Positions 1 to 64,000 of a stretch of DNA of 64,000 bases are shown piece after piece (positions within the stretch are counted from its first letter, which is position 1; each line of letters starts with the position of its first letter). Source of the DNA: Parapedobacter soli (lineage in GTDB: Bacteria > Bacteroidota > Bacteroidia > Sphingobacteriales > Sphingobacteriaceae); assembly GCF_025460835.1 (NCBI RefSeq), contig NZ_JAMXAY010000015.1:1-64000 (forward strand), written 5' to 3'. The notes below the pieces were generated by a model. That model worked only from the letters and a program-made list of their open reading frames with translations, was not told where the DNA came from and ran no database searches. The translations under genes were made by a program, and so were the position numbers.

Positions 1-181
1 GACTTCAAAAAAGAAATATTGGGCTTTTTAAGGGTTGACTAAATAGGTCCACTTGATGTTCAATTCTGAATAAAGAGGTGATACCGCCGGCTAACATGCC
101 GATAACCAGTATCGTTGTGATGGTTCGAAAAGCAATAATCCGCGCAGTGGAGGCCGTCATTCTGATGATGTCTTTTCCCAT
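1..181 (-). CDS. DoxX-like membrane protein, N-terminal part (short, possibly frameshifted)
   Basis: Reading leftwards from an ATG at 181 gives about 58 codons with one clear membrane segment (ITTILVIGMLAGGITSLF) and a charged N-terminus, which resembles the start of short DoxX-like quinone-related membrane proteins. The frame meets TGA at 7-5, just after a run of six T (plus-strand A). The residues before it (PLKSPIFLF) look like the start of the second DoxX segment, so a homopolymer frameshift is possible and the gene may continue off the left edge. An ECF41-type promoter lies 40 bp upstream (222-247), which supports real transcription. The family call is by resemblance only. Confidence 0.45.
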
Positions 182-219
182 TTTTCAACTGTTTTTGTCA
201 ACTCGTGATTTACACCTAC

Positions 220-295
220 AAGACGTTGTCAATGATTACTTGTGACAAAAAAGCCGGCTTTTTATGACAAGTGCCGTAATTTTTCGGGATTTACC
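220..295. repeat. Imperfect direct repeat, copy 1 (with 3078-3158)
   Basis: About 75 percent of positions match copy 2 over 76-81 bp. Shared blocks include AAGACGTT, TTGTGACAAAA, TGCCG and GGGATTT. This copy contains an ECF41-type promoter and the last codons of the sigma-factor gene (the NPEKLRHLS end). Confidence 0.75.
222..247 (-). promoter_or_regulatory. ECF41-type promoter before the DoxX-like gene
   Basis: On the minus strand TGTCACA (247-241) is followed after exactly 15 nt by CGTC (225-222). The motif reported for ECF41 sigma factors, as I recall it, is TGTCACA, about 16 nt, CGTC. The expected transcript start is about 30-35 nt before the ATG at 181. The same arrangement recurs at 3080-3105. 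Confidence 0.7.
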
Positions 296-1125
296 AAGTA
301 ATATATATTGGCGATTTTAGCATCCTCACCAATATCTATGGCAATCAACGCATCGGGAGACTTGCCGTCATGCTGGTGATAAAACGCTGCACCGCTCAGT
401 CCATTTATAGATAGGAAGTCCATTTTATCATAAGCCGGCCCACGCTTCGCGCTCCCGGTCAGTAACTTCACGACGTCGCTCTTCCCCGATAAGGGCATTA
501 AGATCGCAGGGGCATTTCCGCCACCATCTGCATACGCCGTTACGTCGTCGCGTAGCAATCCGATAATTTTCTCCAAATTTCCGCTTAAGCAAGCATCCAG
601 AAATTCCCGGAGGATTTTTTCGTGCTCGCCGGCATCAACGGTAAACCTGCTTTTTTCCAATAGCAATTTCTTCTTCGCACGATGGAAATATTGCCTGCAT
701 TGATCTTGGGTAATTTTAAAAATTTCGGATATGTCGGTATATGGAAGGTCGAAAGCCTCTCTTAGAATCATAACTGCCCTTTCTATCGGGGTGAGTTTTT
801 CCAACAAGTAAAGGAATCCGATGGACAGTCTGTTCTTCGGATCCTCTTCCGCTGGGTCTAAAGCCGATTGAACAGGTTCGGGCAGCCATGTTCCAATATA
901 GTTTACTCTTTCTTTTTTAAGCTTCCTTAAGTGGGAAATGCATTTGTTGCTGATCGTACGTATCAGATAAAACTTCACGTTCTTAACGTGCGACTTATCC
1001 GATTCCATCCAGCTCGCATAGGTTTCCTGCACCATGTCTTCTGCGTCCGAAACCATGCCCAGCATATTGTAAGCAATGGAAAAAAGCATGCCCCTATACT
1101 GGTCGATCTCTTCTTTTTGTAACAT
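262..1125 (-). CDS. ECF41-family RNA polymerase sigma factor with fused SnoaL-like domain
   Basis: An alternative sigma factor of 287 aa. Region 2 covers residues 10-75 and has the SDAEDMVQETY core helix. Region 4 covers about 105-160, and a SnoaL-like C-terminal extension covers about 165-287. ECF41 proteins lack a separate anti-sigma factor and are controlled by this extension; its family signatures are both present, DGGG at 200-203 and NPEKL (family NPDKL) at 279-283. It is the last gene of a tight leftward set (osmC, EthD, cupin, GNAT, sigma) whose upstream promoter carries the ECF41 motif, so autoregulation is likely. ECF41 genes are commonly linked to redox or DoxX/carboxymuconolactone-type genes, which fits this context. 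The inducing signal cannot be read from sequence. Confidence 0.9.
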   Translation of the reverse strand: MLQKEEIDQYRGMLFSIAYNMLGMVSDAEDMVQETYASWMESDKSHVKNVKFYLIRTISNKCISHLRKLKKERVNYIGTWLPEPVQSALDPAEEDPKNRLSIGFLYLLEKLTPIERAVMILREAFDLPYTDISEIFKITQDQCRQYFHRAKKKLLLEKSRFTVDAGEHEKILREFLDACLSGNLEKIIGLLRDDVTAYADGGGNAPAILMPLSGKSDVVKLLTGSAKRGPAYDKMDFLSINGLSGAAFYHQHDGKSPDALIAIDIGEDAKIANIYYLVNPEKLRHLS

Positions 1126-1132
1126 GGGCTAT

Positions 1133-1570
1133 CTATTCATCGTTAAAGGCCAAATGTGCATCGGGACAATAGATTTCCAGTATATTGGATGGATCCGCGA
1201 GGTCCTCAAATTGAAATTGACGATACAGGCCATGTGCATCGCTTGTATTGAGCATCTTTCTTCTTAGACGCCGGAACCAGGGCTGCTCGGTAATATAGGT
1301 TAGCATTTTTTTGGAAACACCCTGCCCCCGATAAGCAGGCAATACAAAAAAATCGGCAACCCATCCAAACGTATGGTAGTCGGTGACGATCCTTACAAAC
1401 CCGACCTGTTTGTCGTTTAAAAAGGCTCCAACACAGCATGAATGCGTCAGCGAACGGTCTACCGTATCAAAGGAAATACCCCTGGCCCAATAGGAGTCTT
1501 CCGTCAAGAAGCGATGGATCATGGCAACATCCATATATGCCTTACCTGTTTTGATGGTTACTTCAAGCAT
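1133..1570 (-). CDS. GNAT-family N-acetyltransferase
   Basis: 145 aa, the usual size for a single GNAT domain that transfers an acetyl group from acetyl-CoA to an amine. The central strand FGWVADFFVLPAYRGQGVSK includes the acetyl-CoA pyrophosphate loop (YRGQGV, residues 80-85, fitting Q/RxxGxG). A C-terminal segment (HGLYRQFQFEDL) matches motif B. The acceptor is not predictable. The gene ends 7 nt before the ECF41 sigma-factor start and follows the cupin gene after 52 nt, so it probably belongs to the same stress operon. Confidence 0.85.
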   Translation of the reverse strand: MLEVTIKTGKAYMDVAMIHRFLTEDSYWARGISFDTVDRSLTHSCCVGAFLNDKQVGFVRIVTDYHTFGWVADFFVLPAYRGQGVSKKMLTYITEQPWFRRLRRKMLNTSDAHGLYRQFQFEDLADPSNILEIYCPDAHLAFNDE

Positions 1571-1622
1571 ATTTATTGAATGACACTGAAAAGATTAACA
1601 TAAATACTCAATGAATGCATAC

Positions 1623-2030
1623 TTACATGGTTGATTCAAACCACTTTACAATCGACGGCATGTTTCTTTCAAAACCACCCGGAATGAAAAAATTCAGCAC
1701 CCCCGCTTTGCTTCGTGTTCGGTTGGAAAAATCATGGGTTGTTTTAGCAGGTATCCTGACGAATGTCCCTTTTTCTGCATCAATCCACCGGTCTTCCACC
1801 AAAATGGAGACCGTACCTTCAAGCACATAAAAGATTTCGTCGTTTGCCTCGTGCTGATGTGCTCCGACACCCTTTTCATCGGGTTCAAGCCACCATTCCG
1901 AAATACTGTACTTTTCTGCCGTTTCTTGCTCATCGGCTTTAAAAATGGCCGTCATCGTACCGAAATCATAGCGCCTACCGCGTCCTGCTTTTAAAACCAA
2001 AGCGTCCTGACAGTTGTTCTTATGGTCCAT
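1623..2030 (-). CDS. Single-domain cupin protein
   Basis: 135 aa with one cupin beta-barrel. Motif 1 is HQHEANDEIFYVLEG, giving the H-x-H and downstream Glu metal ligands, and motif 2 contains the His of THDFSN. Small cupins of this type bind a divalent metal and act in diverse oxygenase, isomerase or sensing roles, so no substrate is proposed. It lies 9 nt after the EthD lipoprotein gene in the leftward operon ending with the ECF41 sigma factor. A stress or aromatic-compound role would fit the neighbours but is inference. Confidence 0.85.
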   Translation of the reverse strand: MDHKNNCQDALVLKAGRGRRYDFGTMTAIFKADEQETAEKYSISEWWLEPDEKGVGAHQHEANDEIFYVLEGTVSILVEDRWIDAEKGTFVRIPAKTTHDFSNRTRSKAGVLNFFIPGGFERNMPSIVKWFESTM

Positions 2031-2039
2031 GGCTAATCG

Positions 2040-2474
2040 TTACTCGTTTGTGGTGGCACGTATTCGTTGTTTAATTTCATTAATCTGTATAATTGGCTGT
2101 ATATTCGTATAATTCTTAAAATCATTAATAATTATATCCCTGTTTTGCGCTATCGCTTTATTATATTCAGCAATATCTTTAATATAAAAATAACCGATGG
2201 CCACAAATGGCGCTTCATCATTAACCGTCCTGCCTGAAATGCCGTTATCAATCTCGTAAAATTCCAGATTCTGCCCTAAAAGCCCGGCCACCATAGGCAT
2301 ATGCTTTTTTTCGTAATAGTCAATGTCAAAGGTCTTATCTTCTCCATTAGGATAAAGTATAACTACTTTAAACATTCCAGCCTCCCGGGCAACGGAACGT
2401 TTCAATTGCCCACTTTTGCAACTTATTAGCCCGAATAAGGCCAGGCATAACGATAGAAATTTTAGTTTAATCAT
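2040..2474 (-). CDS. EthD-domain lipoprotein
   Basis: 144 aa. Residues 1-19 form a lipoprotein signal (FGLISC, predicted lipidated Cys19). The rest matches the EthD/ferredoxin-like fold: VVILYPNGEDKTFDIDYYEKKHMPMV has the Y-x-x-x-H-M-P motif, and VAIGYFYIKDIAEYNKAI is the second half. EthD proteins are small dimeric alpha-beta barrel proteins linked to ether or aromatic degradation and generally work in the cytoplasm, so the lipid-anchored form is unusual. The gene lies between osmC (40 nt upstream) and the cupin gene (9 nt downstream). Confidence 0.8.
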   Translation of the reverse strand: MIKLKFLSLCLALFGLISCKSGQLKRSVAREAGMFKVVILYPNGEDKTFDIDYYEKKHMPMVAGLLGQNLEFYEIDNGISGRTVNDEAPFVAIGYFYIKDIAEYNKAIAQNRDIIINDFKNYTNIQPIIQINEIKQRIRATTNE

Positions 2475-2514
2475 ATTGGAAGCTTATTTAGTTACACGGT
2501 CCTAGGGTCGTCTT

Positions 2515-2985
2515 CTATTTTACAGCCACTTTCGGGTGATGTCTTACCGGAAAGTTTACGGAATTAGCAATAAAGCAAAGCTCATTCGCTTTTTTATGCA
2601 ATTCGATGGCTTTATCAATCATATTCGATTCCTTCACCGTTACGCTTGGATGAAGCGTCACCTCAATGAATTGCCCACCGCCGTTTGACGTTTCAACCAT
2701 AACTCCTGTTGCATTGTCTTTATAAGCGGTCACGATGATCCCTGCGCCTGAACACAGATGCAGATACCAAAGCATGTGGCATGAAGATAGCGCCGCGACT
2801 AAGAGGCCCTCCGGATTATATTTGTGCTTATCCCCAAGAAAAGCGGGGTCGGCTGATCCCAGGATTTCAGGTTTGTTTTCCTCATTAATCCGATAACTCC
2901 TCTCGTAGCCGCTATAATGACTGGTGCCTGCTCCAGTATTTCCAGTCCATTCAATTGTTGTCTGATATTGATGTCGATCTTGCAT
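2515..2985 (-). CDS. OsmC/Ohr-family thiol peroxidase
   Basis: 156 aa OsmC-like protein expected to reduce organic or fatty-acid hydroperoxides using two cysteines. The peroxidatic Cys69 lies in AALSSCHMLWYL and the resolving Cys137 in ANELCFIANSVNFPV; the 68-residue separation and flanking residues fit the family. It is the first gene of the leftward operon and has an ECF41-type promoter at 3080-3105. The leader from the predicted start point to the ATG is about 90 nt. Its position as lead gene suggests the ECF41 circuit responds to peroxide, quinone or thiol stress. Confidence 0.9.
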   Translation of the reverse strand: MQDRHQYQTTIEWTGNTGAGTSHYSGYERSYRINEENKPEILGSADPAFLGDKHKYNPEGLLVAALSSCHMLWYLHLCSGAGIIVTAYKDNATGVMVETSNGGGQFIEVTLHPSVTVKESNMIDKAIELHKKANELCFIANSVNFPVRHHPKVAVK

Positions 2986-3077
2986 AATTAGTGAATGATG
3001 CCATTTACCTTCTCCTGCCGTATATTTTTTGTCGTCATTTTTTATTGATTTCGCCGATTAATGACTTAATAACTATA

Positions 3078-3158
3078 AAGACGTTATCAACAGTGATTTG
3101 TGACAAAAGATAAGCTGTTTTTTTCGTGGCAAGGTGCCGCGGTTCTTAGGGATTTGCC
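3078..3158. repeat. Imperfect direct repeat, copy 2 (with 220-295)
   Basis: Second copy of the 80-bp element, carrying an ECF41-type promoter before osmC. Read on the minus strand it also encodes N-P-stop-E-P-R-H-L, matching the NPEKLRHL end of the ECF41 sigma-factor gene in copy 1. It is therefore likely a relic of a second sigma-factor 3' end, now supplying the last residues and stop of the YfiT gene. Confidence 0.7.
3080..3105 (-). promoter_or_regulatory. ECF41-type promoter before the osmC operon
   Basis: On the minus strand TGTCACA (3105-3099), 15 nt, then CGTC (3083-3080), the same spacing as the copy at 222-247. It is placed to drive osmC, EthD, cupin, GNAT and the sigma-factor gene itself, forming a positive feedback loop. 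Confidence 0.7.
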
Positions 3159-3664
3159 CTAGACACTAATCTTATATGCGCCAAATGGTGCTTGCAATGC
3201 CATGCATACAGGGCAACAACTTCACCCAACGGAACTGGCCGTCCGTGTTCAGGGTGGACATACGCCCTTTTCAGATCCCCGTCATCGAGGCTTTCAAGCA
3301 ATATGCCCCATCTTTCGTGTAATCCTTTTAAAAGACTCAACGAGGGTGCCAGATGAGTCGTGCTGTCAGGCAATGCTGCCCACAGTGCCTCTCGATAGGG
3401 CTTGATTACCGGATTTGTTTCTGTAAGCGCTAATTTAAAACGTATAAAGGCATTCATGTGGCTGTCCGCACAATGATGGACGACTTGCCTTACCGTCCAT
3501 CCGTCTTTTCGGTAGGGGGTATCCAACTGTTCATCCGTCAATGACAGGACCTCCTTGTTAATTTCCTGCGGGAATCCAGCTATCACCCCTATACAACTCG
3601 AAAGTTCCTGCTTAGTGATGAGTTTCGGCTTTTTAAACCGTCCGATAGGGTATCTTAAGTCCAT
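3146..3664 (-). CDS. YfiT/DinB-family putative thiol (bacillithiol) transferase
   Basis: 172 aa four-helix DinB-superfamily protein starting MDLRYPIGRF; an upstream in-frame ATG at 3706 would add 14 low-complexity residues and is less likely. The three-His metal site typical of YfiT/BstA appears in VRQVVHHCADSHM and WHCKHHLAHI. Characterised relatives are Zn- or Ni-dependent bacillithiol S-transferases that detoxify electrophiles. The last residues (ANP) and stop codon come from repeat copy 2, so the C-terminus may have been altered by recombination. The gene reads towards the ECF41-controlled operon, but the repeat with its promoter separates them. Confidence 0.85.
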   Translation of the reverse strand: MDLRYPIGRFKKPKLITKQELSSCIGVIAGFPQEINKEVLSLTDEQLDTPYRKDGWTVRQVVHHCADSHMNAFIRFKLALTETNPVIKPYREALWAALPDSTTHLAPSLSLLKGLHERWGILLESLDDGDLKRAYVHPEHGRPVPLGEVVALYAWHCKHHLAHIRLVSRANP

Positions 3665-4106
3665 AGTCTCTGTGTCTGTCTCGTGTCTCATCCTACCGCT
3701 TCCCATTCATTTTCCAAACGGTTCGTTCTCCATATGTGTAACAAGGTAGAGTATTTTATTTGAAAACCCATATTTATTATCGTACCAGCTAATACAGATT
3801 ATAGACCATAAGCTCCCAGGGCAAACAATAAATCAAGCCTTTTTTCTTTTACTGCTTAAACCTCATCAAAAATGTACCTACCTGAATAGTATACTTAAAA
3901 GTAGGTGTTGTTGCGTATTATACCAAGATTTATGCATGAAGCCTACCTCATGGCTATACAACCACTTCTACAATGCTAAGCGGACTTGCGTCCCTGGATT
4001 TAAGCGGGTACAACTCGCCGCTGAAACACTCGAAAAAGGACAATCCAAGCAGGACAATTACCGACACCCGAACCATCCGGCTACTGACTTCGTGGGTCCG
4101 AAATTT
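3665..4106. other. 442-bp gene-free region with an operator-like element
   Basis: No convincing gene was found on either strand. At 3875-3908 there is a cluster of symmetric elements: TACCTACCT, the 8-bp palindrome AGTATACT (3888-3895) and AGTAGGTG. TACCTAC and GTAGGT form inverted arms around the central palindrome. This resembles a regulator-binding site that has lost its gene. The remaining 3940-4106 segment codes only for short, unconvincing frames. Confidence 0.5.
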
Positions 4107-4742
4107 TTATTCCCCCATGCTCAATAGCTCAATGTTGTTCCTGTTCAGTTTAATCTTGCCCTCGTTTTCCAACGCCTTCAAAAGCCTTGAAACCACAACG
4201 CGTGAACTGTTCAGTTCGTAGGCAATTTCTTGATGTGTCTTGTTTATCGTTTGGGATGAATTGATTTTACTTGTTTCCAAAAGATAATGGTAAAGGCGTT
4301 TATCCATGTTCATGAATGCAATATTGTCAATCGCCGCCAACATCTCGTTAAACCGGTTATGGTAACTCATGAATACGAATGCCCTCCAGGTTTGGTAGTT
4401 ACCCATCCAAGATTCCATATAGTTTACCGGGATCATGGCCACCAAACCATCGGTTTCAGCTACTGCCCGGATCTCGCTTTTCTTATCGCCCATACAGCAC
4501 GCAAGGGTCATGGCACAGGTATCTCCCTTCTCAATAAAATACAACAACAATTCTCCTTCATCAAAGTCTTCACGCATGATTTTTATCGCTCCGTTAATCA
4601 GCAAGGGCATCGTCTTGATGTAGTTCCCAATGTCGATCAGCACTTCTCCTTCCTTAAATTCCACCAACTTGGCTACCGATGAAATCTCATCAATCAACGC
4701 CGTCTCGAAAATGGGGCCATACGTATCCTTGATTATCTTCAT
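4107..4742 (-). CDS. Crp/Fnr-family transcriptional regulator of the sulfide locus
   Basis: 211 aa from the ATG at 4742; a GTG at 4751 is an alternative start. It has an N-terminal cNMP-binding-like beta-roll (about 10-115), a long dimerisation helix, and a C-terminal winged helix with recognition helix NSSRVVVSRLLKALENEG. In the beta-roll the segment DTCAMTLACCMGDKKSEIR places Cys76, Cys82 and Cys83 close together, which suggests thiol, persulfide or metal sensing rather than cAMP binding. The gene is divergent from the TauE exporter, and the 309-bp gap holds two copies of a GTAAC-based operator motif that recurs before the persulfide dioxygenase. Regulation of that locus is inferred from site placement. 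Confidence 0.85.
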   Translation of the reverse strand: MKIIKDTYGPIFETALIDEISSVAKLVEFKEGEVLIDIGNYIKTMPLLINGAIKIMREDFDEGELLLYFIEKGDTCAMTLACCMGDKKSEIRAVAETDGLVAMIPVNYMESWMGNYQTWRAFVFMSYHNRFNEMLAAIDNIAFMNMDKRLYHYLLETSKINSSQTINKTHQEIAYELNSSRVVVSRLLKALENEGKIKLNRNNIELLSMGE

Positions 4743-4906
4743 ATTTAACACGCTAAATTATTGTAATCCTTTCCTAAAACACAAAGTGAAGCATACGAAT
4801 ATAACGCTCTCCACGTCAATATTTGCCTATTGTGGCATCATTTTATTATAAAAACCATTACCATTCAATATGCGTTGTAAAGCTAATGATTAACGAAAAA
4901 TAGATG

Positions 4907-4923
4907 GGTAACAAATGTTACCG
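4907..4923. promoter_or_regulatory. Crp/Fnr-like operator, site 1
   Basis: GGTAACAAATGTTACCG, a near-perfect dyad (GGTAAC, 4 nt, GTTACC). It is the most symmetric of three related 17-bp motifs and lies between the divergent Crp/Fnr and TauE genes, 62 bp before site 2. Confidence 0.7.
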
Positions 4924-4984
4924 ATACAACGTTTCGTGGTTAGTTCTGGCCATTTCCTACGAAAAAAGTAAAAAACAACCGCTG

Positions 4985-5001
4985 TGTAACACATGTAACT
5001 G
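4985..5001 (+). promoter_or_regulatory. Crp/Fnr-like operator, site 2
   Basis: TGTAACACATGTAACTG matches site 3 at 15 of 17 positions. It starts exactly 37 bp before a -7-like box at 5022, so it would be centred near -41, the usual class II activator position. No TTG -33 box is present, which fits activator dependence. Confidence 0.7.
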
Positions 5002-5021
5002 ACCAGCTTTTTGGATTGGTG

Positions 5022-5029
5022 CAGATTTG
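5022..5029 (+). promoter_or_regulatory. -7 box of the TauE-SQR promoter
   Basis: CAGATTTG, one mismatch to the Bacteroidota TAnnTTTG consensus, 22 nt before the ATG at 5052 and 37 nt from the start of operator site 2. Confidence 0.5.
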
Positions 5030-5051
5030 TACCCTAAATCAGAAGCATGAT

Positions 5052-5846
5052 ATGGAAATAGCTGGTTATATATCGTCCATTTTAATAGGTGTTGCTCTTG
5101 GTCTCGTCGGCGGAGGGGGCAGCATTCTTACTGTACCTGTCCTTGTGTATCTTTTTAACATTGATGCTGTGATGGCTACGGCGTATTCACTTTTCATAGT
5201 AGGTAGTACCAGTATTGCAGGGTCATTCTCCTATTTCAAAAAGGGGTTGGTCAATATTCGGACCGCTATTGTATTCGGTATCCCGTCCATAGTTGCCGTT
5301 TATCTCACCAGAGCTTACATTGTTCCCACCATTCCGATCGAGATATTCACTTCCGGTGATTTTACCTTCACCCGAAGTATGTTACTCATGGTACTGTTCG
5401 CCATTTTGATGATCGCGACTTCCTTTAGCATGATTAAAAAGAAGAAAGAAGTGGTGGAAGAAGTTTCACAAGCACAAAGGTTCAATTATCCCCTCATATT
5501 GATTGAGGGAACCGTAGTCGGAATCTTAACGGGTCTTGTCGGTGCAGGCGGGGGCTTCCTCATCATTCCTGCGCTTGTTCTGCTCAGTAAATTGCCGATG
5601 AAAGAGGCTGTTGGTACTTCATTGGTCATCATTGCCGCAAAATCACTGATCGGCTTTTTCGGAGAAAATAATGAAACCCCAATGGATTGGACATTCCTGT
5701 TGGTCATAACCGTATTCGCCATTATCGGAATTTTTATCGGGATGGTATTGTCAAAGAAGATCGATGGAAACAAACTCGAACCTGCATTTGGTTGGTTTGT
5801 GCTGGTTATGGGCATATATATCCTGATTAAAGAAATTTGGCTATAA
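5052..5846 (+). CDS. TauE/SafE-family sulfite/organosulfur exporter
   Basis: 264 aa integral membrane protein with about 8 predicted segments in two homologous halves. Each half has the family's glycine-rich loop, GLVGGGGSILTVPVLV near the N-terminus and GLVGAGGGFLIIPALV in the middle. I take the ATG at 5052 (MEIAGYIS) as the start, because the longer frame begins at TTG 5016 and would overlap the predicted promoter. TauE/SafE carriers export sulfite, sulfoacetate or related anions. Placed directly before sulfide:quinone oxidoreductase and persulfide dioxygenase, it probably removes sulfite made by persulfide oxidation, as TauE does in cst operons. Confidence 0.9.
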   Translation: MEIAGYISSILIGVALGLVGGGGSILTVPVLVYLFNIDAVMATAYSLFIVGSTSIAGSFSYFKKGLVNIRTAIVFGIPSIVAVYLTRAYIVPTIPIEIFTSGDFTFTRSMLLMVLFAILMIATSFSMIKKKKEVVEEVSQAQRFNYPLILIEGTVVGILTGLVGAGGGFLIIPALVLLSKLPMKEAVGTSLVIIAAKSLIGFFGENNETPMDWTFLLVITVFAIIGIFIGMVLSKKIDGNKLEPAFGWFVLVMGIYILIKEIWL

Positions 5847-5856
5847 AAATATTACC

Positions 5857-7116
5857 ATGATGAAAACACATTATCAAATACTGATAGTCGGAGGCGGAAC
5901 AGCCGGTATCATGACCGCTGCTAAACTGCGAAGAATGAAAAAAGGGTTACAGCTTGCCATTATCGAACCCTCGGAAACCCATTACTATCAACCTGCTTTT
6001 ACATTGGTTGGAGCAGGTGCGTATAAAATGGAAAAGACGAAGCGGCAGGAAGCCACCCTCATCCCAAAAGGAGTCGATTGGATCAAAGATAAGGTGAATG
6101 GGCTATCGGCAGAAAAAAACCTTGTCTCGACCAAAAATAGCGGCAATTTTTCCTATGATTATCTGGTGCTTGCACCCGGGCTTATCTACGATATGTCGTT
6201 GATAGAGGGGCTGTCTGAAGCATTAGACAAGGGTGTTGTATGCAGCAATTATATCGACCCCGAATACACTTGGAAACTGTTGCAGAAGTTCAAAGGAGGC
6301 AATGCCATCTTTACACAGCCGGCAACACCGATCAAGTGCGGCGGAGCACCGCAGAAGGCGATGTACCTTGCGGCCGATCATTTCAAAAAACAGGGGATTT
6401 TGGACAAAACGAATATTGTATTCGCCACGCCGGGAACGGTTATTTTTGGAGTAAAGACCATTGCGGATACCTTGACGAAGGTGATCAATCGTTATGGTGT
6501 CGATCTACGTCTATATCATACACCGGTAAAAATCGATCCGGAACGTAAACGGGTATATTTTAAGGATAATACACCCGATGCTTCAAAAACATCTTTGTCT
6601 CCCATTATAGACAGTGCTGCCCGCGATGGAGGTCTTATTGAAGTTCCATTTGATTTTCTGCATCTCGCTCCACCACAGGTACCCCCACCGTTTATCCGTG
6701 AATCAAAGTTATCCAATGAAGATGGGTGGTTGGATGTCGATATAAACAGTCTGCAACACAAAAAACACCCCAACATTTTCGGCCTTGGTGATGCGACAGG
6801 GGTCCCTACCGCTAAAACCGGAGCGGCAATCCGTAAACAAGTACCCGTGGTTGTCGACAATATTCTTTCACTCATCAAAGGAAAAGAGGCAAACAACAAA
6901 TCCTATATGGGTTATTCATCGTGTCCTTTGGTAACCGGTTACGGAAAGATGACTTTGGCCGAGTTCAACTACAAAAACGAATTTACCCCCGACCCCATGC
7001 TGAAGTACATGCTCATCAACGACAGTGACAAAGAACATTGGCGATTGTGGATACTAAAAAAATACATGCTCCCCTATATGTACTGGAATAAGATGATGAA
7101 AGGAAAAGACATTTAG
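5857..7116 (+). CDS. sqr: Sulfide:quinone oxidoreductase, type II
   Basis: 419 aa FAD flavoprotein that oxidises H2S to a persulfide and passes electrons to quinone. The N-terminal Rossmann motif is ILIVGGGTAGI (8-18). The two redox cysteines appear in the same settings as in human mitochondrial SQOR: Cys161 in TPIKCGGAPQK and Cys356 in YSSCPLVTGYG. The C-terminal amphipathic segment (LPYMYWNKMMKG) also matches the type II membrane anchor. The gene starts 10 nt after the TauE gene and is almost certainly cotranscribed with it. An ATG one codon later is an equivalent start. Confidence 0.93.
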   Translation: MMKTHYQILIVGGGTAGIMTAAKLRRMKKGLQLAIIEPSETHYYQPAFTLVGAGAYKMEKTKRQEATLIPKGVDWIKDKVNGLSAEKNLVSTKNSGNFSYDYLVLAPGLIYDMSLIEGLSEALDKGVVCSNYIDPEYTWKLLQKFKGGNAIFTQPATPIKCGGAPQKAMYLAADHFKKQGILDKTNIVFATPGTVIFGVKTIADTLTKVINRYGVDLRLYHTPVKIDPERKRVYFKDNTPDASKTSLSPIIDSAARDGGLIEVPFDFLHLAPPQVPPPFIRESKLSNEDGWLDVDINSLQHKKHPNIFGLGDATGVPTAKTGAAIRKQVPVVVDNILSLIKGKEANNKSYMGYSSCPLVTGYGKMTLAEFNYKNEFTPDPMLKYMLINDSDKEHWRLWILKKYMLPYMYWNKMMKGKDI

Positions 7117-7127
7117 CTGACAGCTAG

Positions 7128-7144
7128 TGTAACTAATGTAACTG
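7128..7144 (+). promoter_or_regulatory. Crp/Fnr-like operator, site 3
   Basis: TGTAACTAATGTAACTG, 12 nt after the sqr stop codon. Its start is exactly 37 bp before the TAAATTTG box at 7165, the same geometry as site 2, and again there is no -33 TTG. Confidence 0.75.
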
Positions 7145-7164
7145 TACAGGTAGCATAAGTAACA

Positions 7165-7172
7165 TAAATTTG
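7165..7172 (+). promoter_or_regulatory. -7 box of the persulfide dioxygenase operon
   Basis: TAAATTTG, a perfect match to TAnnTTTG, 40 nt before the ATG at 7213. With operator site 3 it forms an internal promoter, so the dioxygenase part can be expressed separately from tauE-sqr. Confidence 0.65.
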
Positions 7173-7212
7173 CAGTATTGAAAGAATAATTAATCATTAA
7201 AAATAAAGGACT

Positions 7213-8604
7213 ATGTTTTTTGAACACATTTATGATAAGAGTTTGGCACAGGGCAGTTACTTGGTAGGCTGTCAGGTCACGGGCGAAGCAATCGTAATAG
7301 ATGCCCAAAGAGATATAGATGTATATCTTGACATTGCAAAGCAGAATAACCTCCGCATCACGCACATTGCCGAAACTCACATCCACGCAGACTTTCTTTG
7401 CGGTTCAAGGGAATTGGCTGCCGTTACAGGAGCAACAATGTACCTTTCGGACGAGGGAGGCGAAGATTGGCAATACCAGTTCCCGCACAAGGGTCTGAAA
7501 CACGGCGATGTGATTAACATAGGCAACCTCACGTTGGAGGTAATGCACACGCCCGGACATACGCCCGAAAGTATCAGCTTTCTTTTGACCGACCATCCGG
7601 CCACCGATAAACCGGTTATGGTATTTACCGGAGATTTTGTCTTTGTCGGTGATATCGGTCGTCCCGATCTCTTGGAGAAAGCCGCAGGGCTTATCGGTAC
7701 GAAGGAAAAGGGAGCGAAACAGATGTATCAGTCACTCCAACGATTTGCCGAATTGCCCGAATACGTACAGGTATGGCCCGCACACGGTGCAGGTTCGGCT
7801 TGTGGGAAAGAACTGGGGGCCGTGCGGAGTTCGACAGTCGGTTACGAAAAAATCCGCAATTGGGCGTTCCAATATGGCGAAGACGAAAAAGGATTTACCG
7901 ATTACCTGTTAGCCGGCCAACCTGAACCGCCGAAATATTTTGCGATGATGAAGCACCTCAATAAAGTGCCTCGTACGTTATTGGTCGAAGTGCCGAAACA
8001 TCCGAAATTGAACAAAGAGCAGTTTCTTTCAGCATACGAAAAAGGCATTAAGGTCATAGACACCCGCAACAAGGTGGATTTTGCCAACGGTTTTATTCCC
8101 GGAAGTCTCAACATTCAAGGTAACAACTCTTTTTCTACATGGTGCGGTTGGCTGTTGAACTATCAGGAACAGTTTATATTGGTAGCCGATGGCAGCCAAA
8201 TGGAAGACTTGACCCGTAAGCTGATGCGTATCGGCTTGGATAATATTTACGGTTACATTTCAGAAATCAATGATTTGGGCATTGAGCTACAAACAGCAGA
8301 CGTGATTTCTTTGGACGAGTTTAAAACCTACGTCGGAAAAGATAATGTACAGATAGTGGATGTTCGGGGAATCACTGAATATGAAGGCGGACACGTAGCC
8401 GGTGCGGAAAGTGTTTTTGTCGGGACACTGCCAGACAATCTGGATAAAATCAGTAAGGGCGAGCAGGTAGTCATTCATTGTCAGGCTGGCGACCGCTCGA
8501 CGATAGCTTATTCTATTCTTGCCAAAAATGGATTTGAAAACGTAAAGAACTATTCCGGTGGCATGAAAGAATGGAATGAGAAAGAAAACGAAGTAGTAAA
8601 ATAA
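7213..8604 (+). CDS. Persulfide dioxygenase-rhodanese fusion (CstB-like)
   Basis: 463 aa, three domains. Residues 1-250 are an ETHE1-like metallo-beta-lactamase fold with HIHAD (56-60), His116, Asp141 and His191, the mononuclear Fe(II) set of persulfide dioxygenases, plus Cys197 in HGAGSACGKELG, the position of a reactive Cys in staphylococcal CstB. Residues about 265-350 are a rhodanese-like domain with an atypical loop. Residues about 365-463 are an active rhodanese with Cys423 in the loop CQAGDRS. Expected chemistry is oxidation of low-molecular-weight persulfide to sulfite and transfer of sulfane sulfur to sulfite or thiols, giving thiosulfate. It works downstream of SQR. Confidence 0.92.
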   Translation: MFFEHIYDKSLAQGSYLVGCQVTGEAIVIDAQRDIDVYLDIAKQNNLRITHIAETHIHADFLCGSRELAAVTGATMYLSDEGGEDWQYQFPHKGLKHGDVINIGNLTLEVMHTPGHTPESISFLLTDHPATDKPVMVFTGDFVFVGDIGRPDLLEKAAGLIGTKEKGAKQMYQSLQRFAELPEYVQVWPAHGAGSACGKELGAVRSSTVGYEKIRNWAFQYGEDEKGFTDYLLAGQPEPPKYFAMMKHLNKVPRTLLVEVPKHPKLNKEQFLSAYEKGIKVIDTRNKVDFANGFIPGSLNIQGNNSFSTWCGWLLNYQEQFILVADGSQMEDLTRKLMRIGLDNIYGYISEINDLGIELQTADVISLDEFKTYVGKDNVQIVDVRGITEYEGGHVAGAESVFVGTLPDNLDKISKGEQVVIHCQAGDRSTIAYSILAKNGFENVKNYSGGMKEWNEKENEVVK

Positions 8605-8940
8605 ATGAGTGATATTATGTTCGGATTATTCAAAGACAAGCTGGCCGATACAGAGAACGACCAGTTGGCTGATGAAATTAAAAACGGTGCCTTCTTGGTA
8701 GATGTCAGGACATCACAGGAGTTTGCCGGAGGTTCGGTGAAAAATGCCGTGAACATCCCATTAAATCAACTGGAAACAAGCCTCGATAATTTTAAAGGAA
8801 AAAAAGCCATCGTGGTATTCTGCCAGAGTGGAAGCCGCAGTGGACGTGCAAAACGTATCCTTGAAAAGCACGGCTTCCAACAGGTCGTTAATGGTGGTGG
8901 CTGGCGCAGTTTAAGCAAGTTGGTGAACAGCATCACATAA
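8605..8940 (+). CDS. Single-domain rhodanese
   Basis: 111 aa sulfurtransferase with the loop CQSGSRS (catalytic Cys near residue 74) and the CDC25-like start LVDVRTSQEFAGGSV. The ATG follows the preceding stop codon with no gap, so translation is probably coupled to the dioxygenase-rhodanese gene. It probably moves sulfane sulfur between SQR-generated persulfides and acceptors. In other bacteria such a domain is fused to a small membrane domain (YgaP); here that partner is the next, separate gene. Confidence 0.9.
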   Translation: MSDIMFGLFKDKLADTENDQLADEIKNGAFLVDVRTSQEFAGGSVKNAVNIPLNQLETSLDNFKGKKAIVVFCQSGSRSGRAKRILEKHGFQQVVNGGGWRSLSKLVNSIT

Positions 8941-8966
8941 GTAAGAAGCTAACTAAAAGGACAAGA

Positions 8967-9206
8967 ATGAGAGATTATATAAAAAATTGGACATTAATGC
9001 GCGCGCTGAGGCTCATCATCGGTGTCGTTATTGTTATACAGGGTGCATATGAATCGCAATGGATTCTTTTGGGACTTGGTGCCATCTTTTCCCTTATGCC
9101 CCTTTTCAATATAAGCATGTGCGGTGTTGGAGGGTGTGAAGTGCCGCAGCATAGACCTAGTCGCCGTATAACGGAAGATGTAAACTACGAGGAAGTAAAT
9201 AAATAA
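8967..9206 (+). CDS. Small DUF2892/YgaP-type membrane protein
   Basis: 79 aa with two hydrophobic segments (LRLIIGVVIVIQGAYES and ILLGLGAIFSLMPLF) followed by NISMCGVGGCEVP, whose two cysteines (C-x4-C) are typical of the family. YgaP consists of a rhodanese followed by this type of membrane hairpin, so the pair 8605-9206 looks like a split YgaP that holds rhodanese activity near the membrane. The charged C-terminal tail is cytoplasmic or periplasmic; this cannot be decided here. It lies 26 nt after the rhodanese gene in the sulfur operon. Confidence 0.8.
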   Translation: MRDYIKNWTLMRALRLIIGVVIVIQGAYESQWILLGLGAIFSLMPLFNISMCGVGGCEVPQHRPSRRITEDVNYEEVNK

Positions 9207-9228
9207 CAAATAACGTAATCAAATAATA

Positions 9229-9789
9229 TTGGAATTTTTAAAACAACCGTGGCCGTGGTACATCGCCGGCCCATTGGTCGGACTTACGGTGCCTGCCCTA
9301 TTGATATTGGGCAATAAATCTTTTGGGATCAGTTCGTCACTTCGACATATCTGCGCTTCCTGTATGCCGGCGAAAATACCTTTTTTCCATTACGATTGGA
9401 AAAAGGAAGCATGGAACCTGTTTTTTGTCTTCGGTATTTTTATTGGCGGCATATTGGCAGCCGTACTGTTGGCCAATCAGCAGCCAGTAGGGGTAAATCC
9501 CGCGTTGGCCGATGAGCTGGCAGGTTATGGTATTACCAGTTACAACAGCCTTATTCCGGAAGACATCATTAACTGGCATTCGCTCCTTACCCTACGGGGC
9601 TTTCTACTGATCGTAGTGGGCGGTTTTCTGGTAGGATTCGGCACCCGGTATGCCGGAGGCTGTACCAGTGGACACGCCATTATGGGGCTGTCTAATCTCC
9701 AATGGCCTTCACTCGTTGCTACGATAAGCTTTATGATTGGCGGTTTTGTTATGGCAAACTTGATTTTGCCGTATATACTATCACTTTAA
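9229..9789 (+). CDS. YeeE/YedE-type sulfur transporter, N-terminal half protein
   Basis: 186 aa membrane protein with about 4-5 segments and the YeeE/YedE hallmark YAGGCTSGHAIMG, whose Cys is part of the thiosulfate relay in the characterised transporter TsuA. A second cysteine pair (HICASCMP) lies near the N-terminus. It covers only the first half of a full-length transporter; the second half is the next gene. No ATG is available: the frame opens after TAA at 9211-9213 and the best start is TTG 9229, unusual for this genome. Likely role: uptake or release of thiosulfate or persulfide sulfur. Confidence 0.87.
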   Translation: MEFLKQPWPWYIAGPLVGLTVPALLILGNKSFGISSSLRHICASCMPAKIPFFHYDWKKEAWNLFFVFGIFIGGILAAVLLANQQPVGVNPALADELAGYGITSYNSLIPEDIINWHSLLTLRGFLLIVVGGFLVGFGTRYAGGCTSGHAIMGLSNLQWPSLVATISFMIGGFVMANLILPYILSL

Positions 9790-9807
9790 AACACAGGGAA
9801 ACAAAAG

Positions 9808-10299
9808 ATGAATAATACAAATACCGAGTTGGAAAAGAGATCGCAGGATGCGATGTGTGTAAATGAAAGCCAGTTGGAACATACATGGTACTACAACTTC
9901 AAGTACCTGATTGTCGGGATTATTTTCGGGATTTTGTTTGTCAAATCGGAAGTAGTCAGTTGGTTCCGGATACAGGAGATGTTCCGCCTGCAATCCTTTC
10001 ACATGTATGGCATTATAGGTAGTGCCGTGGTAGTCGGGGTAATCGCTGTTTGGTTGATTAAAAAATTCAATATCAAGACCATTCACGGAGAAAAAATAAC
10101 CATTTCACCGAAGAAATTCAATAAGGGCCAGATCTATGGAGGGCTGCTTTTCGGTTTCGGTTGGGCGATGACCGGAGCGTGTCCAGGGCCGCTGTTTGCG
10201 CAGATCGGTACTGGCGCAACGGTCATCGTGGTTACGCTGTTGAGTGCTATTTTAGGGACATGGGTATATGGATATTTTAGGGAGAGGATGCCACATTAG
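9808..10299 (+). CDS. YeeE/YedE-type sulfur transporter, C-terminal half protein (DUF6691)
   Basis: 163 aa membrane protein with about 4 segments and the second-half signature GFGWAMTGACPGPLFAQIG, whose Cys corresponds to the C-terminal relay Cys of full-length YeeE. The gene follows its partner by 18 nt. The two probably assemble as a heterodimer equivalent to one YeeE/YedE protein. The hydrophilic N-terminus (NNTNTELEKRSQ) is probably cytoplasmic. Same operon as the persulfide dioxygenase. Confidence 0.87.
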   Translation: MNNTNTELEKRSQDAMCVNESQLEHTWYYNFKYLIVGIIFGILFVKSEVVSWFRIQEMFRLQSFHMYGIIGSAVVVGVIAVWLIKKFNIKTIHGEKITISPKKFNKGQIYGGLLFGFGWAMTGACPGPLFAQIGTGATVIVVTLLSAILGTWVYGYFRERMPH

Positions 10300-10327
10300 T
10301 TATCGGGTTTTAGAACTTTACGATTTG

Positions 10328-10621
10328 ATGCACGGTGGGCATGGAAACATCGGTTCCAAAGCTGGTATTGAGTTCTATAAGGAATTCCTTGCCGACTTTA
10401 ACGCCGCCGTAGACAAAGCGTTGGGCGAAATAGCTTTTGGATCGGGCCTAGACCCCGCCACAATCAATTCACATACGATATATCTGCCAACATGGCTGGA
10501 TTTGATCGCCGAAAATGTAACCGAGGCGCTCCGTCCGAAATACGGAAAATATTACGGGTTCGAAGATGGCACGCCCAGCAACGCCCGGATGGCGGCAATA
10601 TCAATGTTCTTCTATCAATAG
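10328..10621 (+). CDS. Unrecognised 97-aa protein at the end of the sulfur operon
   Basis: I do not recognise the family. A frame from an ATG at 10268 would overlap the transporter gene by 32 nt; the ATG at 10328, 28 nt after that gene's stop codon, is preferred. The protein is soluble with no signal peptide, a Gly/His-rich start (MHGGHGNIGSK), a helical middle and a Tyr-rich segment (KYGKYYGFEDG). A strong hairpin follows directly, which supports it being the last cistron. It could instead be the remnant of a longer gene. Confidence 0.5.
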   Translation: MHGGHGNIGSKAGIEFYKEFLADFNAAVDKALGEIAFGSGLDPATINSHTIYLPTWLDLIAENVTEALRPKYGKYYGFEDGTPSNARMAAISMFFYQ

Positions 10622-10635
10622 TCAATACCAGAGAG

Positions 10636-10683
10636 AGGCCAATTTCCTGAAATGTGACCGTTCGCTTTTTGGGAAATTGGCCT
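10636..10683 (+). terminator. Terminator-like hairpin after the sulfur operon
   Basis: Perfect 12-bp inverted repeat (AGGCCAATTTCC at 10636-10647, GGAAATTGGCCT at 10672-10683) with a 24-nt loop, 14 nt after the last stop codon. GAGAG and CTCTT outside the arms extend it with a 2-nt bulge. The T-run is weak, so it may act as a transcript-stabilising stem as much as a terminator. Confidence 0.65.
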
Positions 10684-10780
10684 TGCTCTTTCTTCATATC
10701 ATTATAAAATCAAGTAAAATAATGGATGGATAACCGGAAAGATATAGCCTGTTTGCCTTAATTTTTATAAATTTATTGCG

Positions 10781-11611
10781 ATGATGGAAACTTTCAAAAT
10801 ATTTCAAGTGGGTTCCATCGAGGCAAAAAAAATCATTGCCTCGGAAAATGAACCGCATCACCATGATTTTGAGGAACTCATCATCGGCACGGAAGGACAA
10901 ATGGAACACTTTATCGATTTCAAATCCACCGTACTCGACGCCCCGTTTGTGAGTTTTGTAACCCGGGGAAAAGTACATCGGGTAAAGCCCATTATGAAAG
11001 ATGGAAAATGCCAAATGTGGGCCATCCGCTTCAAAAGTGAATTTATCCCCGAAACAACCTTTCAGCTTTATTCACTCTATCATGACAATGCCAGCATCGA
11101 ACTGCCCGGTGGCGCCTGTTTCGGGCGACTTGGCATGCTTTGCGAGATGATAGATGACGAAATGCAGCAATCCTCGCCAGATTATGCCATCATCCGGCAA
11201 CTTCTTGGAGCGATTTTCACGATGATCGAGTCCGAACGGAGAAAATTAACACCCGATGATAAAGAACAGCTCAAGTCGCAAAGCATCACCTTTAAAAACT
11301 TCCTGAGAATCTTGGAAGAGAATTTCCGCAGGAATGTGGGTGTGGAATACTATGCCGAAAAATTGTTTATGTCTACCCGGAATCTCAATAATATCTGCCA
11401 TCAAATCCTGCAGCAAAGTGTTTCGGAAATCATCGAAACACGAAAATTGATTGAAGCCAAAAACCTACTGTCCACTACCGACAAGACGATCTCGGAGATC
11501 GGCTTCGAGCTGGGTTACAACGAAAAAGCCTATTTTACCAACGTGTTTAAAAAGAAAGCCGGACAAACCCCTACTGCTTTCCGCACGGAAATGAAAAAGC
11601 TCGTTTCCTAA
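10781..11611 (+). CDS. AraC-family transcriptional regulator
   Basis: 276 aa. The N-terminal half (about 10-150) is a cupin-like sensor with HHHDFEELIIGTEG, and the C-terminal half (about 170-272) is the double helix-turn-helix of AraC proteins (ISEIGFELGYNEKAYFTNVFKKKAGQTPTAFR). The nearest downstream gene is a DOPA-dioxygenase-family enzyme whose promoter has a dyad operator at 11646-11661, so this regulator may control the 11735-15122 gene set. The ligand is unknown. Confidence 0.9.
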   Translation: MMETFKIFQVGSIEAKKIIASENEPHHHDFEELIIGTEGQMEHFIDFKSTVLDAPFVSFVTRGKVHRVKPIMKDGKCQMWAIRFKSEFIPETTFQLYSLYHDNASIELPGGACFGRLGMLCEMIDDEMQQSSPDYAIIRQLLGAIFTMIESERRKLTPDDKEQLKSQSITFKNFLRILEENFRRNVGVEYYAEKLFMSTRNLNNICHQILQQSVSEIIETRKLIEAKNLLSTTDKTISEIGFELGYNEKAYFTNVFKKKAGQTPTAFRTEMKKLVS

Positions 11612-11645
11612 AATTACAACTCCTTTTCCGAATACTGTTACCCGT

Positions 11646-11661
11646 TCCCATTCCAATGGGA
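11646..11661. promoter_or_regulatory. Dyad operator abutting the ygiD-like promoter
   Basis: Perfect inverted repeat TCCCATT-CC-AATGGGA ending 1 nt before the -7 box TATCTTTG (11663-11670). Its position in the promoter spacer suggests repressor binding. The cognate regulator is not identified; the adjacent AraC protein is one candidate, though AraC sites are usually direct repeats. Confidence 0.55.
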
Positions 11662-11662
11662 G

Positions 11663-11670
11663 TATCTTTG
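11663..11670 (+). promoter_or_regulatory. -7 box of the dioxygenase-family gene
   Basis: TATCTTTG, a perfect TAnnTTTG match, 64 nt before the ATG at 11735. No TTG was found 19-20 nt upstream. Confidence 0.55.
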
Positions 11671-11734
11671 CATAAGATATAACTCATTAATTTATAACAA
11701 GTTAAAACAATAATAGAAATAGGAACAACGACCT

Positions 11735-12616
11735 ATGAATAAATTAGCGTTTTTAAAAACACTGGCAATTCTGCCATTAGCAGGAGCAGCAATGAAACTG
11801 AAGGAATTGAATAAGATGACGGAGGCATTAAACAGTACGGCAAAAATGCCCGCACTGTTTTTAGGGCACGGAAGTCCGATGAATGCGATTGAGGAAAACG
11901 AATTTGTGGCAGGTTTCAGGAAGATTGCCGCAAAGATTCCAAAACCTAATGCTATTCTTTGTGTTTCGGCACATTGGGAAACGCGGGGCACTTTTGTGAC
12001 AGCCATGCAAAATCCGCCTACCATACACGATTTTGGAGGATTCCCCAGAGAATTGTTTGCAGTGCAATATCCGGCATCCGGAAGTCCCGATTTGGCGAAG
12101 GAGACGCAATCGCTGATTCGGAAAACCAATGTTGGACTGGACGACAAATGGGGGCTTGACCACGGAGCGTGGTCGGTGATCAGGCATATGTATCCGCAAG
12201 CCGACATCCCTGTCATTCAGCTGAGCCTGGACTATTGCCAAAACCCGCAGTATCACTATGAGCTGGCAGGTGAGTTGAAATCACTTCGTGAAAAAGGCGT
12301 ACTGATCATAGGCAGTGGAAATATGGTACACAACCTCCGTATGGTAGCGTGGAGGCAGTTGAATGAGAACTTCGGGTTTGACTGGGCGCTGGAAGCCGAT
12401 GAAAAAATGAAACAGTTTATTTTGAACGATGATCATCAGTCCTTGATTCAATACCACAAACAAGGCAAGCCATTTCAATTGGCCGTACCCACACCAGAGC
12501 ATTATCTGCCCCTGCTGTATGCACTGGCAGTAAAAGATAAAAATGAAGGAACAACCCTATTTAACGACAAAGCTGTTGGCGGTTCGCTGACGATGACATC
12601 ACTGATGATCAGTTAA
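11735..12616 (+). CDS. 4,5-DOPA dioxygenase extradiol-family protein (YgiD-like)
   Basis: 293 aa class III extradiol (LigB-type) enzyme. Metal-site histidines are visible in LFLGHGSPMNAI (His45), VSAHWE (His81) and LDHGAWSVIRHM (His144). Family members cleave catechol rings such as L-DOPA or have unknown aromatic substrates. The first 30 residues (FLKTLAILPLAGAAM) are hydrophobic and precede the conserved core; they could be a signal sequence, or translation may begin later at the Met at residue 38. It leads a rightward set with DUF3861, QOR2-like, SDR and DoxX genes, a combination that suggests catechol or quinone detoxification. Confidence 0.88.
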   Translation: MNKLAFLKTLAILPLAGAAMKLKELNKMTEALNSTAKMPALFLGHGSPMNAIEENEFVAGFRKIAAKIPKPNAILCVSAHWETRGTFVTAMQNPPTIHDFGGFPRELFAVQYPASGSPDLAKETQSLIRKTNVGLDDKWGLDHGAWSVIRHMYPQADIPVIQLSLDYCQNPQYHYELAGELKSLREKGVLIIGSGNMVHNLRMVAWRQLNENFGFDWALEADEKMKQFILNDDHQSLIQYHKQGKPFQLAVPTPEHYLPLLYALAVKDKNEGTTLFNDKAVGGSLTMTSLMIS

Positions 12617-12657
12617 TCCTCAAGTTAATTTTTATACAACTTTTAAATCAAGATACG

Positions 12658-12957
12658 ATGGCCGGGAAAAAAGCGCATGAGTATGAAGTCATTTTCAAGC
12701 ACTTACAAAACAACAAAGGCGAGCTTTTAGACAAGCAACCCATTACATTTCCTTTTCAAAACCACGATGACGTGTTTAATATTATTCAACTATTATCTGA
12801 AAAAGGTTTATTGAAAGATAAATCGCAAGTGGCACAATTCGCGCTCGGATTAAAGCTATTCGGAGATGTGATGATGAAAAACCGCGATATGGACTTGTTT
12901 TCAGAAATACAGCCCGCCTTCGTATCGTTTATGAAAAAACTGAAAGGTAAAAAATAA
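12658..12957 (+). CDS. DUF3861 family protein
   Basis: 99 aa small soluble protein. It contains the DUF3861 pattern FPFQNHDDVFNIIQLL ... AQFALGLKLFGDVMMKNR ... PAFVSFMKKLK. The function of the family is unknown. It sits 41 nt after the dioxygenase-family gene and 33 nt before the quinone reductase-like gene, so it is probably cotranscribed. Full-length and intact. Confidence 0.85.
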   Translation: MAGKKAHEYEVIFKHLQNNKGELLDKQPITFPFQNHDDVFNIIQLLSEKGLLKDKSQVAQFALGLKLFGDVMMKNRDMDLFSEIQPAFVSFMKKLKGKK

Positions 12958-12990
12958 ATGCACCCCTGATTATTACAAAATAGAATAGAC

Positions 12991-13836
12991 ATGAAAATAG
13001 GAATTACAGGAGCTACCGGGCAACTAGGTCGTCTGGTAGTGGAGAAGTTAAAACAACGTGTAAATGCAGGTGATTTGACGGCACTGGTCCGCTCTCCGGA
13101 AAAGGCAGCCGACCTGGGTATCGATGCAAGGCCTTTTGACTATACAAAGCCCGAAACACTTGCAGAAGGGCTGCAAGGTATAGACCATCTTTTATTGATT
13201 TCGGGAAGTGAGGTGGGCCAACGCAAAGCGCAGCACCAAAACATCATCGAAGCGGCCCAAAAAGCCGGTGTAAAATGGATCGTTTATACCAGCCTCCTGC
13301 ATGCGGACACCTCCTCATTAAGTCTGGCGCCGGAACACATCGAAACCGAAAAACTGTTGAAAGCTTCAGGTATTCCCCATACCATCCTGAGAAACGGCTG
13401 GTACACGGAAAATTATACGGTTTCCATCCCGGGTGCCGTGGGTGCCGGTGCGTTCGTGGGCAGCGCTGGTGACGGAAAGATTTCTTCCGCTACGCGGGAG
13501 GATTTTGCCGAAGCGGCGGCAGTGGTATTATCCGGTGAAGGGCATGTCGGAAAGGTGTATGAGTTAGCCGGTGACGATGCCTATACATTGAAAGACCTGG
13601 CTGCGGAGATCTCCAGACAGACTGGAAAGGACATTCCCTACAACAATTTGCCCGAAGCGGAATATGCCAAAGTATTGGAGTCGATAGGCATACCTGAAGG
13701 GCTTGCGCAAGCTTTGGCAAGTTTTGATGTCGGGGCTTCAAAAGGCGACCTGTTTGATGAAGGCAAAGTGCTTTCTGGCTTGATCGGGCGCCCCACTACG
13801 TCATTGGCCGATGCGGTTAAAAAAGCGTTGGCGTAA
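12991..13836 (+). CDS. NmrA-like NAD(P)H:quinone oxidoreductase (QOR2/YtfG-like)
   Basis: 281 aa atypical short-chain reductase. The nucleotide site is GITGATGQLGRLV (3-15), and the substrate-side segment KWIVYTSLLHADTSSLSLAPEHIETE is very like E. coli YtfG (QOR2), which reduces quinones with NADPH. The catalytic Tyr-x3-Lys of classical SDRs is absent, as usual for the NmrA group. A hairpin terminator follows at 13851-13874. The likely role is reduction of quinones produced with or near the dioxygenase-family enzyme upstream. Confidence 0.87.
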   Translation: MKIGITGATGQLGRLVVEKLKQRVNAGDLTALVRSPEKAADLGIDARPFDYTKPETLAEGLQGIDHLLLISGSEVGQRKAQHQNIIEAAQKAGVKWIVYTSLLHADTSSLSLAPEHIETEKLLKASGIPHTILRNGWYTENYTVSIPGAVGAGAFVGSAGDGKISSATREDFAEAAAVVLSGEGHVGKVYELAGDDAYTLKDLAAEISRQTGKDIPYNNLPEAEYAKVLESIGIPEGLAQALASFDVGASKGDLFDEGKVLSGLIGRPTTSLADAVKKALA

Positions 13837-13850
13837 TAATAAAAAGAAAT

Positions 13851-13874
13851 AGGCTCGGAGTTATTTCCGAGCCT
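13851..13874 (+). terminator. Hairpin terminator after the QOR2-like gene
   Basis: AGGCTCGGA, 6-nt loop, TCCGAGCCT, a perfect 9-bp stem 15 nt after the stop codon. It is followed by an A/T-rich tract without a clean T-run, so termination may be partial. Confidence 0.7.
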
Positions 13875-13902
13875 GTAATAAATAAAACGTAAAGCAAAAA
13901 AC

Positions 13903-14697
13903 ATGGATTTAAAACTGACGGGGAAAACGGCCCTGGTCACCGGGTCGGCTTCCAGTATTGGCTACGCCATTGCCCTTGGCTTGGCAAAAGAAGGTGTAGC
14001 TGTCTACATCAACGGACGTTCAAAAGAGAAATTAGACAAAGCAGCCCAAGCGATCAGGGAACAGGTTCCCGGAGCTGCAGTGGAAGGGCTGGTTGCCGAT
14101 TTTTCCAAGGTAGATGAAGTGAACGGCCTGATTGCCGCCCTGCCGGAAGTGGATATTCTGGTCAACAATGTCGGCGTATATGGCGACCAGCCCTTTGAAA
14201 CCACAGGAGACGAACAATGGATGCGGGATTATGAAATCAATGTACTGAGCAGCGTGCGGCTCTCGAGGCACTACGCGCCGTTGATGAAAGCAAAAAACTG
14301 GGGCCGGATTATCTTCATTTCCAGCGAATCGGCGATCAACATACCTGATGACATGATCCTATACGGTGTGACCAAGACAGCGTACCTCGCTTTGAGCAGG
14401 GGACTAGCCAAACACCTGAGGGGAACGAACGTGACGGTCAATGCGGTATTGCCGGGCCCAACTTTGGCGGAAGGAACCAACGACATGTTCGAACAAATCG
14501 CGCGCGAAAACAACGTTTCTGTGGAAGAAGCGCCGTTGGTATTCATCCGGGAGAAAAGACCGTCTTCTATCATTCAACGGTTTGCCTCAACGGAAGAGGT
14601 AGCAAACCTGTTAGTCTATGTGGCCAGCCCCTTATCGTCTGCTACAACGGGAGCAGCATTGCGGGTTGATGGCGGTGTGATGGATGCAAGTTTTTAA
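13903..14697 (+). CDS. SDR-family oxidoreductase
   Basis: 264 aa classical short-chain dehydrogenase/reductase. It has the cofactor motif TGSASSIGYAIA (12-23, variant of TGxxxGxG), the NNVG stabilising motif, the catalytic Ser of FISSESA and the Tyr-x3-Lys pair in LYGVTKTAYLALSRGLAK. Substrate unknown; it acts on an NAD(P)-linked alcohol or carbonyl. It lies between the QOR2-like gene and a DoxX gene and probably shares their stress role. It could have its own promoter because a terminator separates it from the preceding gene. Confidence 0.9.
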   Translation: MDLKLTGKTALVTGSASSIGYAIALGLAKEGVAVYINGRSKEKLDKAAQAIREQVPGAAVEGLVADFSKVDEVNGLIAALPEVDILVNNVGVYGDQPFETTGDEQWMRDYEINVLSSVRLSRHYAPLMKAKNWGRIIFISSESAINIPDDMILYGVTKTAYLALSRGLAKHLRGTNVTVNAVLPGPTLAEGTNDMFEQIARENNVSVEEAPLVFIREKRPSSIIQRFASTEEVANLLVYVASPLSSATTGAALRVDGGVMDASF

Positions 14698-14717
14698 CAA
14701 TAAATGATTTCCTTAAC

Positions 14718-15122
14718 ATGCAACAACGTAATCTAAATATCGGCTTATTGATTTTCCGGTTGAATCTAGGCATTTTTATGCTCTTTCATGGTATTTATAA
14801 GCTTCTCAATGGGGTGAATGGCATTAAGGGCATGCTGGCAGATATGGGGTTGCCGACTTTCCTGGCTTATGGCGTGCATTTGGGCGAGACCATTGCACCG
14901 GTATTGATGATTTTGGGTTATAGAACCAAACTGGCAGCATTGGTATTTGTCCTGGTAATGGTTGTAGCTTTTGGGATGGCCCATACCGAAACCTTCTTTA
15001 CCTTGGGGAAATCCGGAGCATGGGCGCATGAGTTGATTGCCTTGTTCTTATTTGGTGGATTGGGATTGGCTTTTACCGGTGGTGGAAAATACGCCATATC
15101 CAATAAACATAAATGGGACTAA
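14718..15122 (+). CDS. DoxX-family membrane protein
   Basis: 134 aa with four predicted membrane segments. The DoxX pattern is clear: LLIFRLNLGIFMLFHGIYKL at the start, LGETIAPVLMILGYRTKLAA in the middle and HELIALFLFGGLGLAFTG near the end. DoxX proteins are related to quinone or thiosulfate oxidation and to detoxification membrane complexes in some bacteria. It follows the SDR gene by 20 nt, and a hairpin terminator ends the unit. Confidence 0.88.
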   Translation: MQQRNLNIGLLIFRLNLGIFMLFHGIYKLLNGVNGIKGMLADMGLPTFLAYGVHLGETIAPVLMILGYRTKLAALVFVLVMVVAFGMAHTETFFTLGKSGAWAHELIALFLFGGLGLAFTGGGKYAISNKHKWD

Positions 15123-15124
15123 CT

Positions 15125-15148
15125 GAGGGCAGCTATTCCCCTGCCCTC
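15125..15148 (+). terminator. Hairpin terminator after doxX
   Basis: GAGGGCAG, 8-nt loop, CTGCCCTC, a perfect 8-bp stem 2 nt after the DoxX stop codon. It has only a short A/T stretch downstream. Confidence 0.6.
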
Positions 15149-15219
15149 CTCCAAGTTAAAAAAGACTTCACGGTTTTACCACCGGATACAATCGGCGACG
15201 CCGAACTCAGGTGCAATAG

Positions 15220-16482
15220 ATCGCCTTCTATCTTAACAAGGTAATCAATTTGGTGCAAGAAGCACAAGCCGCGAAGTCAAACACACAAAACCTTGCCGAC
15301 AAGGTAGCCAAATGGCTCACTTTCGTTGCAATAACCATCGGTATCGCCACGTTTGCCTATTGGTACGGCACGGGTGGAGAGATGGCGTTCGCATTGGAAC
15401 GGATGGTAACGGTGATGGTTACTGCCTGTCCACACGCACTGGGGGTAGCTATCCCTTTGGTGGTCGCCATTTCCACTACGCTGTCGGCAACCAACGGACT
15501 GCTGATACGCAACCGTACCGCTTTTGAAATGACCCGGAAGCTGACGACCGTTATCTTCGATAAGACGGGGACACTGACGGAAGGTTCACATGAAGTGAAA
15601 AGGGTAGTAACGCTGGCAGCCTACACCGACGACGAAATCATCCAATATGCCGCAGCAGTGGAGCAGCATTCCGAACACCACATCGCAAAGGGCATGTTGA
15701 GGCTCCTAAAAGAGCGGGAACTCCCATTGTGGGAATCCGATAATTTCCAGTACCTCCAGGGTGTTGGCGTAAGGGGTAGCGTAAACAGCAAAGACATCAT
15801 TGTGGCCGGGCCGAATCATTTCAAAACAAATAATCTGGAAATACCGGTTACGCCGCCGGAGGTCGACCAAGATACCGAAACGATCAATTACGTATTGATT
15901 GGAGGCCAGACAGCGGGGATTATTACGCTGGAAGACCGCATCAGAGAAGGGTCCCAGGAAACGATACGCCGGTTGAATGAAATGGCCATCAAATCGTTCC
16001 TCCTTACCGGCGATAATGAGAAAATCGCAGCTGCGGTATCCACCAAATTAGGGATGTCTGGTTTCCTGGCCAATGTACTCCCACACAATAAGCAGGAGAA
16101 AGTCAGGGGATACCAAGCTAAGGGCGAAGTGGTGGCGATGACAGGTGACGGGGTGAACGATGCCCCGGCATTGGCACAGGCCGATGTGGGCATTGCCGTA
16201 GGCTCTGGTACCGACGTAGCGGCAGAAACGGCAGACATCATCTTGGTGGACAGCGACCCACGCGATGTCGTAAAATTAATCGACTTCGGAAAGCGGACCT
16301 ACCGTAAAATGATCCAGAATCTGGCATGGGCGATAGGTTATAATATCGTGGCCATCCCCCTTGCCGCCGGCATACTCTACCCGCACTTCATACTCAGTCC
16401 GGCCATAGGTGCGATTTTGATGAGTGCCAGTACCATGATTGTAGCCTTCAATGCCACGTTACTAAAACTGCCGGAGAAGTAA
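15220..16482 (+). pseudogene. 5'-truncated CPH-type (CopB-like) heavy-metal P-type ATPase
   Basis: The frame carries the C-terminal 60 percent of a P1B ATPase: the CPH translocation motif (TACPHALGVAIPLVVA), phosphorylation site DKTGTLTEG, SEHHIAKG in place of the usual SEHP, TGDN and GDGVNDAPALAQADVG. Missing are the metal-binding N-terminus, the first four membrane segments and the actuator domain with TGE. Upstream of the first listed start (TTG 15250) the homology continues as IAFYLNKVIN to a stop at 15217-15219, so the break lies within the gene and no natural start exists. CPH ATPases export copper; without the actuator domain this cannot complete the cycle. It is probably a deletion relic. 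Confidence 0.82.
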
Positions 16483-16606
16483 CAGCACGTCGCTTGTCCG
16501 GTGCGAAACCCGCAAAATAATTTTGATTTAATCTGCAATTGTTTAAATTAGCCTACCAAGAAAGAGCCGTACAATTTATCATTCACATAAACAAAACAGT
16601 AAAATC

Positions 16607-16939
16607 ATGGGAAAATTTGTGATTTCAACGCGCAAGAACGGGGAATTTCAATTCAATCTGAAAGCTGGCAACGGTGAGGTAATCCTAACCAGTGAAGGTT
16701 ACACCGCCAAGGCATCGTGCCTCAACGGCATCGAGTCGGTAAAGAAAAATGCACCTGACGACAATCGTTACGATCGGAAGGAGGCAAAAAACGGTAAGTT
16801 TTTCTTCAACCTGAAAGCCGCCAACGGCCAGGTTATCGGTTCGAGTGAAATGTACGAATCCGCCGCTGGCCGCGACAAAGGTATCGAATCGGTGAAGCGG
16901 AACGCACCCGACGCGACCACGGACGACCAATCCGCTTGA
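16607..16939 (+). CDS. YegP-family protein (two DUF1508 repeats)
   Basis: 110 aa made of two tandem DUF1508 units, GEFQFNLKAGNGEVILTSEGY...GIESVKKNAP and GKFFFNLKAANGQVIGSSEMY...GIESVKRNAP. Each folds as a small beta-beta-alpha unit. The molecular function is unknown; the family is widespread and small. It stands alone, with its own terminator downstream. Confidence 0.92.
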   Translation: MGKFVISTRKNGEFQFNLKAGNGEVILTSEGYTAKASCLNGIESVKKNAPDDNRYDRKEAKNGKFFFNLKAANGQVIGSSEMYESAAGRDKGIESVKRNAPDATTDDQSA

Positions 16940-16947
16940 TTCTTAAG

Positions 16948-16988
16948 GCGGGTCGGAATGAAATCTTTTCTTCCAATCCGCTTTTTTT
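16948..16988 (+). terminator. Intrinsic terminator after the YegP gene
   Basis: An 11-bp stem (GCGGGTCGGAA paired with TTCCAATCCGC, one G-U and one mismatch) with a 12-nt loop, followed by a run of seven T. The best canonical terminator in the window. Confidence 0.8.
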
Positions 16989-17019
16989 CCTAACTTGCAC
17001 ACGCTAATATAATACAGCT

Positions 17020-18090
17020 ATGAGCGAGGCAGGAACAACGGCTATCCGGGTAGAGCAAACGCAGCAGTCGAGGCTGTCGCAGGTCGATTTCAACGATTTA
17101 AAATTCGGTAAGATTCTCTCTGACCACATGTTGGTGGCAGACTATGCCGATGGGCAATGGGAAGAGCCAAGTATCGTGCCGTATGGCAACCTGTCGTTAA
17201 GCCCGGCCACGTCAGCCATCCATTATGGCCAGTCAATTTTTGAGGGCTTGAAAGCCTATAAATTCGCTGATGGAACCGTTAGCGTTTTCAGGCCCGATCA
17301 GAACCTTAATCGGTTCAATAAATCCGCCTCCCGGCTCGAAATGCCAGAGGTACCGGAAGAGCTGTTCATCGGAGGCATCAAAACACTGTTGGATATCGAC
17401 CGTGCATGGATACCTCAGCTTGAGGGGTCTTCACTCTATATCCGCCCATTTATGTTTGCCACGGAGGCAGCTTTGGGCGTACACCCCTCCGATTCATATA
17501 AGTTTATCGTTATCACAGGGCCTGTGGGGGCATATTACAACAAGCCGCTCCGGCTGAAAGTTGAAACCCATTTCACCCGGGCGGCGCAGGGCGGTGTGGG
17601 CTTTTCAAAAAATGCAGGAAACTATGCGTTGTCGCTCCACCCGACGCGCCTCGCACAAGAGGAGGGCTTCGACCAATTGATGTGGACGGACGCTATAGAA
17701 CATAAGTACGTTGAGGAGGCCGGCACAGCCAACCTGCTTTTCCGCGTGGGCGATACAATCATCACCCCTTCGTCAGACACAATACTGCATGGCATTACCC
17801 GCCGCACCATCATCGAAATTGCCCGGCATTGGGGGTACCAGGCTGAAGAACGCAAGGTCTCTGTCCAAGAACTGATAGAAGGTATTGAGAATGGTAGCGT
17901 AACGGAAGCGTTTGCCGCCGGTACGGCAGCCACGCTTACACCGATATCTGAAATAGGCTACGAAGGCAAGATTTATACATTGCCCGACCCAGAAAAACGG
18001 GAGTTTTCAAATAAGGTGTTGCAATACCTCAATGACTTACGCTATGGCCACATCGCGGACGAATTTGGGTGGAACGTCATCGTGGGTTGA
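17020..18090 (+). CDS. ilvE: Branched-chain amino acid aminotransferase
   Basis: 356 aa fold-type IV PLP enzyme that transaminates the keto acids of Leu, Ile and Val with glutamate. The PLP lysine is Lys197 in GFSKNAGNYA. Also present are the N-terminal IHYGQSIFEGLKAYK and the C-terminal phosphate-site segment EAFAAGTAATLTPI. Length and motifs match the class II (ilvE2, eukaryote-like) group common in Bacteroidota. The 3' end overlaps the convergent miaA gene by 14 bp. It is preceded by the YegP terminator, so it has its own promoter. Confidence 0.95.
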   Translation: MSEAGTTAIRVEQTQQSRLSQVDFNDLKFGKILSDHMLVADYADGQWEEPSIVPYGNLSLSPATSAIHYGQSIFEGLKAYKFADGTVSVFRPDQNLNRFNKSASRLEMPEVPEELFIGGIKTLLDIDRAWIPQLEGSSLYIRPFMFATEAALGVHPSDSYKFIVITGPVGAYYNKPLRLKVETHFTRAAQGGVGFSKNAGNYALSLHPTRLAQEEGFDQLMWTDAIEHKYVEEAGTANLLFRVGDTIITPSSDTILHGITRRTIIEIARHWGYQAEERKVSVQELIEGIENGSVTEAFAAGTAATLTPISEIGYEGKIYTLPDPEKREFSNKVLQYLNDLRYGHIADEFGWNVIVG

Positions 18091-18994
18091 CGTGTGACGA
18101 AACATGGGCAATCATTCCGTCGATATCCGTCGGCGAAAACCAAGCGGTCGACTTGTCTTTGCGGAACCATGTGAGCTGGCGCTTGGCGTACCGCCGTGTA
18201 TGCTGTTTGATTTTTTCCACCGCCTGCTCCCACGAGTACTTGCCGTCAAGGTAATCGAATAGTTCAGCGTAGCCTACGGTTTGCAGTGGCGGTTTGTCAC
18301 GATATGGCAATAGCGACTCCACTTCTTTTAATAGCCCTGCGGCTACCATCTCATCTACGCGCGAATTGATGTGCTGATATAGCAACTCCCTATCGGTATC
18401 CAACCCCAACGTAAGCACATCGAATGGTCTCATCGTAGTATCGCCGCGCCTGAAATGGGAAAACGGTAATCCCGTACTTTCATAGACTTCGAGCGCACGG
18501 ATTACCCGCTGTGGGTTTTGGCGGTCCATTTCTTCAAAATATACCGGGTCTGCCTGTTGCAGCAGGGCTTGGAGATGGCCAAGACCCTGTTGCTGGTACA
18601 GCTCATTCAGCCGGTCCCGCACGCCGGCCAGCGGCTTCGGCAAATCATCCAATCCCTGGCAAACGGCACGGACGAACAGTCCGGAGCCACCTACGAGAAT
18701 AGCAATATCATGATGCAGGAATAGCTTGGCCAACAATGCTAACGCATCGCGTTCAAAGTCGCCCGCCGAATAGTCGTCGGTAATGTGATGGGAATTGATG
18801 AAATAATGCGGTACCCCTGCCAGCTCCGCTTCGCTGGGCTTGGCCGTACCGATAGTCATTTCGCGATAAAACTGGCGGGAATCAGCGGACAGGATAACGG
18901 TTTGGAAGTGTCTCGCTAGCTGGATTGCTGCCGCTGTTTTCCCCACGGCAGTGGGCCCTACTACACATACCAGTGTTTTTACAGGAGCCATCAA
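18077..18994 (-). CDS. miaA: tRNA dimethylallyltransferase
   Basis: 305 aa enzyme that adds a dimethylallyl group to N6 of A37 in tRNAs reading UNN codons. The P-loop is GPTAVGKT (13-20), followed by SADSRQFYREMTIGTAKP, VGGSGLFV and the C-terminal YAKRQLTWFR tRNA-binding motif. The ATG overlaps the stop codon of the upstream gene (ATGA), so the two are translationally coupled; a second ATG follows immediately. Its last 14 bp overlap ilvE on the other strand. Confidence 0.96.
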   Translation of the reverse strand: MMAPVKTLVCVVGPTAVGKTAAAIQLARHFQTVILSADSRQFYREMTIGTAKPSEAELAGVPHYFINSHHITDDYSAGDFERDALALLAKLFLHHDIAILVGGSGLFVRAVCQGLDDLPKPLAGVRDRLNELYQQQGLGHLQALLQQADPVYFEEMDRQNPQRVIRALEVYESTGLPFSHFRRGDTTMRPFDVLTLGLDTDRELLYQHINSRVDEMVAAGLLKEVESLLPYRDKPPLQTVGYAELFDYLDGKYSWEQAVEKIKQHTRRYAKRQLTWFRKDKSTAWFSPTDIDGMIAHVSSHVNPR

Positions 18995-19572
18995 TAATCT
19001 TCTCCATACCCCTCGTTACCCTCCTCTTTCTCGTCCCCCGGTTGGTCTTCATCCAGCATATCCAAGTCTTCCTCCTCGTTGATGCCGTATTCGGTCTCCG
19101 CCAAGAAATCATATTCCTCCTCGTCCTTCTTGTCGGATGTTTCGGTAGGCACCACCTTCAGCCCCGGCACCTTAGGGACCTGCCCCGCACTCTTGAATAG
19201 CACCGGATAGGTTTGGCCTTCCTCTTCCTTAAGTATCTTGATCAGCTGCACATGGAAATCGACCGGGTGGTCGAAGTTGTATATGTAATAGAATTTCTGG
19301 TGCGGGTCGTCAATAAACCGGCTCAACCTCGATTCCTCCATCAATGCTACGCCCTGCTCGGCTTTTGATTTGGTAGGTAGGTAGGCGATTTCCTTCCCCT
19401 TCTTCCAGCGATCGTTGCTCACATAAAACGACGACGGCATCTCAGCATCGTAACCCGTGGCCGCATGCAACGCAAGGTGCAGGTCCAAAAAAGTCTGCTT
19501 GGGCAGTATATCGATTTCGCGAATCACGTCATCATAATCTTCGAATGAAATCCTAAAACGATAGATAGCCAT
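18991..19572 (-). CDS. pRiA4b ORF-3-like protein
   Basis: 193 aa. Residues 1-115 match the plasmid pRiA4b ORF-3 fold (MAIYRFRISFEDYDD...TFLDLHLALHAATGYD...SSFYVSNDRWKKGKEI), found in many Bacteroidota chromosomes and of unknown function. The C-terminal 50 residues are extremely acidic (EEEYDFLAETEYGINEEEDL...) and probably disordered. It is coupled to miaA by an ATGA overlap and has a good promoter at 19612-19641. The tail may mediate protein contacts. Confidence 0.8.
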   Translation of the reverse strand: MAIYRFRISFEDYDDVIREIDILPKQTFLDLHLALHAATGYDAEMPSSFYVSNDRWKKGKEIAYLPTKSKAEQGVALMEESRLSRFIDDPHQKFYYIYNFDHPVDFHVQLIKILKEEEGQTYPVLFKSAGQVPKVPGLKVVPTETSDKKDEEEYDFLAETEYGINEEEDLDMLDEDQPGDEKEEGNEGYGEDY

Positions 19573-19611
19573 AACACTTCCCTCTAGTCTGTTTTTTTAC
19601 GTAAACTTATA

Positions 19612-19641
19612 CAAACTTATGCAAATTCCTTTTATACACAA
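19612..19641 (-). promoter_or_regulatory. Promoter of the pRiA4b-like gene and miaA
   Basis: Minus-strand TTG (19641-19639), 19 nt, TAAGTTTG (19619-19612), 40 nt before the ATG. A complete Bacteroidota-type promoter. Confidence 0.65.
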
Positions 19642-19669
19642 TACGCTTTATGCACAACACGCCCCCAAC

Positions 19670-21088
19670 TTATAAAGCGGAATTATCCGTTAACTCCAAT
19701 CCGAGTTCCTTCCCCCTATCTATCATGAATTGATAGGCATCATCCCGATTATTGGGTATGTCGCCTTCCAATATCGCTTCACGGATTGCATTTTTTATGA
19801 TACCGACCATCTTCCCCGGCTTCAGCCCAAATGTTTCCATGATATCCTGGCCTGTGATTGGAGGTTGCCAATTCCGGATCTGATCCCGTTCTTCCACATC
19901 TTTAAGCTTCTGCTTTACGAGATCGAAGTTTTGGCGGTATTTCTTCTTTTTATACTCATTTTTAGTGGTTACATCCGCATGGCACAACTGCATGAGGCTA
20001 TCGATATCGTCTCCTGCCTCGAACAGTAACCTCCGGATCGCCGAGTCGGTCACGATATCTTGTGCGAGCACAATGGGGCGGAGGTGGAGGGCCACCATTT
20101 TCTGTACAAACCTCATTTTATCGTTGAGTGGCAGCTTGAGTTCGGCAAAGAGGCGAGGTACCATACGTGCCCCCTTGTCTTCATGCCCATGGAAGGTCCA
20201 TCCGTGGCGTTTATCAAAACGTTTGGTGGCCGGCTTTGCAATATCGTGCATAATCGCTGCCCATCGAAGCCAAAGGTCGCCGCCAGCTTCGGCGACGTTG
20301 TCCAACACCTCAAGTGTGTGGTAGAAATTATCTTTATGCCCTTTCCCGTTGATGACCTCCACACCTTGCAGGTTGGCCATGGCAGAGAAAATCAGATGCA
20401 ATAGCCCCACATCGAACAGGTATTTGAACCCCACCGATGGCTTAGGAGCGCATACAATCTTGTTCAGCTCATCGATGATACGCTCGCGCGACACGATTTT
20501 TATCCGCTCTTTATTGGTTACTATCGCTTGGACGGCCAATACATCGATTTTAAAGTTCAATTGCGCCGCGAAACGGATGGCCCGCATCATCCGCAACGGG
20601 TCGTCCGAGAAGGTCTCATTGGGATTCAGCGGTGTCCGGATAATGCGGTGCCGGATATCCATACGACCATCGAACGGATCGAGTAGTCTGCCGAAATCGA
20701 CTTTATTAAGCGACAATGCCATGGCATTGATGGTAAAATCACGCCGGTTCTGGTCGTCAGCCAATGTTCCATCTTCCACGATCGGCTTCCGGGAATCTGC
20801 CCGATAGGACTCTTTCCGGGCTCCTACAAACTCGAGCTGTATTTCCCCGTAATGAATCGAGGCCGTCCCGAAGTTCTTATAGACTGCCACTTTTACGCCC
20901 AACTTGCCGCCCACCCGCTTTGCAAACTCCACACCACTGCCTACCACTACGATGTCTACATCATTTTTGAAATCACGCCCCATAATCCTATCCCTCACAT
21001 AGCCCCCTACCACGAAACACTCCACATTGGATTCGTCGGCGGTATCACGCAGAAGTGGGAATATGGGATGGTCCAGATAGTCATTCAT
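19670..21088 (-). CDS. cca: CCA-adding tRNA nucleotidyltransferase with HD domain
   Basis: 472 aa class II nucleotidyltransferase that builds or repairs the 3' CCA of tRNA (or acts as the A- or CC-adding member of a split pair). The head has VVGGYVRDRIMG and DVDIVVVG catalytic aspartates, then RRDFTINAMAL and DDPLRMMRAIRFA. A C-terminal HD domain has IMHDIAKPATKRF and FHGHEDKGARM. I chose ATG 21088 (MNDYLDHPIF), where homology begins; ATG 21103 would add five residues. The -7 box at 21125-21132 fits either. Confidence 0.93.
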   Translation of the reverse strand: MNDYLDHPIFPLLRDTADESNVECFVVGGYVRDRIMGRDFKNDVDIVVVGSGVEFAKRVGGKLGVKVAVYKNFGTASIHYGEIQLEFVGARKESYRADSRKPIVEDGTLADDQNRRDFTINAMALSLNKVDFGRLLDPFDGRMDIRHRIIRTPLNPNETFSDDPLRMMRAIRFAAQLNFKIDVLAVQAIVTNKERIKIVSRERIIDELNKIVCAPKPSVGFKYLFDVGLLHLIFSAMANLQGVEVINGKGHKDNFYHTLEVLDNVAEAGGDLWLRWAAIMHDIAKPATKRFDKRHGWTFHGHEDKGARMVPRLFAELKLPLNDKMRFVQKMVALHLRPIVLAQDIVTDSAIRRLLFEAGDDIDSLMQLCHADVTTKNEYKKKKYRQNFDLVKQKLKDVEERDQIRNWQPPITGQDIMETFGLKPGKMVGIIKNAIREAILEGDIPNNRDDAYQFMIDRGKELGLELTDNSAL

Positions 21089-21124
21089 GATTGTCTCGGG
21101 CATCGGCAATTCGTATTAAGACGG

Positions 21125-21132
21125 CAAAAATA
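21125..21132 (-). promoter_or_regulatory. -7 box of cca
   Basis: Minus-strand TATTTTTG, a perfect TAnnTTTG, 22-37 nt before the candidate starts at 21103 and 21088. It rules out the longer frame from TTG 21109 as the likely start only weakly. Confidence 0.5.
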
Positions 21133-21169
21133 CACATTCGGCGGGTAATACGATGACCCCACGGAGGGA

Positions 21170-22225
21170 TTAATCCCGATCGCGAGACAAACGTCTGGAG
21201 ACCAACGGATTCGATGTCAGCACATCCTGTTCTCGCCTACGGTCCACAATATGGCTAGCCGCAAATAGCGCCTCACGGAATGAAATTTCCGACGCCATAT
21301 TCTTCCCCGCGATGTCATATCCCGTACCATGATCGGGCGATGTGCGCACCACGGGTAAACCCGCTGTGAAATTGACACCCCGGCGTGCAGCGATATGCTT
21401 AAACGGAATCAACCCCTGGTCGTGGTACATGGCCAGCACAGCATCAAATTTCATGTACGCTTCGGCGGCAAAAAAACCGTCGGCCGGATAAGGTCCGAAA
21501 CAAAAAACACCTTTTGATTTCGCCTCCGCAATAGCCGGTGCAATGATCTCGGCGTCTTCCGTCCCTATCAATCCATTGTCGCCGGCATGGGGATTCAAAC
21601 CCAATACGGCAATCTTTGGCTTTCTAACCCAAAAGTCGCGCCTAAGGCTCGCATCCATCAGCACCAGTTTCGATACAATCGCGTCGCTTGAAATATTCGG
21701 TGCAATATCCTTCACCGGAATATGACCGGTAACGACCCCCACACGCAGCTCCTCACTGATCATGAACATCAGCGCATCGCGGCTTTCTGTCCGCGCCTGC
21801 AGGTATTCCGTATGGCCGGGAAAATCAAATCCTTCTTGCTGGATATTATGCTTATTTATCGGCGCGGTCACCAACGCATCGATGTTTCCCCTTACCAAAT
21901 CATCCACCGCATGTTTCAATGAAAGGAACGCATATTTACCCCCTATCTCATTTTCCTCTCCCAATGTGATCTTCACATCGTCCTGCCAGCAATTGATCAT
22001 ATTGGCACGCTTGGCGTGAGCTTGAGTCGCGTCGTTGACAACGTTGAAACTGAAATCGTTAATACCCAAAGCCTTACGATGAAACGACGCCACTTTGGTA
22101 TTTCCATAAACAATCGGCGTAAAATACTCCAACACCCTGCTATCGAGCAAAGTCTTAATGATTACTTCAAGCCCGATACCGTTCACGTCGCCTATTGATA
22201 TCCCTATTTTCAGTTTTTCGCTCAT
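21170..22225 (-). CDS. pdxA: 4-hydroxythreonine-4-phosphate dehydrogenase
   Basis: 351 aa enzyme of pyridoxal 5'-phosphate synthesis, oxidising 4-phosphohydroxy-threonine with NAD for condensation by PdxJ. Features are GISIGDVNGIGLEVI, DALVTAPINKHNIQ, the metal His in FPGHTEYLQART, GLNPHAGDNGLIGTED, and MYHDQGLIPFKH plus RTSPDHGTGYDIAG. The ATG at 22225 is preferred to a GTG at 22231 because it suits the -7 box. The gene is divergent from rsmA, and the two share 109 bp. Confidence 0.96.
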   Translation of the reverse strand: MSEKLKIGISIGDVNGIGLEVIIKTLLDSRVLEYFTPIVYGNTKVASFHRKALGINDFSFNVVNDATQAHAKRANMINCWQDDVKITLGEENEIGGKYAFLSLKHAVDDLVRGNIDALVTAPINKHNIQQEGFDFPGHTEYLQARTESRDALMFMISEELRVGVVTGHIPVKDIAPNISSDAIVSKLVLMDASLRRDFWVRKPKIAVLGLNPHAGDNGLIGTEDAEIIAPAIAEAKSKGVFCFGPYPADGFFAAEAYMKFDAVLAMYHDQGLIPFKHIAARRGVNFTAGLPVVRTSPDHGTGYDIAGKNMASEISFREALFAASHIVDRRREQDVLTSNPLVSRRLSRDRD

Positions 22226-22247
22226 AGTCACTGTGTCCTTTGGCTAC

Positions 22248-22255
22248 CAAAAGTA
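22248..22255 (-). promoter_or_regulatory. -7 box of pdxA
   Basis: Minus-strand TACTTTTG, a perfect match, 22 nt before the pdxA ATG. It lies 44 bp from the oppositely directed rsmA box. Confidence 0.6.
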
Positions 22256-22299
22256 GGAATTTTAGTGGATGCTGCCCGCTTAAAGTTACAAAAAAAGGT

Positions 22300-22307
22300 T
22301 ACTTTTG
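22300..22307 (+). promoter_or_regulatory. -7 box of rsmA
   Basis: TACTTTTG, a perfect match, 27 nt before ATG 22335. It overlaps the TTG at 22305 from which a longer frame could be read, so that codon cannot be the start if this box is used. Confidence 0.6.
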
Positions 22308-22334
22308 CTCGGCTTACAGCAAATCCAGACATTG

Positions 22335-23114
22335 ATGACTAGCGTCCGCGCAAAAAAACACCTAGGGCAACATTTCCTGACGGATAAGCATACCGCAGCC
22401 AAGATTGTCGCATCTTTACGGCCACAACTCGGTTACGATACCGTATTGGAAGTAGGGCCGGGAATGGGGATCCTGTCGGACATCCTGCTCCAGGAAAAGG
22501 GTTACCGTACCCTATTGATCGATGTAGATGCTGAATCCATTGAATTTCTGCGTAAGCGGTACCCGGAATCAGGTAATCGGCTCATACAAGGTGATTTTCT
22601 GACCATGGATTTCGACGCGCACATCTCCGGAAAGCTAGCCGTGATCGGCAATTTCCCTTACAATATCTCGTCGCAGATCCTTTTCAAGGTATTGGAGGAG
22701 CGCCATCGTGTGTTGGAGGTGGTGGGCATGTTCCAGAAAGAGGTGGCCGAGCGCTGTGCAGCCCATCCAGGAGGTAAAGCATACGGTATCCTCAGTGTCC
22801 TCGTACAGGCGTATTACGACGTTGAATACCTCTTTACGGTCAAGGCCGGGGCATTCGCTCCGCCCCCGAAGGTATTGTCGGGCGTCATCCGTCTTACCCG
22901 GAAGCCGGAAGTGACACTGGACTGCGACGAAAAGCTATTTTGGCGCATCGTGAAAGCAGCTTTCAATCAACGGCGTAAAACCCTGCGGAATGCGCTTTCC
23001 GGCGTGGTCCAAAAAGAAAACATGGGCGATAATCCGCTCTTCGACTTACGCGCCGAACGGCTCACCGTTACCGACTTCATTACGTTAACCAACTACATTG
23101 CCCCACGAATATGA
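22335..23114 (+). CDS. rsmA: 16S rRNA (A1518/A1519-N6) dimethyltransferase
   Basis: 259 aa KsgA-family enzyme that dimethylates two adjacent adenosines in the 3' end of 16S rRNA. The start motif VRAKKHLGQHFLTD, SAM-binding VLEVGPGMGILSD, and the catalytic NFPYNISSQILF (NxPY type) are all present, followed by a helical C-terminal domain. ATG 22335 is chosen because an upstream TTG lies inside the predicted promoter. The stop codon overlaps the start of the next gene by 4 nt (ATGA). Confidence 0.96.
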   Translation: MTSVRAKKHLGQHFLTDKHTAAKIVASLRPQLGYDTVLEVGPGMGILSDILLQEKGYRTLLIDVDAESIEFLRKRYPESGNRLIQGDFLTMDFDAHISGKLAVIGNFPYNISSQILFKVLEERHRVLEVVGMFQKEVAERCAAHPGGKAYGILSVLVQAYYDVEYLFTVKAGAFAPPPKVLSGVIRLTRKPEVTLDCDEKLFWRIVKAAFNQRRKTLRNALSGVVQKENMGDNPLFDLRAERLTVTDFITLTNYIAPRI

Positions 23115-24055
23115 CTAAAATTTCCACCCGATTGCTTATCGTCGACGACCTCCACCAGGTTTTTACCGAAAAGCTGGAGGTAAACAACATCGCGTTCGAC
23201 TACCTGCCCACTATCGGCAGAGACGAAGCATTGCGTATCATCCCGCAATATACCGGCCTCGTAATCCGTTCAAAGTTCAAAGTTGATTCGGCATTCTTGG
23301 ATGCGGCACCGCACCTTAACGTCATCGCCCGCGGCGGTGCGGGGATGGATAACATCGACGAGACGTATGCGCAACAAAAAGGCATCACCCTCCTCAACGC
23401 CCCCGAAGGGAACCGCGATGCCGTGGGAGAACACATGGTGGGCATGCTGCTGTCGCTGATGAACAACCTCCACCGTGGCAATGCCGAAATAAAAGAAGGC
23501 CTCTGGCAACGGGAAGCAAACCGCGGCCTTGAATTGGGCGGCCGCACAGTGGCCCTTATCGGCTACGGCAATAATGGAGGTGCCATGGCGCGTAAACTTT
23601 CCGGGTTCGGAGTCAAGGTGATCGCTTACGACAAGTACAAAACCGGGTTTAGCGACGCCTATGCTACTGAGGCAAGCATGGAAGAAATCGTGGAGAAAGC
23701 CGATGTGCTGAGCCTCCATATTCCGCTCACCTCGGTATCGCGCGGTATGGTTGATGAGGCATACCTCGCCCGCTTCCGCAAACCGATTTTCTTCTTGAAT
23801 GGTGCCCGGGGCGAGATCGTGCACGTCCCCGCCATATTGAAGGCCCTCGACGAAGGCCGGGTGTTGGGAGCGGCATTTGATGTACTTCCTGTTGAGAAAT
23901 TCCCGGCACTGGCCGAGCAACCCTGGTACGGACCGTTGATGGCACACAACAGGGTGATATGCAGCCCGCATGTGGCCGGATGGAGTGTGGAGAGTTACTT
24001 TAAACTTGCCGATGTCTTGGCTACCAAGGTCATTGATCATCTCCGCAATCACTAA
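23111..24055 (+). CDS. D-2-hydroxyacid dehydrogenase (phosphoglycerate dehydrogenase-like)
   Basis: 314 aa NAD-dependent D-isomer-specific dehydrogenase. The Rossmann motif is GYGNNGGAMARKL (about 149-161). The catalytic Arg is in LNGARGEIV, the Glu in DVLPVEKFP and the His in SPHVAGW. It lacks the ACT domain of long SerA proteins. D-3-phosphoglycerate is the most likely substrate in many Bacteroidota, but glyoxylate or another 2-keto acid is possible. Translation is coupled to rsmA by an ATGA overlap, an odd functional partner. Confidence 0.88.
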   Translation: MTKISTRLLIVDDLHQVFTEKLEVNNIAFDYLPTIGRDEALRIIPQYTGLVIRSKFKVDSAFLDAAPHLNVIARGGAGMDNIDETYAQQKGITLLNAPEGNRDAVGEHMVGMLLSLMNNLHRGNAEIKEGLWQREANRGLELGGRTVALIGYGNNGGAMARKLSGFGVKVIAYDKYKTGFSDAYATEASMEEIVEKADVLSLHIPLTSVSRGMVDEAYLARFRKPIFFLNGARGEIVHVPAILKALDEGRVLGAAFDVLPVEKFPALAEQPWYGPLMAHNRVICSPHVAGWSVESYFKLADVLATKVIDHLRNH

Positions 24056-24250
24056 TCATTACAGCTCGCCGATTTTATATTGATGACCTTTACTTCGCAA
24101 TACGATTAACCTTAAAAGATATTATGAGACCATCATGATTTATTCAACATACAAGGAGATTAATAAACGACTTCAGCCATCTTGAATGCCATCGAAATCA
24201 AACACAAATGAAAAATCTGATAGCTTCATCACCGTTAAAATTATATACAG

Positions 24251-24619
24251 ATGAAAAAAATTAAATTACTGCTTTTAGTGTCTTTCATTGCTGCGGCTTC
24301 GTGTAAAAAAGACAAATCATCTCCTTTTGTCGGGTCTTGGGCCGGTGACTATTCCGGAAGTGACCAAGGGTCGTGGCAGATACAGGTTTCTGACAATGGC
24401 ATCATGACAGGCTCGGGTAATTCGACACGTACCGGACAGGGGTTTACACTAACGGGCAACGTAAGTGATAATGGCGCATTTAAGGCAACCTCCGGAGTTG
24501 CTGGTACGGGAAGTGAGTTTACAGGAACGTTAACAAAAAATGGTAAAGCCAGCGGCACCTGGAAAAATACAGCCTTTACACCGCCACTGGAAGGGTCTTG
24601 GCAGGGCGACCGGAAATAG
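24251..24619 (+). CDS. Small secreted lipoprotein, function unknown
   Basis: 122 aa with a lipoprotein signal (SFIAAASC, predicted lipidated Cys19) followed by KKDKSS. The mature part is rich in Gly, Ser and Thr and contains two similar ends (GSWAGDYSG and GSWQGDRK) around alternating strands, suggesting a small beta-barrel or sandwich. No known family recognised with confidence. It stands alone; the 195 bp upstream hold no clear promoter match. Confidence 0.7.
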   Translation: MKKIKLLLLVSFIAAASCKKDKSSPFVGSWAGDYSGSDQGSWQIQVSDNGIMTGSGNSTRTGQGFTLTGNVSDNGAFKATSGVAGTGSEFTGTLTKNGKASGTWKNTAFTPPLEGSWQGDRK

Positions 24620-24632
24620 ACCGGTGGACTAT

Positions 24633-25508
24633 TCAGACGAACCCCACCAGCAACAATACGACGAACTGCAAGAGCAATGTACCATCCAGTAGCAGAAAAT
24701 AGTAGTATTCATTCTTCTTGATCGGGGGCACTAAAATAAACAACAAGCATAGCACTGATGCGATGAACAACGCCAAACGGATGTCTAACGGGTAATTACT
24801 AAACCATACCCATCCCATCTGAACCGCCAACAATGTACTGGATAACACCAGTGCTTTCCGTTCACCAAATAATACCGGGATGGTTTTCAACCCGTAGTAC
24901 CGGTCTTGGTAAATATCTCGGATATCAAACGGGATGGTAATGGCAACAACAAACAAGAATACCCAGGCCATCAATTGCCATACTTGGTACCATACAATGT
25001 GGAGGTCATCGTGGTACGCTTCCGCTACCGGGAGCAATACGCAGCTCATCACCCAGACCAAGCCAATGTAAAACAATTTCAGGCCTGTAATCTGCCGTAG
25101 CCCAGCCCGCCGCTGTCTGCCCGACACGTGCACAATCGGTAGGTTGTAAGCCACCCCCATGACACCCATCACCCCCAGCAACACAAACGACGGCTTGTGG
25201 AGGTGCAGGCCGAGTACCCATACCGCGACCAGCGCGATGCCGGTCCAAACCCAAAGCGACCGCTCATGCCTGAATACCCACCGCACACGCCGGAACGGTG
25301 ACGTCTCAGGGTGCGGTGGCCTGGCCAAGATCATACTGAAATTATATAACGCCAAGGTAGCGCAACCCAAAATGGCTAACACGGTGTAATTTACCGGCAG
25401 CGAAAGCAGGTGGTACGTCATAGCTCCCTGCGCCACCGCACAACAGGCGATAAACACATTGCTGAAGAGCAACGTATCTAGAAATTTACGGTTGTAATTC
25501 GGCAGCAC
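24633..25508 (-). CDS. UbiA-type prenyltransferase-like membrane protein
   Basis: About 291 aa with roughly 8-9 membrane segments. Family-like Asp-rich loops are weak: the second may be PFDIRDIYQDRYYGLKTIP, close to the DxxxD pattern of UbiA enzymes, while the first (YNFSMILARPP) lacks the N/DxxxD set, so catalysis is uncertain. The frame is open to TTG 25589, but that start would lie upstream of a -7-like element at 25531-25539; GTG 25508 lies 22 nt downstream of it and is preferred. There is no ATG near the N-terminus. Divergent from acs. Confidence 0.7.
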   Translation of the reverse strand: MLPNYNRKFLDTLLFSNVFIACCAVAQGAMTYHLLSLPVNYTVLAILGCATLALYNFSMILARPPHPETSPFRRVRWVFRHERSLWVWTGIALVAVWVLGLHLHKPSFVLLGVMGVMGVAYNLPIVHVSGRQRRAGLRQITGLKLFYIGLVWVMSCVLLPVAEAYHDDLHIVWYQVWQLMAWVFLFVVAITIPFDIRDIYQDRYYGLKTIPVLFGERKALVLSSTLLAVQMGWVWFSNYPLDIRLALFIASVLCLLFILVPPIKKNEYYYFLLLDGTLLLQFVVLLLVGFV

Positions 25509-25530
25509 GCGCAGGAAATTCGCTTTTTTG

Positions 25531-25539
25531 CAAAAAGTA
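25531..25539 (-). promoter_or_regulatory. -7-like element of the UbiA-type gene
   Basis: Minus-strand TACTTTTTG, the TAnnTTTG pattern with one extra T, 22 nt before GTG 25508. It argues for the shorter protein. Confidence 0.4.
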
Positions 25540-25615
25540 TGTAAATTAGCCCTCCGAAAGACCAAGAAGGCCAATTTATTGTCCGGCAAAATAACATAAA
25601 AAAATTAAACTAAAT

Positions 25616-27535
25616 ATGGATTTACAAATCAAATCATTTGATGAATATCAACGCGTTTACCAACAAAGCGTAGAAAAACCTGAAGAATTCTGGGCGGGGG
25701 TTGCCAATCATTTCTATTGGCGGCGTAAATGGAATAATGTATTAAGCTGGAACTTCAAAGAGCCGGACATCAGGTGGTTTGAAGGAGCCAAACTCAACAT
25801 CACCGAAAACTGCCTGGACCGGCACATCTATAAACTAGGAGACAAACCTGCGATCATTTGGGAGCCCAACGACCCCAGCGAAGCACACCGTGTGCTCACC
25901 TATAAACAACTGCTGGAAAAAGTAGAACAGTTTTCCAATGTGCTAAAAAACAATGGTGTGCGCAAGGGCGACCGGGTATGCATCTACCTGCCAATGGTTC
26001 CCGAGCTGGTTATCGCCATGCTGGCGTGTGCCCGTATAGGGGCCATACATTCCGTCGTATTCGGTGGTTTTTCAGCTCAATCGATTGCAGATCGTATCAA
26101 CGACACCGGTTGTAAACTGGTTATCACGGCAGACGGCGGATTCCGCGGCACGAAAACGATCGAACTGAAATCCATTGTGGACGATGCATTGGTACAGTGT
26201 AAATCCATCGAGCGGGTCATCGTCCTGACCCGCACACGGACCCCGGTATCCATGATCAAGGGGCGCGACGTATGGTGGGAAGACGAAATCACGAAAGTGG
26301 AAACCCAAGGGAACCCGGCCTGCCCTGCCGAAGAGATGGACTCGGAAGACATGCTGTTTATCCTCTATACTTCAGGCTCCACCGGCAAGCCCAAAGGTGT
26401 GGTACATACGTGCGGGGGCTACATGGTTTATACCGGATATACATTTTCCAATGTATTCCAGTACCAACCCGATGAGGTTTATTTCTGCACGGCAGATATC
26501 GGTTGGATTACCGGGCACTCATACATCATTTATGGCCCTCTCTCGCAAGGGGCAACCTCACTGATGTTCGAAGGTATTCCCACATGGCCTGACGCCGGCC
26601 GCTTTTGGGATGTCGTAGATAAACACCAGGTGAATATCCTTTATACCGCACCTACTGCAATCCGCTCACTGATGGCCGCGGGCGACGAATACGTCGATGG
26701 AAAAGACCTCAGCAGTATCCGTAAGCTTGGCAGTGTAGGTGAACCGATCAATGAAGAAGCGTGGAATTGGTATAATGAAAAAATCGGGAAAGGGAAAGCA
26801 CCCATAGTGGATACTTGGTGGCAGACAGAGAATGGTGGTATCCTCATCTCTCCCATTGCCGGTATCACACCTACCATCCCCAGCTTCGCCATGCTACCGT
26901 TACCGGGCGTACAACCCGTCATTGTTGATGAAAACGGGAACGAGCTGAAGGGTAACGACGTAAGTGGGAACCTCTGCATCAAGTTCCCATGGCCGGGTAT
27001 GATCCGTACCACTTATGGCGATCACGAACGTTGCCGGCAGACCTATTTCTCTGCTTACGAAAACATGTACTTCACGGGTGATGGATGCCTACGCAACGAA
27101 GACGGCTACTACCGTATTACCGGGCGCGTGGACGACGTGCTCAATGTGTCGGGTCATCGCATCGGCACCGCAGAGCTGGAAAATGCCATTAACATGCACA
27201 GCGACGTGATTGAGTCGGCCATCGTCGGTTACCCACATCCGGTCAAAGGGCAGGGTATCTATGCATACGTTATCGCCTCGGGGCATCATGTTGACGAAAA
27301 CCTTACCCGCCAAGACATCAACCAAACGGTGAGCCGTATTATTGGGGCCATTGCAAAGCCTGATAAAATCCAATTTGTGAGCGGCCTGCCGAAAACCCGG
27401 TCGGGAAAAATCATGCGGCGCATCCTCCGGAAAATCGCAGAGGGCGACACCTCCAATCTGGGCGACATCACCACCCTCTTAGACCCTGGGATAGTGGAAG
27501 AAATTAAAGAAGGTGCGGAGAAGTTAAGAGGGTAG
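25616..27535 (+). CDS. acs: Acetyl-CoA synthetase (acetate--CoA ligase)
   Basis: 639 aa AMP-forming enzyme that activates acetate through acetyl-AMP to acetyl-CoA. The A3 motif is YTSGSTGKPKG, followed by DTWWQTENGG (adenine/acetate pocket) and YFTGDGCLRNEDGYY. The A10 motif LPKTRSGKIMRRILR contains the catalytic Lys that is acetylated in regulated homologues. Length and all domains are normal. A strong bidirectional terminator follows. It stands alone, divergent from the UbiA-type gene. Confidence 0.97.
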   Translation: MDLQIKSFDEYQRVYQQSVEKPEEFWAGVANHFYWRRKWNNVLSWNFKEPDIRWFEGAKLNITENCLDRHIYKLGDKPAIIWEPNDPSEAHRVLTYKQLLEKVEQFSNVLKNNGVRKGDRVCIYLPMVPELVIAMLACARIGAIHSVVFGGFSAQSIADRINDTGCKLVITADGGFRGTKTIELKSIVDDALVQCKSIERVIVLTRTRTPVSMIKGRDVWWEDEITKVETQGNPACPAEEMDSEDMLFILYTSGSTGKPKGVVHTCGGYMVYTGYTFSNVFQYQPDEVYFCTADIGWITGHSYIIYGPLSQGATSLMFEGIPTWPDAGRFWDVVDKHQVNILYTAPTAIRSLMAAGDEYVDGKDLSSIRKLGSVGEPINEEAWNWYNEKIGKGKAPIVDTWWQTENGGILISPIAGITPTIPSFAMLPLPGVQPVIVDENGNELKGNDVSGNLCIKFPWPGMIRTTYGDHERCRQTYFSAYENMYFTGDGCLRNEDGYYRITGRVDDVLNVSGHRIGTAELENAINMHSDVIESAIVGYPHPVKGQGIYAYVIASGHHVDENLTRQDINQTVSRIIGAIAKPDKIQFVSGLPKTRSGKIMRRILRKIAEGDTSNLGDITTLLDPGIVEEIKEGAEKLRG

Positions 27536-27543
27536 TAAGCATA

Positions 27544-27590
27544 AAAACGAAACCCGGAGGAGCAAGGAGCCGTCCTCCGGGTTTCGTTTT
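27544..27590. terminator. Bidirectional terminator between acs and the phosphoesterase gene
   Basis: A perfect 18-bp inverted repeat (AAAACGAAACCCGGAGGA and its complement TCCTCCGGGTTTCGTTTT) with an 11-nt loop. The stem has T-rich ends on both strands, so it can stop transcription from acs and from the convergent gene at 27603. Confidence 0.88.
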
Positions 27591-27602
27591 CCAACGGGTT
27601 AG

Positions 27603-28688
27603 TTAATCCAGTGTAAACGAAAATTCATCGTAGTCGGCAGTACGCCAAGCCAAGTGTTGTGTAGCCGGAGACAGGGCAAATAACGGCGAAAATGTCTTGA
27701 CTTTGACCGTTTTTCCATCGGGCATGAATTCAAGATAACGTAGCCAGCCATCACCACCGTTGCCATGCCAACCGCCACCCAGCGCTTGCGCGTTGAACAC
27801 CATCTGGTGTACCGCTTTGCCACCGGCATTGGTGTCCGTTCGGAAGCCGATGTGGCCCAATATATCATTCGCCTTACCGATATGGCCACTCATTACCAAT
27901 TGAATATTCTTCGAGGGCTTCACCAGTTTTTCCCATACAGCGGCACCATAATTCCCATCCGTTATCGGGTAACCCTCTGTTAAGATGTGTTCACTTGCCG
28001 AGTTGAGGTACGAGTGGGTAAGCAAAATGACTGTATGCGCGGCATACCGTTCTTGGTTGACGGTATTGAGCGCCCAGCGGAGTACCGTATCACGGGGTGC
28101 AAATTCAAGCACCATCACGAGAAACTGCCTGCCATGCGGCGACGTAAATTCGTACGTTGCGTTCGTCAGCGATGGGTAGCCGTCGTTGTCGATACCCACG
28201 TCTCGCAGCAGTTTTTGCGATTGCGGATTTTTATCTACCGGAAAATAATGGTTATAGTTTGTTCGGCGATACTCAACGTTTTTCACTCCATAATCATGGT
28301 TCCCCGTTGCGGCTACATAGGGAACTTTGCCATCCAACCGCCCGAATGCGCGCGCCACAGCCTCCCACTGCTTCTTGCCCGGTTGGTTAGCTTGCGTGCC
28401 ATTCGGGTTCAGCCAGTCGTTATGCTCCACCAAATCGCCCGTGCAAAGCACCATCCCGATGTTCAACGGTTCAATTTGCTCACTTATCCAACCCGTCATC
28501 AATTCCAAAGCCCCCTGATTGCGTTCAAATTTCACGTAGCTCTGTGGGTCAGGTATCAGTACCAATGACCAGGAGTCGGGATTACTCAACTTCGGCGGCT
28601 CGTACTGCACCTCCTGTGCGTGGACGCCGATTGTCATAAAACCTACAAAACAGGTCAATAGAAAAAAGGATAAGCGATTTCTCTTCAT
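27603..28688 (-). CDS. Secreted calcineurin-like metallophosphoesterase
   Basis: 361 aa with a cleavable signal peptide (FFLLTCFVGFMTIGVHAQ). The metallophosphoesterase signature is complete: DPQSY for the first Asp, CTGDLVEHND, ATGNHDYG, LLTHSY and MSGHIGKANDI. These coordinate two metals for hydrolysis of phosphomonoesters or diesters in the periplasm or outside. The substrate is not evident. Expressed alone from a -7 box at 28730-28737. Confidence 0.9.
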   Translation of the reverse strand: MKRNRLSFFLLTCFVGFMTIGVHAQEVQYEPPKLSNPDSWSLVLIPDPQSYVKFERNQGALELMTGWISEQIEPLNIGMVLCTGDLVEHNDWLNPNGTQANQPGKKQWEAVARAFGRLDGKVPYVAATGNHDYGVKNVEYRRTNYNHYFPVDKNPQSQKLLRDVGIDNDGYPSLTNATYEFTSPHGRQFLVMVLEFAPRDTVLRWALNTVNQERYAAHTVILLTHSYLNSASEHILTEGYPITDGNYGAAVWEKLVKPSKNIQLVMSGHIGKANDILGHIGFRTDTNAGGKAVHQMVFNAQALGGGWHGNGGDGWLRYLEFMPDGKTVKVKTFSPLFALSPATQHLAWRTADYDEFSFTLD

Positions 28689-28729
28689 TTCAGTGTTTTA
28701 AAAATTTACATCAGTAATAGACTTCCCTA

Positions 28730-28737
28730 CAAACATA
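28730..28737 (-). promoter_or_regulatory. -7 box of the phosphoesterase gene
   Basis: Minus-strand TATGTTTG, a perfect TAnnTTTG, 41 nt before the ATG at 28688. No TTG at the -33 position. Confidence 0.45.
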
Positions 28738-28781
28738 AAAATTTACGGTAAACATCGCGTCACCGTACCATTATCGATTTG

Positions 28782-29933
28782 TTATTGCTGCTGGTGGGGT
28801 GCCGGGCAAACGGCGAGTAAGTTCCCTAATTGCGTTGCGGTCCGGATTAAGTTATCTGTAGTACTGGCCAGCGCTTCATTCAACGGCATGGGACAATTGC
28901 CAATGGCAAACAACACATCGAAATATGCTGCCAGCTCACTGCTTATCTCAACGGGTATTTTTCCCGCGAGGCCAATCACCGGAAGCCCCAATCGCTTGGC
29001 CCGGCTTGCCACGCCATAAGGGCCTTTCCCCTGCAGTGTTTGGTCATCTATGCTACCTTCGCCCGTAATAACGATGTGGCTTTTTGACAACGATTCATCA
29101 AACCGGGTCAGGTCAAGGAAATAAGCAATTCCGTCGACTAATTCGGCCCCGGCCAGCCCCGCGAGTCCTGCACTCGCTCCACCCGCCACGCCCCCCGACC
29201 GGCAGGAAGAGACATCCACGCCGGTTGTCGCCCGGACTACTTCCGCATAATGTATCAAAACACCAGCCAGTTGCTCCACCTGGTCAGGAGAAGCGCCTTT
29301 CTGTGGCCCGAACACGTGCGCTGCCCCGGTTTCTCCGATTAGTGGATTTTCAACATCGCAGAGCACGGTCAACTCAACTTCCTGCAGCCGTCTATCCAAT
29401 CCCGATAAGTCAATCGAACGCAGCGCAGCCAGTCCAACCGGCAACGCTGTTATCTCGTTTCCTTCCCCGTCTAAAAAGCGGGCACCAAGTGCGCGTAGCA
29501 TTCCGCTGCCCCCATCAACCGTGGCCGATCCACCCATACCGACAACGACCTTCCGCACACCCTTATCCAATGCCGCTTTGATCAGTTGGCCTGTTCCGTA
29601 AGAGTTGGCTTGCAACGGGTCCAGTTCGTTTGGGGTGAGTAAATGCAACCCTGACGCATCGGCCATCTCGATGACGGCTATCTGCCCATCTGCAACCAGA
29701 CCGAACACTGCTGTTATGCTCCGTCCCAGCGGGTCCACCACGGGCACAACCACCCGTTCCCCCTGCATACGTTCGATAATGAGGTCGCATGTGCCGTTGC
29801 CTCCGTCACCTATCGGGAAACACTCGGTGGTACAAGTCAGTTGGCTCGCCACCAACCCACGCTCAATGGCCACAGCTGCTGCAGCCGCGTCGACCGCATG
29901 TTTGAAAGCATTCGGTGCTATGAGGATATGCAT
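28782..29933 (-). CDS. Glycerate kinase (GarK/GlxK family)
   Basis: 383 aa enzyme that phosphorylates D-glycerate with ATP to 2- or 3-phosphoglycerate. Family landmarks are APNAFKHAVDA near the N-terminus, CFPIGDGGNGT, VVGMGGSATVDGGSGMLRALG and HIVITGEGSIDDQTLQGKGP. Length is normal. It starts 2 nt after the upstream hydroxyacid dehydrogenase stop codon, so the pair forms an operon converting hydroxypyruvate or glyoxylate-derived glycerate into glycolysis. Confidence 0.94.
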   Translation of the reverse strand: MHILIAPNAFKHAVDAAAAAVAIERGLVASQLTCTTECFPIGDGGNGTCDLIIERMQGERVVVPVVDPLGRSITAVFGLVADGQIAVIEMADASGLHLLTPNELDPLQANSYGTGQLIKAALDKGVRKVVVGMGGSATVDGGSGMLRALGARFLDGEGNEITALPVGLAALRSIDLSGLDRRLQEVELTVLCDVENPLIGETGAAHVFGPQKGASPDQVEQLAGVLIHYAEVVRATTGVDVSSCRSGGVAGGASAGLAGLAGAELVDGIAYFLDLTRFDESLSKSHIVITGEGSIDDQTLQGKGPYGVASRAKRLGLPVIGLAGKIPVEISSELAAYFDVLFAIGNCPMPLNEALASTTDNLIRTATQLGNLLAVCPAPHQQQ

Positions 29934-29935
29934 GT

Positions 29936-30895
29936 TTACGGATTAACCACATTTATCGGGTTGCCTGCAAGGTAGGCCCCCAGGTTCTCATCAACGGTAC
30001 CCATCAAACGGCTCCGTGCCTCATGTGTTGCCCATGCGATATGTGGCGTCACCAAGCAGTTTTTTGCACTGAAAAGCGGGCTACCGGCAGGAGGCGGCTC
30101 CACCGCCAGCACATCCACACCTGCCCCGGCTAATTTATCCGTGTTCAGCGCAGCAGCAAGATCGCTTTCATCCACCAGCGGCCCACGCGACGTATTGAGT
30201 AGGAATGCCGTGGCCTTCATCTTCGCCAAGGTGTTGGTATTTATCAATCCCTGTGTCTGAGGCGTCAGCGGGCAGTGCAGGCTTACCACATCCGACTGTT
30301 CCAGCAACTCGTCCAATCCGGCCCACCGGAAATTACTGCGGTGCGATTGGTCGGTTTCCGTCCGGCTGTGGCCGATGATCTGCATACCAAATGCTGTAGC
30401 GATATCGGCTACCTGCTTGCCGATGTCGCCCAAACCCACAATACCTATGGTCTTTCCCGCAAGCTCAATCAACGGATAGTCCCAAAAACTGAAATCAGGC
30501 GACCGCGACCATTTGCCGTCCGCCACACTGTCGCTGTGCCGCTGCACGTGGTGGCAAAGCTCCAGCAATAGAGCGAACGTCAGCTGCGCCACGGATTGTG
30601 TACTATACCCCGGCACATTGGTAACCACTATACCCCGCTGCTTGGCGTAGGCAATATCGATGATGTTATATCCAGTAGCCAGTACGCCGATATATTTTAG
30701 GTCGGGCAACTGCTCCATTACTTCGGCACCCAACGGCACCTTGTTGGTGAGTACCACTGCGGCTCCCGCAGCCCGCTCGGCAATTTCCGCCACTGCCGTC
30801 CGTTCATATATCGCTACGTCGCCATATTTCTGCAAGTATTCCCAGCTGAGGTCGCCCGGGTTCAGCGGGTACCCATCCAATACTGTTATTTTCAT
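29936..30895 (-). CDS. Hydroxypyruvate/glyoxylate reductase-type D-2-hydroxyacid dehydrogenase
   Basis: 319 aa NAD(P)-linked enzyme. It has the Rossmann motif GLGDIGKQVADIA, the catalytic Arg in NTSRGPLVDE, the Glu in VEPPPAGSPLF and the His in TPHIAWAT. Its best match in style is glycerate dehydrogenase (HprA), and the glycerate kinase gene directly downstream supports hydroxypyruvate or glyoxylate as substrate. A TAAATTTG box on the minus strand at 31004-30997 is a possible promoter. Confidence 0.9.
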   Translation of the reverse strand: MKITVLDGYPLNPGDLSWEYLQKYGDVAIYERTAVAEIAERAAGAAVVLTNKVPLGAEVMEQLPDLKYIGVLATGYNIIDIAYAKQRGIVVTNVPGYSTQSVAQLTFALLLELCHHVQRHSDSVADGKWSRSPDFSFWDYPLIELAGKTIGIVGLGDIGKQVADIATAFGMQIIGHSRTETDQSHRSNFRWAGLDELLEQSDVVSLHCPLTPQTQGLINTNTLAKMKATAFLLNTSRGPLVDESDLAAALNTDKLAGAGVDVLAVEPPPAGSPLFSAKNCLVTPHIAWATHEARSRLMGTVDENLGAYLAGNPINVVNP

Positions 30896-31044
30896 TGTTT
30901 AGTCGTAATTAATGATCTATTGTCAGTGAATATCCAATATTACAAAGAACCTCGCAATAAATCCCATTATTTTAACTTTAATGCAATTTTGTAGGCCAAA
31001 TTTATATATTTTAGTGCCCTTTGAGGATTAAATGAACTTCGTCG

Positions 31045-33354
31045 ATGTTGTTAGCTGTACTTGCCGGCCTTATTGTTTCCATCTTATACATCCCGCTCGG
31101 GAAGTACCTCAGGGGTAGGCTAGCCGTATTGGCGGCGCTATTGCCGATTGGTTTATTTGCTTATTTTGCGAGTTTTATACCCACTATCCAAGCGGGGCAG
31201 CACGTCCATTTCCACCATCCATGGGTTCCATCATTAGGCATCAATCTGGATTTCCACTTGGATGGCCTTTCCCTTTTGTTCAGCTTGCTGATCACGGGTA
31301 TCGGGTCACTGGTATTCCTTTATACCGCATCGTATCTTAAAGGCCACCGGTACCTCGATAAGTTCTACGGGTACCTCTGCCTCTTCATGGCTTCCATGCT
31401 GGGTGTGGTATTGTCCGACAATGTGTTGCTCCTCTTCATCTTTTGGGAGCTCACCAGCATCAGTTCGTTCTTTCTTATCGGATTTAACAACGACGACGCT
31501 GCTTCCCGCAAGAGCTCCATTATCGCCTTATGCATCACCATGGGTGGTGGGTTCTTCCTGATGGTGGGATTGATCCTCATGGGCCACCTGTCTGGCAATT
31601 ACTCCATACAGGAAATGATGAGTACCAATGAATACCTAAAGAGCCACGCCCTTTATGGGTTAATATTACTATTGGTTTTCATTGGCGCTTTTACCAAGTC
31701 GGCCCAGTTCCCTTTCCATTTCTGGTTGCCGGGGGCTATGAGAGCTCCCACTCCGGTGTCGGCATACCTGCATTCGGCCACCATGGTCAAGGCGGGTATT
31801 TACCTACTGGCAAGGCTGCAACCGGTATTGGGTGGTACCGATTATTGGATGTATCCGCTTATTGTCGTTGGTGGTATTACCATGGTTTATAGCGCTTTCC
31901 ATTCCATTTTCCGGACAGATCTCAAATCCATCCTCGCCTATTCGACCATCGCTGCCTTAGGGATGCTGGTCTTCCTGATCGGTATAGGCACCGCCGAGTC
32001 GTTACTGGCGGCTTCGGTATTCATCTTGGTGCATGCCCTGTACAAAGCATCTCTCTTTTTAACTGCGGGCGTCATCGACCATGAAACCGGCACGCGAGAC
32101 ATCACGCAACTATCGGGCCTGCGCAAGGTATTGATGCCTGTCTCCATCGCCGGCATACTCGCCGCCCTATCGAGTGCGGGCCTACCATTCACTTTCGGCT
32201 TCATCGGCAAAGACCTCATATACGAGGCAACCCTGCATACTGCCGGAATCCTGACGGCGATACTTACCGGGTTGGCCGTTTTGACCAACATCTTGCTCCT
32301 TTGCGCGGGTTTCTTAGCCGGGATCAGGCCGTTCACCGGCAAGCTGCCCGACCGCTTCCACGGCATACACCTCCCCCACGGCCTCTTGTGGGGAGCCCCC
32401 CTACTATTGGCTGTATTGGGTGTTGTCTTTGGTTGTGCCCCTTTCCTCGTCGATGGCATCCTATTTAATCCGGCCGCGGAGGCCATGTATCAATCGGCAA
32501 TCGATTCGCCCTTGAAAATATGGCATGGTTTCAACCTGGTATTGCTGTTGAGCGGGATTACCCTCGTAGTTGGCACCTTGCTATATGTAGTCCGTAAACC
32601 TTCCGCCGCAAGCCTGGCTGCAATAGAGCGTTACAACTACCTATCACCCAAACACATTATCGGTCAGCTGGCCCGGTATGCACGTAAAATATCCATCTAT
32701 TATACTGGCACGTTGCACAATGGTTACTTACGGGTGTATCTGCTACGGATTATTATCACCACCGTATTATTGTTTGCCATCCGGCTTTTCATGGGTGGGC
32801 CGATACGCCTCTCCATCGACCATCTTTCGCCCATCAGTATTTATGAAGTGGTGGTGGCCGCTATCCTCATCGCTGCTGTTTACATCACGGTAACAGCATC
32901 TTCGCGTCTCACCGTCGTGGTCGCAACGAGCGTTCTCGGCTACTGTGTGTGTCTGTTATTTGTCTTTTACAGCGCACCGGATTTGGCCATGACCCAATTC
33001 AGCATCGACACCCTTACGGTGGTGCTGTTTGTGCTCGTACTTTTCCGCCTACCCCCGTTTCTCAATTTCGCCAATCGGCGGACAAGGATACGCGACGGTG
33101 TGGTGGCTTCCGCTTTCGGACTGATGATTGCGCTCGTTGCCATACAGGTTTTAAACCAACCCATCGACACCGAGGTGAGCCAATTCTATGGCGACAACGC
33201 ATATACCCTTGCCAAGGGAAGGAACGTCGTAAATGTGATCCTGGTCGATTTCAGGGGCCTCGACACCATGTTTGAAATCGTGGTACTGAGCATTGCCGCA
33301 ATCGGGGTGGTTAGTTTATTAAAATTAAGGTTAAAAGCGTCAGAGAAAGAATGA
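31045..33354 (+). CDS. mrpA: Na+/H+ antiporter subunit MrpA
   Basis: 769 aa, the largest Mrp subunit, with about 20 membrane segments. It has the proton-pumping NuoL-like core (SDNVLLLFIFWELTSISSFFLIGF; TKSAQFPFHFWLPGAMRAPTPVSAYLHSATMVKAGIYLLARL) and a C-terminal MrpB-like extension (about 600-769). First gene of a complete seven-gene operon. The complex exchanges cytoplasmic Na+ for external protons and supports pH and salt homeostasis; it is related to respiratory complex I. The start is the first in-frame ATG after a short A/T-rich leader. Confidence 0.96.
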   Translation: MLLAVLAGLIVSILYIPLGKYLRGRLAVLAALLPIGLFAYFASFIPTIQAGQHVHFHHPWVPSLGINLDFHLDGLSLLFSLLITGIGSLVFLYTASYLKGHRYLDKFYGYLCLFMASMLGVVLSDNVLLLFIFWELTSISSFFLIGFNNDDAASRKSSIIALCITMGGGFFLMVGLILMGHLSGNYSIQEMMSTNEYLKSHALYGLILLLVFIGAFTKSAQFPFHFWLPGAMRAPTPVSAYLHSATMVKAGIYLLARLQPVLGGTDYWMYPLIVVGGITMVYSAFHSIFRTDLKSILAYSTIAALGMLVFLIGIGTAESLLAASVFILVHALYKASLFLTAGVIDHETGTRDITQLSGLRKVLMPVSIAGILAALSSAGLPFTFGFIGKDLIYEATLHTAGILTAILTGLAVLTNILLLCAGFLAGIRPFTGKLPDRFHGIHLPHGLLWGAPLLLAVLGVVFGCAPFLVDGILFNPAAEAMYQSAIDSPLKIWHGFNLVLLLSGITLVVGTLLYVVRKPSAASLAAIERYNYLSPKHIIGQLARYARKISIYYTGTLHNGYLRVYLLRIIITTVLLFAIRLFMGGPIRLSIDHLSPISIYEVVVAAILIAAVYITVTASSRLTVVVATSVLGYCVCLLFVFYSAPDLAMTQFSIDTLTVVLFVLVLFRLPPFLNFANRRTRIRDGVVASAFGLMIALVAIQVLNQPIDTEVSQFYGDNAYTLAKGRNVVNVILVDFRGLDTMFEIVVLSIAAIGVVSLLKLRLKASEKE

Positions 33355-33355
33355 T

Positions 33356-33769
33356 ATGAAAAGTGCCATCCTGAAGACCGCATCGAGCTATCTGCTGCCT
33401 ATTTTGCTGCTTTTTTCGATTTTTATTTTACTGCGCGGGCATTACCACCCGGGAGGTGGCTTTGTGGGCGGCCTCATCGCAGCCATTGCTTTCGTACTCC
33501 ACAGTTTCACCCATGGCAGCGAAGCTACGCTCAAACTGCTCCACACCCATCCCAGCAGCTTCATCCCGATAGGCCTTGGTGTGGCAGCGCTCAGTATGTT
33601 TGTGCCTATGCTCGGTGGGCAACCCGTTATGACCAGCCTATGGTTTAACGAACCCTTCCCCGTAATCGGCCTGATAGGCTCGGCACTCTTTTTCGATTTG
33701 GGCGTATACCTGGTGGTCATCGGTGCGGTGCTCACCATATTGTTTACCATTGCCCAATATAGCGAGTAA
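33356..33769 (+). CDS. mrpB: Na+/H+ antiporter subunit MrpB
   Basis: 137 aa, four membrane segments. The family-typical loop LRGHYHPGGGFVGGLIAAIAF follows the first segment. It starts 1 nt after the mrpA stop codon. Needed for Mrp complex assembly and activity. Confidence 0.95.
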   Translation: MKSAILKTASSYLLPILLLFSIFILLRGHYHPGGGFVGGLIAAIAFVLHSFTHGSEATLKLLHTHPSSFIPIGLGVAALSMFVPMLGGQPVMTSLWFNEPFPVIGLIGSALFFDLGVYLVVIGAVLTILFTIAQYSE

Positions 33770-33772
33770 TCC

Positions 33773-34129
33773 ATGGAACTGGTACTAATCATATTAATAG
33801 CTGTCTTGTATGCCGGGGGTGTTTTTCTGCTGCTCCGGCGAAGTATGGTAAAACTGCTCATCGGCATCACCCTTTTAGGCAACGGTGCCAACCTATTGAT
33901 TTTCCTACTTGGCGGCATCACCAAAGGCAAGCCACCGGTAATCGATAGTGCTGCCAAATTATTTACCGATATCTATGCCGACCCCATCCCGCAAGCGCTG
34001 ATATTAACGGCTATTGTGATCAGTTTCGGCATCCAATCTTTTGCAATCGTTTTGCTGAAACGGGTTTATGTATTGGTCAACTCAGACGATCTCGACGATT
34101 TGAACACTCCGGAAGAAGAAGATATATGA
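33773..34129 (+). CDS. mrpC: Na+/H+ antiporter subunit MrpC
   Basis: 118 aa, three membrane segments, homologous to NuoK of complex I. It has GVFLLLRRSMVKLLIGITLLGNGANLLIF and the C-terminal ALILTAIVISFGIQSFAIVLLKR. The stop codon overlaps the mrpD start (ATGA). Confidence 0.95.
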   Translation: MELVLIILIAVLYAGGVFLLLRRSMVKLLIGITLLGNGANLLIFLLGGITKGKPPVIDSAAKLFTDIYADPIPQALILTAIVISFGIQSFAIVLLKRVYVLVNSDDLDDLNTPEEEDI

Positions 34130-35649
34130 TTGACAACACAATTGTTTTTCCCGTTATTGTCCACCTGTTTACGGCCATCCTATTACTTTTCTTTTGGCGT
34201 AAAACACTAGCCCACCGTATTATCAGCATCACGGGTAGCACCATTGGCATTGCAATTGCCATTAACCTGTTCGCAAAGGTGTGGGGCGGTGATATACTCA
34301 CCATGGAAGCTGCCGGCTGGAAGTCGCCCTTCGGCATCACTTTCGTGGCCGATGTCTTCAGTAGCACCATGGTGTTGCTCACCTCGTTTTCGGGACTCGC
34401 CGTATCTGTCTTCTCTGCTATCGGCATTGCCCGTGGCCGTATTATATACGGCTATTTCCCGATGTTGCACTTCCTGCTGATGGGACTGAACGGTGCTTTC
34501 CTTACGGGCGATATTTTCAACCTGTATGTATACTTCGAGGTAATCATCATCGCATCGTTCGTGCTAATAACCCTTGGTGGCAGGAAGGCCCAGATTGAAG
34601 GTTCGGTAAAATATATGGCCATGAATATCCTGGCTTCTACGTTCTTCCTCACCGGTATCGGTATCCTCTATGGTATCACGGGCTCGCTCAACATGGCCGA
34701 CCTCTCACTCAAGGTAGCCGCATTGGAAAACCGGACATTGGTAGACCTCACTGCGATTTTTTTCATCATCGGATTCGGTATCAAATCGGCAGTATTCCCA
34801 CTGTATTTCTGGCTACCGTCGTCTTACCATACACCGCCATCGGCCGTTGCAGCCGTATTTGCTGGCCTGCTCACCAAAGTGGGAATTTACGCATTGTTCA
34901 GGATGTTTACGCTGATTTTTGTCCCCGACGAATTTACCCGTACCTTACTCATTGTCATTGCCGTCCTTACCATCCTTACAGGGACTTTCGGTGCTGTCAT
35001 TAAAAACAATATCCGGCGGATGTTTTCTTACCTCATCGTATGCCACATCGGGTTCATGGTCGGGGGCTTAGGCATGTACTCCGAAGTAGCCCTTACCGGT
35101 GCGCTATTTTACCTATTCCACGACATCATGGTCAAAACCAACATATTTTTGATTGCTGGGCTCATCAGAAAGTTACGCGGCACGATGAACATGGACAAGC
35201 TCGGTGGCCTGTATGCCGAATACCCGTTGTTGTCGTTTGTTATTGCCATCGTGCTTTTTTCGTTGGTGGGCATCCCGCCGCTCTCGGGGTTCTGGCCTAA
35301 AATCTACTTGTTCGAAGCGGGTCTTATGGACAACCAATATGTATTGATAGCCGCCATCATTATCGGTAGCTTTGCAACATTATACGTCATCTCGATGATG
35401 TGGGCGAAGGTCTTCTGGAAAGACCAGCCTACGGTGGAGGGTGAGGAAGCGCTAACGGATGACTTCCGACCGCTGAGTAAATTTAAGAAATCGCTTCTAG
35501 TGGGGCCAATCGTCTTTTTGGCCGCTATCACGCTTTATATCGGGCTAGCAGCCGAAAATGTCACACAGGTAGCTAAGCATATCGCTGGTGAAATGAAAGA
35601 CACGACACCCTATATCGAGGCTGTTTTGGGAACTAATGAAACACAGTAA
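34126..35649 (+). CDS. mrpD: Na+/H+ antiporter subunit MrpD
   Basis: 507 aa, about 14 membrane segments, homologous to NuoM/N. The conserved Glu in FNLYVYFEVIIIASFVLI and the Lys in GIKSAVFPLYFWLPSSYHTPPSAVAAVFAGLLTKVGIYALFR form the proton path. Coupled to mrpC by a 4-nt overlap and followed 11 nt later by mrpE. Confidence 0.96.
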   Translation: MIDNTIVFPVIVHLFTAILLLFFWRKTLAHRIISITGSTIGIAIAINLFAKVWGGDILTMEAAGWKSPFGITFVADVFSSTMVLLTSFSGLAVSVFSAIGIARGRIIYGYFPMLHFLLMGLNGAFLTGDIFNLYVYFEVIIIASFVLITLGGRKAQIEGSVKYMAMNILASTFFLTGIGILYGITGSLNMADLSLKVAALENRTLVDLTAIFFIIGFGIKSAVFPLYFWLPSSYHTPPSAVAAVFAGLLTKVGIYALFRMFTLIFVPDEFTRTLLIVIAVLTILTGTFGAVIKNNIRRMFSYLIVCHIGFMVGGLGMYSEVALTGALFYLFHDIMVKTNIFLIAGLIRKLRGTMNMDKLGGLYAEYPLLSFVIAIVLFSLVGIPPLSGFWPKIYLFEAGLMDNQYVLIAAIIIGSFATLYVISMMWAKVFWKDQPTVEGEEALTDDFRPLSKFKKSLLVGPIVFLAAITLYIGLAAENVTQVAKHIAGEMKDTTPYIEAVLGTNETQ

Positions 35650-35660
35650 ACGGAACGACT

Positions 35661-36137
35661 ATGGTTAGGCATTTTTTGATGAACCTCTTGCTCGCCTTTA
35701 CTTGGGTCGCGCTGACGGGGGTATTGTATTATTCGAATTTCATTTTCGGGTTCGCCATCGGCTTTTTCCTCTTGTGGCTGATGAACCGGAACGAGGACGA
35801 CCAGCGGTATTTCAACCGGGTTCCAAAAATCATCGGGTTTATCCTTTATTTCCTCTACGAGATGGTGAAAGCCAATATCCAGGTGGCATACGATGTGGTT
35901 ACCCCGAAATTCTTTATGAAACCTGGCATCGTGAAGTACACCATGGAAGCCAAAACCGATTTCGAAATCAATATGCTATCCACGATGATTGCGTTGACAC
36001 CCGGCACACTTGTCATCGATGTGAGCGACGACCGGAAAACGATATATATCCACGCGATGTACATGAAAAGCAAAGAACAATTTATCGAACAGATCCGGGA
36101 GCGAGTTGAACGGAAACTATTGGAGGTGATACGATGA
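35661..36137 (+). CDS. mrpE: Na+/H+ antiporter subunit MrpE
   Basis: 158 aa with two N-terminal membrane segments and a cytoplasmic domain. It has the MrpE pattern FLYEMVKANIQVAYDVVTPKF and ALTPGTLVIDVSDDRKTIYIHAM. Its stop codon overlaps the mrpF ATG by 4 nt. Confidence 0.95.
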   Translation: MVRHFLMNLLLAFTWVALTGVLYYSNFIFGFAIGFFLLWLMNRNEDDQRYFNRVPKIIGFILYFLYEMVKANIQVAYDVVTPKFFMKPGIVKYTMEAKTDFEINMLSTMIALTPGTLVIDVSDDRKTIYIHAMYMKSKEQFIEQIRERVERKLLEVIR

Positions 36138-36406
36138 CATTGGATAGCTACATCGACTATGTGATCCTGCCAATATTGGCGATAGCGTTGCTACTGGTAT
36201 TTGTGAGGCTTTTTAAGGGTCCTACCATCGTAGACCGCGTCATTGCGCTGGATCTGTTGATTACCATCGGTATCAGCGTAATCACGGCATATAGCATCAG
36301 CAGGGGCAAGTCCACATTTATCGATGTTGCCATGATCCTTGCACTCATCGCTTTTTTAAGTACCATTGCATTTTCCTATTACATTGAAAAAAGGGGGCGT
36401 AAATGA
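36134..36406 (+). CDS. mrpF: Na+/H+ antiporter subunit MrpF
   Basis: 90 aa with three membrane segments and the motif RLFKGPTIVDRVIALDLLITIG, whose Asp residues are characteristic of MrpF. Coupled by ATGA overlaps at both ends. Confidence 0.95.
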   Translation: MTLDSYIDYVILPILAIALLLVFVRLFKGPTIVDRVIALDLLITIGISVITAYSISRGKSTFIDVAMILALIAFLSTIAFSYYIEKRGRK

Positions 36407-36822
36407 TCGATATTATCCTTGCTGTGTTTTGCACCATCGGTGCCCTCGCCATTCTTATTGCAGCGATTGGCATCTTAAGGATGCCTGATTTCTACCTGCG
36501 GCTATCAGTCACGGTAAAGGCCGCTACATTGGGCGGGGGGCTGTTCCTGCTATGTGCGGCTTTTTATTTTCCTGAGGAAGTATCCGTTACCACGAAAGCG
36601 TTAGCAATCCTCTTCTTCCTTGTACTTACTGCACCCGTGGCTGCCCATCTTATTGCGCGCACAGCTTACTTGATTGATACGGAACAGTGGAAGGGCACCA
36701 TCCAAGACGATCTTGTAGGCATGTATGACAAAGAAAACCATACGCTGCACAGCGAGATCCCACCACAAAACTTGTCCGGGGAGATGGAACCGGAATCCGG
36801 TCCCGATGAAAATAAACGTTAG
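36403..36822 (+). CDS. mrpG: Na+/H+ antiporter subunit MrpG
   Basis: 139 aa with three membrane segments and the motif AAIGILRMPDFYLRLSVTVKAATLGGGL. The C-terminal 40 residues form an acidic cytoplasmic tail. It ends the operon and overlaps the convergent lactonase gene by 4 bp, with no visible terminator between them. Confidence 0.94.
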   Translation: MIDIILAVFCTIGALAILIAAIGILRMPDFYLRLSVTVKAATLGGGLFLLCAAFYFPEEVSVTTKALAILFFLVLTAPVAAHLIARTAYLIDTEQWKGTIQDDLVGMYDKENHTLHSEIPPQNLSGEMEPESGPDENKR

Positions 36823-37937
36823 AACACCAAGCAAACTGGTGAGCCCACGTCAATTCGGTGGCCGGTATCGCTGAGCAAACCCGTGTCGGAATCCCGTTTA
36901 AAGATCACCACCTCATCGGTTTGCTGGTTGGCCACGAGCAGGAATCGGCCGTCGGGCGAGAGCGCAAAGTTGCGGGGGCCGCGGCCCAGTACCGACTGGT
37001 TTGCAATTTTTTCCAATGTTCCCCTGTCACCGTCCACCCGGTAAATGGCGATCGTGTTCGCGTCGCCCCGGTTGGATGCATACAGGAATTTCCCGTCGGG
37101 CGATAACCTGATATCCGCCGCACCATCTGCACCTTTAAAACCTGCCTCATTCATCGGTATTTCCTGGATAGGCTCCCAGACGCCTTCTTGCTGTTGGAAA
37201 ACCATGACCATCGCCGTCATCTCCTGTACCAAGTAGATAAACCGCCCGTCGCCCGAAAAAACGATATGGCGCGGGCCACCTCCTGGTGCTCCTTCGATAA
37301 ACGGTTGCGCTGCGGCCGTGAGCGGGTGTTCGGCATCTTCCGGTCGGTAGTCGTAAATGTTGATCTTGTCCGTGCCCAAGTCTTGCACAAACAGCTGCGT
37401 ACCTTCGGGGTTGAAAAATGCGGAATGCACATGTGGGGCCTGCTGGCGTTGCGGATTGGGACCGCTACCTTCGTGATGTACCTGTTGCACCAGCCCGCCC
37501 AAGCTACCGGCGGGACCCATGGGGAATACGCTGACGCTTCCGCCAGAATAATTGGAAACGATCACGTGGTTGTCCCCGTGGTCTGTAATCACATGACAGG
37601 GGTGGTCGCCCTTGGTAAGCTGCCGATTCAGGAAGGTGAGTGTTCCCCGTTGGTCGTCATACGCATAAGCACTCACCGCACCCCTCCCCTCACCATTCTC
37701 ATTAACGGCATACATGTATTTCCGATCTGCACTGAATGCCAGAAATGAGGGATTTTCCGCGGAAATGCTACTGATACGCTTCGCTTCACCACTTGTTACA
37801 TCGAATTGATATACATAGATCCCTTCGCTTTTCCCACCATGGGTGTAGGTACCGATAAGGAGATGGACGTATTGTGGTTGGGCTAACATCATCAGCGGGC
37901 ATACTATTAAAAATGAACAGACTAGCAGTAACTTCAT
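36819..37937 (-). CDS. Secreted lactonase-family (6-phosphogluconolactonase-type) beta-propeller
   Basis: 372 aa from ATG 37937 with a signal peptide (LLLVCSFLIVCPLMMLAQ); a longer frame from GTG 37988 would bury the signal and is rejected. The mature part is a seven-bladed propeller of the lactonase/YbhE family: LLIGTYTHGGKSEGIYVY, SNYSGGSVSVF, HVHSAFFNPEGTQLFVQDLGTDKINIY and LSPDGKFLYASNRGDANTIAIY. The export signal makes a cytoplasmic pentose-phosphate role unlikely; it may act on periplasmic sugar lactones. Confidence 0.88.
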   Translation of the reverse strand: MKLLLVCSFLIVCPLMMLAQPQYVHLLIGTYTHGGKSEGIYVYQFDVTSGEAKRISSISAENPSFLAFSADRKYMYAVNENGEGRGAVSAYAYDDQRGTLTFLNRQLTKGDHPCHVITDHGDNHVIVSNYSGGSVSVFPMGPAGSLGGLVQQVHHEGSGPNPQRQQAPHVHSAFFNPEGTQLFVQDLGTDKINIYDYRPEDAEHPLTAAAQPFIEGAPGGGPRHIVFSGDGRFIYLVQEMTAMVMVFQQQEGVWEPIQEIPMNEAGFKGADGAADIRLSPDGKFLYASNRGDANTIAIYRVDGDRGTLEKIANQSVLGRGPRNFALSPDGRFLLVANQQTDEVVIFKRDSDTGLLSDTGHRIDVGSPVCLVF

Positions 37938-37997
37938 GCGTTGATTATCATTAACTGCCAATATTAACAAAAATCCATTTATATCCACGTTCTTTTT

Positions 37998-38005
37998 TAC
38001 TTTTG
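37998..38005 (+). promoter_or_regulatory. -7 box of the FabZ-like gene
   Basis: TACTTTTG, a perfect match, only 6 nt before ATG 38012, so the transcript would be leaderless or nearly so. It overlaps a TTG at 38003 that could be mistaken for the start. Confidence 0.55.
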
Positions 38006-38011
38006 CTTCCT

Positions 38012-38380
38012 ATGTCGCTTTTACACGATTTTTATTCAGTTGGTGCATTCACCGTAGACGGGCAGAAGGTGTCGGCATCGATTGCCATCAATGGTAACCA
38101 TCCGGTGTTCAATGGCCATTTCCCTGGCAATCCGGTAACGCCGGGCGTATGCATGATGCAAATCATCAAAGAATTAGCAGAAAAATGGGCTGCATGTCCG
38201 TTGATGCTCAAAAACGCACGGAACGTCAAATTCATGGCAATCATAAATCCGCTCCTGAATCCAAACATTCGGGTAGAATTGGATGTTGAAGAAGAAGACG
38301 AGTTGCTCTCGATCAGGAGTACCACATCGTTTGAAGACACACTGGCCCTCAAGTTCAGCGGTGTTTTCCAAAAGGTTTAA
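38012..38380 (+). CDS. FabZ-like hotdog dehydratase of the pigment locus
   Basis: 122 aa single hotdog domain with the 3-hydroxyacyl-ACP dehydratase motif NGHFPGNPVTPGV. The catalytic His is His36. The position of the catalytic Glu, 14 residues on, is Gln50 (CMMQ), so the usual catalytic pair is incomplete. Such stand-alone FabZ-like proteins occur in flexirubin and aryl-polyene clusters, where they dehydrate the growing polyene; here it may be weakened, specialised or non-catalytic. It begins a rightward run with 38384, 38865 and the MMPL fusion gene. Confidence 0.83.
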   Translation: MSLLHDFYSVGAFTVDGQKVSASIAINGNHPVFNGHFPGNPVTPGVCMMQIIKELAEKWAACPLMLKNARNVKFMAIINPLLNPNIRVELDVEEEDELLSIRSTTSFEDTLALKFSGVFQKV

Positions 38381-38383
38381 GCT

Positions 38384-38851
38384 ATGAGAAAGTTATTTGC
38401 CCTTGCAGTTGCCCTGATGTATACCGCGCTGGTGCATGCCCAGGATTTGGATGACCTCAGGCTGCTTTATCGGGATGCCACCAAGTCGGAAGAACAAGCC
38501 CAGGCGTTCTACGAGCCCTTGGCGGGCGTAACAAGAAGCGATAAGCCGATACTCGTGGCATATAAAGGCGCCGGCTTGATGCTGCTGGCGCGGTACGAAA
38601 AACTTGCAGCACGCGGGCCGAAGGTGAAAGAGGCAGTTCCATGGATAGAGCAGGCCATTGCGGACGAGCCGCAAAATGCCGAAATCAGGCTTATCCGGCT
38701 CAGCATACAGGAGCACCTACCGAAATTCCTGAAGTACAACCAAAACATCGAAACCGACCGGGATTTCATCCAAAATGCATTGCCTTCGGTGGAAGACGCC
38801 GGTTTGAAGGCCATGATCAATGGTTATTTCGATTCGTTTTCAACCCCCTGA
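38384..38851 (+). CDS. Secreted protein of the pigment locus, function unknown
   Basis: 155 aa with a cleavable signal peptide (LFALAVALMYTALVHAQ) and an all-helical mature part (ARGPKVKEAVPWIEQAIADEPQNAEIRLIRLSI) that looks like TPR-type repeats. I do not recognise a named family, but proteins of this size sit at the same place in other flexirubin/aryl-polyene clusters. It starts 3 nt after the FabZ-like gene and ends 13 nt before the glycosyltransferase, so it is in the same operon. Confidence 0.7.
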   Translation: MRKLFALAVALMYTALVHAQDLDDLRLLYRDATKSEEQAQAFYEPLAGVTRSDKPILVAYKGAGLMLLARYEKLAARGPKVKEAVPWIEQAIADEPQNAEIRLIRLSIQEHLPKFLKYNQNIETDRDFIQNALPSVEDAGLKAMINGYFDSFSTP

Positions 38852-38864
38852 AGAGTTAACCTAA

Positions 38865-40043
38865 ATGACCGATACCGAGGTACTGGCTCCCATCAACGCT
38901 TGTGTAATTATCCCTACCTATAATAATGCTAAGACGCTGCCCCGTGTAGTAGATGGCGTACTGCGCTATACATCACGGATCATTGTGGTCAACGATGGCT
39001 CAACCGATGCCACATCCCGGATTTTAGCAACATATACCGGCCTTTCCATTATCAACCTGCCTCACAACAGGGGCAAAGGCTATGCCCTGCGCATTGGTTT
39101 CAGCCAAGCCCGTGCCCTTGGTTTTGACTGCGCCATTACCATTGACTCGGATGGCCAGCATTTCCCCGAAGATATCCCCAAGTTTGTCCATGACATCGAA
39201 ACAAACGGCACAGCTCTCCTCATCGGTGACCGCAACATGGAACAGGAAGGCATTCCCGGCAAAAGTAGCTTCGGCAACCGGTTTTCCAATTTCTGGTTCC
39301 GGTTCGAAACGGGTATCTCGCTCTCCGACACCCAATCGGGCTTCCGTTTATACCCCCTGCAACAACTACAAGCTATCCGCTTTTACACTACCAAGTTCGA
39401 ATTTGAAGTGGAGGTCATCGTCAAGGCTGCCTGGCGGGGTATCGCAGTGCGCAACGTACCTATCCGGGTGCTGTACGACCCCGCCGAGCGGGTGTCCCAT
39501 TTCCGGCCTTTCCGCGATTTTACACGCATCAGCATCCTCAACACGTGGCTGGTATTGGTTACCCTGCTCTACATTCGGCCGCGAGATTACTTCCGGACCT
39601 TCAGGGAGAAGGGATTCCGTCGCTTTTTTCTCGAAGACCTGCTCCAGAGCGACGACAAACCGTCGAAAAAAGCATCGTCCGTAGCCCTAGGCGTGTGGGT
39701 CGGCCTATCGCCCTTTTGGGGCTTCCAAACGGTAATCGTATTATTCCTTGCCGTAATACTACGCCTCAATAAACTCATCGCTTTTGCCTTTTCGAATATC
39801 AGCATACCCCCGCTTATCCCCTTCATCATCTATGGGTGTTTCCAAATCGGCGCTGCATTGCTGGGTGTTGCCTCGACTGATGTTTTCCACTGGCAAGATG
39901 TGGATACCTACCGCCCGTTTATCCAGCAACACCTCACGGAATACCTGTTGGGCAGCTTGGTGCTTGCCACGGCCAGTGCCGGAGTTTTTGGTCTAGCAAG
40001 CTATTTTCTACTAACTCGGCGAGACCACCGTACTACCCAGTAA
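38865..40043 (+). CDS. Glycosyltransferase family 2 fused to DUF2062
   Basis: 392 aa. Residues about 10-220 are a GT-A fold (CVIIPTYNNAKTLPRVV, VVNDGSTD, ITIDSDGQHFPED with the DxD-like site) of the dolichol-phosphate mannosyltransferase type. Residues about 270-385 are a DUF2062 membrane domain (GVWVGLSPFWGFQTVIVLFLAVILRLNK). This fusion is typical of flexirubin and aryl-polyene loci, where it probably glycosylates or handles a lipid-linked intermediate. It overlaps neither neighbour; 288 bp separate it from the MMPL fusion gene. Confidence 0.88.
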   Translation: MTDTEVLAPINACVIIPTYNNAKTLPRVVDGVLRYTSRIIVVNDGSTDATSRILATYTGLSIINLPHNRGKGYALRIGFSQARALGFDCAITIDSDGQHFPEDIPKFVHDIETNGTALLIGDRNMEQEGIPGKSSFGNRFSNFWFRFETGISLSDTQSGFRLYPLQQLQAIRFYTTKFEFEVEVIVKAAWRGIAVRNVPIRVLYDPAERVSHFRPFRDFTRISILNTWLVLVTLLYIRPRDYFRTFREKGFRRFFLEDLLQSDDKPSKKASSVALGVWVGLSPFWGFQTVIVLFLAVILRLNKLIAFAFSNISIPPLIPFIIYGCFQIGAALLGVASTDVFHWQDVDTYRPFIQQHLTEYLLGSLVLATASAGVFGLASYFLLTRRDHRTTQ

Positions 40044-40331
40044 TCCCGGTAATTATTCGTCCATCCTTCGAGAATCCCTTAGGCCTTCATTCATATTAGT
40101 ATAGATTATACCATGTATTGATAGAGGGTTGACAGAGGGTCAACATAGATTTATACACTGTTAACCCCCTATGAATATATTGTTAAAACACTATTTATAC
40201 TTAATTAACCTGGTATCAAATATAACGTAGACTCGAACGAGGCCCGGCCGGCAGTCGATTGATATACGCATTTATGAGCACGTTGGGTTGCAATAAATCT
40301 CCTACCTTTGCCACGACAGATTACTTACGCA
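40044..40331. other. Gene-free region with repeated GTTGAC/GTTAAC half-sites
   Basis: Contains GTTGAC-AGAGG-GTCAAC (40128-40144), and further on TGTTAACCCCC, whose complement nearly repeats the first arm, so three related half-sites lie within 45 bp. This suggests a regulator-binding region for the MMPL fusion gene, whose -7 box is at 40303. No coding potential seen. Confidence 0.5.
40303..40310 (+). promoter_or_regulatory. -7 box of the MMPL fusion gene
   Basis: TACCTTTG, a perfect TAnnTTTG. It overlaps the first TTG of the open frame (40308) and so favours the in-frame TTG 40332, 21 nt downstream, as start. Confidence 0.55.
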
Positions 40332-43300
40332 TTGGCATCTTTTTTTTATTCCATATACCACTACCTGAAGAAGCACCGCACCGTGTTCTTCATCACCGTG
40401 CCTTTGGTGTTCGTACTGCTTGCCTATTGGGCCAGCCGCGTCCGGTTTGAAGAAGATATCACCAAGCTCATCCCTAGCAGTGACAGCAGCGCTACGGTTA
40501 CCACCATACTGCGGTCGGCCAATTTCGCCGATAAGACTGTCATCAATATCACTGCGTCTGATCCGGCGGATGTGGACGCGATTAAAGCCTATGCAGATAG
40601 CTTCGCCACAGCCATCGGCACGGCCGCTTCTCCCTATATTGAGCGATTACAAGTGCGGTTGGAAGACGACCAGCTTACCGATCTCATGGCCCTCGTAGAA
40701 GATAACCTGCCGCTCTTTCTAGACGACGGTGACTACGCGCGTATCGACTCGCTGCTTCACCCCGATTCGGTGGCAGCCATTGTAGACCATACTTACCGGG
40801 CCATCATGGCCCCGCAAAGCTTCATCACTGCTCCCGCGCTTCGGCAGGATCCGCTGGGGCTCATCTTTATGGGGCTCCGCAAATTCCAGCGGCTGCAATC
40901 GGGCGAGGGTATTGTGCTCGACGACGGCTACCTCATCACACAGGGAGGCAGCAACCTGCTCGCCTTCATCACCACTGCCGCCGGCGCCAGCGAAACAGCC
41001 CGTAACACCGAATTTATCCGTATCCTCGACGGGACCATCGACAGCCTGAACACCATATTCGCCGGCCGCGCCACCGCGGAGTACTTCGGTGCTACGGCCA
41101 TGGCCGTAGCCAATGCCCAGCAAATCAAGCACGATATCCGCAATACGCTGTCTATTGCACTGGTAGCGCTGGTAGCACTATTCATCTACTTCTACCGGCG
41201 GGTCACCATCCCGCTGATTATCATCCTTCCCGCCGCTTTCGGTAGCCTGCTGGGCATCGCCGTACTCTACTGGCTCAAAGGCACCATCTCGGCCATATCC
41301 ATCGGCATCGGTTCAGTGCTTTTGGGCCTTACACTCGACTATTCCCTCCATATCCTCACCCATTACCGCGGTACCGGTGATATAAAACGACTATTTGAAA
41401 GCACCACCAAGCCATTACTGATGTGTGCGATTTTCACTGCCGTCGATTTCCTGTGTTTACTCTTCCTCCGCTCCGACGTATTGAAAGACCTTGGCGTTTT
41501 TGCTGCCGTGAGCGTACTGGGAGCGGCACTTTTCTCATTGATGTTCATTCCGCAGGTGTACTCACCGCGGCGGGAGGTAACCCTACGGCAAAACACATTC
41601 ATTGATGCCGTTGCGCGGTACGACTTCAGCCGCAACCCATGGGTGCTCGGTGTCGGTGCCTTACTCACGGTGGTGAGCCTCTTCACCTTCCGGCAGGTGG
41701 GTTTCAATGACGACCTTTCCACGTTAAACTATCAACCCACCGCCCTCAAGCAGGCCGAACAGCGGCTCGATTCGCTAACGCGATATGCAGCGAAGTCTGT
41801 CTATCTTGTAGCTTACGGCAACACCTCAGAAGATGCCTTGGCGCGCAACGCGGACCTGTTCCAGCAGTTGGAGCGGCTCGAAAAAGATGGTACCATCCTC
41901 AGCTTCCAGTCGGTTGGCGGCATGGCCGCCGCCCCGGAGCAGCAACAGGAAAAGATCGAGCGGTGGAACCGGTTTTGGTCGACTGACCGCAAGAACCAGC
42001 TCGTACAGCAGCTGGAAAACGAGGGTGTCCGCGTGGGCTTCAAAAGCACCCTCTTCCAACCCTTTTTCGAAACGTTGGAACAGCCTTTCGCGCCAATGGA
42101 TGAGGCGGACCGCCAGCTGCTCGACACACTATTCCTCGCCGAGTTCATCAGCCATGGCCCACAGCTCACCACGGTGACCTCCATCGTGAAGGTAGCCGAC
42201 GGGCAGGCACAGCAGCTCGCCCGCTCCTTTACCGACGATAGGCTCGGTATTCTGGCAATCGACCGCAAGCATGTGCAGGAGAAGCTCCTGAGCAACCTCG
42301 AGGCCGACTTCAACAACCTTTTCTTCATTGCCTCTGTCGCCATGTTCGTCGTTACCTTCCTGTTCTTCGGAAGCTTAGAGCTTACACTGGTGACCAATGT
42401 GCCTATTTTTCTGGGTTGGCTGGTGACACTGGGCTTGATGGGTTTGCTGGGAGTCGATTTCAATGCATTCAACATCATCATCACCACATTGATCTTTGGG
42501 TTAGGGGTAGATTATTCCATCTTCGTCACTAAGGGCCTGCTCGAACAATACACCTATGGTCATGACGATATGCCCGCTTATAAATCGGGGGTGGTCATGT
42601 CGGCCTTAGCTACCATCCTTTGCTTCGGCATCCTGATCTTCGCCAAGCACCCCGCCATCCGCTCCATCTCCATCATTCCCCTTATTGGTCTGTTGGTAGT
42701 GGTGCTCATGTCGTTCTCCATACAACCTTACCTGTTCCGCCTGTTCATCAGCGGGCCGCAGGCCCGGGGCAACACCCCGTGGCGGCTGGTCAACTTCATC
42801 CTCACGGGCCTCACCTTCGGCTATTTCTTCTTGGGCGGCATGGCTGTCAGCATCTTAGGGCGCCTGCTCATCGCTATCGTCCCGGTCGGCAAGAAGAAGA
42901 AGTTCCGGGTGTTCCACCGGGCACTGCAACTGTTTTTCCATAACCTCATGTACCGCACACCCGGCATCCGCATGGAAATCATCGGCCGGGATGCCACCAC
43001 CTACCGGTCGCCCGCCATCATCATTGCCAACCACACCTCTATCCTGGATACACCTACCATGGGGCTGCTTCATCCCATGCAGGTATTTATGATGAACGAC
43101 CGCCAGCTGAATTCACCTTTCTTCGGCCGTGCCATGCGCATGGTCGGTGCCCACCCGGCGTCGGGGAACCGCCCGGAGGACCTCGAGAGGCTACGCAAGA
43201 AAATCAAACAGGGTTATTCCGTCATCGTGTTTCCCGAAGGCACACGGTCGCGCACTACTGCCATCCAGCGCTTCCACAAAGGAGCGTTCTACCTCGCTGA

Positions 43301-44021
43301 GCAGCTACGGGTCGACATCCAGCCCGTATTGATCCACGGCAACGCCCATGCATTGCCCAAGAACGACAATATGCTCAAACCGGGGCCAATCACGATGAAG
43401 TTCCTGCAAAGAATAAAGCCCGACGATATCGCCTTCGGCACCACGTACACCGAGCGTACCAAGCAGATTTCCGCTTACTTCAGGCAGGAGTTCCGGGTGC
43501 TGCGCAACGAACGGGAGCCGGCGGGGTATTTCAGGAAGAAGCTGCTACTCAACTACGTGTACAAGCCGAAAGCCATCCAGCGGGAGGTAAAGGCCGTTTT
43601 CCGCCAGCGAAAAGACCATTATCATCAATTATTACGATTATTGCCACTCAAAGGTAATTTCCTGCACCTTGGGTGCGGTTACGGCGTATTGGATTTCCTG
43701 CTGGTGTATGACAGCGCCTTGCGGCACGTTACGGGCTGGGACGCCGATGCTGAACGTGTAGCTGTGGCTCAACATACGTTTACGGTAAATCGCTATCCGC
43801 TGCAATTTGTCAATGAGCTTCCCGGCTACGAAGGGCACAACGTGCTGATTGTATCTGCACAGGCTCCGGCCGATTGGCATACCGCGCAGCACCTCCCCGA
43901 GTGGGTGGTATTGGAAGATGCGCCCGCCGATGTGCCGGCCCTGCTGGCCGCACAAGGGTACACGCTGAGGCTGGAGGTAGCGGTAGCGGCATTGGCGGTA
44001 TATCGGAAATCCGGGCGGTAG
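40332..44021 (+). CDS. MMPL/RND exporter-PlsC acyltransferase-methyltransferase fusion
   Basis: About 1229 aa (numbering here from TTG 40308). Residues 19-865 are an RND/MMPL exporter: membrane segment at 22-42, periplasmic domain, a five-helix block at 278-418 with the relay GLTLDYSLHILTHYR, a second periplasmic domain and helices at 668-858 with FGLGVDYSIFVTKG. Residues about 885-1090 are a PlsC acyltransferase (NHTSILD at 908, FPEGTRS near 975). Residues 1110-1237 are a SAM methyltransferase-like domain (LHLGCGYGVLDF). It probably exports or assembles the aryl-polyene lipid. No ATG is near the N-terminus; TTG 40332 is preferred because the -7 box covers 40308. Confidence 0.88.
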   Translation: MASFFYSIYHYLKKHRTVFFITVPLVFVLLAYWASRVRFEEDITKLIPSSDSSATVTTILRSANFADKTVINITASDPADVDAIKAYADSFATAIGTAASPYIERLQVRLEDDQLTDLMALVEDNLPLFLDDGDYARIDSLLHPDSVAAIVDHTYRAIMAPQSFITAPALRQDPLGLIFMGLRKFQRLQSGEGIVLDDGYLITQGGSNLLAFITTAAGASETARNTEFIRILDGTIDSLNTIFAGRATAEYFGATAMAVANAQQIKHDIRNTLSIALVALVALFIYFYRRVTIPLIIILPAAFGSLLGIAVLYWLKGTISAISIGIGSVLLGLTLDYSLHILTHYRGTGDIKRLFESTTKPLLMCAIFTAVDFLCLLFLRSDVLKDLGVFAAVSVLGAALFSLMFIPQVYSPRREVTLRQNTFIDAVARYDFSRNPWVLGVGALLTVVSLFTFRQVGFNDDLSTLNYQPTALKQAEQRLDSLTRYAAKSVYLVAYGNTSEDALARNADLFQQLERLEKDGTILSFQSVGGMAAAPEQQQEKIERWNRFWSTDRKNQLVQQLENEGVRVGFKSTLFQPFFETLEQPFAPMDEADRQLLDTLFLAEFISHGPQLTTVTSIVKVADGQAQQLARSFTDDRLGILAIDRKHVQEKLLSNLEADFNNLFFIASVAMFVVTFLFFGSLELTLVTNVPIFLGWLVTLGLMGLLGVDFNAFNIIITTLIFGLGVDYSIFVTKGLLEQYTYGHDDMPAYKSGVVMSALATILCFGILIFAKHPAIRSISIIPLIGLLVVVLMSFSIQPYLFRLFISGPQARGNTPWRLVNFILTGLTFGYFFLGGMAVSILGRLLIAIVPVGKKKKFRVFHRALQLFFHNLMYRTPGIRMEIIGRDATTYRSPAIIIANHTSILDTPTMGLLHPMQVFMMNDRQLNSPFFGRAMRMVGAHPASGNRPEDLERLRKKIKQGYSVIVFPEGTRSRTTAIQRFHKGAFYLAEQLRVDIQPVLIHGNAHALPKNDNMLKPGPITMKFLQRIKPDDIAFGTTYTERTKQISAYFRQEFRVLRNEREPAGYFRKKLLLNYVYKPKAIQREVKAVFRQRKDHYHQLLRLLPLKGNFLHLGCGYGVLDFLLVYDSALRHVTGWDADAERVAVAQHTFTVNRYPLQFVNELPGYEGHNVLIVSAQAPADWHTAQHLPEWVVLEDAPADVPALLAAQGYTLRLEVAVAALAVYRKSGR

Positions 44022-44089
44022 CGCTCGTAGTGCTTTGAAGTACACCTGAAATTATGTATCATTGCGTAAAATCAAAGGGTGAAATTGGT

Positions 44090-44296
44090 ATGAGCGATAT
44101 TCAATTATTGACAGAAATTAGCTCCTTACCTGCCAACCTGAGACAGGAAGTTTTCGATTTTGTTGCTTTTCTGAAACATAAGAAGCAACAAAAAACCACG
44201 GTGAAAAAGCGTCAGTTTGGTTATGCAAAAGGCTATTTCGAAATGACAGACGACTTTGATAAACCTATCATCATCGGGACCCTTTCGACCGAATAA
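44090..44296 (+). pseudogene. DUF2281 antitoxin-like gene with a replaced 3' end
   Basis: 68 aa from ATG 44090; a longer frame from 44054 adds 12 unlikely residues. The N-terminal 60 residues match DUF2281 proteins (MSDIQLLTEISSLPANLRQEVFDFV...FGYAKGYFEMTDDFDKP), the antitoxin partners of PIN toxins. The family ending (about PLEDFKEYM) is gone; after DFDKP the frame runs into unrelated codons (IIIGTLSTE) that belong to a toxin remnant in another frame. A deletion probably joined the antitoxin gene to the end of its toxin gene near 44268-44275. Confidence 0.75.
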
Positions 44297-44382
44297 TTAT
44301 CGCCCAAGCGTTAACCGAAAACCTTACTATTGTCTCGAAAGACGAAAATTTCCCGAAGTATACAGACAATTTACTTTGGTAA
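44275..44382 (+). pseudogene. C-terminal remnant of a PIN-domain (VapC-type) toxin
   Basis: 35 codons in a different frame from the antitoxin encode RDPFDRIIIAQALTENLTIV...DENFPKYTDNLLW and then TAA. This is the typical end of PIN toxins paired with DUF2281 (DPFDRLLIAQA, ISKD, F, Y, LW). About 95 upstream codons, including the first catalytic Asp, are missing. Too short to be functional. Confidence 0.8.
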
Positions 44383-44417
44383 TTGAGGAACTTTAGTGGA
44401 GACGAGAGAAAATGAAA

Positions 44418-44449
44418 CTTGCGAAAAAAACGAACTTTGACTAAGTTTG
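44418..44449 (+). promoter_or_regulatory. Promoter of parC
   Basis: CTTG (44418-44421), 20 nt, TAAGTTTG (44442-44449), 35 nt before the ATG. It is a complete promoter with the same spacing as those at 59751 and 62378. Confidence 0.7.
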
Positions 44450-44484
44450 GTTCGCGAATAAGGAGATAACAGCGATACGATTTC

Positions 44485-47238
44485 ATGAGTGACGAGATGA
44501 CCCCCCTACCCCGCGACGGCGAGGGTAACGAGACAACAGATCAACAACAGGGCAGCAGCCACACCATACCTTTATCGGGATTATATGAAAACTGGTTCTT
44601 GGATTACGCATCATACGTTATCCTTGATAGGGCCGTGCCACATATCAACGATGGGTTCAAACCTGTGCAGCGGCGTATCCTGCATTCACTCAAGGAGATG
44701 GACGATGGACGTTTCAACAAGGCAGCCAATGTCATCGGCAACACCATGAAGTATCACCCCCACGGGGATGCTTCGATCGGCGACGCCATGGTCCAGATCG
44801 GTCAAAAAGACCTGCTTATCGACTGCCAGGGCAACTGGGGTGACCCCATCACAGGCGATTCGGCGGCCGCACCGCGCTACATCGAAGGGCGTCTCTCTAA
44901 ATTTGCTAACGATGTGGTCTTCAATCCCGATACCACCGAATGGCAGCTCAGCTACGACGGCCGTAACCGCGAGCCCGTAACGCTACCTGTCAAGTTCCCG
45001 CTGTTACTGGCTCAGGGTGCCGAAGGTATCGCCGTAGGATTGGCAACCAAGATCATGCCCCACAACTTCATCGAACTGATCGATGCTTCCATCGATGTGC
45101 TGCGCGGCGGGCGGCCCAACCTGCTCCCCGATTTCCCTACGGGTGGCCTGGCCGATTGCTCGGCGTACAACGAGGGGCAGCGCGGCGGCAAAATCCGCGT
45201 CCGCGCAAAAATTGAAGAGCGCGATAAAAAGACACTTGCCATTACCGAAATTCCATACGGAACCACTACGGGTGCACTTATCGACAGCATCGTCGCAGCA
45301 AACGACAAAGGCAAGATAAAAATCAAGAAAATCGAGGATAATACCGCGCAGCATGTGGAGATCATTGTCCATCTGGCTCCGGGTATTTCTCCCGATATGA
45401 CCATCGACGCACTGTATGCATTCACTTCATGTGAAGTGTCCATATCGCCTAATACATGTGTCATTAAGGACGATAAACCACACTTTTTGAGTGTGAATGA
45501 TATCCTTATCGCCAATACCAAGCAAACCAAGGGTCTCCTTAAGCAGGAACTCGAAATCCGTCTCAGGGAGCTACAGGAAAAGATATTTTTCAGTAGCCTG
45601 CTCAAGATCTTCATCCAGGAGGGGATGTACAAGCACCCGGAATACGAGCATTCTGGCGACTTTGATACCGTGGTGCAGGTGCTTACTAAATTATTCACGC
45701 CGTTTTTTGACCAACTTTACCGCGAGATACTGCCTGAGGACTACCGCAAGCTCATTGACAAGCCGATGAGCAGCATCACCCGCTTTGATGTAAAAAAAGC
45801 AGACGAGCAGCTGGCAGCCCTGGAAGAAGAAATCAAAAAGGTACGACACAACCTCCGTCACCTCACGGATTACGCCATCGCGTGGTTTGAGCGTCTAAAA
45901 AAGCAATACGGCAAAGGCCGTGAACGGAGAACCGAACTCCGTGCATTCGACCGGGTAGAGGCCGCGCAGGTCGCGCTCGCCAACGTAAAGCTATATGTCA
46001 ATCGCATAGATGGGTTCGTGGGAACAGGCCTCCGAAAAGACGAATATGTAGGCGATTGCTCCGACCTTGATGATGTTATCGTCTTCCGCAATGATGGTAA
46101 GTTCCTCGTCACTAAAGTTCAAGACAAGGTATTCGTAGGCAAAGATGTCATCCACGTGGCTGTGTTTAAAAAGGGTGACGACCGTACCGTTTATAACATG
46201 GTATACCGCGACGGGAAGACCGGCACTTCTTACGTGAAGCGCTTTTCGGTATTGGGTGTGACGCGCGATAGGGAATACGACCTGACTAAGGGCGAAAAAG
46301 GATCGCGCGTGCTTTACTTCACGGCCAACCCCAACGGTGAAGCGGAGGTGGTAGGTGTGCAGCTCAAACCGCAGTCGAAACTCCGCAAGCTGCAGTTCGA
46401 CATCGATTTTGCGGATATTGCCATCAAGGGCCGAAGCTCACAGGGTAACATCGTTACCAAATATCCAATCAAGAAAATCACGCTGAAAAGCAAGGGCATA
46501 TCTACCCTGGCCGGGCGCAAGGTATGGTTTGATGATGTACTCAAGCGGCTCAATGCCGACGGCCGTGGCCAGTATCTAGGCGAGTTCGACGGTGATGACA
46601 AGATCCTCACGGTGATGGCCGACGGCACCTACGAGCTCACCAGCTTCGACCTGAGTAACCACTTTGACGACAAGCTGCTCCGCATCGAGCAGTACAACCC
46701 CCAACGCGTATATAGCGTGGTGCACCGCGATGGGAAGTCGGGCATCTATTACGTGAAGCGCTTCGTGTTCGACGACCTCCCCATCGGCAAGCGTACGTCA
46801 ATTATCAATGATGAACCCGGGTCTAAACTCATCCTCATCACCAATGCCACCACCCCCGTTGTAGAAGTTACTATACTAAAAGGCAAGTCGCGCACACCTG
46901 AGACCGTGGAACAGAGCCTTCTGGACATCATCGACGTGAAAGGGATGAAAGCACAGGGTAACCGGTTGAGTTCGCACGATGTAACCAGGGTGACGCTACT
47001 CACCGCGGAGGAGCAGGCGACGGAAACGACCGCAGAGACCACTCCACCGGATGTAACGCCTCCCGTAGACGAACCCGAAGAGACACCCGAAACACCGGCA
47101 GCCGACGAAAAACCGGTTGAAAGAAAAACGCCGGAAAACGAACCGGAAGCATCCAAACCAAAGCCCAAGGTGGATTTTGAAATCACTAACCCCGATGATA
47201 TCCGTGTGGACGATAACGGGCAGATGGGATTGTTTTAA
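44485..47238 (+). CDS. parC: DNA topoisomerase IV subunit A (gyrase A-like)
   Basis: 917 aa type IIA topoisomerase subunit that cuts and rejoins DNA during decatenation. The N-terminal part has ASYVILDRAVPHINDGFKPVQRRIL, and the catalytic Tyr132 is in AAPRYIEGRLS. A coiled tower (about 430-500) and a C-terminal beta-pinwheel (about 510-830) with repeated F-D-D/K-x-x-x-G units follow. The last 80 residues are Pro/Glu/Thr-rich and end in NGQMGLF. The GyrA-box is not evident, supporting ParC over GyrA. parE is not adjacent. Confidence 0.92.
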   Translation: MSDEMTPLPRDGEGNETTDQQQGSSHTIPLSGLYENWFLDYASYVILDRAVPHINDGFKPVQRRILHSLKEMDDGRFNKAANVIGNTMKYHPHGDASIGDAMVQIGQKDLLIDCQGNWGDPITGDSAAAPRYIEGRLSKFANDVVFNPDTTEWQLSYDGRNREPVTLPVKFPLLLAQGAEGIAVGLATKIMPHNFIELIDASIDVLRGGRPNLLPDFPTGGLADCSAYNEGQRGGKIRVRAKIEERDKKTLAITEIPYGTTTGALIDSIVAANDKGKIKIKKIEDNTAQHVEIIVHLAPGISPDMTIDALYAFTSCEVSISPNTCVIKDDKPHFLSVNDILIANTKQTKGLLKQELEIRLRELQEKIFFSSLLKIFIQEGMYKHPEYEHSGDFDTVVQVLTKLFTPFFDQLYREILPEDYRKLIDKPMSSITRFDVKKADEQLAALEEEIKKVRHNLRHLTDYAIAWFERLKKQYGKGRERRTELRAFDRVEAAQVALANVKLYVNRIDGFVGTGLRKDEYVGDCSDLDDVIVFRNDGKFLVTKVQDKVFVGKDVIHVAVFKKGDDRTVYNMVYRDGKTGTSYVKRFSVLGVTRDREYDLTKGEKGSRVLYFTANPNGEAEVVGVQLKPQSKLRKLQFDIDFADIAIKGRSSQGNIVTKYPIKKITLKSKGISTLAGRKVWFDDVLKRLNADGRGQYLGEFDGDDKILTVMADGTYELTSFDLSNHFDDKLLRIEQYNPQRVYSVVHRDGKSGIYYVKRFVFDDLPIGKRTSIINDEPGSKLILITNATTPVVEVTILKGKSRTPETVEQSLLDIIDVKGMKAQGNRLSSHDVTRVTLLTAEEQATETTAETTPPDVTPPVDEPEETPETPAADEKPVERKTPENEPEASKPKPKVDFEITNPDDIRVDDNGQMGLF

Positions 47239-47267
47239 TAACTAGTTTATTATTTATTTTTTTCTAA

Positions 47268-47553
47268 AATTTCACTATCTCCACAGACGGCGTGCTCGTT
47301 ATCTCCGAATTTGCTGGTGCCTCCGTGGAACTACCCCACGCCATCCGCACCAACCCGTATGATGGCCAGAGCCTCAAAGACGGCCTGCAAAATGCTTTGG
47401 TGCTGGATGTCACCGAAAAGGAGACTCCGCATGCAGCGGCTGTTTGAAACGGTAAACCATTACGACGTGCAACGCTGGGGCAGGGACTTTCTTGAAGGGT
47501 TGAAAAAAGCGACGGCACACCGCGGTGCTAACGAGCTGGCAACGAACGAATGA
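47268..47553 (+). pseudogene. 3' remnant of trehalose-6-phosphate synthase (otsA-like), frameshifted
   Basis: From 47283 one frame reads TDGVLVISEFAGASVELPHAIRTNPYDGQSLKDGLQNAL, the nucleotide-sugar binding end of GT20 trehalose-6-phosphate synthases, and reaches TGA at 47447. The next frame continues with MQRLFETVNHYDVQRWGRDFLEGL, the expected following residues. Removing one base in the ACTCCG segment at about 47424-47429 would join them. The N-terminal 350 or so residues are absent. Its end overlaps the convergent lipoprotein gene by 26 bp. Confidence 0.8.
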
Positions 47554-48241
47554 AATCACGATCTTCTTGCGTGATGCCGTTTCCATCGGTAACATTCCAG
47601 ACAATGTATTGCAAATCGTGTTTCAACGACTGAAATTCCTCGTTTCCGAGGTGCTCGAAGTTAATCCGCTTGCCTTTCAGTAGTTGGATCAGTTCCACAA
47701 CAGGTGATGCATCCGACACGGGGCCAAAGGCATAACGGCTGTTACTGGAAGACCCGCTTTTGTGCTGATTGATGCAATAGAGATATATCAACGTCCTGCA
47801 GGTTTCACCCCCGGCCAGACTGATTTCGGTTTCCTGAATGAGCAGGCCGTTTTGGTCCTGCTCATCCATCGCACGAAAGGTGAGCCCCGCTGGGAGCACC
47901 AATAGCGTGTCCTTCTCCAAGTGGTTCACCAGTTCCAGCTGCACCAGCACAAATGCACCACTGCCTAAAGACCGGCAATAATCCTTTCCCGGCACAAGAA
48001 ACAGGTCGCCTTTCAGTCCGCCTTTTATTTCGATTTTTTCCGGAAAGGCAAAAGGCCTGCCCGTAAGTTCGCCCTCCGTTTCGCCCATGCCCGGAATATT
48101 TCCGGGTTCATAGTTCGTGCCTACTTCTTTTCCGTCGGAATCGCTCTTATCCGGATCGGCTGAGTCATCTTTGCTGCAGCTACTGAACGCCAGTGCCGTT
48201 GCAGCCATAAAAATAAGCAGCTGTTTGATATATGGTTTCAT
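47528..48241 (-). CDS. Lipoprotein of unknown function (operon gene 4)
   Basis: 237 aa with a lipoprotein signal (TALAFSSC, then SKDDSADPDKSDSDG). The mature part starts with a disordered acidic linker and continues with an Ig-like beta domain (FVLVQLELVNHLEKDTLLVLPAGLTFRAMDEQDQNG). A late cysteine pair, with SGSSSNSRYAFGPV, sits in a region predicted to bind a partner or ligand, though this is speculation. No named family. Last gene of the OmpA operon, 6 nt after the preceding gene. Confidence 0.7.
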   Translation of the reverse strand: MKPYIKQLLIFMAATALAFSSCSKDDSADPDKSDSDGKEVGTNYEPGNIPGMGETEGELTGRPFAFPEKIEIKGGLKGDLFLVPGKDYCRSLGSGAFVLVQLELVNHLEKDTLLVLPAGLTFRAMDEQDQNGLLIQETEISLAGGETCRTLIYLYCINQHKSGSSSNSRYAFGPVSDASPVVELIQLLKGKRINFEHLGNEEFQSLKHDLQYIVWNVTDGNGITQEDRDFIRSLPAR

Positions 48242-48247
48242 TTTTCC

Positions 48248-49048
48248 TTATTTTTCTATACTGGTTAATTCCGTGGTGCTGATCCCTGCCGCGCTCACCT
48301 CGGTGGTCCTGATGGTGCCAAGCCCTAATGCGATCCATGTGGTTACGTCAGATTCGAATTTATTGACGATGGTCTGCGGCCCTGCATTCGAAATTTTGTC
48401 GGTGATAACCATTTTGTTGTGCGAAGCACTATGGAATCGCAACCGCAGGCAGTCAAACTCACCCAGGCCAATCTTAATGCGCTCGGTCGTGTCCACGGTG
48501 ATGGCCGACCGCTCAACCTCATAGTCCTGAGTTATTTTGCTGTAATCATCTTCACCCACGCCGTGCCATTCGGCCACAATACCGGCGCTCGAAATAAGCT
48601 GATCTACCGGGTCGTGATGACGGATAACCGTGGGGATGGGCCGTTCGTTGTGGGTAAAAGATACGTTGAATTGTGTTTTCATTTGTTCCAGTACATCATA
48701 ATAGATTGCCGGCATGTTGGCGCCCAACGAGACGCTCTCTTCGGCATTGAACCGTCCATTATTATAGATGAAGATATTCCCGTCAAAAGCCAGTCGGGCT
48801 GAGCAGACCTTGTAACCTGCCGAATCTTTTACGTCGGTTACCTCCCACAGGTAGGTCGATCCCAATCCATCTCCTTCCGTAATCGTGTAGGTAAGTTTCA
48901 TGCCTTTTTGGCTCGCCATGTAGCCCATCATTTCGTCGACCGGAAGCTGCTCATCGGGCTTGGCCGGGTCCTTTTGGCAACCTTGCAGGGCCAATACGGC
49001 AGCAATAAATAGCAAAGGCCCTGTGCGCCTATTTCTATTTTTTTTCAT
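48248..49048 (-). CDS. Lipoprotein of unknown function (operon gene 3)
   Basis: 266 aa with the signal AAVLALQGC and predicted lipidated Cys near residue 24. The rest is beta-rich with segments such as MKLTYTITEGDGLGSTYLWEV and GLGEFDCLRLRFHS. It ends with a pattern (TTWIALGLGTIRT) seen in Bacteroidota outer-membrane proteins of the DUF3108/TapB-like type, but the match is too weak to name. Probably exposed at the outer membrane with its operon partners. Confidence 0.7.
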   Translation of the reverse strand: MKKNRNRRTGPLLFIAAVLALQGCQKDPAKPDEQLPVDEMMGYMASQKGMKLTYTITEGDGLGSTYLWEVTDVKDSAGYKVCSARLAFDGNIFIYNNGRFNAEESVSLGANMPAIYYDVLEQMKTQFNVSFTHNERPIPTVIRHHDPVDQLISSAGIVAEWHGVGEDDYSKITQDYEVERSAITVDTTERIKIGLGEFDCLRLRFHSASHNKMVITDKISNAGPQTIVNKFESDVTTWIALGLGTIRTTEVSAAGISTTELTSIEK

Positions 49049-49060
49049 AATATTGATGTG

Positions 49061-49849
49061 TTATTCGTGAAATTCCAACGACACCGTATTGTCATAGCCC
49101 CAACGGCTCTCCGGCTCAAAGCCGAAAGTCAACACTTCCTCAAAAATGCCTTCGGTTTCGAGATTCCGTAAGCGCAGCAGGTAATCGCCCATCTCATCGT
49201 GGTAAACCGCTATCGCTTTATAGCGCCCAATCGGAATCTCTTTGATTTCTACCGGGTCTTGCCACTTTACATCGCCATACGGGATGGTCAGCATTTCGCC
49301 GATGGTACCGTCAATCAGCGGGCCGTCGGGCTCGATAATCACCACGATGTTTTTGTTATCGGGAATTATGCTGCCTACCGCAGGACCGATGCGGATGCTC
49401 CCACCGTAATAGAAGAACTCATCTTCGGGTTTCTTACCGGTGAGTTTCCAGGTGAAGCTGCGCTCAGCTCCTTCCTCGTTAAAGCTGTCCGTTTTGTCGG
49501 GGTGAAGGTCCATCGTATACGTCTTCCCATGGTATTCTCTAGTTATGGTAGCATACGCCTTCCAGATGCCATAGGCGCCCGTTGGCATCTTAATGCTGTA
49601 GGTGCCGTCATCGCCAGTGGTTGCATTGATATAGGATGCATACAGCATCGTGTTATCCAGTAGTATTTTAGCGCCAGCAATTGGGTTGCCTTGGGAATCG
49701 GTCACCTTTCCGGTTGCATGGCCCTGCTTCGGCTTGCCCGCTTCCGGCGTTGGCTGCTCGTTCTTGCTGCAACCGGCCAGGCTTAAGAAAAGCACCCAAA
49801 GGCAAGTGACCGCTCCGCATGTTGCAAAAGATAAATGTGTCGTTTTCAT
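49061..49849 (-). CDS. Lipoprotein with carboxypeptidase-like regulatory domain (operon gene 2)
   Basis: 262 aa, signal LFLSLAGC with lipidated Cys27. Residues about 42-105 form a CarboxypepD_reg-like beta sandwich (GHATGKVTDSQGNPIAGAKILLDN...TTGDDGTYSIKMPTGAYGI), a fold that often presents or binds partners at the outer membrane. The C-terminal half is unassigned. It starts 7 nt after ompA and precedes gene 3 by 12 nt. Confidence 0.75.
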   Translation of the reverse strand: MKTTHLSFATCGAVTCLWVLFLSLAGCSKNEQPTPEAGKPKQGHATGKVTDSQGNPIAGAKILLDNTMLYASYINATTGDDGTYSIKMPTGAYGIWKAYATITREYHGKTYTMDLHPDKTDSFNEEGAERSFTWKLTGKKPEDEFFYYGGSIRIGPAVGSIIPDNKNIVVIIEPDGPLIDGTIGEMLTIPYGDVKWQDPVEIKEIPIGRYKAIAVYHDEMGDYLLRLRNLETEGIFEEVLTFGFEPESRWGYDNTVSLEFHE

Positions 49850-49856
49850 CAGTTGA

Positions 49857-51098
49857 TCATTTCTTTACAAACTCCACCCTTCGGTTATTGGCCTTCCCTT
49901 CTGCATTTTCGTTGGTGTCTATCGGTTGGGTCGCACCAAACCCTTTGGTAGTGAGCCGAGCATCGTGAATGCCCATTTCAACCAATTTGGCCTTAACGGC
50001 ATCTGCCCGCGCCTGCGAGAGTTTCAAGTTACCATCGGCTGTGCCATCACTGTCGGTGTGGCCAGCAATTTCAAACTGCAGGTCGGGGTGGTCATTCATC
50101 AACTTCACCACCTCATTCAGTGCTCCGGCAGATTGGGGCTTGAAGGTTGATTTGTTGACATCGAACAAAATGCCATGCGTTATAAATTTTCCATCGGTCA
50201 CCACTTTATTATATTTATCGTCGCCCCCGGCCGCCAACCGGACATTCCTGATTTTGAAGCCGTAGTTGCCGTCGGTCTGGAAAGCCAGTTTGGCTGCGCC
50301 TACCGGAAAATTATTCGTCGCGGCAACCCGAGCGCCACCGATATAAGCTTTGGCGATATTCTTACGCACATACAGCGCAATATGATGCCATGCGCCAATG
50401 GTGTTGAGTGCTTGCTTCACGCCATCGTTTACTACGGTAGACCCCGCACTGTTATCGCCCAGGGTTATCCGTTCATTGGAGTGCAGCAGGAATTGGGAAA
50501 GGCCATAGCCATCGTAATTCCCGTCGTCCGCCCCGTAAAACCGAATCCGGAAATCATTGACGCTTGCAAAGTAATCCGATCGCGGGTTTTCATACATCAT
50601 ATCAAACTCCAGGGTAAACTGCTCCGGCAGGTAGTTGTCGCTATCCATTAGCGGTGCCACCGTTACATATCCGCCCGCGTTGAAGTGAAGGAACTTTTCG
50701 CCCTCATAAGTCTGGATTTCAGCATTGCCCCTTTTTATAATAAATCGGGCAGGCAGTTCAGCGTCAGGTTCTTTGCTCAGGTCAGGTTCGAAAATAATTT
50801 TATCGCCGGGCACAAAGTCGTAGCTTTTGTAGTCTGTATGGGCACCGAGGCTCGCCACATCATCGCCATCCCCCGATTCCGTTGCGTTTTTTCCGCCACC
50901 GCCTTTTTTTTCAGCCCCCACTATTTCCTCCTTCGCCTTATCCATCACCTTATCGGTGGCATCGCCCGTTTCGCGCACTACCCTATTCTCCGCGCGGTTT
51001 TTGACTTCTTGCTTGATGCGTTTCAACAGCTGTCCGTGTGCGGCAGGTGCAACCATCAAATAGCCGCACACACTCATTAACATCACAATTGTCTTCAT
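49857..51098 (-). CDS. OmpA-family protein with laminin G-like domain
   Basis: 413 aa, with a signal peptide (MLMSVCGYLMVAPAAHG). Residues about 95-285 form a LamG/concanavalin-like sandwich (FTLEFDMMYENPRSDYFASVNDFRIRF...GAWHHIALYV). Residues about 305-413 are an OmpA C-terminal domain (FEIAGHTDSDGTADGNLKLSQARADAVKAKLVEMGI...NNRRVEFVKK) that binds peptidoglycan. There is no N-terminal beta-barrel, so it is a periplasmic or surface-tethered adaptor. First gene of the four-gene operon, divergent from the histidine kinase. Confidence 0.88.
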   Translation of the reverse strand: MKTIVMLMSVCGYLMVAPAAHGQLLKRIKQEVKNRAENRVVRETGDATDKVMDKAKEEIVGAEKKGGGGKNATESGDGDDVASLGAHTDYKSYDFVPGDKIIFEPDLSKEPDAELPARFIIKRGNAEIQTYEGEKFLHFNAGGYVTVAPLMDSDNYLPEQFTLEFDMMYENPRSDYFASVNDFRIRFYGADDGNYDGYGLSQFLLHSNERITLGDNSAGSTVVNDGVKQALNTIGAWHHIALYVRKNIAKAYIGGARVAATNNFPVGAAKLAFQTDGNYGFKIRNVRLAAGGDDKYNKVVTDGKFITHGILFDVNKSTFKPQSAGALNEVVKLMNDHPDLQFEIAGHTDSDGTADGNLKLSQARADAVKAKLVEMGIHDARLTTKGFGATQPIDTNENAEGKANNRRVEFVKK

Positions 51099-51276
51099 GG
51101 TATTCTTTTATTTTATAACTATGGTTCCATTTGCTCCACCAAAGGTCAGGCAAGCGCATGGCCTGTACAATCCTGAAAACGGGGATTTTAAATTCTCCCC
51201 CAAAAAGGGGATTTTTGCAGGAAGGCTTGCCGCACCTCAATTTTTTACCCACTTTTGGATGGTATAAATCGTCCGC

Positions 51277-53298
51277 ATGCAAAATTTATCGGCTTATTTT
51301 TCGTTTGCTCCCCGGCAATGGCGGGCACTGCTGCTCGTAGCGGTGTTTTCATTTACCTTACATGTAGCGAGGCCACAAAATCCCATGCTTGATAGTTTAC
51401 GAAACGAGCAAAAAAGAGATCCGGCAAATGATACGCTCCGGATGCAGGCGTATATCCAATATGCGCTGTACCATTATGCGCAATCGCAGGTCGATAGCGC
51501 CACGTCATTTATTGAAAAAGCACACCAGCTGGCAACACAGCTCCATCATGCCAGTGGCCTGGCAGATTACCATCACTTCATGGCCGTATCGGCCAAGCAA
51601 CGCCAACAGCTCGACACGGCCATGCACCACGCCCGCGAAGAACTCCGCTGGGCATTGGAAGCTGCCGACGAGACCAAGCTGGCGTATGCCTACAATGACG
51701 TGGGCAATATGCACATCTATTTCGGCAATGGCGATTCGGCCACAATTAACCTACTCCGTGGCCTTCCCGTGGCCGAAAAAACCAACAACCGCCGGCTGGC
51801 TGCTAATATTTCGTTCAACCTGAGCGCCGCCTATAACATGATCGAAAATCATACGGCATCGCGGGATTACGCCAGAAAATCACATCAGATAGCCAGCAGT
51901 ATCAACGACTCCACGTATATGTTCCACAGCCTGTATAATTGGGCTACACAGGAATCGAAACTGGGCCACGCGGATAGTGCACTGACCATGTTTGACCAGT
52001 GTGCTTCATTAGCCAAGCAATTGGGTAATGAAGCATTTCTTGCCGATGTCTACAATAACATCGGCGAAATCCTATACGACCAAAAACGATTCTCCGCATC
52101 GCTCCAGCAATACGAAAAAATGGCGGGGATAGTCCGCCAGCTGGATGATCCCCAATTTGATTTATACCTACGCATGAATAGGGGAAATACGCTTGCGGCA
52201 TTGCAACGATATCAACAGGCCGACGAAGATTTAGCCGAGGCCCAGCGCATTGGCGAAGAATTGAACGCTAATTTTGAGCTGGGTCAGGTATTCCTGTTCC
52301 GCTCGGAACTGTTTGAAAAAAACGGCGATTTCCAAAAGGCACTCCATTATTTTAAAAAAGCAGATTCGTTGAAGTCAATGATAGCCAGTGAGCAATCATT
52401 GAAAGAAATCCAGCGACTGGAAATGCAATACCAAACCGCAGCAAAAGACAAAACCCTAGCCGAGCAAAAAGCCGCGCTGGCGATTCGGCAAGCAGCGCTA
52501 CGGAAAAAAGATACAATCAATACCGCGCTTATTATGGGCTGCCTGTTATTGACAGGCCTTGTTTTGCTCGTGTATAAAAATGTGCGCAACCGCCGAAAGC
52601 TATATGCCAAAGAACAAGAATTAAATCTCCAGAAAATCAATGAATTGGAAAGGGAACGTCAGCTTGTTGCTGCCCAATCGCTGATGAAAGGACAGGAAGA
52701 AGAACGCAGCCGGCTGGCCAAAGATCTGCACGACGGTGTGGGCGGCCTCCTCTCTGGTGTAAAATTAGGATTATCAACAATGAAAGGAAATGTATTCTTA
52801 TCGGAAGAAAATGCCCAGGCGGTCAACACGATCCTCGGCCAACTGGATAATTCCATTGCAGAACTCCGCCGCGTATCGCACAACATGATGCCCGAAGCGC
52901 TGATTAAATTCGGACTGAAGGAAGCGTTGGAAAACTATTGCGAAAACATCATCCAATCCAGTCCATTGGATGTACGCTTGCAGACGTATGGTTTGGAGCA
53001 ACGTTTGGATCAAGATACCGAGATCATTCTGTACCGTATGGTGCAGGAGTTGCTGAATAACGTCATCAAACATGCGGAAGCCACACAGGCATTGGTACAA
53101 CTCATCCGCGAATCAGACAAATTCACGCTCACGGTAGAAGACGATGGCAAGGGTTTCGATGCGAGCGCCCCTAACCATCACCAAGGGGCCGGATTACAGA
53201 ATATCAAAGCCAGGGCGGGCTACGTTAATGGCGTTGTAGATATCCGTACCCATCCCGGCGAAGGCACATCCATAACCATCGAGGGCAACCTCCATTAA
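51277..53298 (+). CDS. TPR-containing sensor histidine kinase (NarX/HisKA_3 type)
   Basis: 673 aa. A signal or anchor segment (about 12-32) is followed by an extracytoplasmic array of TPR repeats (about 40-410), one membrane segment (LIMGCLLLTGLVLLVYKNV, about 422-440), a coiled coil, a HisKA_3 dimerisation domain with the phosphoacceptor His485 (RLAKDLHDGVGGLLSG) and a HATPase_c domain (MVQELLNNVIKHA, EDDGKGFD, GAGLQNIKARA). It likely phosphorylates the response regulator gene 10 nt downstream. The signal is unknown; the divergent OmpA/lipoprotein operon is a candidate target. Confidence 0.93.
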   Translation: MQNLSAYFSFAPRQWRALLLVAVFSFTLHVARPQNPMLDSLRNEQKRDPANDTLRMQAYIQYALYHYAQSQVDSATSFIEKAHQLATQLHHASGLADYHHFMAVSAKQRQQLDTAMHHAREELRWALEAADETKLAYAYNDVGNMHIYFGNGDSATINLLRGLPVAEKTNNRRLAANISFNLSAAYNMIENHTASRDYARKSHQIASSINDSTYMFHSLYNWATQESKLGHADSALTMFDQCASLAKQLGNEAFLADVYNNIGEILYDQKRFSASLQQYEKMAGIVRQLDDPQFDLYLRMNRGNTLAALQRYQQADEDLAEAQRIGEELNANFELGQVFLFRSELFEKNGDFQKALHYFKKADSLKSMIASEQSLKEIQRLEMQYQTAAKDKTLAEQKAALAIRQAALRKKDTINTALIMGCLLLTGLVLLVYKNVRNRRKLYAKEQELNLQKINELERERQLVAAQSLMKGQEEERSRLAKDLHDGVGGLLSGVKLGLSTMKGNVFLSEENAQAVNTILGQLDNSIAELRRVSHNMMPEALIKFGLKEALENYCENIIQSSPLDVRLQTYGLEQRLDQDTEIILYRMVQELLNNVIKHAEATQALVQLIRESDKFTLTVEDDGKGFDASAPNHHQGAGLQNIKARAGYVNGVVDIRTHPGEGTSITIEGNLH

Positions 53299-53308
53299 AT
53301 CCACCCGT

Positions 53309-53935
53309 ATGACCAGCGTTTTTATCGTTGATGACCATCCCATTGTGGTAGAAGGATTAAAATCCGTCATTGAAAAGTTAGACGGCCTGCATATCAGTGG
53401 GGTTGCCTACAACGCCGTTGACACCATTAATTTATTAAAAACCGTTGCGACCGATGTGTTACTGCTAGACATTAACCTGCCAGATATCAGTGGCATAGAT
53501 CTCTGCAAAAAAGTACGCAACCAATTTCCCCACATCCGTATCCTGGGTATCAGTACCTTCAGCGAGCGTAGCTACATCTCCCGGATGATAGCGCATGGCG
53601 CCATGGGTTACCTCATCAAAAGCGCATCGGCCGAAGAAATTTCAGCGGCCGTTACCACGATAATGCAGGGCAAGTTATACATGAGCCTTGATCTGGAGCA
53701 CCTGCTCCGCCCCTCTCCTGTTATACAGTCGGGCATCCTACCCAACCTTACCAAGCGCGAGAAGGAAGTGCTGCAACATATATCAGAAGGATTGACCAAT
53801 GTCCAAATCGCGGAGAAATTGTTTGTCAGTCCGTCTACCATAGATACGCATCGCAAAAACATGATCACCAAACTGGAAGTAAGCAACACGGCCGCGTTGA
53901 TCCGTTTTGCCATTGAGCATGGGTTGATTAACTAA
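53309..53935 (+). CDS. NarL/FixJ-family response regulator
   Basis: 208 aa. The receiver domain (1-120) has the acidic pair DD8-9, phosphoacceptor Asp54 (LLLDINLPD), a switch residue in GISTFSE and Lys in YLIKSAS. A LuxR-type helix-turn-helix (about 142-205) has LTKREKEVLQHISEGLTNVQIAEKLFVSPSTIDTHRKNM. It is the partner of the TPR kinase directly upstream, from which its start is separated by 10 nt. Confidence 0.95.
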   Translation: MTSVFIVDDHPIVVEGLKSVIEKLDGLHISGVAYNAVDTINLLKTVATDVLLLDINLPDISGIDLCKKVRNQFPHIRILGISTFSERSYISRMIAHGAMGYLIKSASAEEISAAVTTIMQGKLYMSLDLEHLLRPSPVIQSGILPNLTKREKEVLQHISEGLTNVQIAEKLFVSPSTIDTHRKNMITKLEVSNTAALIRFAIEHGLIN

Positions 53936-53984
53936 CCGTCGGGCTAATTTCTGCAAATACTTAACCAAAAACGATCAAAAATGG

Positions 53985-53992
53985 TATCTTTG
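53985..53992 (+). promoter_or_regulatory. -7 box of the orphan ECF sigma gene
   Basis: TATCTTTG, a perfect match, 22 nt before ATG 54015. It shows this gene is not simply read through from the two-component genes. Confidence 0.55.
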
Positions 53993-54014
53993 GGTGCTAG
54001 CCAAGCCCACTGAG

Positions 54015-54605
54015 ATGAAGACATACACATTACTCACGGACGAAGTACTGGCCGATTTGGTCAAAGCGCAGGATACCCACGCCTATACCGAACTTTACCA
54101 GCGATACTGGGGCGTATTACACCGCTTTTGCCACCACCTGCTCCGTGATGAGGCGCAGGCCACCGATACCGTGCAGGATGTATTCGTTCATTTCTGGGAA
54201 AACGCCCCGCAGCTGGAGCTGCGTTTTTCACTAAGCAGCTACCTCTATGGCGCGGCCCGCAACCAGGTTATCCGGTACATCCGCAAGGAAAAAGTAAAAG
54301 CCAGCTACCTCAGTCAGCTTCAATTCGATGAGGGGCAAGTCATTGCCGATGAAGAACTCCGCATTTCGGAACTCGAAAAACTGGTTGAACGCGAAATCGA
54401 AAACCTGCCGCCGCGTATGCGCGAAGTATTCGAGCTTAGCCGCAAAGCCTACCTCTCGCACAAGGAGATTGCCGACCGATTGGACATTTCAGAAGGCACC
54501 GTAAAAAAGCAAGTGTCCAACGCGTTGCGCCTCCTTCGTGCCAAGCTGGGGTGCGCGTTCTTCTTCGGCGTTATGCAGGTGATCTGGTGGTGGTACGGGC
54601 TATAA
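54015..54605 (+). CDS. Orphan ECF sigma factor (Bacteroidota FecI-like)
   Basis: 196 aa. It has sigma region 2 (YTELYQRYWGVLHRFCHHLLRDEAQATDTVQDVFVHFWE) and region 4 (LPPRMREVFELSRKAYLSHKEIADRLDISEGTVKKQVSNALRLLRA). Start ATG 54015; a GTG at 53994 overlaps the promoter. Members of this group normally pair with a FecR anti-sigma factor and SusC/SusD genes directly downstream, but here a PIN toxin gene follows on the opposite strand, so the partners are elsewhere or lost. The C-terminus ends in a hydrophobic Trp-rich stretch (VMQVIWWWYGL). Confidence 0.9.
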   Translation: MKTYTLLTDEVLADLVKAQDTHAYTELYQRYWGVLHRFCHHLLRDEAQATDTVQDVFVHFWENAPQLELRFSLSSYLYGAARNQVIRYIRKEKVKASYLSQLQFDEGQVIADEELRISELEKLVEREIENLPPRMREVFELSRKAYLSHKEIADRLDISEGTVKKQVSNALRLLRAKLGCAFFFGVMQVIWWWYGL

Positions 54606-54626
54606 TTACCGTTATGTTATCACCAT

Positions 54627-55040
54627 TTAAAGTGCGGCAAGTGCCTCCATAGGATTAAACAAAGGAAGTTCGCTGTTTTTAAAATCCTTTCCGTTACGGG
54701 TAACAATTGCGTCGACTTCTACTAATGTCAGTGCCACTTCGTATTGAATCGCGTCTTCAAAATCCTTGAATTTAGAAGAAATCGCCTTCTTCAATACCGG
54801 GCCAGTTACTTCTGCCACATCTACAAGTTCCATCAATTGGTTCAGCAAACTGATTGTCTTTTCATGCCCGATTACTTTACGAAGCACATAATAGACGTTG
54901 TTAACGGAAATTGCCCCGATATACAGCTTCACTTTGCCCGCCAGTGCGGCATCAAACAGCACTGCAGCATGTTCAGCAAATGGATTACGATGAGCCAGAA
55001 AATCGATAATGATGTTCGTATCAAGAAAGTATCCTTTCAT
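54627..55040 (-). CDS. PIN-domain toxin (VapC-like)
   Basis: 137 aa. It has the four acidic positions of PIN nucleases: Asp7 in FLDTNIIIDFL, the Glu/Asp near FKDFEDAIQYEVAL and the Asp in VDAIVTRNGKDF. The probable activity is Mg-dependent cleavage of RNA such as tRNA. The gene follows the antitoxin gene by a 4-nt ATGA overlap, the normal arrangement for translational coupling. Full length, unlike the remnant at 44275. Confidence 0.9.
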   Translation of the reverse strand: MKGYFLDTNIIIDFLAHRNPFAEHAAVLFDAALAGKVKLYIGAISVNNVYYVLRKVIGHEKTISLLNQLMELVDVAEVTGPVLKKAISSKFKDFEDAIQYEVALTLVEVDAIVTRNGKDFKNSELPLFNPMEALAAL

Positions 55041-55291
55041 TTTAAATGCTTTTCTTCCAATGCTTCCGTCAACGCTGTTTTGTAGTCAAAATCGTCCGGT
55101 AATGAAACGGCACCCAATAACCTGCGAACTTTCGGCGAAATTTCCGTAGGCGCTTTAGCCGTAGTCTGGTTAGAAACCGACTTCAGGTAGTTCTCCACCA
55201 AGGCTGACAAGCTTCTGCCTTGCTCGCGAGCATATTGTTTAGCTGCATCGATAACACGGCCATCTATTGTAAGGGTCAGTTTTGTACTCAT
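55037..55291 (-). CDS. DUF6364/RHH-type antitoxin
   Basis: 84 aa from ATG 55291; a GTG at 55312 would add seven residues. The N-terminal 40 residues (MSTKLTLTIDGRVIDAAKQYAREQGRSLSALVENYL) fit a ribbon-helix-helix DNA-binding unit of DUF6364. The C-terminal LPDDFDYKTALTEALEEKHL probably wraps the PIN toxin and blocks its site. It likely represses its own promoter. Intact module with 54627-55040. Confidence 0.85.
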   Translation of the reverse strand: MSTKLTLTIDGRVIDAAKQYAREQGRSLSALVENYLKSVSNQTTAKAPTEISPKVRRLLGAVSLPDDFDYKTALTEALEEKHLK

Positions 55292-55534
55292 AACACGTGT
55301 AATTATTACCACAAATATACGTATAACGTAATATATTCCAAAATGGAAATATTCATGCCGCCTGGATTACGCTACTAAATCACGACACTCACCAAAACAG
55401 TTGCCGATTTAGCCACTCAGGTTGCCGAATTGAAAAACAGCAAGTAAGGGTTTGGATGCACGCGAAACAATAATGGCCGTGAGCAGTGTCAACAACGGCA
55501 CTACCCCCACAATAAGAAAAAAGACCTGATATAA

Positions 55535-56836
55535 TTAACGTTGCCTACGATGATCGAACAGGGTGATACTTTTCCGGGCGTTTTCGGGGAATTTAATCCT
55601 GTTGATTTCCTCGATGGAAGTGAAGATAATCCTAGGGCTTACCCGGAGCTTCGCCCGGAACCGGTCTTTGATTTTCAGCAGCAACTCATCCGATATCAGT
55701 GCGGCACCTACTTTGACTGTAATTTCGTCTTCGCCGAATTCATCGGAAGCGATTTCAATCACATAATTTTCGATCTCTTCGATATCGTTCAGTAGATCGA
55801 ACAGCGCGGGTGGATATAATGTGGTTCCCTTATATTTGACCATTTGGTTCTTGCGGCCGATGACGGGACCGAGCCTTAAGGTGGTCCGCCCGCACGCACA
55901 GGGTGCATAATGGGGCTGCACAATGTCGCCGGTTTTGAAACGGAGCAGCGGCATGCCTTCCACGCCCAGTGTAGTCACGACCAGCTCACCCGGTTCGCCT
56001 TCGGCCACCGGCTGCCCTTCTTCATCCACAAACTCGGTAATGATGAGCTCCGGGTGGTGGTGTCCCCCTACCCCATGTGCACACTCTGTGAAGGCCGTGG
56101 CCATCTCGGTGGATGCGTAGGTAGAAAAAAGTTGGATGTCCCACTTGCTCCGTATCCGGCTGGCCAGCGCATTGAGTGAGAAGTCGGGATTACGCACAGG
56201 TTCACCGATGCAGAGCGCCTTTTTTACGCTGCTTTGCCGGTAGTCGATGCCGTTGGCTTCGGCATATTCAATCATTTTCAACAAAAACGATGGTACGCAT
56301 ACCAGGGCATCGGGTTTCACGCGCGCTATCGTGCCCCACTGCAGCTCGGGTACACCCGACCCTACCCGCACCACCCCGATTCCGGCCTTACGGGCACCTA
56401 GGAAATAGGCCAGCCCCGCCATAAAACGGCGGTCGAGCGTGGTAGTGAGCTGCACGGTTTGGCCGGCAGCCATGCCCATGCACTGGTAAGACAACGATTC
56501 GTTATATGCGAGGCGATCAAGGTCGCTGCCGGTAAGGGCAAGCAATACGGGGTCGCCGGATGTGCCAGATGTCGTTACATAGTCGGCTGTCTCGGTTTCT
56601 GGCACACACCGGAAAGCGGTATTCTCCTGCTGGAGTTGCTCTTTCGTGGTAAATGGCAGACGGACCAGATCATCCAGCGTGCGTATGCTATGGATATCGA
56701 TACCATGCATCCGGAAAAGCCGCTGGTAATAAGCGGAATTGGCTTGTAGGTACGCGATGAAGTGCTGTAGTTTTTCTGCTTGAAACCGATTGATGGTTTC
56801 GCGATCTGCCTGCTCTATAGGGGGAATGGTAGTCAT
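55535..56836 (-). CDS. Phenylacetate-CoA ligase-like adenylating enzyme of the pigment locus
   Basis: 433 aa PaaK-type AMP-binding enzyme that activates an aryl carboxylate. The P-loop is TSGTSGDPVLLALTG, followed by FSTYASTEMATAFTEC and RFKTGDIVQ. In flexirubin clusters a PaaK-like ligase activates the aryl acid starter (from tyrosine through the ammonia-lyase at 62442), which is the likely role here. A GTG start at 56842 overlaps the upstream stop codon; ATG 56836 is preferred. Third gene of a tight leftward operon. Confidence 0.88.
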   Translation of the reverse strand: MTTIPPIEQADRETINRFQAEKLQHFIAYLQANSAYYQRLFRMHGIDIHSIRTLDDLVRLPFTTKEQLQQENTAFRCVPETETADYVTTSGTSGDPVLLALTGSDLDRLAYNESLSYQCMGMAAGQTVQLTTTLDRRFMAGLAYFLGARKAGIGVVRVGSGVPELQWGTIARVKPDALVCVPSFLLKMIEYAEANGIDYRQSSVKKALCIGEPVRNPDFSLNALASRIRSKWDIQLFSTYASTEMATAFTECAHGVGGHHHPELIITEFVDEEGQPVAEGEPGELVVTTLGVEGMPLLRFKTGDIVQPHYAPCACGRTTLRLGPVIGRKNQMVKYKGTTLYPPALFDLLNDIEEIENYVIEIASDEFGEDEITVKVGAALISDELLLKIKDRFRAKLRVSPRIIFTSIEEINRIKFPENARKSITLFDHRRQR

Positions 56837-56838
56837 TT

Positions 56839-58497
56839 TCACTTGCTCAATCGTTCACATTTTCTGATCCGCTTTTGGATCAGGGCACTATCCACTTTCG
56901 TCGTCACCTCCTTGGCAGCAGCCAATCGGTAGTGCCGTAGGGCGTCGACATAGCGGCTTTTGCCCCGATAATATTCACCGATGAGGAAGTCTGTTTTCCA
57001 AAACATCGGGTTAAGCTGCCTAAAATCAGCCAATTCAGCATCAGATATGGTTGTTTCGGCTGCAATCGCAGCCTCCAAATTACGCATCTGCAGCCTGAAT
57101 TTTTCATAATCCTGGAAATCTGCCGACGAGGCAAACGGATCGGCTGGGATATTGAGCGGGTCGGACGCGAGCGGGATCCCGGCATCAAGTGTGCTCAGCC
57201 GTTCGAACACTTCGTCCAGGTCATACGCTACGAATTCTCCCAGTTGGTAAGGTGCCGTGGCTACCCACATCCGTAAATCCTCGGGCTGGAAGATCACAGC
57301 GTGGTGGGCAAGAAGCTGGTTGATTGCCTTTTCGTTGCCATATCCCAAATCCACTCCACCGATCCCCTCCTTGTTGCGCAACACCGCAGCAGCATCCCCA
57401 GGTGTCAATTTCGGGGTTTGTGCAATCAGCTCATTCATCCGGTCGAAGCGATATTTCGAGTGGCTTTCTTCCAGCTGCCGGAGATTACGCTTGTCTGTAC
57501 GATATGGTTCACTTTGGAAATGGTTGGCACATACCAGTAGATCTGCTGTATTGGGCACTTCATAGACCCCTATTTTATGGGGCGACACTTCGATGAGCAC
57601 CGCTTTCCTATCGGCCGCACTACCCACCATGATCGATTCGGACACGAATACTTCCCGTTGGCGTGCAATATGGATGGCTTCATCGATATTACCTGCATAT
57701 TGCAGAATCTCACGCGTAAGCAACGAAATGGGTGTTTTGGCCTGATTGGGGATGGCCGATTTGCCCGCATTGATGGTTACTGTCAGTCCCTTTTCGTTCA
57801 TGCCCGATACGGCTCCCACCATCCCCGGCCACGTCACCATCGCGTGCTTATATCCGATATCGGGGTCGATGAATGCAATGACCTTCTCTTTCGAGAAATC
57901 ATCGCCGGCATAAAAATCGAAATTCCGGCCAATCAACAGTTTCCCGTCGGCCGTGTGGTCGCCCCACGCCGCAAACGACGTACATCCTACCAGGGCAAGG
58001 TCCTGTAATGCATGGCCGATATCGTGGGCTGCGTGGAAGTATAAGAGGCGTGGGTAGGGCCTTGCAATGAAATCGAGTGTATCGGAAGCCGATTGAGAAA
58101 GACCATAAATCTCTACTTGATAGGCCGTAGGTATATAATCTGTAAGCTGCCGGTTGAAACGGCCGATGAATCCGCGCAGCAGCCAACGGTGGAAACGCGA
58201 TGGCACCAGTTCCTTTACCTGTGAAACGAAGACAGCCTCCTGCCGGCGGAGTAACTCTTGGGTGAGTCTACCATTGGCCAGGCCCCGCTCCAACGGATCA
58301 CCGGCTACATACAACTCCCATAGGCCGTGGTTGTTTTTCCGAAGGAGGCCATTCGGCAATACGTAACTGTCTGGTGATACCTCACGACGGTCACCGACAT
58401 GGCTGTTGTAGTTGGCCATCGGCGGAATCCGTTTCACGCCGACACAGGACGTACCACAAAACACCAGATAACATATGGACAGGAGAAATGCTCTCAC
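56839..58497 (-). CDS. C45-family autoproteolytic acyltransferase/hydrolase lipoprotein
   Basis: 552 aa. It begins at GTG (MRAFLLSICYLVFCGTSC), a lipoprotein signal with the lipidated Cys near 18. The Ntn-hydrolase core has the nucleophile Cys in LVGCTSFAAWGDHTADGKLLIGRNFDF, plus GMNEKGLTVTINAGKS. C45 proteins process themselves and cleave or transfer acyl groups. It recurs in flexirubin loci next to the CoA ligase, and might form the ester between polyene and resorcinol in the periplasm, which is inference. It starts 3 nt after the flavoprotein gene. Confidence 0.85.
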   Translation of the reverse strand: MRAFLLSICYLVFCGTSCVGVKRIPPMANYNSHVGDRREVSPDSYVLPNGLLRKNNHGLWELYVAGDPLERGLANGRLTQELLRRQEAVFVSQVKELVPSRFHRWLLRGFIGRFNRQLTDYIPTAYQVEIYGLSQSASDTLDFIARPYPRLLYFHAAHDIGHALQDLALVGCTSFAAWGDHTADGKLLIGRNFDFYAGDDFSKEKVIAFIDPDIGYKHAMVTWPGMVGAVSGMNEKGLTVTINAGKSAIPNQAKTPISLLTREILQYAGNIDEAIHIARQREVFVSESIMVGSAADRKAVLIEVSPHKIGVYEVPNTADLLVCANHFQSEPYRTDKRNLRQLEESHSKYRFDRMNELIAQTPKLTPGDAAAVLRNKEGIGGVDLGYGNEKAINQLLAHHAVIFQPEDLRMWVATAPYQLGEFVAYDLDEVFERLSTLDAGIPLASDPLNIPADPFASSADFQDYEKFRLQMRNLEAAIAAETTISDAELADFRQLNPMFWKTDFLIGEYYRGKSRYVDALRHYRLAAAKEVTTKVDSALIQKRIRKCERLSK

Positions 58498-58500
58498 AAA

Positions 58501-59724
58501 TTACGGTAACATATGCGTCACGGCCCTCACCGCGCGGTCGTGTTTCTTCACAAACGGGTTTTCCTTATCCCACACATAGCCTGCCAACACCGAACAGACC
58601 TTACGGCGCACATCTTCGTTGACTTCCTTGTGGAAAAAAAATTTCTGTAGGTCGCCCGAATACCAATCGCGTATATACGAGCGGAACACACTGACTCCCC
58701 AAAGCATGTGATCTTCATACTCCTTCTGCCAGTCGACCTGTTCTCCCCTTAATTGCCGGATAGCCAATTTTGCAGCCTTCGATCCGGATTCCGTAGCAAA
58801 ACATACACCTGAAGAAAAAACAGGATCCAGGAATTCGGCGCTGTTCCCTGTGATTGCAAAGCCATCGCCATATAGCTTTTTCGACGCTTTGGTATAAGCA
58901 ACAATCTGTTTGGGTTCGAAAATGAAATCGATACCGTCGAATCGGCGCCTATAATAATCAGACTGGCTGATGATATAGCGGAACGTCTCGGAAGGACTCT
59001 CTTTCTGGATAGCTTCCAGGTGTTCCTTGGGACAAACCAAGCCCAGGGACGACTGCCCATTGGAAAACGGGATTACCCAAAACCATACTTTCTGTTCCAA
59101 CACGTCGAATGTAATCAATGTCCCCTCCTCGCCCGTTGGGCGCCGGGGATCTTCCACGTGTACGAATGTAGCTGCCATCGGCGGGAAGTTAGAGGGTTCG
59201 TCCAGGTCAAACAACCGCGGTAGCACCCGTCCGTATCCGCTGCAATCGATCAGGAACCGGGCATGGATTTCGCGCTTCACACCACTTTCCTCGCGTACGG
59301 TTGTTACCGAATCGGTACCATGGAAAACAACATCTTCCACGGATGTGCCAAACTCAATATCCACTCCACGTGCCTGCAAAACATCCGTAAGGGTCTTATC
59401 AAACTCAGCACGTGGAAGCTGCCAGGTCCAGTCCCATCCCGCAGAAAATTTCTGGCTGAAATCAAACCAACATACTTCTTCACCCCGCAGGAACCGGGCA
59501 CCGTTTTTCCGCTCAAACCCTTTGGCTTCAACCGCTTCTACAAACCCCGCCTCATCAAAGTGATCCATACAACGGGGAATCAAGCTCTCCCCGATAACAA
59601 ACCGCGGGAAATGCTCCCGCTCGATGACCTTTAACTTGATTCCCTGTTTGTGTAAAATGGATGCGGCTACGGCACCCGACGGCCCCGCTCCGATTACTAA
59701 GACATCAACGTGTTCTGAAATCAT
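58501..59724 (-). CDS. FAD-dependent oxidoreductase (halogenase/GGR-like) of the pigment locus
   Basis: 407 aa from ATG 59724 (MISEHVDVLVIGAG); the longer frame from 59763 covers the promoter. It has the FAD motif VIGAGPSGAVAA, the WFWVIP segment (WxWxIP, a halogenase and reductase landmark) and GNSAEFLDPVFSSGV. The catalytic Lys of true tryptophan halogenases was not found, so it may hydroxylate or dehydrogenate the aryl group rather than chlorinate it. Flexirubins are often ring-modified, so both remain possible. First gene of the operon 59724-55535. Confidence 0.85.
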   Translation of the reverse strand: MISEHVDVLVIGAGPSGAVAASILHKQGIKLKVIEREHFPRFVIGESLIPRCMDHFDEAGFVEAVEAKGFERKNGARFLRGEEVCWFDFSQKFSAGWDWTWQLPRAEFDKTLTDVLQARGVDIEFGTSVEDVVFHGTDSVTTVREESGVKREIHARFLIDCSGYGRVLPRLFDLDEPSNFPPMAATFVHVEDPRRPTGEEGTLITFDVLEQKVWFWVIPFSNGQSSLGLVCPKEHLEAIQKESPSETFRYIISQSDYYRRRFDGIDFIFEPKQIVAYTKASKKLYGDGFAITGNSAEFLDPVFSSGVCFATESGSKAAKLAIRQLRGEQVDWQKEYEDHMLWGVSVFRSYIRDWYSGDLQKFFFHKEVNEDVRRKVCSVLAGYVWDKENPFVKKHDRAVRAVTHMLP

Positions 59725-59750
59725 ACTAATAAATTGGTGTATGGATGGCC

Positions 59751-59782
59751 CAAACTTAGACAAACTTGCCTACAAAAGCAAG
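59751..59782 (-). promoter_or_regulatory. Promoter of the flavoprotein-C45-CoA ligase operon
   Basis: Minus-strand CTTG (59782-59779), 20 nt, TAAGTTTG (59758-59751), 26 nt before the ATG. Same layout as the parC promoter. Confidence 0.7.
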
Positions 59783-59864
59783 CTTCGTGGGAGGTAGTAA
59801 CGAACCACATACCATAAAGCATCTCGATTAAAAACTGGTGTCTTTAATCGACGGGATATTAATT

Positions 59865-62228
59865 TTAAAGGGATGGCGCCGACCGTTGAAATTCAATACT
59901 TTGCCAAACCTTCATCTTTTTATAGTAACACGCGCCCACATAACCACCGCTTCCGAAGAAAAGCAACGTACCATCAGTTAGCAGTGCATAACTACTGGCG
60001 ACTCCAGCATAGACAGGTAATCCTTGGGTCGCACCAAAGACGCCCACCACCTCTTCCATGGTATAGTTTCTCCCATCACAGTCATACACAGCAACATAAC
60101 CATAGTGACCCCAGCTAACATTACCACTAGTATAATCCAATAACTGGGATCGATCGGGATACTTTGCACTGATAACCTGCATTTTGCCATCTGTACGGAA
60201 ATCGATGGAAACGACTTCCCCGGCCATGGGGTTTTCCTCTGTCGGGTAGGCGGGTAAAGGTTCGTGACTTCCTATGGCGCGGATGCTATTCCCAACTATA
60301 TTTCGGTAAAGCCGATTGTTAATCCGCACGTCAACGACGATACTGTCTGTCAACGACGTCGTCGGATCCAGGAACCGGAATGGGCAATCTTTTATGACGA
60401 TGTCATCCGCCTGAAAAGGGTGATTTGCTGGCATAGTCCGAGAGCCTTTGTGAAAATCTGCTGTCGAAGCCTCCTGAATATATGGTTTCCCGTCCGGGCC
60501 CTCCACGATCTTTCCGTCCTGTTTCAAATAGAAGCGAAAATATGCGCTGTAGTATAGCATCACATCGTCGCCGCTCTGCCATTCCGCCAGTTCGCCCCAA
60601 TTTTCGTAATTCATGTCTAGTGGCTTCAATACGACCACGGTAAACTTTTTCCGTTTAATCTTATAGGTGAAAATCGCTTCCAGCCCTTCGATGATAGCCC
60701 CGTCCCGCCCCCGCACCTGCACTCTAATATTTGTCGGCCCTTCGTCTCGCTGTGCACCGACCGTATGGCGCACCTCAGCGTTGCCCTGTGCGTCGGTTGG
60801 CTGTGGGTGGCTTAACTTGTCCTCAAAGAGATCTGGCAGTCCCGACATTACACTCCAGACCAGTTCCACGCCCTCTAGCGGCTTCCCGGCGCGGTTGGTC
60901 ACCTTCACCACGAGTGGGGCGCCGAGCGGCTGCTTCCATTCGGCTTCCTGGTCATTGCCGCTCACGATGGTGATCCTCGTCGGGCGGCTGTCGATTATCT
61001 CCACCGGTACCGACGTATATGCTCCCTCGCTGCCCGTGGGCCGGTATTGCAGCAAAAGGCGGTCGCCCGCCTGCGGCTTCACCTGCCCCGCACCGGGGGT
61101 ATAGGTTAAATGCAACCGGCCGCTCTGTGGATCGGTGGTTACTGTCTCTTCAAGCAGCACCTGTTTGCTGCCTCCCTGCTCAAGCTCCACGCGGAGGTCT
61201 ATGAACACGGTTCTGCCGGTGACTGCCTTGTCTAGGCTGTCGGTGGCCTGCAACATCAGGCCCACCGATGCTTCGGTGTGGCTTTCATCCCACGTCAGTT
61301 GCGATAGGTCATCCACGGTTGTGAGCAGGGCCTGTCCGGCTGCTGCTGTTCCGCCCGCCCGCTCGTACCAACTGAACTGCGCCATGGAATCATCCGTGGC
61401 CAGCGGGTCCGTCTGGAAGGCGCTCAATCTGCCTCCGACTTCCTCCAGCTTTTTATCCATGGCCTGCAGGTGTCCCAGCAGGTCCATCAGTGCAGCCTCC
61501 ATGCCCTCCCGGCCGCTGACCCCGTCAACGAGTGCCGAACGTAGTTTGCCGTCGGCGTTAAGTGGCTTCATGGCACAGCGCACGTAACCGAGGTAATCGC
61601 CGATGGTCGCTGCGGTGGATGCCTGGGCCGTGGGCCGTGGGCAACCGGGGATGGCCGGGGACGCCGCCGCACTTGCCTGCCGCCCCCCTCCAATGGAAGC
61701 CTGCTTATACTGGCTGATGGGCTCGCCACCCTGCATGTATACGCTGGTCAGCAGTACTTCGCTACCCGATGCCCACGAGACCTCGAACAGCGAAACCTCA
61801 AACCGGGAGGCATCATGGGTGGCCAGTTCCAGCAGTAAAGGGGGGCTGCCGTCCTGCCGGGCATAGAACCGCAGCGAGCGGCCTTCTTCCAGCTGCAGCA
61901 CACTGCGGGAACCGTCTGCAGCGCCCAGCACGATGCGCTGGTCGCTGCCCAGGGCGCCTTGGGCATCCGTGGCTGCAAAATAGGCTAGGTCGTCATCGCC
62001 GTATTCTGCCCGCATGAAAAGCTGTACCGGTTTTGCCGGTTGCACGCCGGCGGCGATGAACACATTGCCCATGCCGGGCAACTGCCTGTTATTGTGCTCG
62101 GCCCTTGCGGCCTGTTCTTTCCGGAGCACCGCCGCCGGATCGTCCTTGGGTGTTTCGTTCTTGGCACAGGAGAAAATAAGTGCTCCCGCCAATAGAACGA
62201 GGTAAAAACGGGAAAAGGTGCGTTTCAT
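59865..62228 (-). CDS. Large lipoprotein with Ig-like domain, inserted in the pigment locus
   Basis: 787 aa from ATG 62228, giving a lipoprotein signal (VLLAGALIFSC); the longer frame from 62327 hides the signal. The middle has a Big/invasin-like Ig unit (PLGAPLVVKVTNRAGKPLEGVELVWSV...TDAQGNAEVRHTVG, about 455-560). The final third is a separate domain with no recognised family. Base composition differs along the gene: the part encoding the first two thirds is clearly GC-rich, the C-terminal third is not. It sits between two divergent pigment promoters. Confidence 0.75.
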   Translation of the reverse strand: MKRTFSRFYLVLLAGALIFSCAKNETPKDDPAAVLRKEQAARAEHNNRQLPGMGNVFIAAGVQPAKPVQLFMRAEYGDDDLAYFAATDAQGALGSDQRIVLGAADGSRSVLQLEEGRSLRFYARQDGSPPLLLELATHDASRFEVSLFEVSWASGSEVLLTSVYMQGGEPISQYKQASIGGGRQASAAASPAIPGCPRPTAQASTAATIGDYLGYVRCAMKPLNADGKLRSALVDGVSGREGMEAALMDLLGHLQAMDKKLEEVGGRLSAFQTDPLATDDSMAQFSWYERAGGTAAAGQALLTTVDDLSQLTWDESHTEASVGLMLQATDSLDKAVTGRTVFIDLRVELEQGGSKQVLLEETVTTDPQSGRLHLTYTPGAGQVKPQAGDRLLLQYRPTGSEGAYTSVPVEIIDSRPTRITIVSGNDQEAEWKQPLGAPLVVKVTNRAGKPLEGVELVWSVMSGLPDLFEDKLSHPQPTDAQGNAEVRHTVGAQRDEGPTNIRVQVRGRDGAIIEGLEAIFTYKIKRKKFTVVVLKPLDMNYENWGELAEWQSGDDVMLYYSAYFRFYLKQDGKIVEGPDGKPYIQEASTADFHKGSRTMPANHPFQADDIVIKDCPFRFLDPTTSLTDSIVVDVRINNRLYRNIVGNSIRAIGSHEPLPAYPTEENPMAGEVVSIDFRTDGKMQVISAKYPDRSQLLDYTSGNVSWGHYGYVAVYDCDGRNYTMEEVVGVFGATQGLPVYAGVASSYALLTDGTLLFFGSGGYVGACYYKKMKVWQSIEFQRSAPSL

Positions 62229-62377
62229 AAACGGAATTTTAACATGACCAATCAACCGGGGTAAAGGTAGCCCCAGACTTCGTGATAAAAAATACCTTAT
62301 AGTAAGTATTTTTAGCCCTAATACCACGTTTACCTACCGTTAATCCAACATAAAGGGATGTCCGGCAAGCCGTTTCG

Positions 62378-62409
62378 GTTGTATATCAAAACCAATTTAC
62401 CTAAGTTTG
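62378..62409 (+). promoter_or_regulatory. Promoter of the tyrosine ammonia-lyase gene
   Basis: GTTG (62378-62381), 20 nt, TAAGTTTG (62402-62409), 32 nt before the ATG. It matches the parC and flavoprotein promoters in both elements and spacing. Confidence 0.7.
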
Positions 62410-62441
62410 CAACCGCTTATATAGTATGCATTTCCAACTAA

Positions 62442-63965
62442 ATGATAGAAATAACGAACCCGATAGCGTTGACCGATTTTCACGCGGTATTGTTTGAGGA
62501 TCGAAAAATCGATCTGCCTAGCGACACGTCGGACAGGATACACCAAAGCCACGATTTCCTACGCGATTTCGCCAAAGACAAGATTATTTACGGGGTTAAC
62601 ACTGGCTTCGGGCCCATGGCGCAATACCGCATTGCCGATGCCGACCAGACGCAGCTGCAATACAACCTGATACGGAGCCATGCGGCCGGCATGGGCGAGA
62701 TCATGGATCCGCTTTATGCGAAATCCATCCTCCTGGCCCGGCTGCACACCCTATCGTTGGGCTTTTCCGGTGTACATCCCAGCATAATTACACTCATGCA
62801 GGAAATGCTGAACCGGAATATCCTGCCGGTGATTTTCCAGCACGGCGGCGTGGGTGCCAGTGGCGACCTCGTCCAGCTTGCCCATTTGGCGTTAAACATG
62901 ATCGGCGAGGGGAATGTCATTTACCGCGGGAAGCAGGTGCCGGCAGCCCAGGCCTTTGCCAACGAACGTTTGCGCCCCATGCAGGTGCACATCCGCGAGG
63001 GCCTTGCGCTCCTCAATGGTACATCGGCAATGACCGGTATCGGCATCGTCAACGTTATCTACGGCAAACGGCTACTGGACTGGTCGATAGCCTGCTCGGC
63101 GATGATGAATGAGCTGGTGAGCGCATACGACGACCACCTCTCCGAAACGCTCAATGCGGCAAAAAGACACGATGGCCAGCGGCAGGTGGCCGCACGGATG
63201 CGTGAAATCATTGTCGACAGCAAGCTCATCCGGAAACGCCCCGACCACCTATATAACCGCAAGGTGGAAGAAACGATATTCAAAGATAAACTGCAGGAAT
63301 ACTATTCCATCCGCTGCGTGCCGCAGATCCTAGGGCCCATCTGGGATGCGATACAGCATAGCACCATCACGCTGATTGAAGAGGTTAACTCGGCCAACGA
63401 CAACCCTATTATCGATGTGGCATCGGCAAGTGTGTACCATGGCGGCAACTTCCACGGCGATTACGTGGCTTTTGAGATGGATACCCTACGCATCGCCATC
63501 ACCAAACTGACCATGCTGATGGAGCGGCAATTGAATTACCTACTCAATTCCTCGCTGAACGGGATTCTTCCTTCGTTTGTGAACCTCGGCAAACTGGGGC
63601 TCAATTTCGGCATGCAGGGCGCCCAGTTCACGGCCACCTCAACAACGGCCGAGAACCAGACGCTGGCTACCCCCATGTATACCCATAGCATTCCCAACAA
63701 CAAAGACAATCAGGATATTGTGAGCATGGGCACCAACTCGGCATGGCTCACCAAACGGGTCATCGATAATGCTTACGAAGTGCTGGCCATCCAGCTGCTT
63801 ACACTTGTGCAGGCGGTAGACTCGCTAGGCTGTGAGGAACGGCTTTCGTCGAGAAGTAGAAAGATTTATGCCGACATCCGGGCAATTGTGCCTATCTTTA
63901 AAGAGGATAGGGTGCTGTCGCCCGATCTGGCAGCGATAAAGAATCATGTAAAAGCAAACGACTGA
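62442..63965 (+). CDS. Aromatic amino acid ammonia-lyase, flexirubin-type tyrosine ammonia-lyase
   Basis: 507 aa MIO enzyme. The catalytic Tyr50 is in IYGVNTGFGPMAQYRI, the prosthetic group forms from Ala139-Ser140-Gly141 (GGVGASGDLVQLAHLAL), and TSTTAENQTLATP and SIPNNKDNQDIVSMGTN follow. The sequence as a whole closely resembles the Flavobacterium johnsoniae flexirubin tyrosine ammonia-lyase, giving 4-coumarate as the pigment starter. The selectivity pair is Ser79-His80 (IRSHAAGMG), which is the histidase pattern in other lineages but is also present in the flexirubin enzyme. It begins a rightward operon that leaves the window. Confidence 0.9.
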   Translation: MIEITNPIALTDFHAVLFEDRKIDLPSDTSDRIHQSHDFLRDFAKDKIIYGVNTGFGPMAQYRIADADQTQLQYNLIRSHAAGMGEIMDPLYAKSILLARLHTLSLGFSGVHPSIITLMQEMLNRNILPVIFQHGGVGASGDLVQLAHLALNMIGEGNVIYRGKQVPAAQAFANERLRPMQVHIREGLALLNGTSAMTGIGIVNVIYGKRLLDWSIACSAMMNELVSAYDDHLSETLNAAKRHDGQRQVAARMREIIVDSKLIRKRPDHLYNRKVEETIFKDKLQEYYSIRCVPQILGPIWDAIQHSTITLIEEVNSANDNPIIDVASASVYHGGNFHGDYVAFEMDTLRIAITKLTMLMERQLNYLLNSSLNGILPSFVNLGKLGLNFGMQGAQFTATSTTAENQTLATPMYTHSIPNNKDNQDIVSMGTNSAWLTKRVIDNAYEVLAIQLLTLVQAVDSLGCEERLSSRSRKIYADIRAIVPIFKEDRVLSPDLAAIKNHVKAND

Positions 63966-63985
63966 CTTACTAAAATCGTTAAATA

Positions 63986-64000
63986 ATGAAAATTTTCTTT
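63986..64000 (+). CDS. Start of the next pigment-locus gene (cut by window edge)
   Basis: ATG AAA ATT TTC TTT is the only open start after the ammonia-lyase stop codon, 20 nt downstream in the same direction. Five codons only; no function can be assigned. Confidence 0.35.

Follow-up and report, generated by a model that had tools for sequence, protein, structure and literature searches.

The window (the whole stretch of DNA that was analysed, i.e. the first 64 kb of contig C57 in a genome of 5.17 Mb and 177 contigs) begins with a group of leftward genes, whose features are collected in Table 1. Read leftward from a promoter-like site that we call P2, these genes are osmC, those of an EthD-family protein, a small cupin protein and a GNAT acetyltransferase, and finally an ECF41 sigma gene, with gaps of 40, 9, 52 and 7 nt between them. 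The original prediction had placed this five-gene series behind P2, and the genes are indeed colinear and all leftward, with nothing longer than 52 nt between neighbors. All five would be co-transcribed from P2, from osmC down to the sigma gene. One -33/-7-like match was seen inside the operon, at 1366-1398, and could supply a second promoter for the sigma gene. A second promoter-like site, P1, faces a DoxX-like gene, of which the window contains just the start.

Other parts of the window may be mentioned here. A gene for a YfiT-type bacillithiol transferase (3146-3706, minus strand; NF009807 above its cut-off) lies next to P2 and extends with its last codons into the decayed sigma 3' end described below. 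The region 4107-9206 encodes a Crp-family regulator followed by a TauE/SafE-like permease, a sulfide:quinone-oxidoreductase-like protein, a persulfide dioxygenase-rhodanese fusion, a rhodanese and a small membrane protein; it looks like a sulfide/persulfide detoxification cluster, the names beyond that of the regulator being read by eye. A further ECF-type sigma gene, devoid of the ECF41 extension, is found at 54093-54542 on the plus strand.

Table 1. Features of the ECF41 locus at the start of the window
Feature	Position	Strand	Remarks
End of multicopy insertion sequence, also contig end	1..41	.	12 exact genome copies of last 24 bases
DoxX-like gene, first 47 codons only	42..181	-	named after relative P0001
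P1, TGTCACA-N15-CGTC promoter-like site before DoxX-like stub	222..247	-	-10 end to ATG 41 nt
ECF41 sigma gene	262..1125	-	WLPEP, DGGG, NPEKL; Ser at position 64
GNAT acetyltransferase, operon gene	1133..1570	-	PF13508, PF00583
Small cupin protein, operon gene	1623..2030	-	PF07883
EthD-family protein, operon gene	2040..2474	-	TIGR02118; lipoprotein-like signal peptide LFGLISC read by eye
osmC, OsmC-family protein, first operon gene	2515..2985	-	PF02566
16-codon reading frame MTTKNIRQEKVNGIIH	2988..3038	-	ends 2 nt before osmC ATG
P2, TGTCACA-N15-CGTC promoter-like site before osmC	3080..3105	-	-10 end to ATG 95 nt
Decayed copy of ECF41 3' end	3106..3165	-	ANP*EPRHLAT vs NPEKLRHLS; overlaps YfiT-like gene 3' end

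The sigma factor displays sigma-70 regions 2 and 4 in the ECF arrangement (PF04542, PF08281). Its best curated model is TIGR02957 (ECF41/SigJ type), matched over the full model length with 282.6 bits, which is below the curated cut-off of 323.25; the second ECF41 protein of the genome, encoded on contig C3, likewise stays below this cut-off with 229.6 bits. The WLPEP motif in the linker and the DGGG and NP[DE]KL motifs in the C-terminal extension of ~100 residues are invariant across seven aligned ECF41 proteins. The ECF41 assignment had originally been made from DGGG and NPEKL, which are both present and to which WLPEP and the TIGR02957 match can be added. Moreover, the sequence of the SigJ structure 5xe7, with its fused SnoaL_2 domain, matches the protein over its full length (E=1.7e-33), and a Pfam search at E 0.001 did not report a SnoaL domain. 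The best matches among ~800 sampled Bacteroidota genomes reach 42% identity, which is similar to the identity with members from other phyla. A scan of genome contigs with this single protein did not find a close orthologue, and a quick tree placed it on a deep branch, outside every small clade. Altogether, judged by its sequence, this sigma factor is a divergent member of ECF41.

We then consider the two sites. TGTCACA-N15-CGTC occurs at exactly the two predicted positions and nowhere else in the window, i.e. two occurrences for 0.12 expected, a count reached by 2 of 100 shuffles. Genome-wide, TGTCACA-N14-17-CGTC has eight exact matches, among which only P1 and P2 are intergenic and face a start codon according to ORF positions. 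A pattern of 28 nt, derived from the two copies and searched with 3 mismatches allowed, retrieved only P1 and P2 from the 5.17 Mb, and its reversed control retrieved none. The sigma gene is less than 2 kb away from either site. One could argue that they are chance sequences with no sigma-factor function, since looser versions of the motif are found at background level throughout the genome: TGTCACR-N15/16-YGTY yields 23 sites for 20 with the reversed pattern and, apart from P1, P2 and the site before the CMD-like gene on contig C3, these fall within genes or have no convincing start downstream. However, P1 and P2 are intergenic, unique and adjoining an ECF41 gene, and relatives have matching promoters, so that we regard a chance origin as highly improbable. 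The TGTCACA/CGTC form and the matching promoters beside ECF41 genes in relatives both fit the proposal that these are ECF41-type promoters, which the sigma factor of the window would recognize. The genome scan that had been suggested as a source of further targets thus gave a count at background, and a wider regulon is for this reason unsupported.

The regions around P1 and P2 resemble each other well beyond the motif. Their local alignment extends over ~190 nt with a score of 82, while 2,000 dinucleotide shuffles gave at most 45. When the motif was left out, the 80 nt upstream aligned with an anchored score of 35, and none of 2,500 AT-matched random window pairs exceeded 25; the downstream score of 18 was matched by 13 of 2,500 AT-matched pairs and by none of 2,500 unmatched ones. 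The similarity can also be read in the encoded peptides. Upstream, it lies in the sigma 3' end, where NPEKLRHLS on the P1 side is matched by ANP*EPRHLAT on the P2 side. Downstream, it covers the start of the DoxX-like gene, of which the 16-codon frame in the osmC leader is a probable decayed counterpart. These alignments indicate that P1 and P2 are paralogous copies of one duplicated segment. Their identical N15 spacing is thus inherited from a single duplication, and is no independent evidence for the regulon that it had been taken to mark.

It can be asked whether P2 still works. Copies of the duplication share 129 of 187 flanking positions (~69%), whereas all 11 motif bases are unchanged, an outcome with a chance of ~0.02 at the flank rate by our own calculation. 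This suggests, although it does not prove, that selection kept both sites. The same figure bears on the view that P2 is a little-active relic of the duplication and that ordinary promoters drive the osmC operon and the sigma gene. Such a view would account for the decayed surroundings of P2 and for the remnant of a gene start in its leader, and the -33/-7-like site within the operon could serve it; on the other hand, it leaves the intact motif unexplained, and relatives keep a sigma gene and its target under a promoter of this type. We therefore hold it to be unlikely, and favor P2 as a working promoter.

The situation at P1 is different. Twelve copies of the initial 24 bases of the window are present in the genome, and the five copies examined share their sequence up to GGGTTGACTA, then diverge; positions 1-41 are for this reason read as the terminal part of an insertion sequence. 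As the junction falls at position 41, the part that belongs to the DoxX-like gene amounts to 47 codons. Among the matches listed, most copies of this insertion sequence lie at contig ends, and many breaks of the assembly are probably caused by them. Pfam did not recognize the 47-residue stub, and its name is supported by the relative P0001 from the same genus, which with its 143 residues is a full-length DoxX_2 protein (E=1.5e-17) and shows 43% identity to the stub over 37 residues. A search of the genome for the missing half returned, besides the stub itself, just three other DoxX_2 genes, all of them full-length. In the same-genus genome L183, the DoxX-like relative (1465 onward) is located directly behind a gene for a 411-residue sigma factor (162-1397), putatively of group ECF42. 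If active, P1 would now drive transcription of the stub into the insertion sequence. Each site had been predicted to precede a leftward gene, which stands for P2 with its intact osmC, but at P1 the supposed DoxX-like target is interrupted in this strain. What is left of the regulon first proposed is a likely promoter for one operon, plus its duplicate in front of a broken gene.

Promoters at other ECF41 loci give a basis for comparison. In the sampled family, the sigma gene is usually found beside a CMD-like gene, with TGTCAC-N16-TGTC before one or both; in the family and in other phyla, TGTCAC-N16-[CT]GTC precedes CMD-like and sigma genes, and distant members of the phylum share TGTCACA-N16-CGTC with other phyla. 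A spacer of 16 is near universal among these comparators. The 15-nt spacer, at the edge of the published range of 16 +/- 1 (PMC3426412), is nevertheless a recurrent variant within it. Indeed, the three closest relatives of the sigma factor (L043, L044 and L072; ~40% identity) have TGTCACA-N15-GGTC just before a CMD-like gene that is followed by the sigma gene; at locus L204, TGTCACA-N15-TGTC precedes a cytochrome-b561-like gene that converges with the sigma gene; and a 15-nt spacer is also present at one of two Roseibium sites. The -10 element of P1 and P2, CGTC instead of the GGTC of the closest relatives, counts against our explanation. Published knowledge of ECF41 in Bacteroidota is scarce, as had been stated (2 of 373 proteins in the set of PMC3426412), but candidate promoters are easy to identify in relatives. 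The osmC operon was not seen adjoining ECF41 in any of the sampled relatives, and consequently P2 does not have orthologous conservation as support. OsmC homologues in the genus (62-66%) do not adjoin ECF41 either and carry no such promoter.

The first base of the -10 element goes with a single residue of the sigma factor, position 64 in window numbering. The rule was derived from ECF41 proteins for which an N16 promoter could be detected. Asp was associated with CGTC at all 14 loci, and 21 of 22 loci with Asn had TGTC or TGTT, the remaining one being a CGTC whose -35 was poor; GGTC was in addition matched three times where the residue is Asn. Because the rule came from these data, it was tried on a held-out set of 16 previously unused plasmid loci. 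A promoter could be detected at ten of them; all nine with Asp had CGTC, and the one with Asn had TGTC. The counts ignore kinship between loci, although Bacteroidota, Chloroflexota, Actinomycetota and Pseudomonadota each contain both residue types. For many ECF41 proteins, one residue would thus predict the -10 element. This link may already be known, and Todor et al. (2020), according to the account in PMC8103513, published a residue-to-base code that applies to ECF promoters in general. Most ECF41 proteins have Asp or Asn at this position, while the window sigma factor and that of L204 have Ser, and the nearest relatives of the former combine Asn or Asp with GGTC. The rule does not, for these reasons, cover the lineage of the window, and with Ser64 it cannot predict which promoter this sigma factor recognizes.

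This leads to the question of which sigma factor acts on P1 and P2. The other ECF41 gene of the genome has the classic target, a CMD-like (carboxymuconolactone-decarboxylase-like) gene, and the second sigma factor could use these sites alone or jointly with the local factor, giving cross-regulation instead of simple feedback. Its own promoter, however, is TGTCACA-N16-TGTT, where both the spacer and the -10 are unlike those of P1 and P2, and its position 64 is an Asn, elsewhere paired with TGTC/TGTT. This possibility consequently appears improbable to us, and we retain the local sigma factor as the candidate user of both sites.

On this basis, we propose the following explanation, which we consider likely as a whole: the locus would be an autoregulated ECF41 module, whose two promoters stem from one duplicated segment and whose DoxX-like gene was cut by an insertion sequence. 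An ancestral segment made of the sigma 3' end, the promoter and the start of the DoxX-like gene was duplicated to give P1 and P2. Beside P2, the sigma tail and probably the gene start decayed, while the promoter elements of both copies stayed identical; P1 would formerly have driven the DoxX-like gene, until the insertion sequence severed it after 47 codons. At present, the sigma factor would recognize P2, at the start of a transcript that ends in its own gene, hence a positive feedback, which may be restrained by its own C-terminal, putatively SnoaL-like extension as in the ECF41 proteins studied. The locus is probably functional, and osmC-EthD-cupin-GNAT-sigma probably constitutes an autoregulated ECF41 operon. 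From OsmC, a role of the module in peroxide or electrophile stress could be envisaged. A bolder hypothesis would be that a Bacteroidota ECF41 lineage changed its promoter code, with a spacer one base shorter and the Asp/Asn replaced, and that in this genome a copy of its promoter, duplicated along with the sigma 3' end, brought a new operon under its control; we put it forward tentatively and find it rather doubtful. ECF41 factors are widespread with few known targets, the published ones being mostly single COE genes. The locus would thus be a specific case of a different ECF41 target operon in Bacteroidota, and it still shows how duplication of the end of a sigma gene, promoter included, spread a copy of that promoter.

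No COE gene neighbors the sigma gene of the window, its neighbors being osmC, EthD, cupin and GNAT. COE genes were the sole detectable targets in two species, but more than 30% of ECF41 genes lack a neighboring COE gene (PMC3426412), which is hence usual and not required. Furthermore, an ECF41 factor of Azospirillum controls motility and lateral flagella, as cited in a review (PMC8999054), and non-COE targets therefore have a precedent. Compared by sequence alone, the sigma factor resembles Mycobacterium tuberculosis SigJ (PDB 5xe7), an ECF41 protein with a fused SnoaL_2 domain. It shares its sigma group and the -35 of its promoter with the second ECF41 system of the genome, from which it differs by only 34% sigma identity, by the CMD-like target of the latter and by its N16-TGTT. 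The CMD-ECF41 operons of the three closest relatives are nearer, with the same -35, the same 15-nt spacer and the sigma gene last in the predicted operon; unlike the window, they combine a GGTC -10 with a single CMD-like target. Finally, as for the ECF41 systems of Bacillus licheniformis and Rhodobacter sphaeroides (PMC3426412), we find a WLPEP linker, conserved C-terminal motifs, no anti-sigma gene and a TGTCACA/CGTC promoter before the target gene, with possible co-transcription of the sigma gene. In contrast to these two systems, the promoter of the window is duplicated and has a spacer of 15 instead of 16, and the predicted targets are osmC, EthD, cupin and GNAT in place of a carboxymuconolactone decarboxylase, an oxidoreductase or an epimerase.
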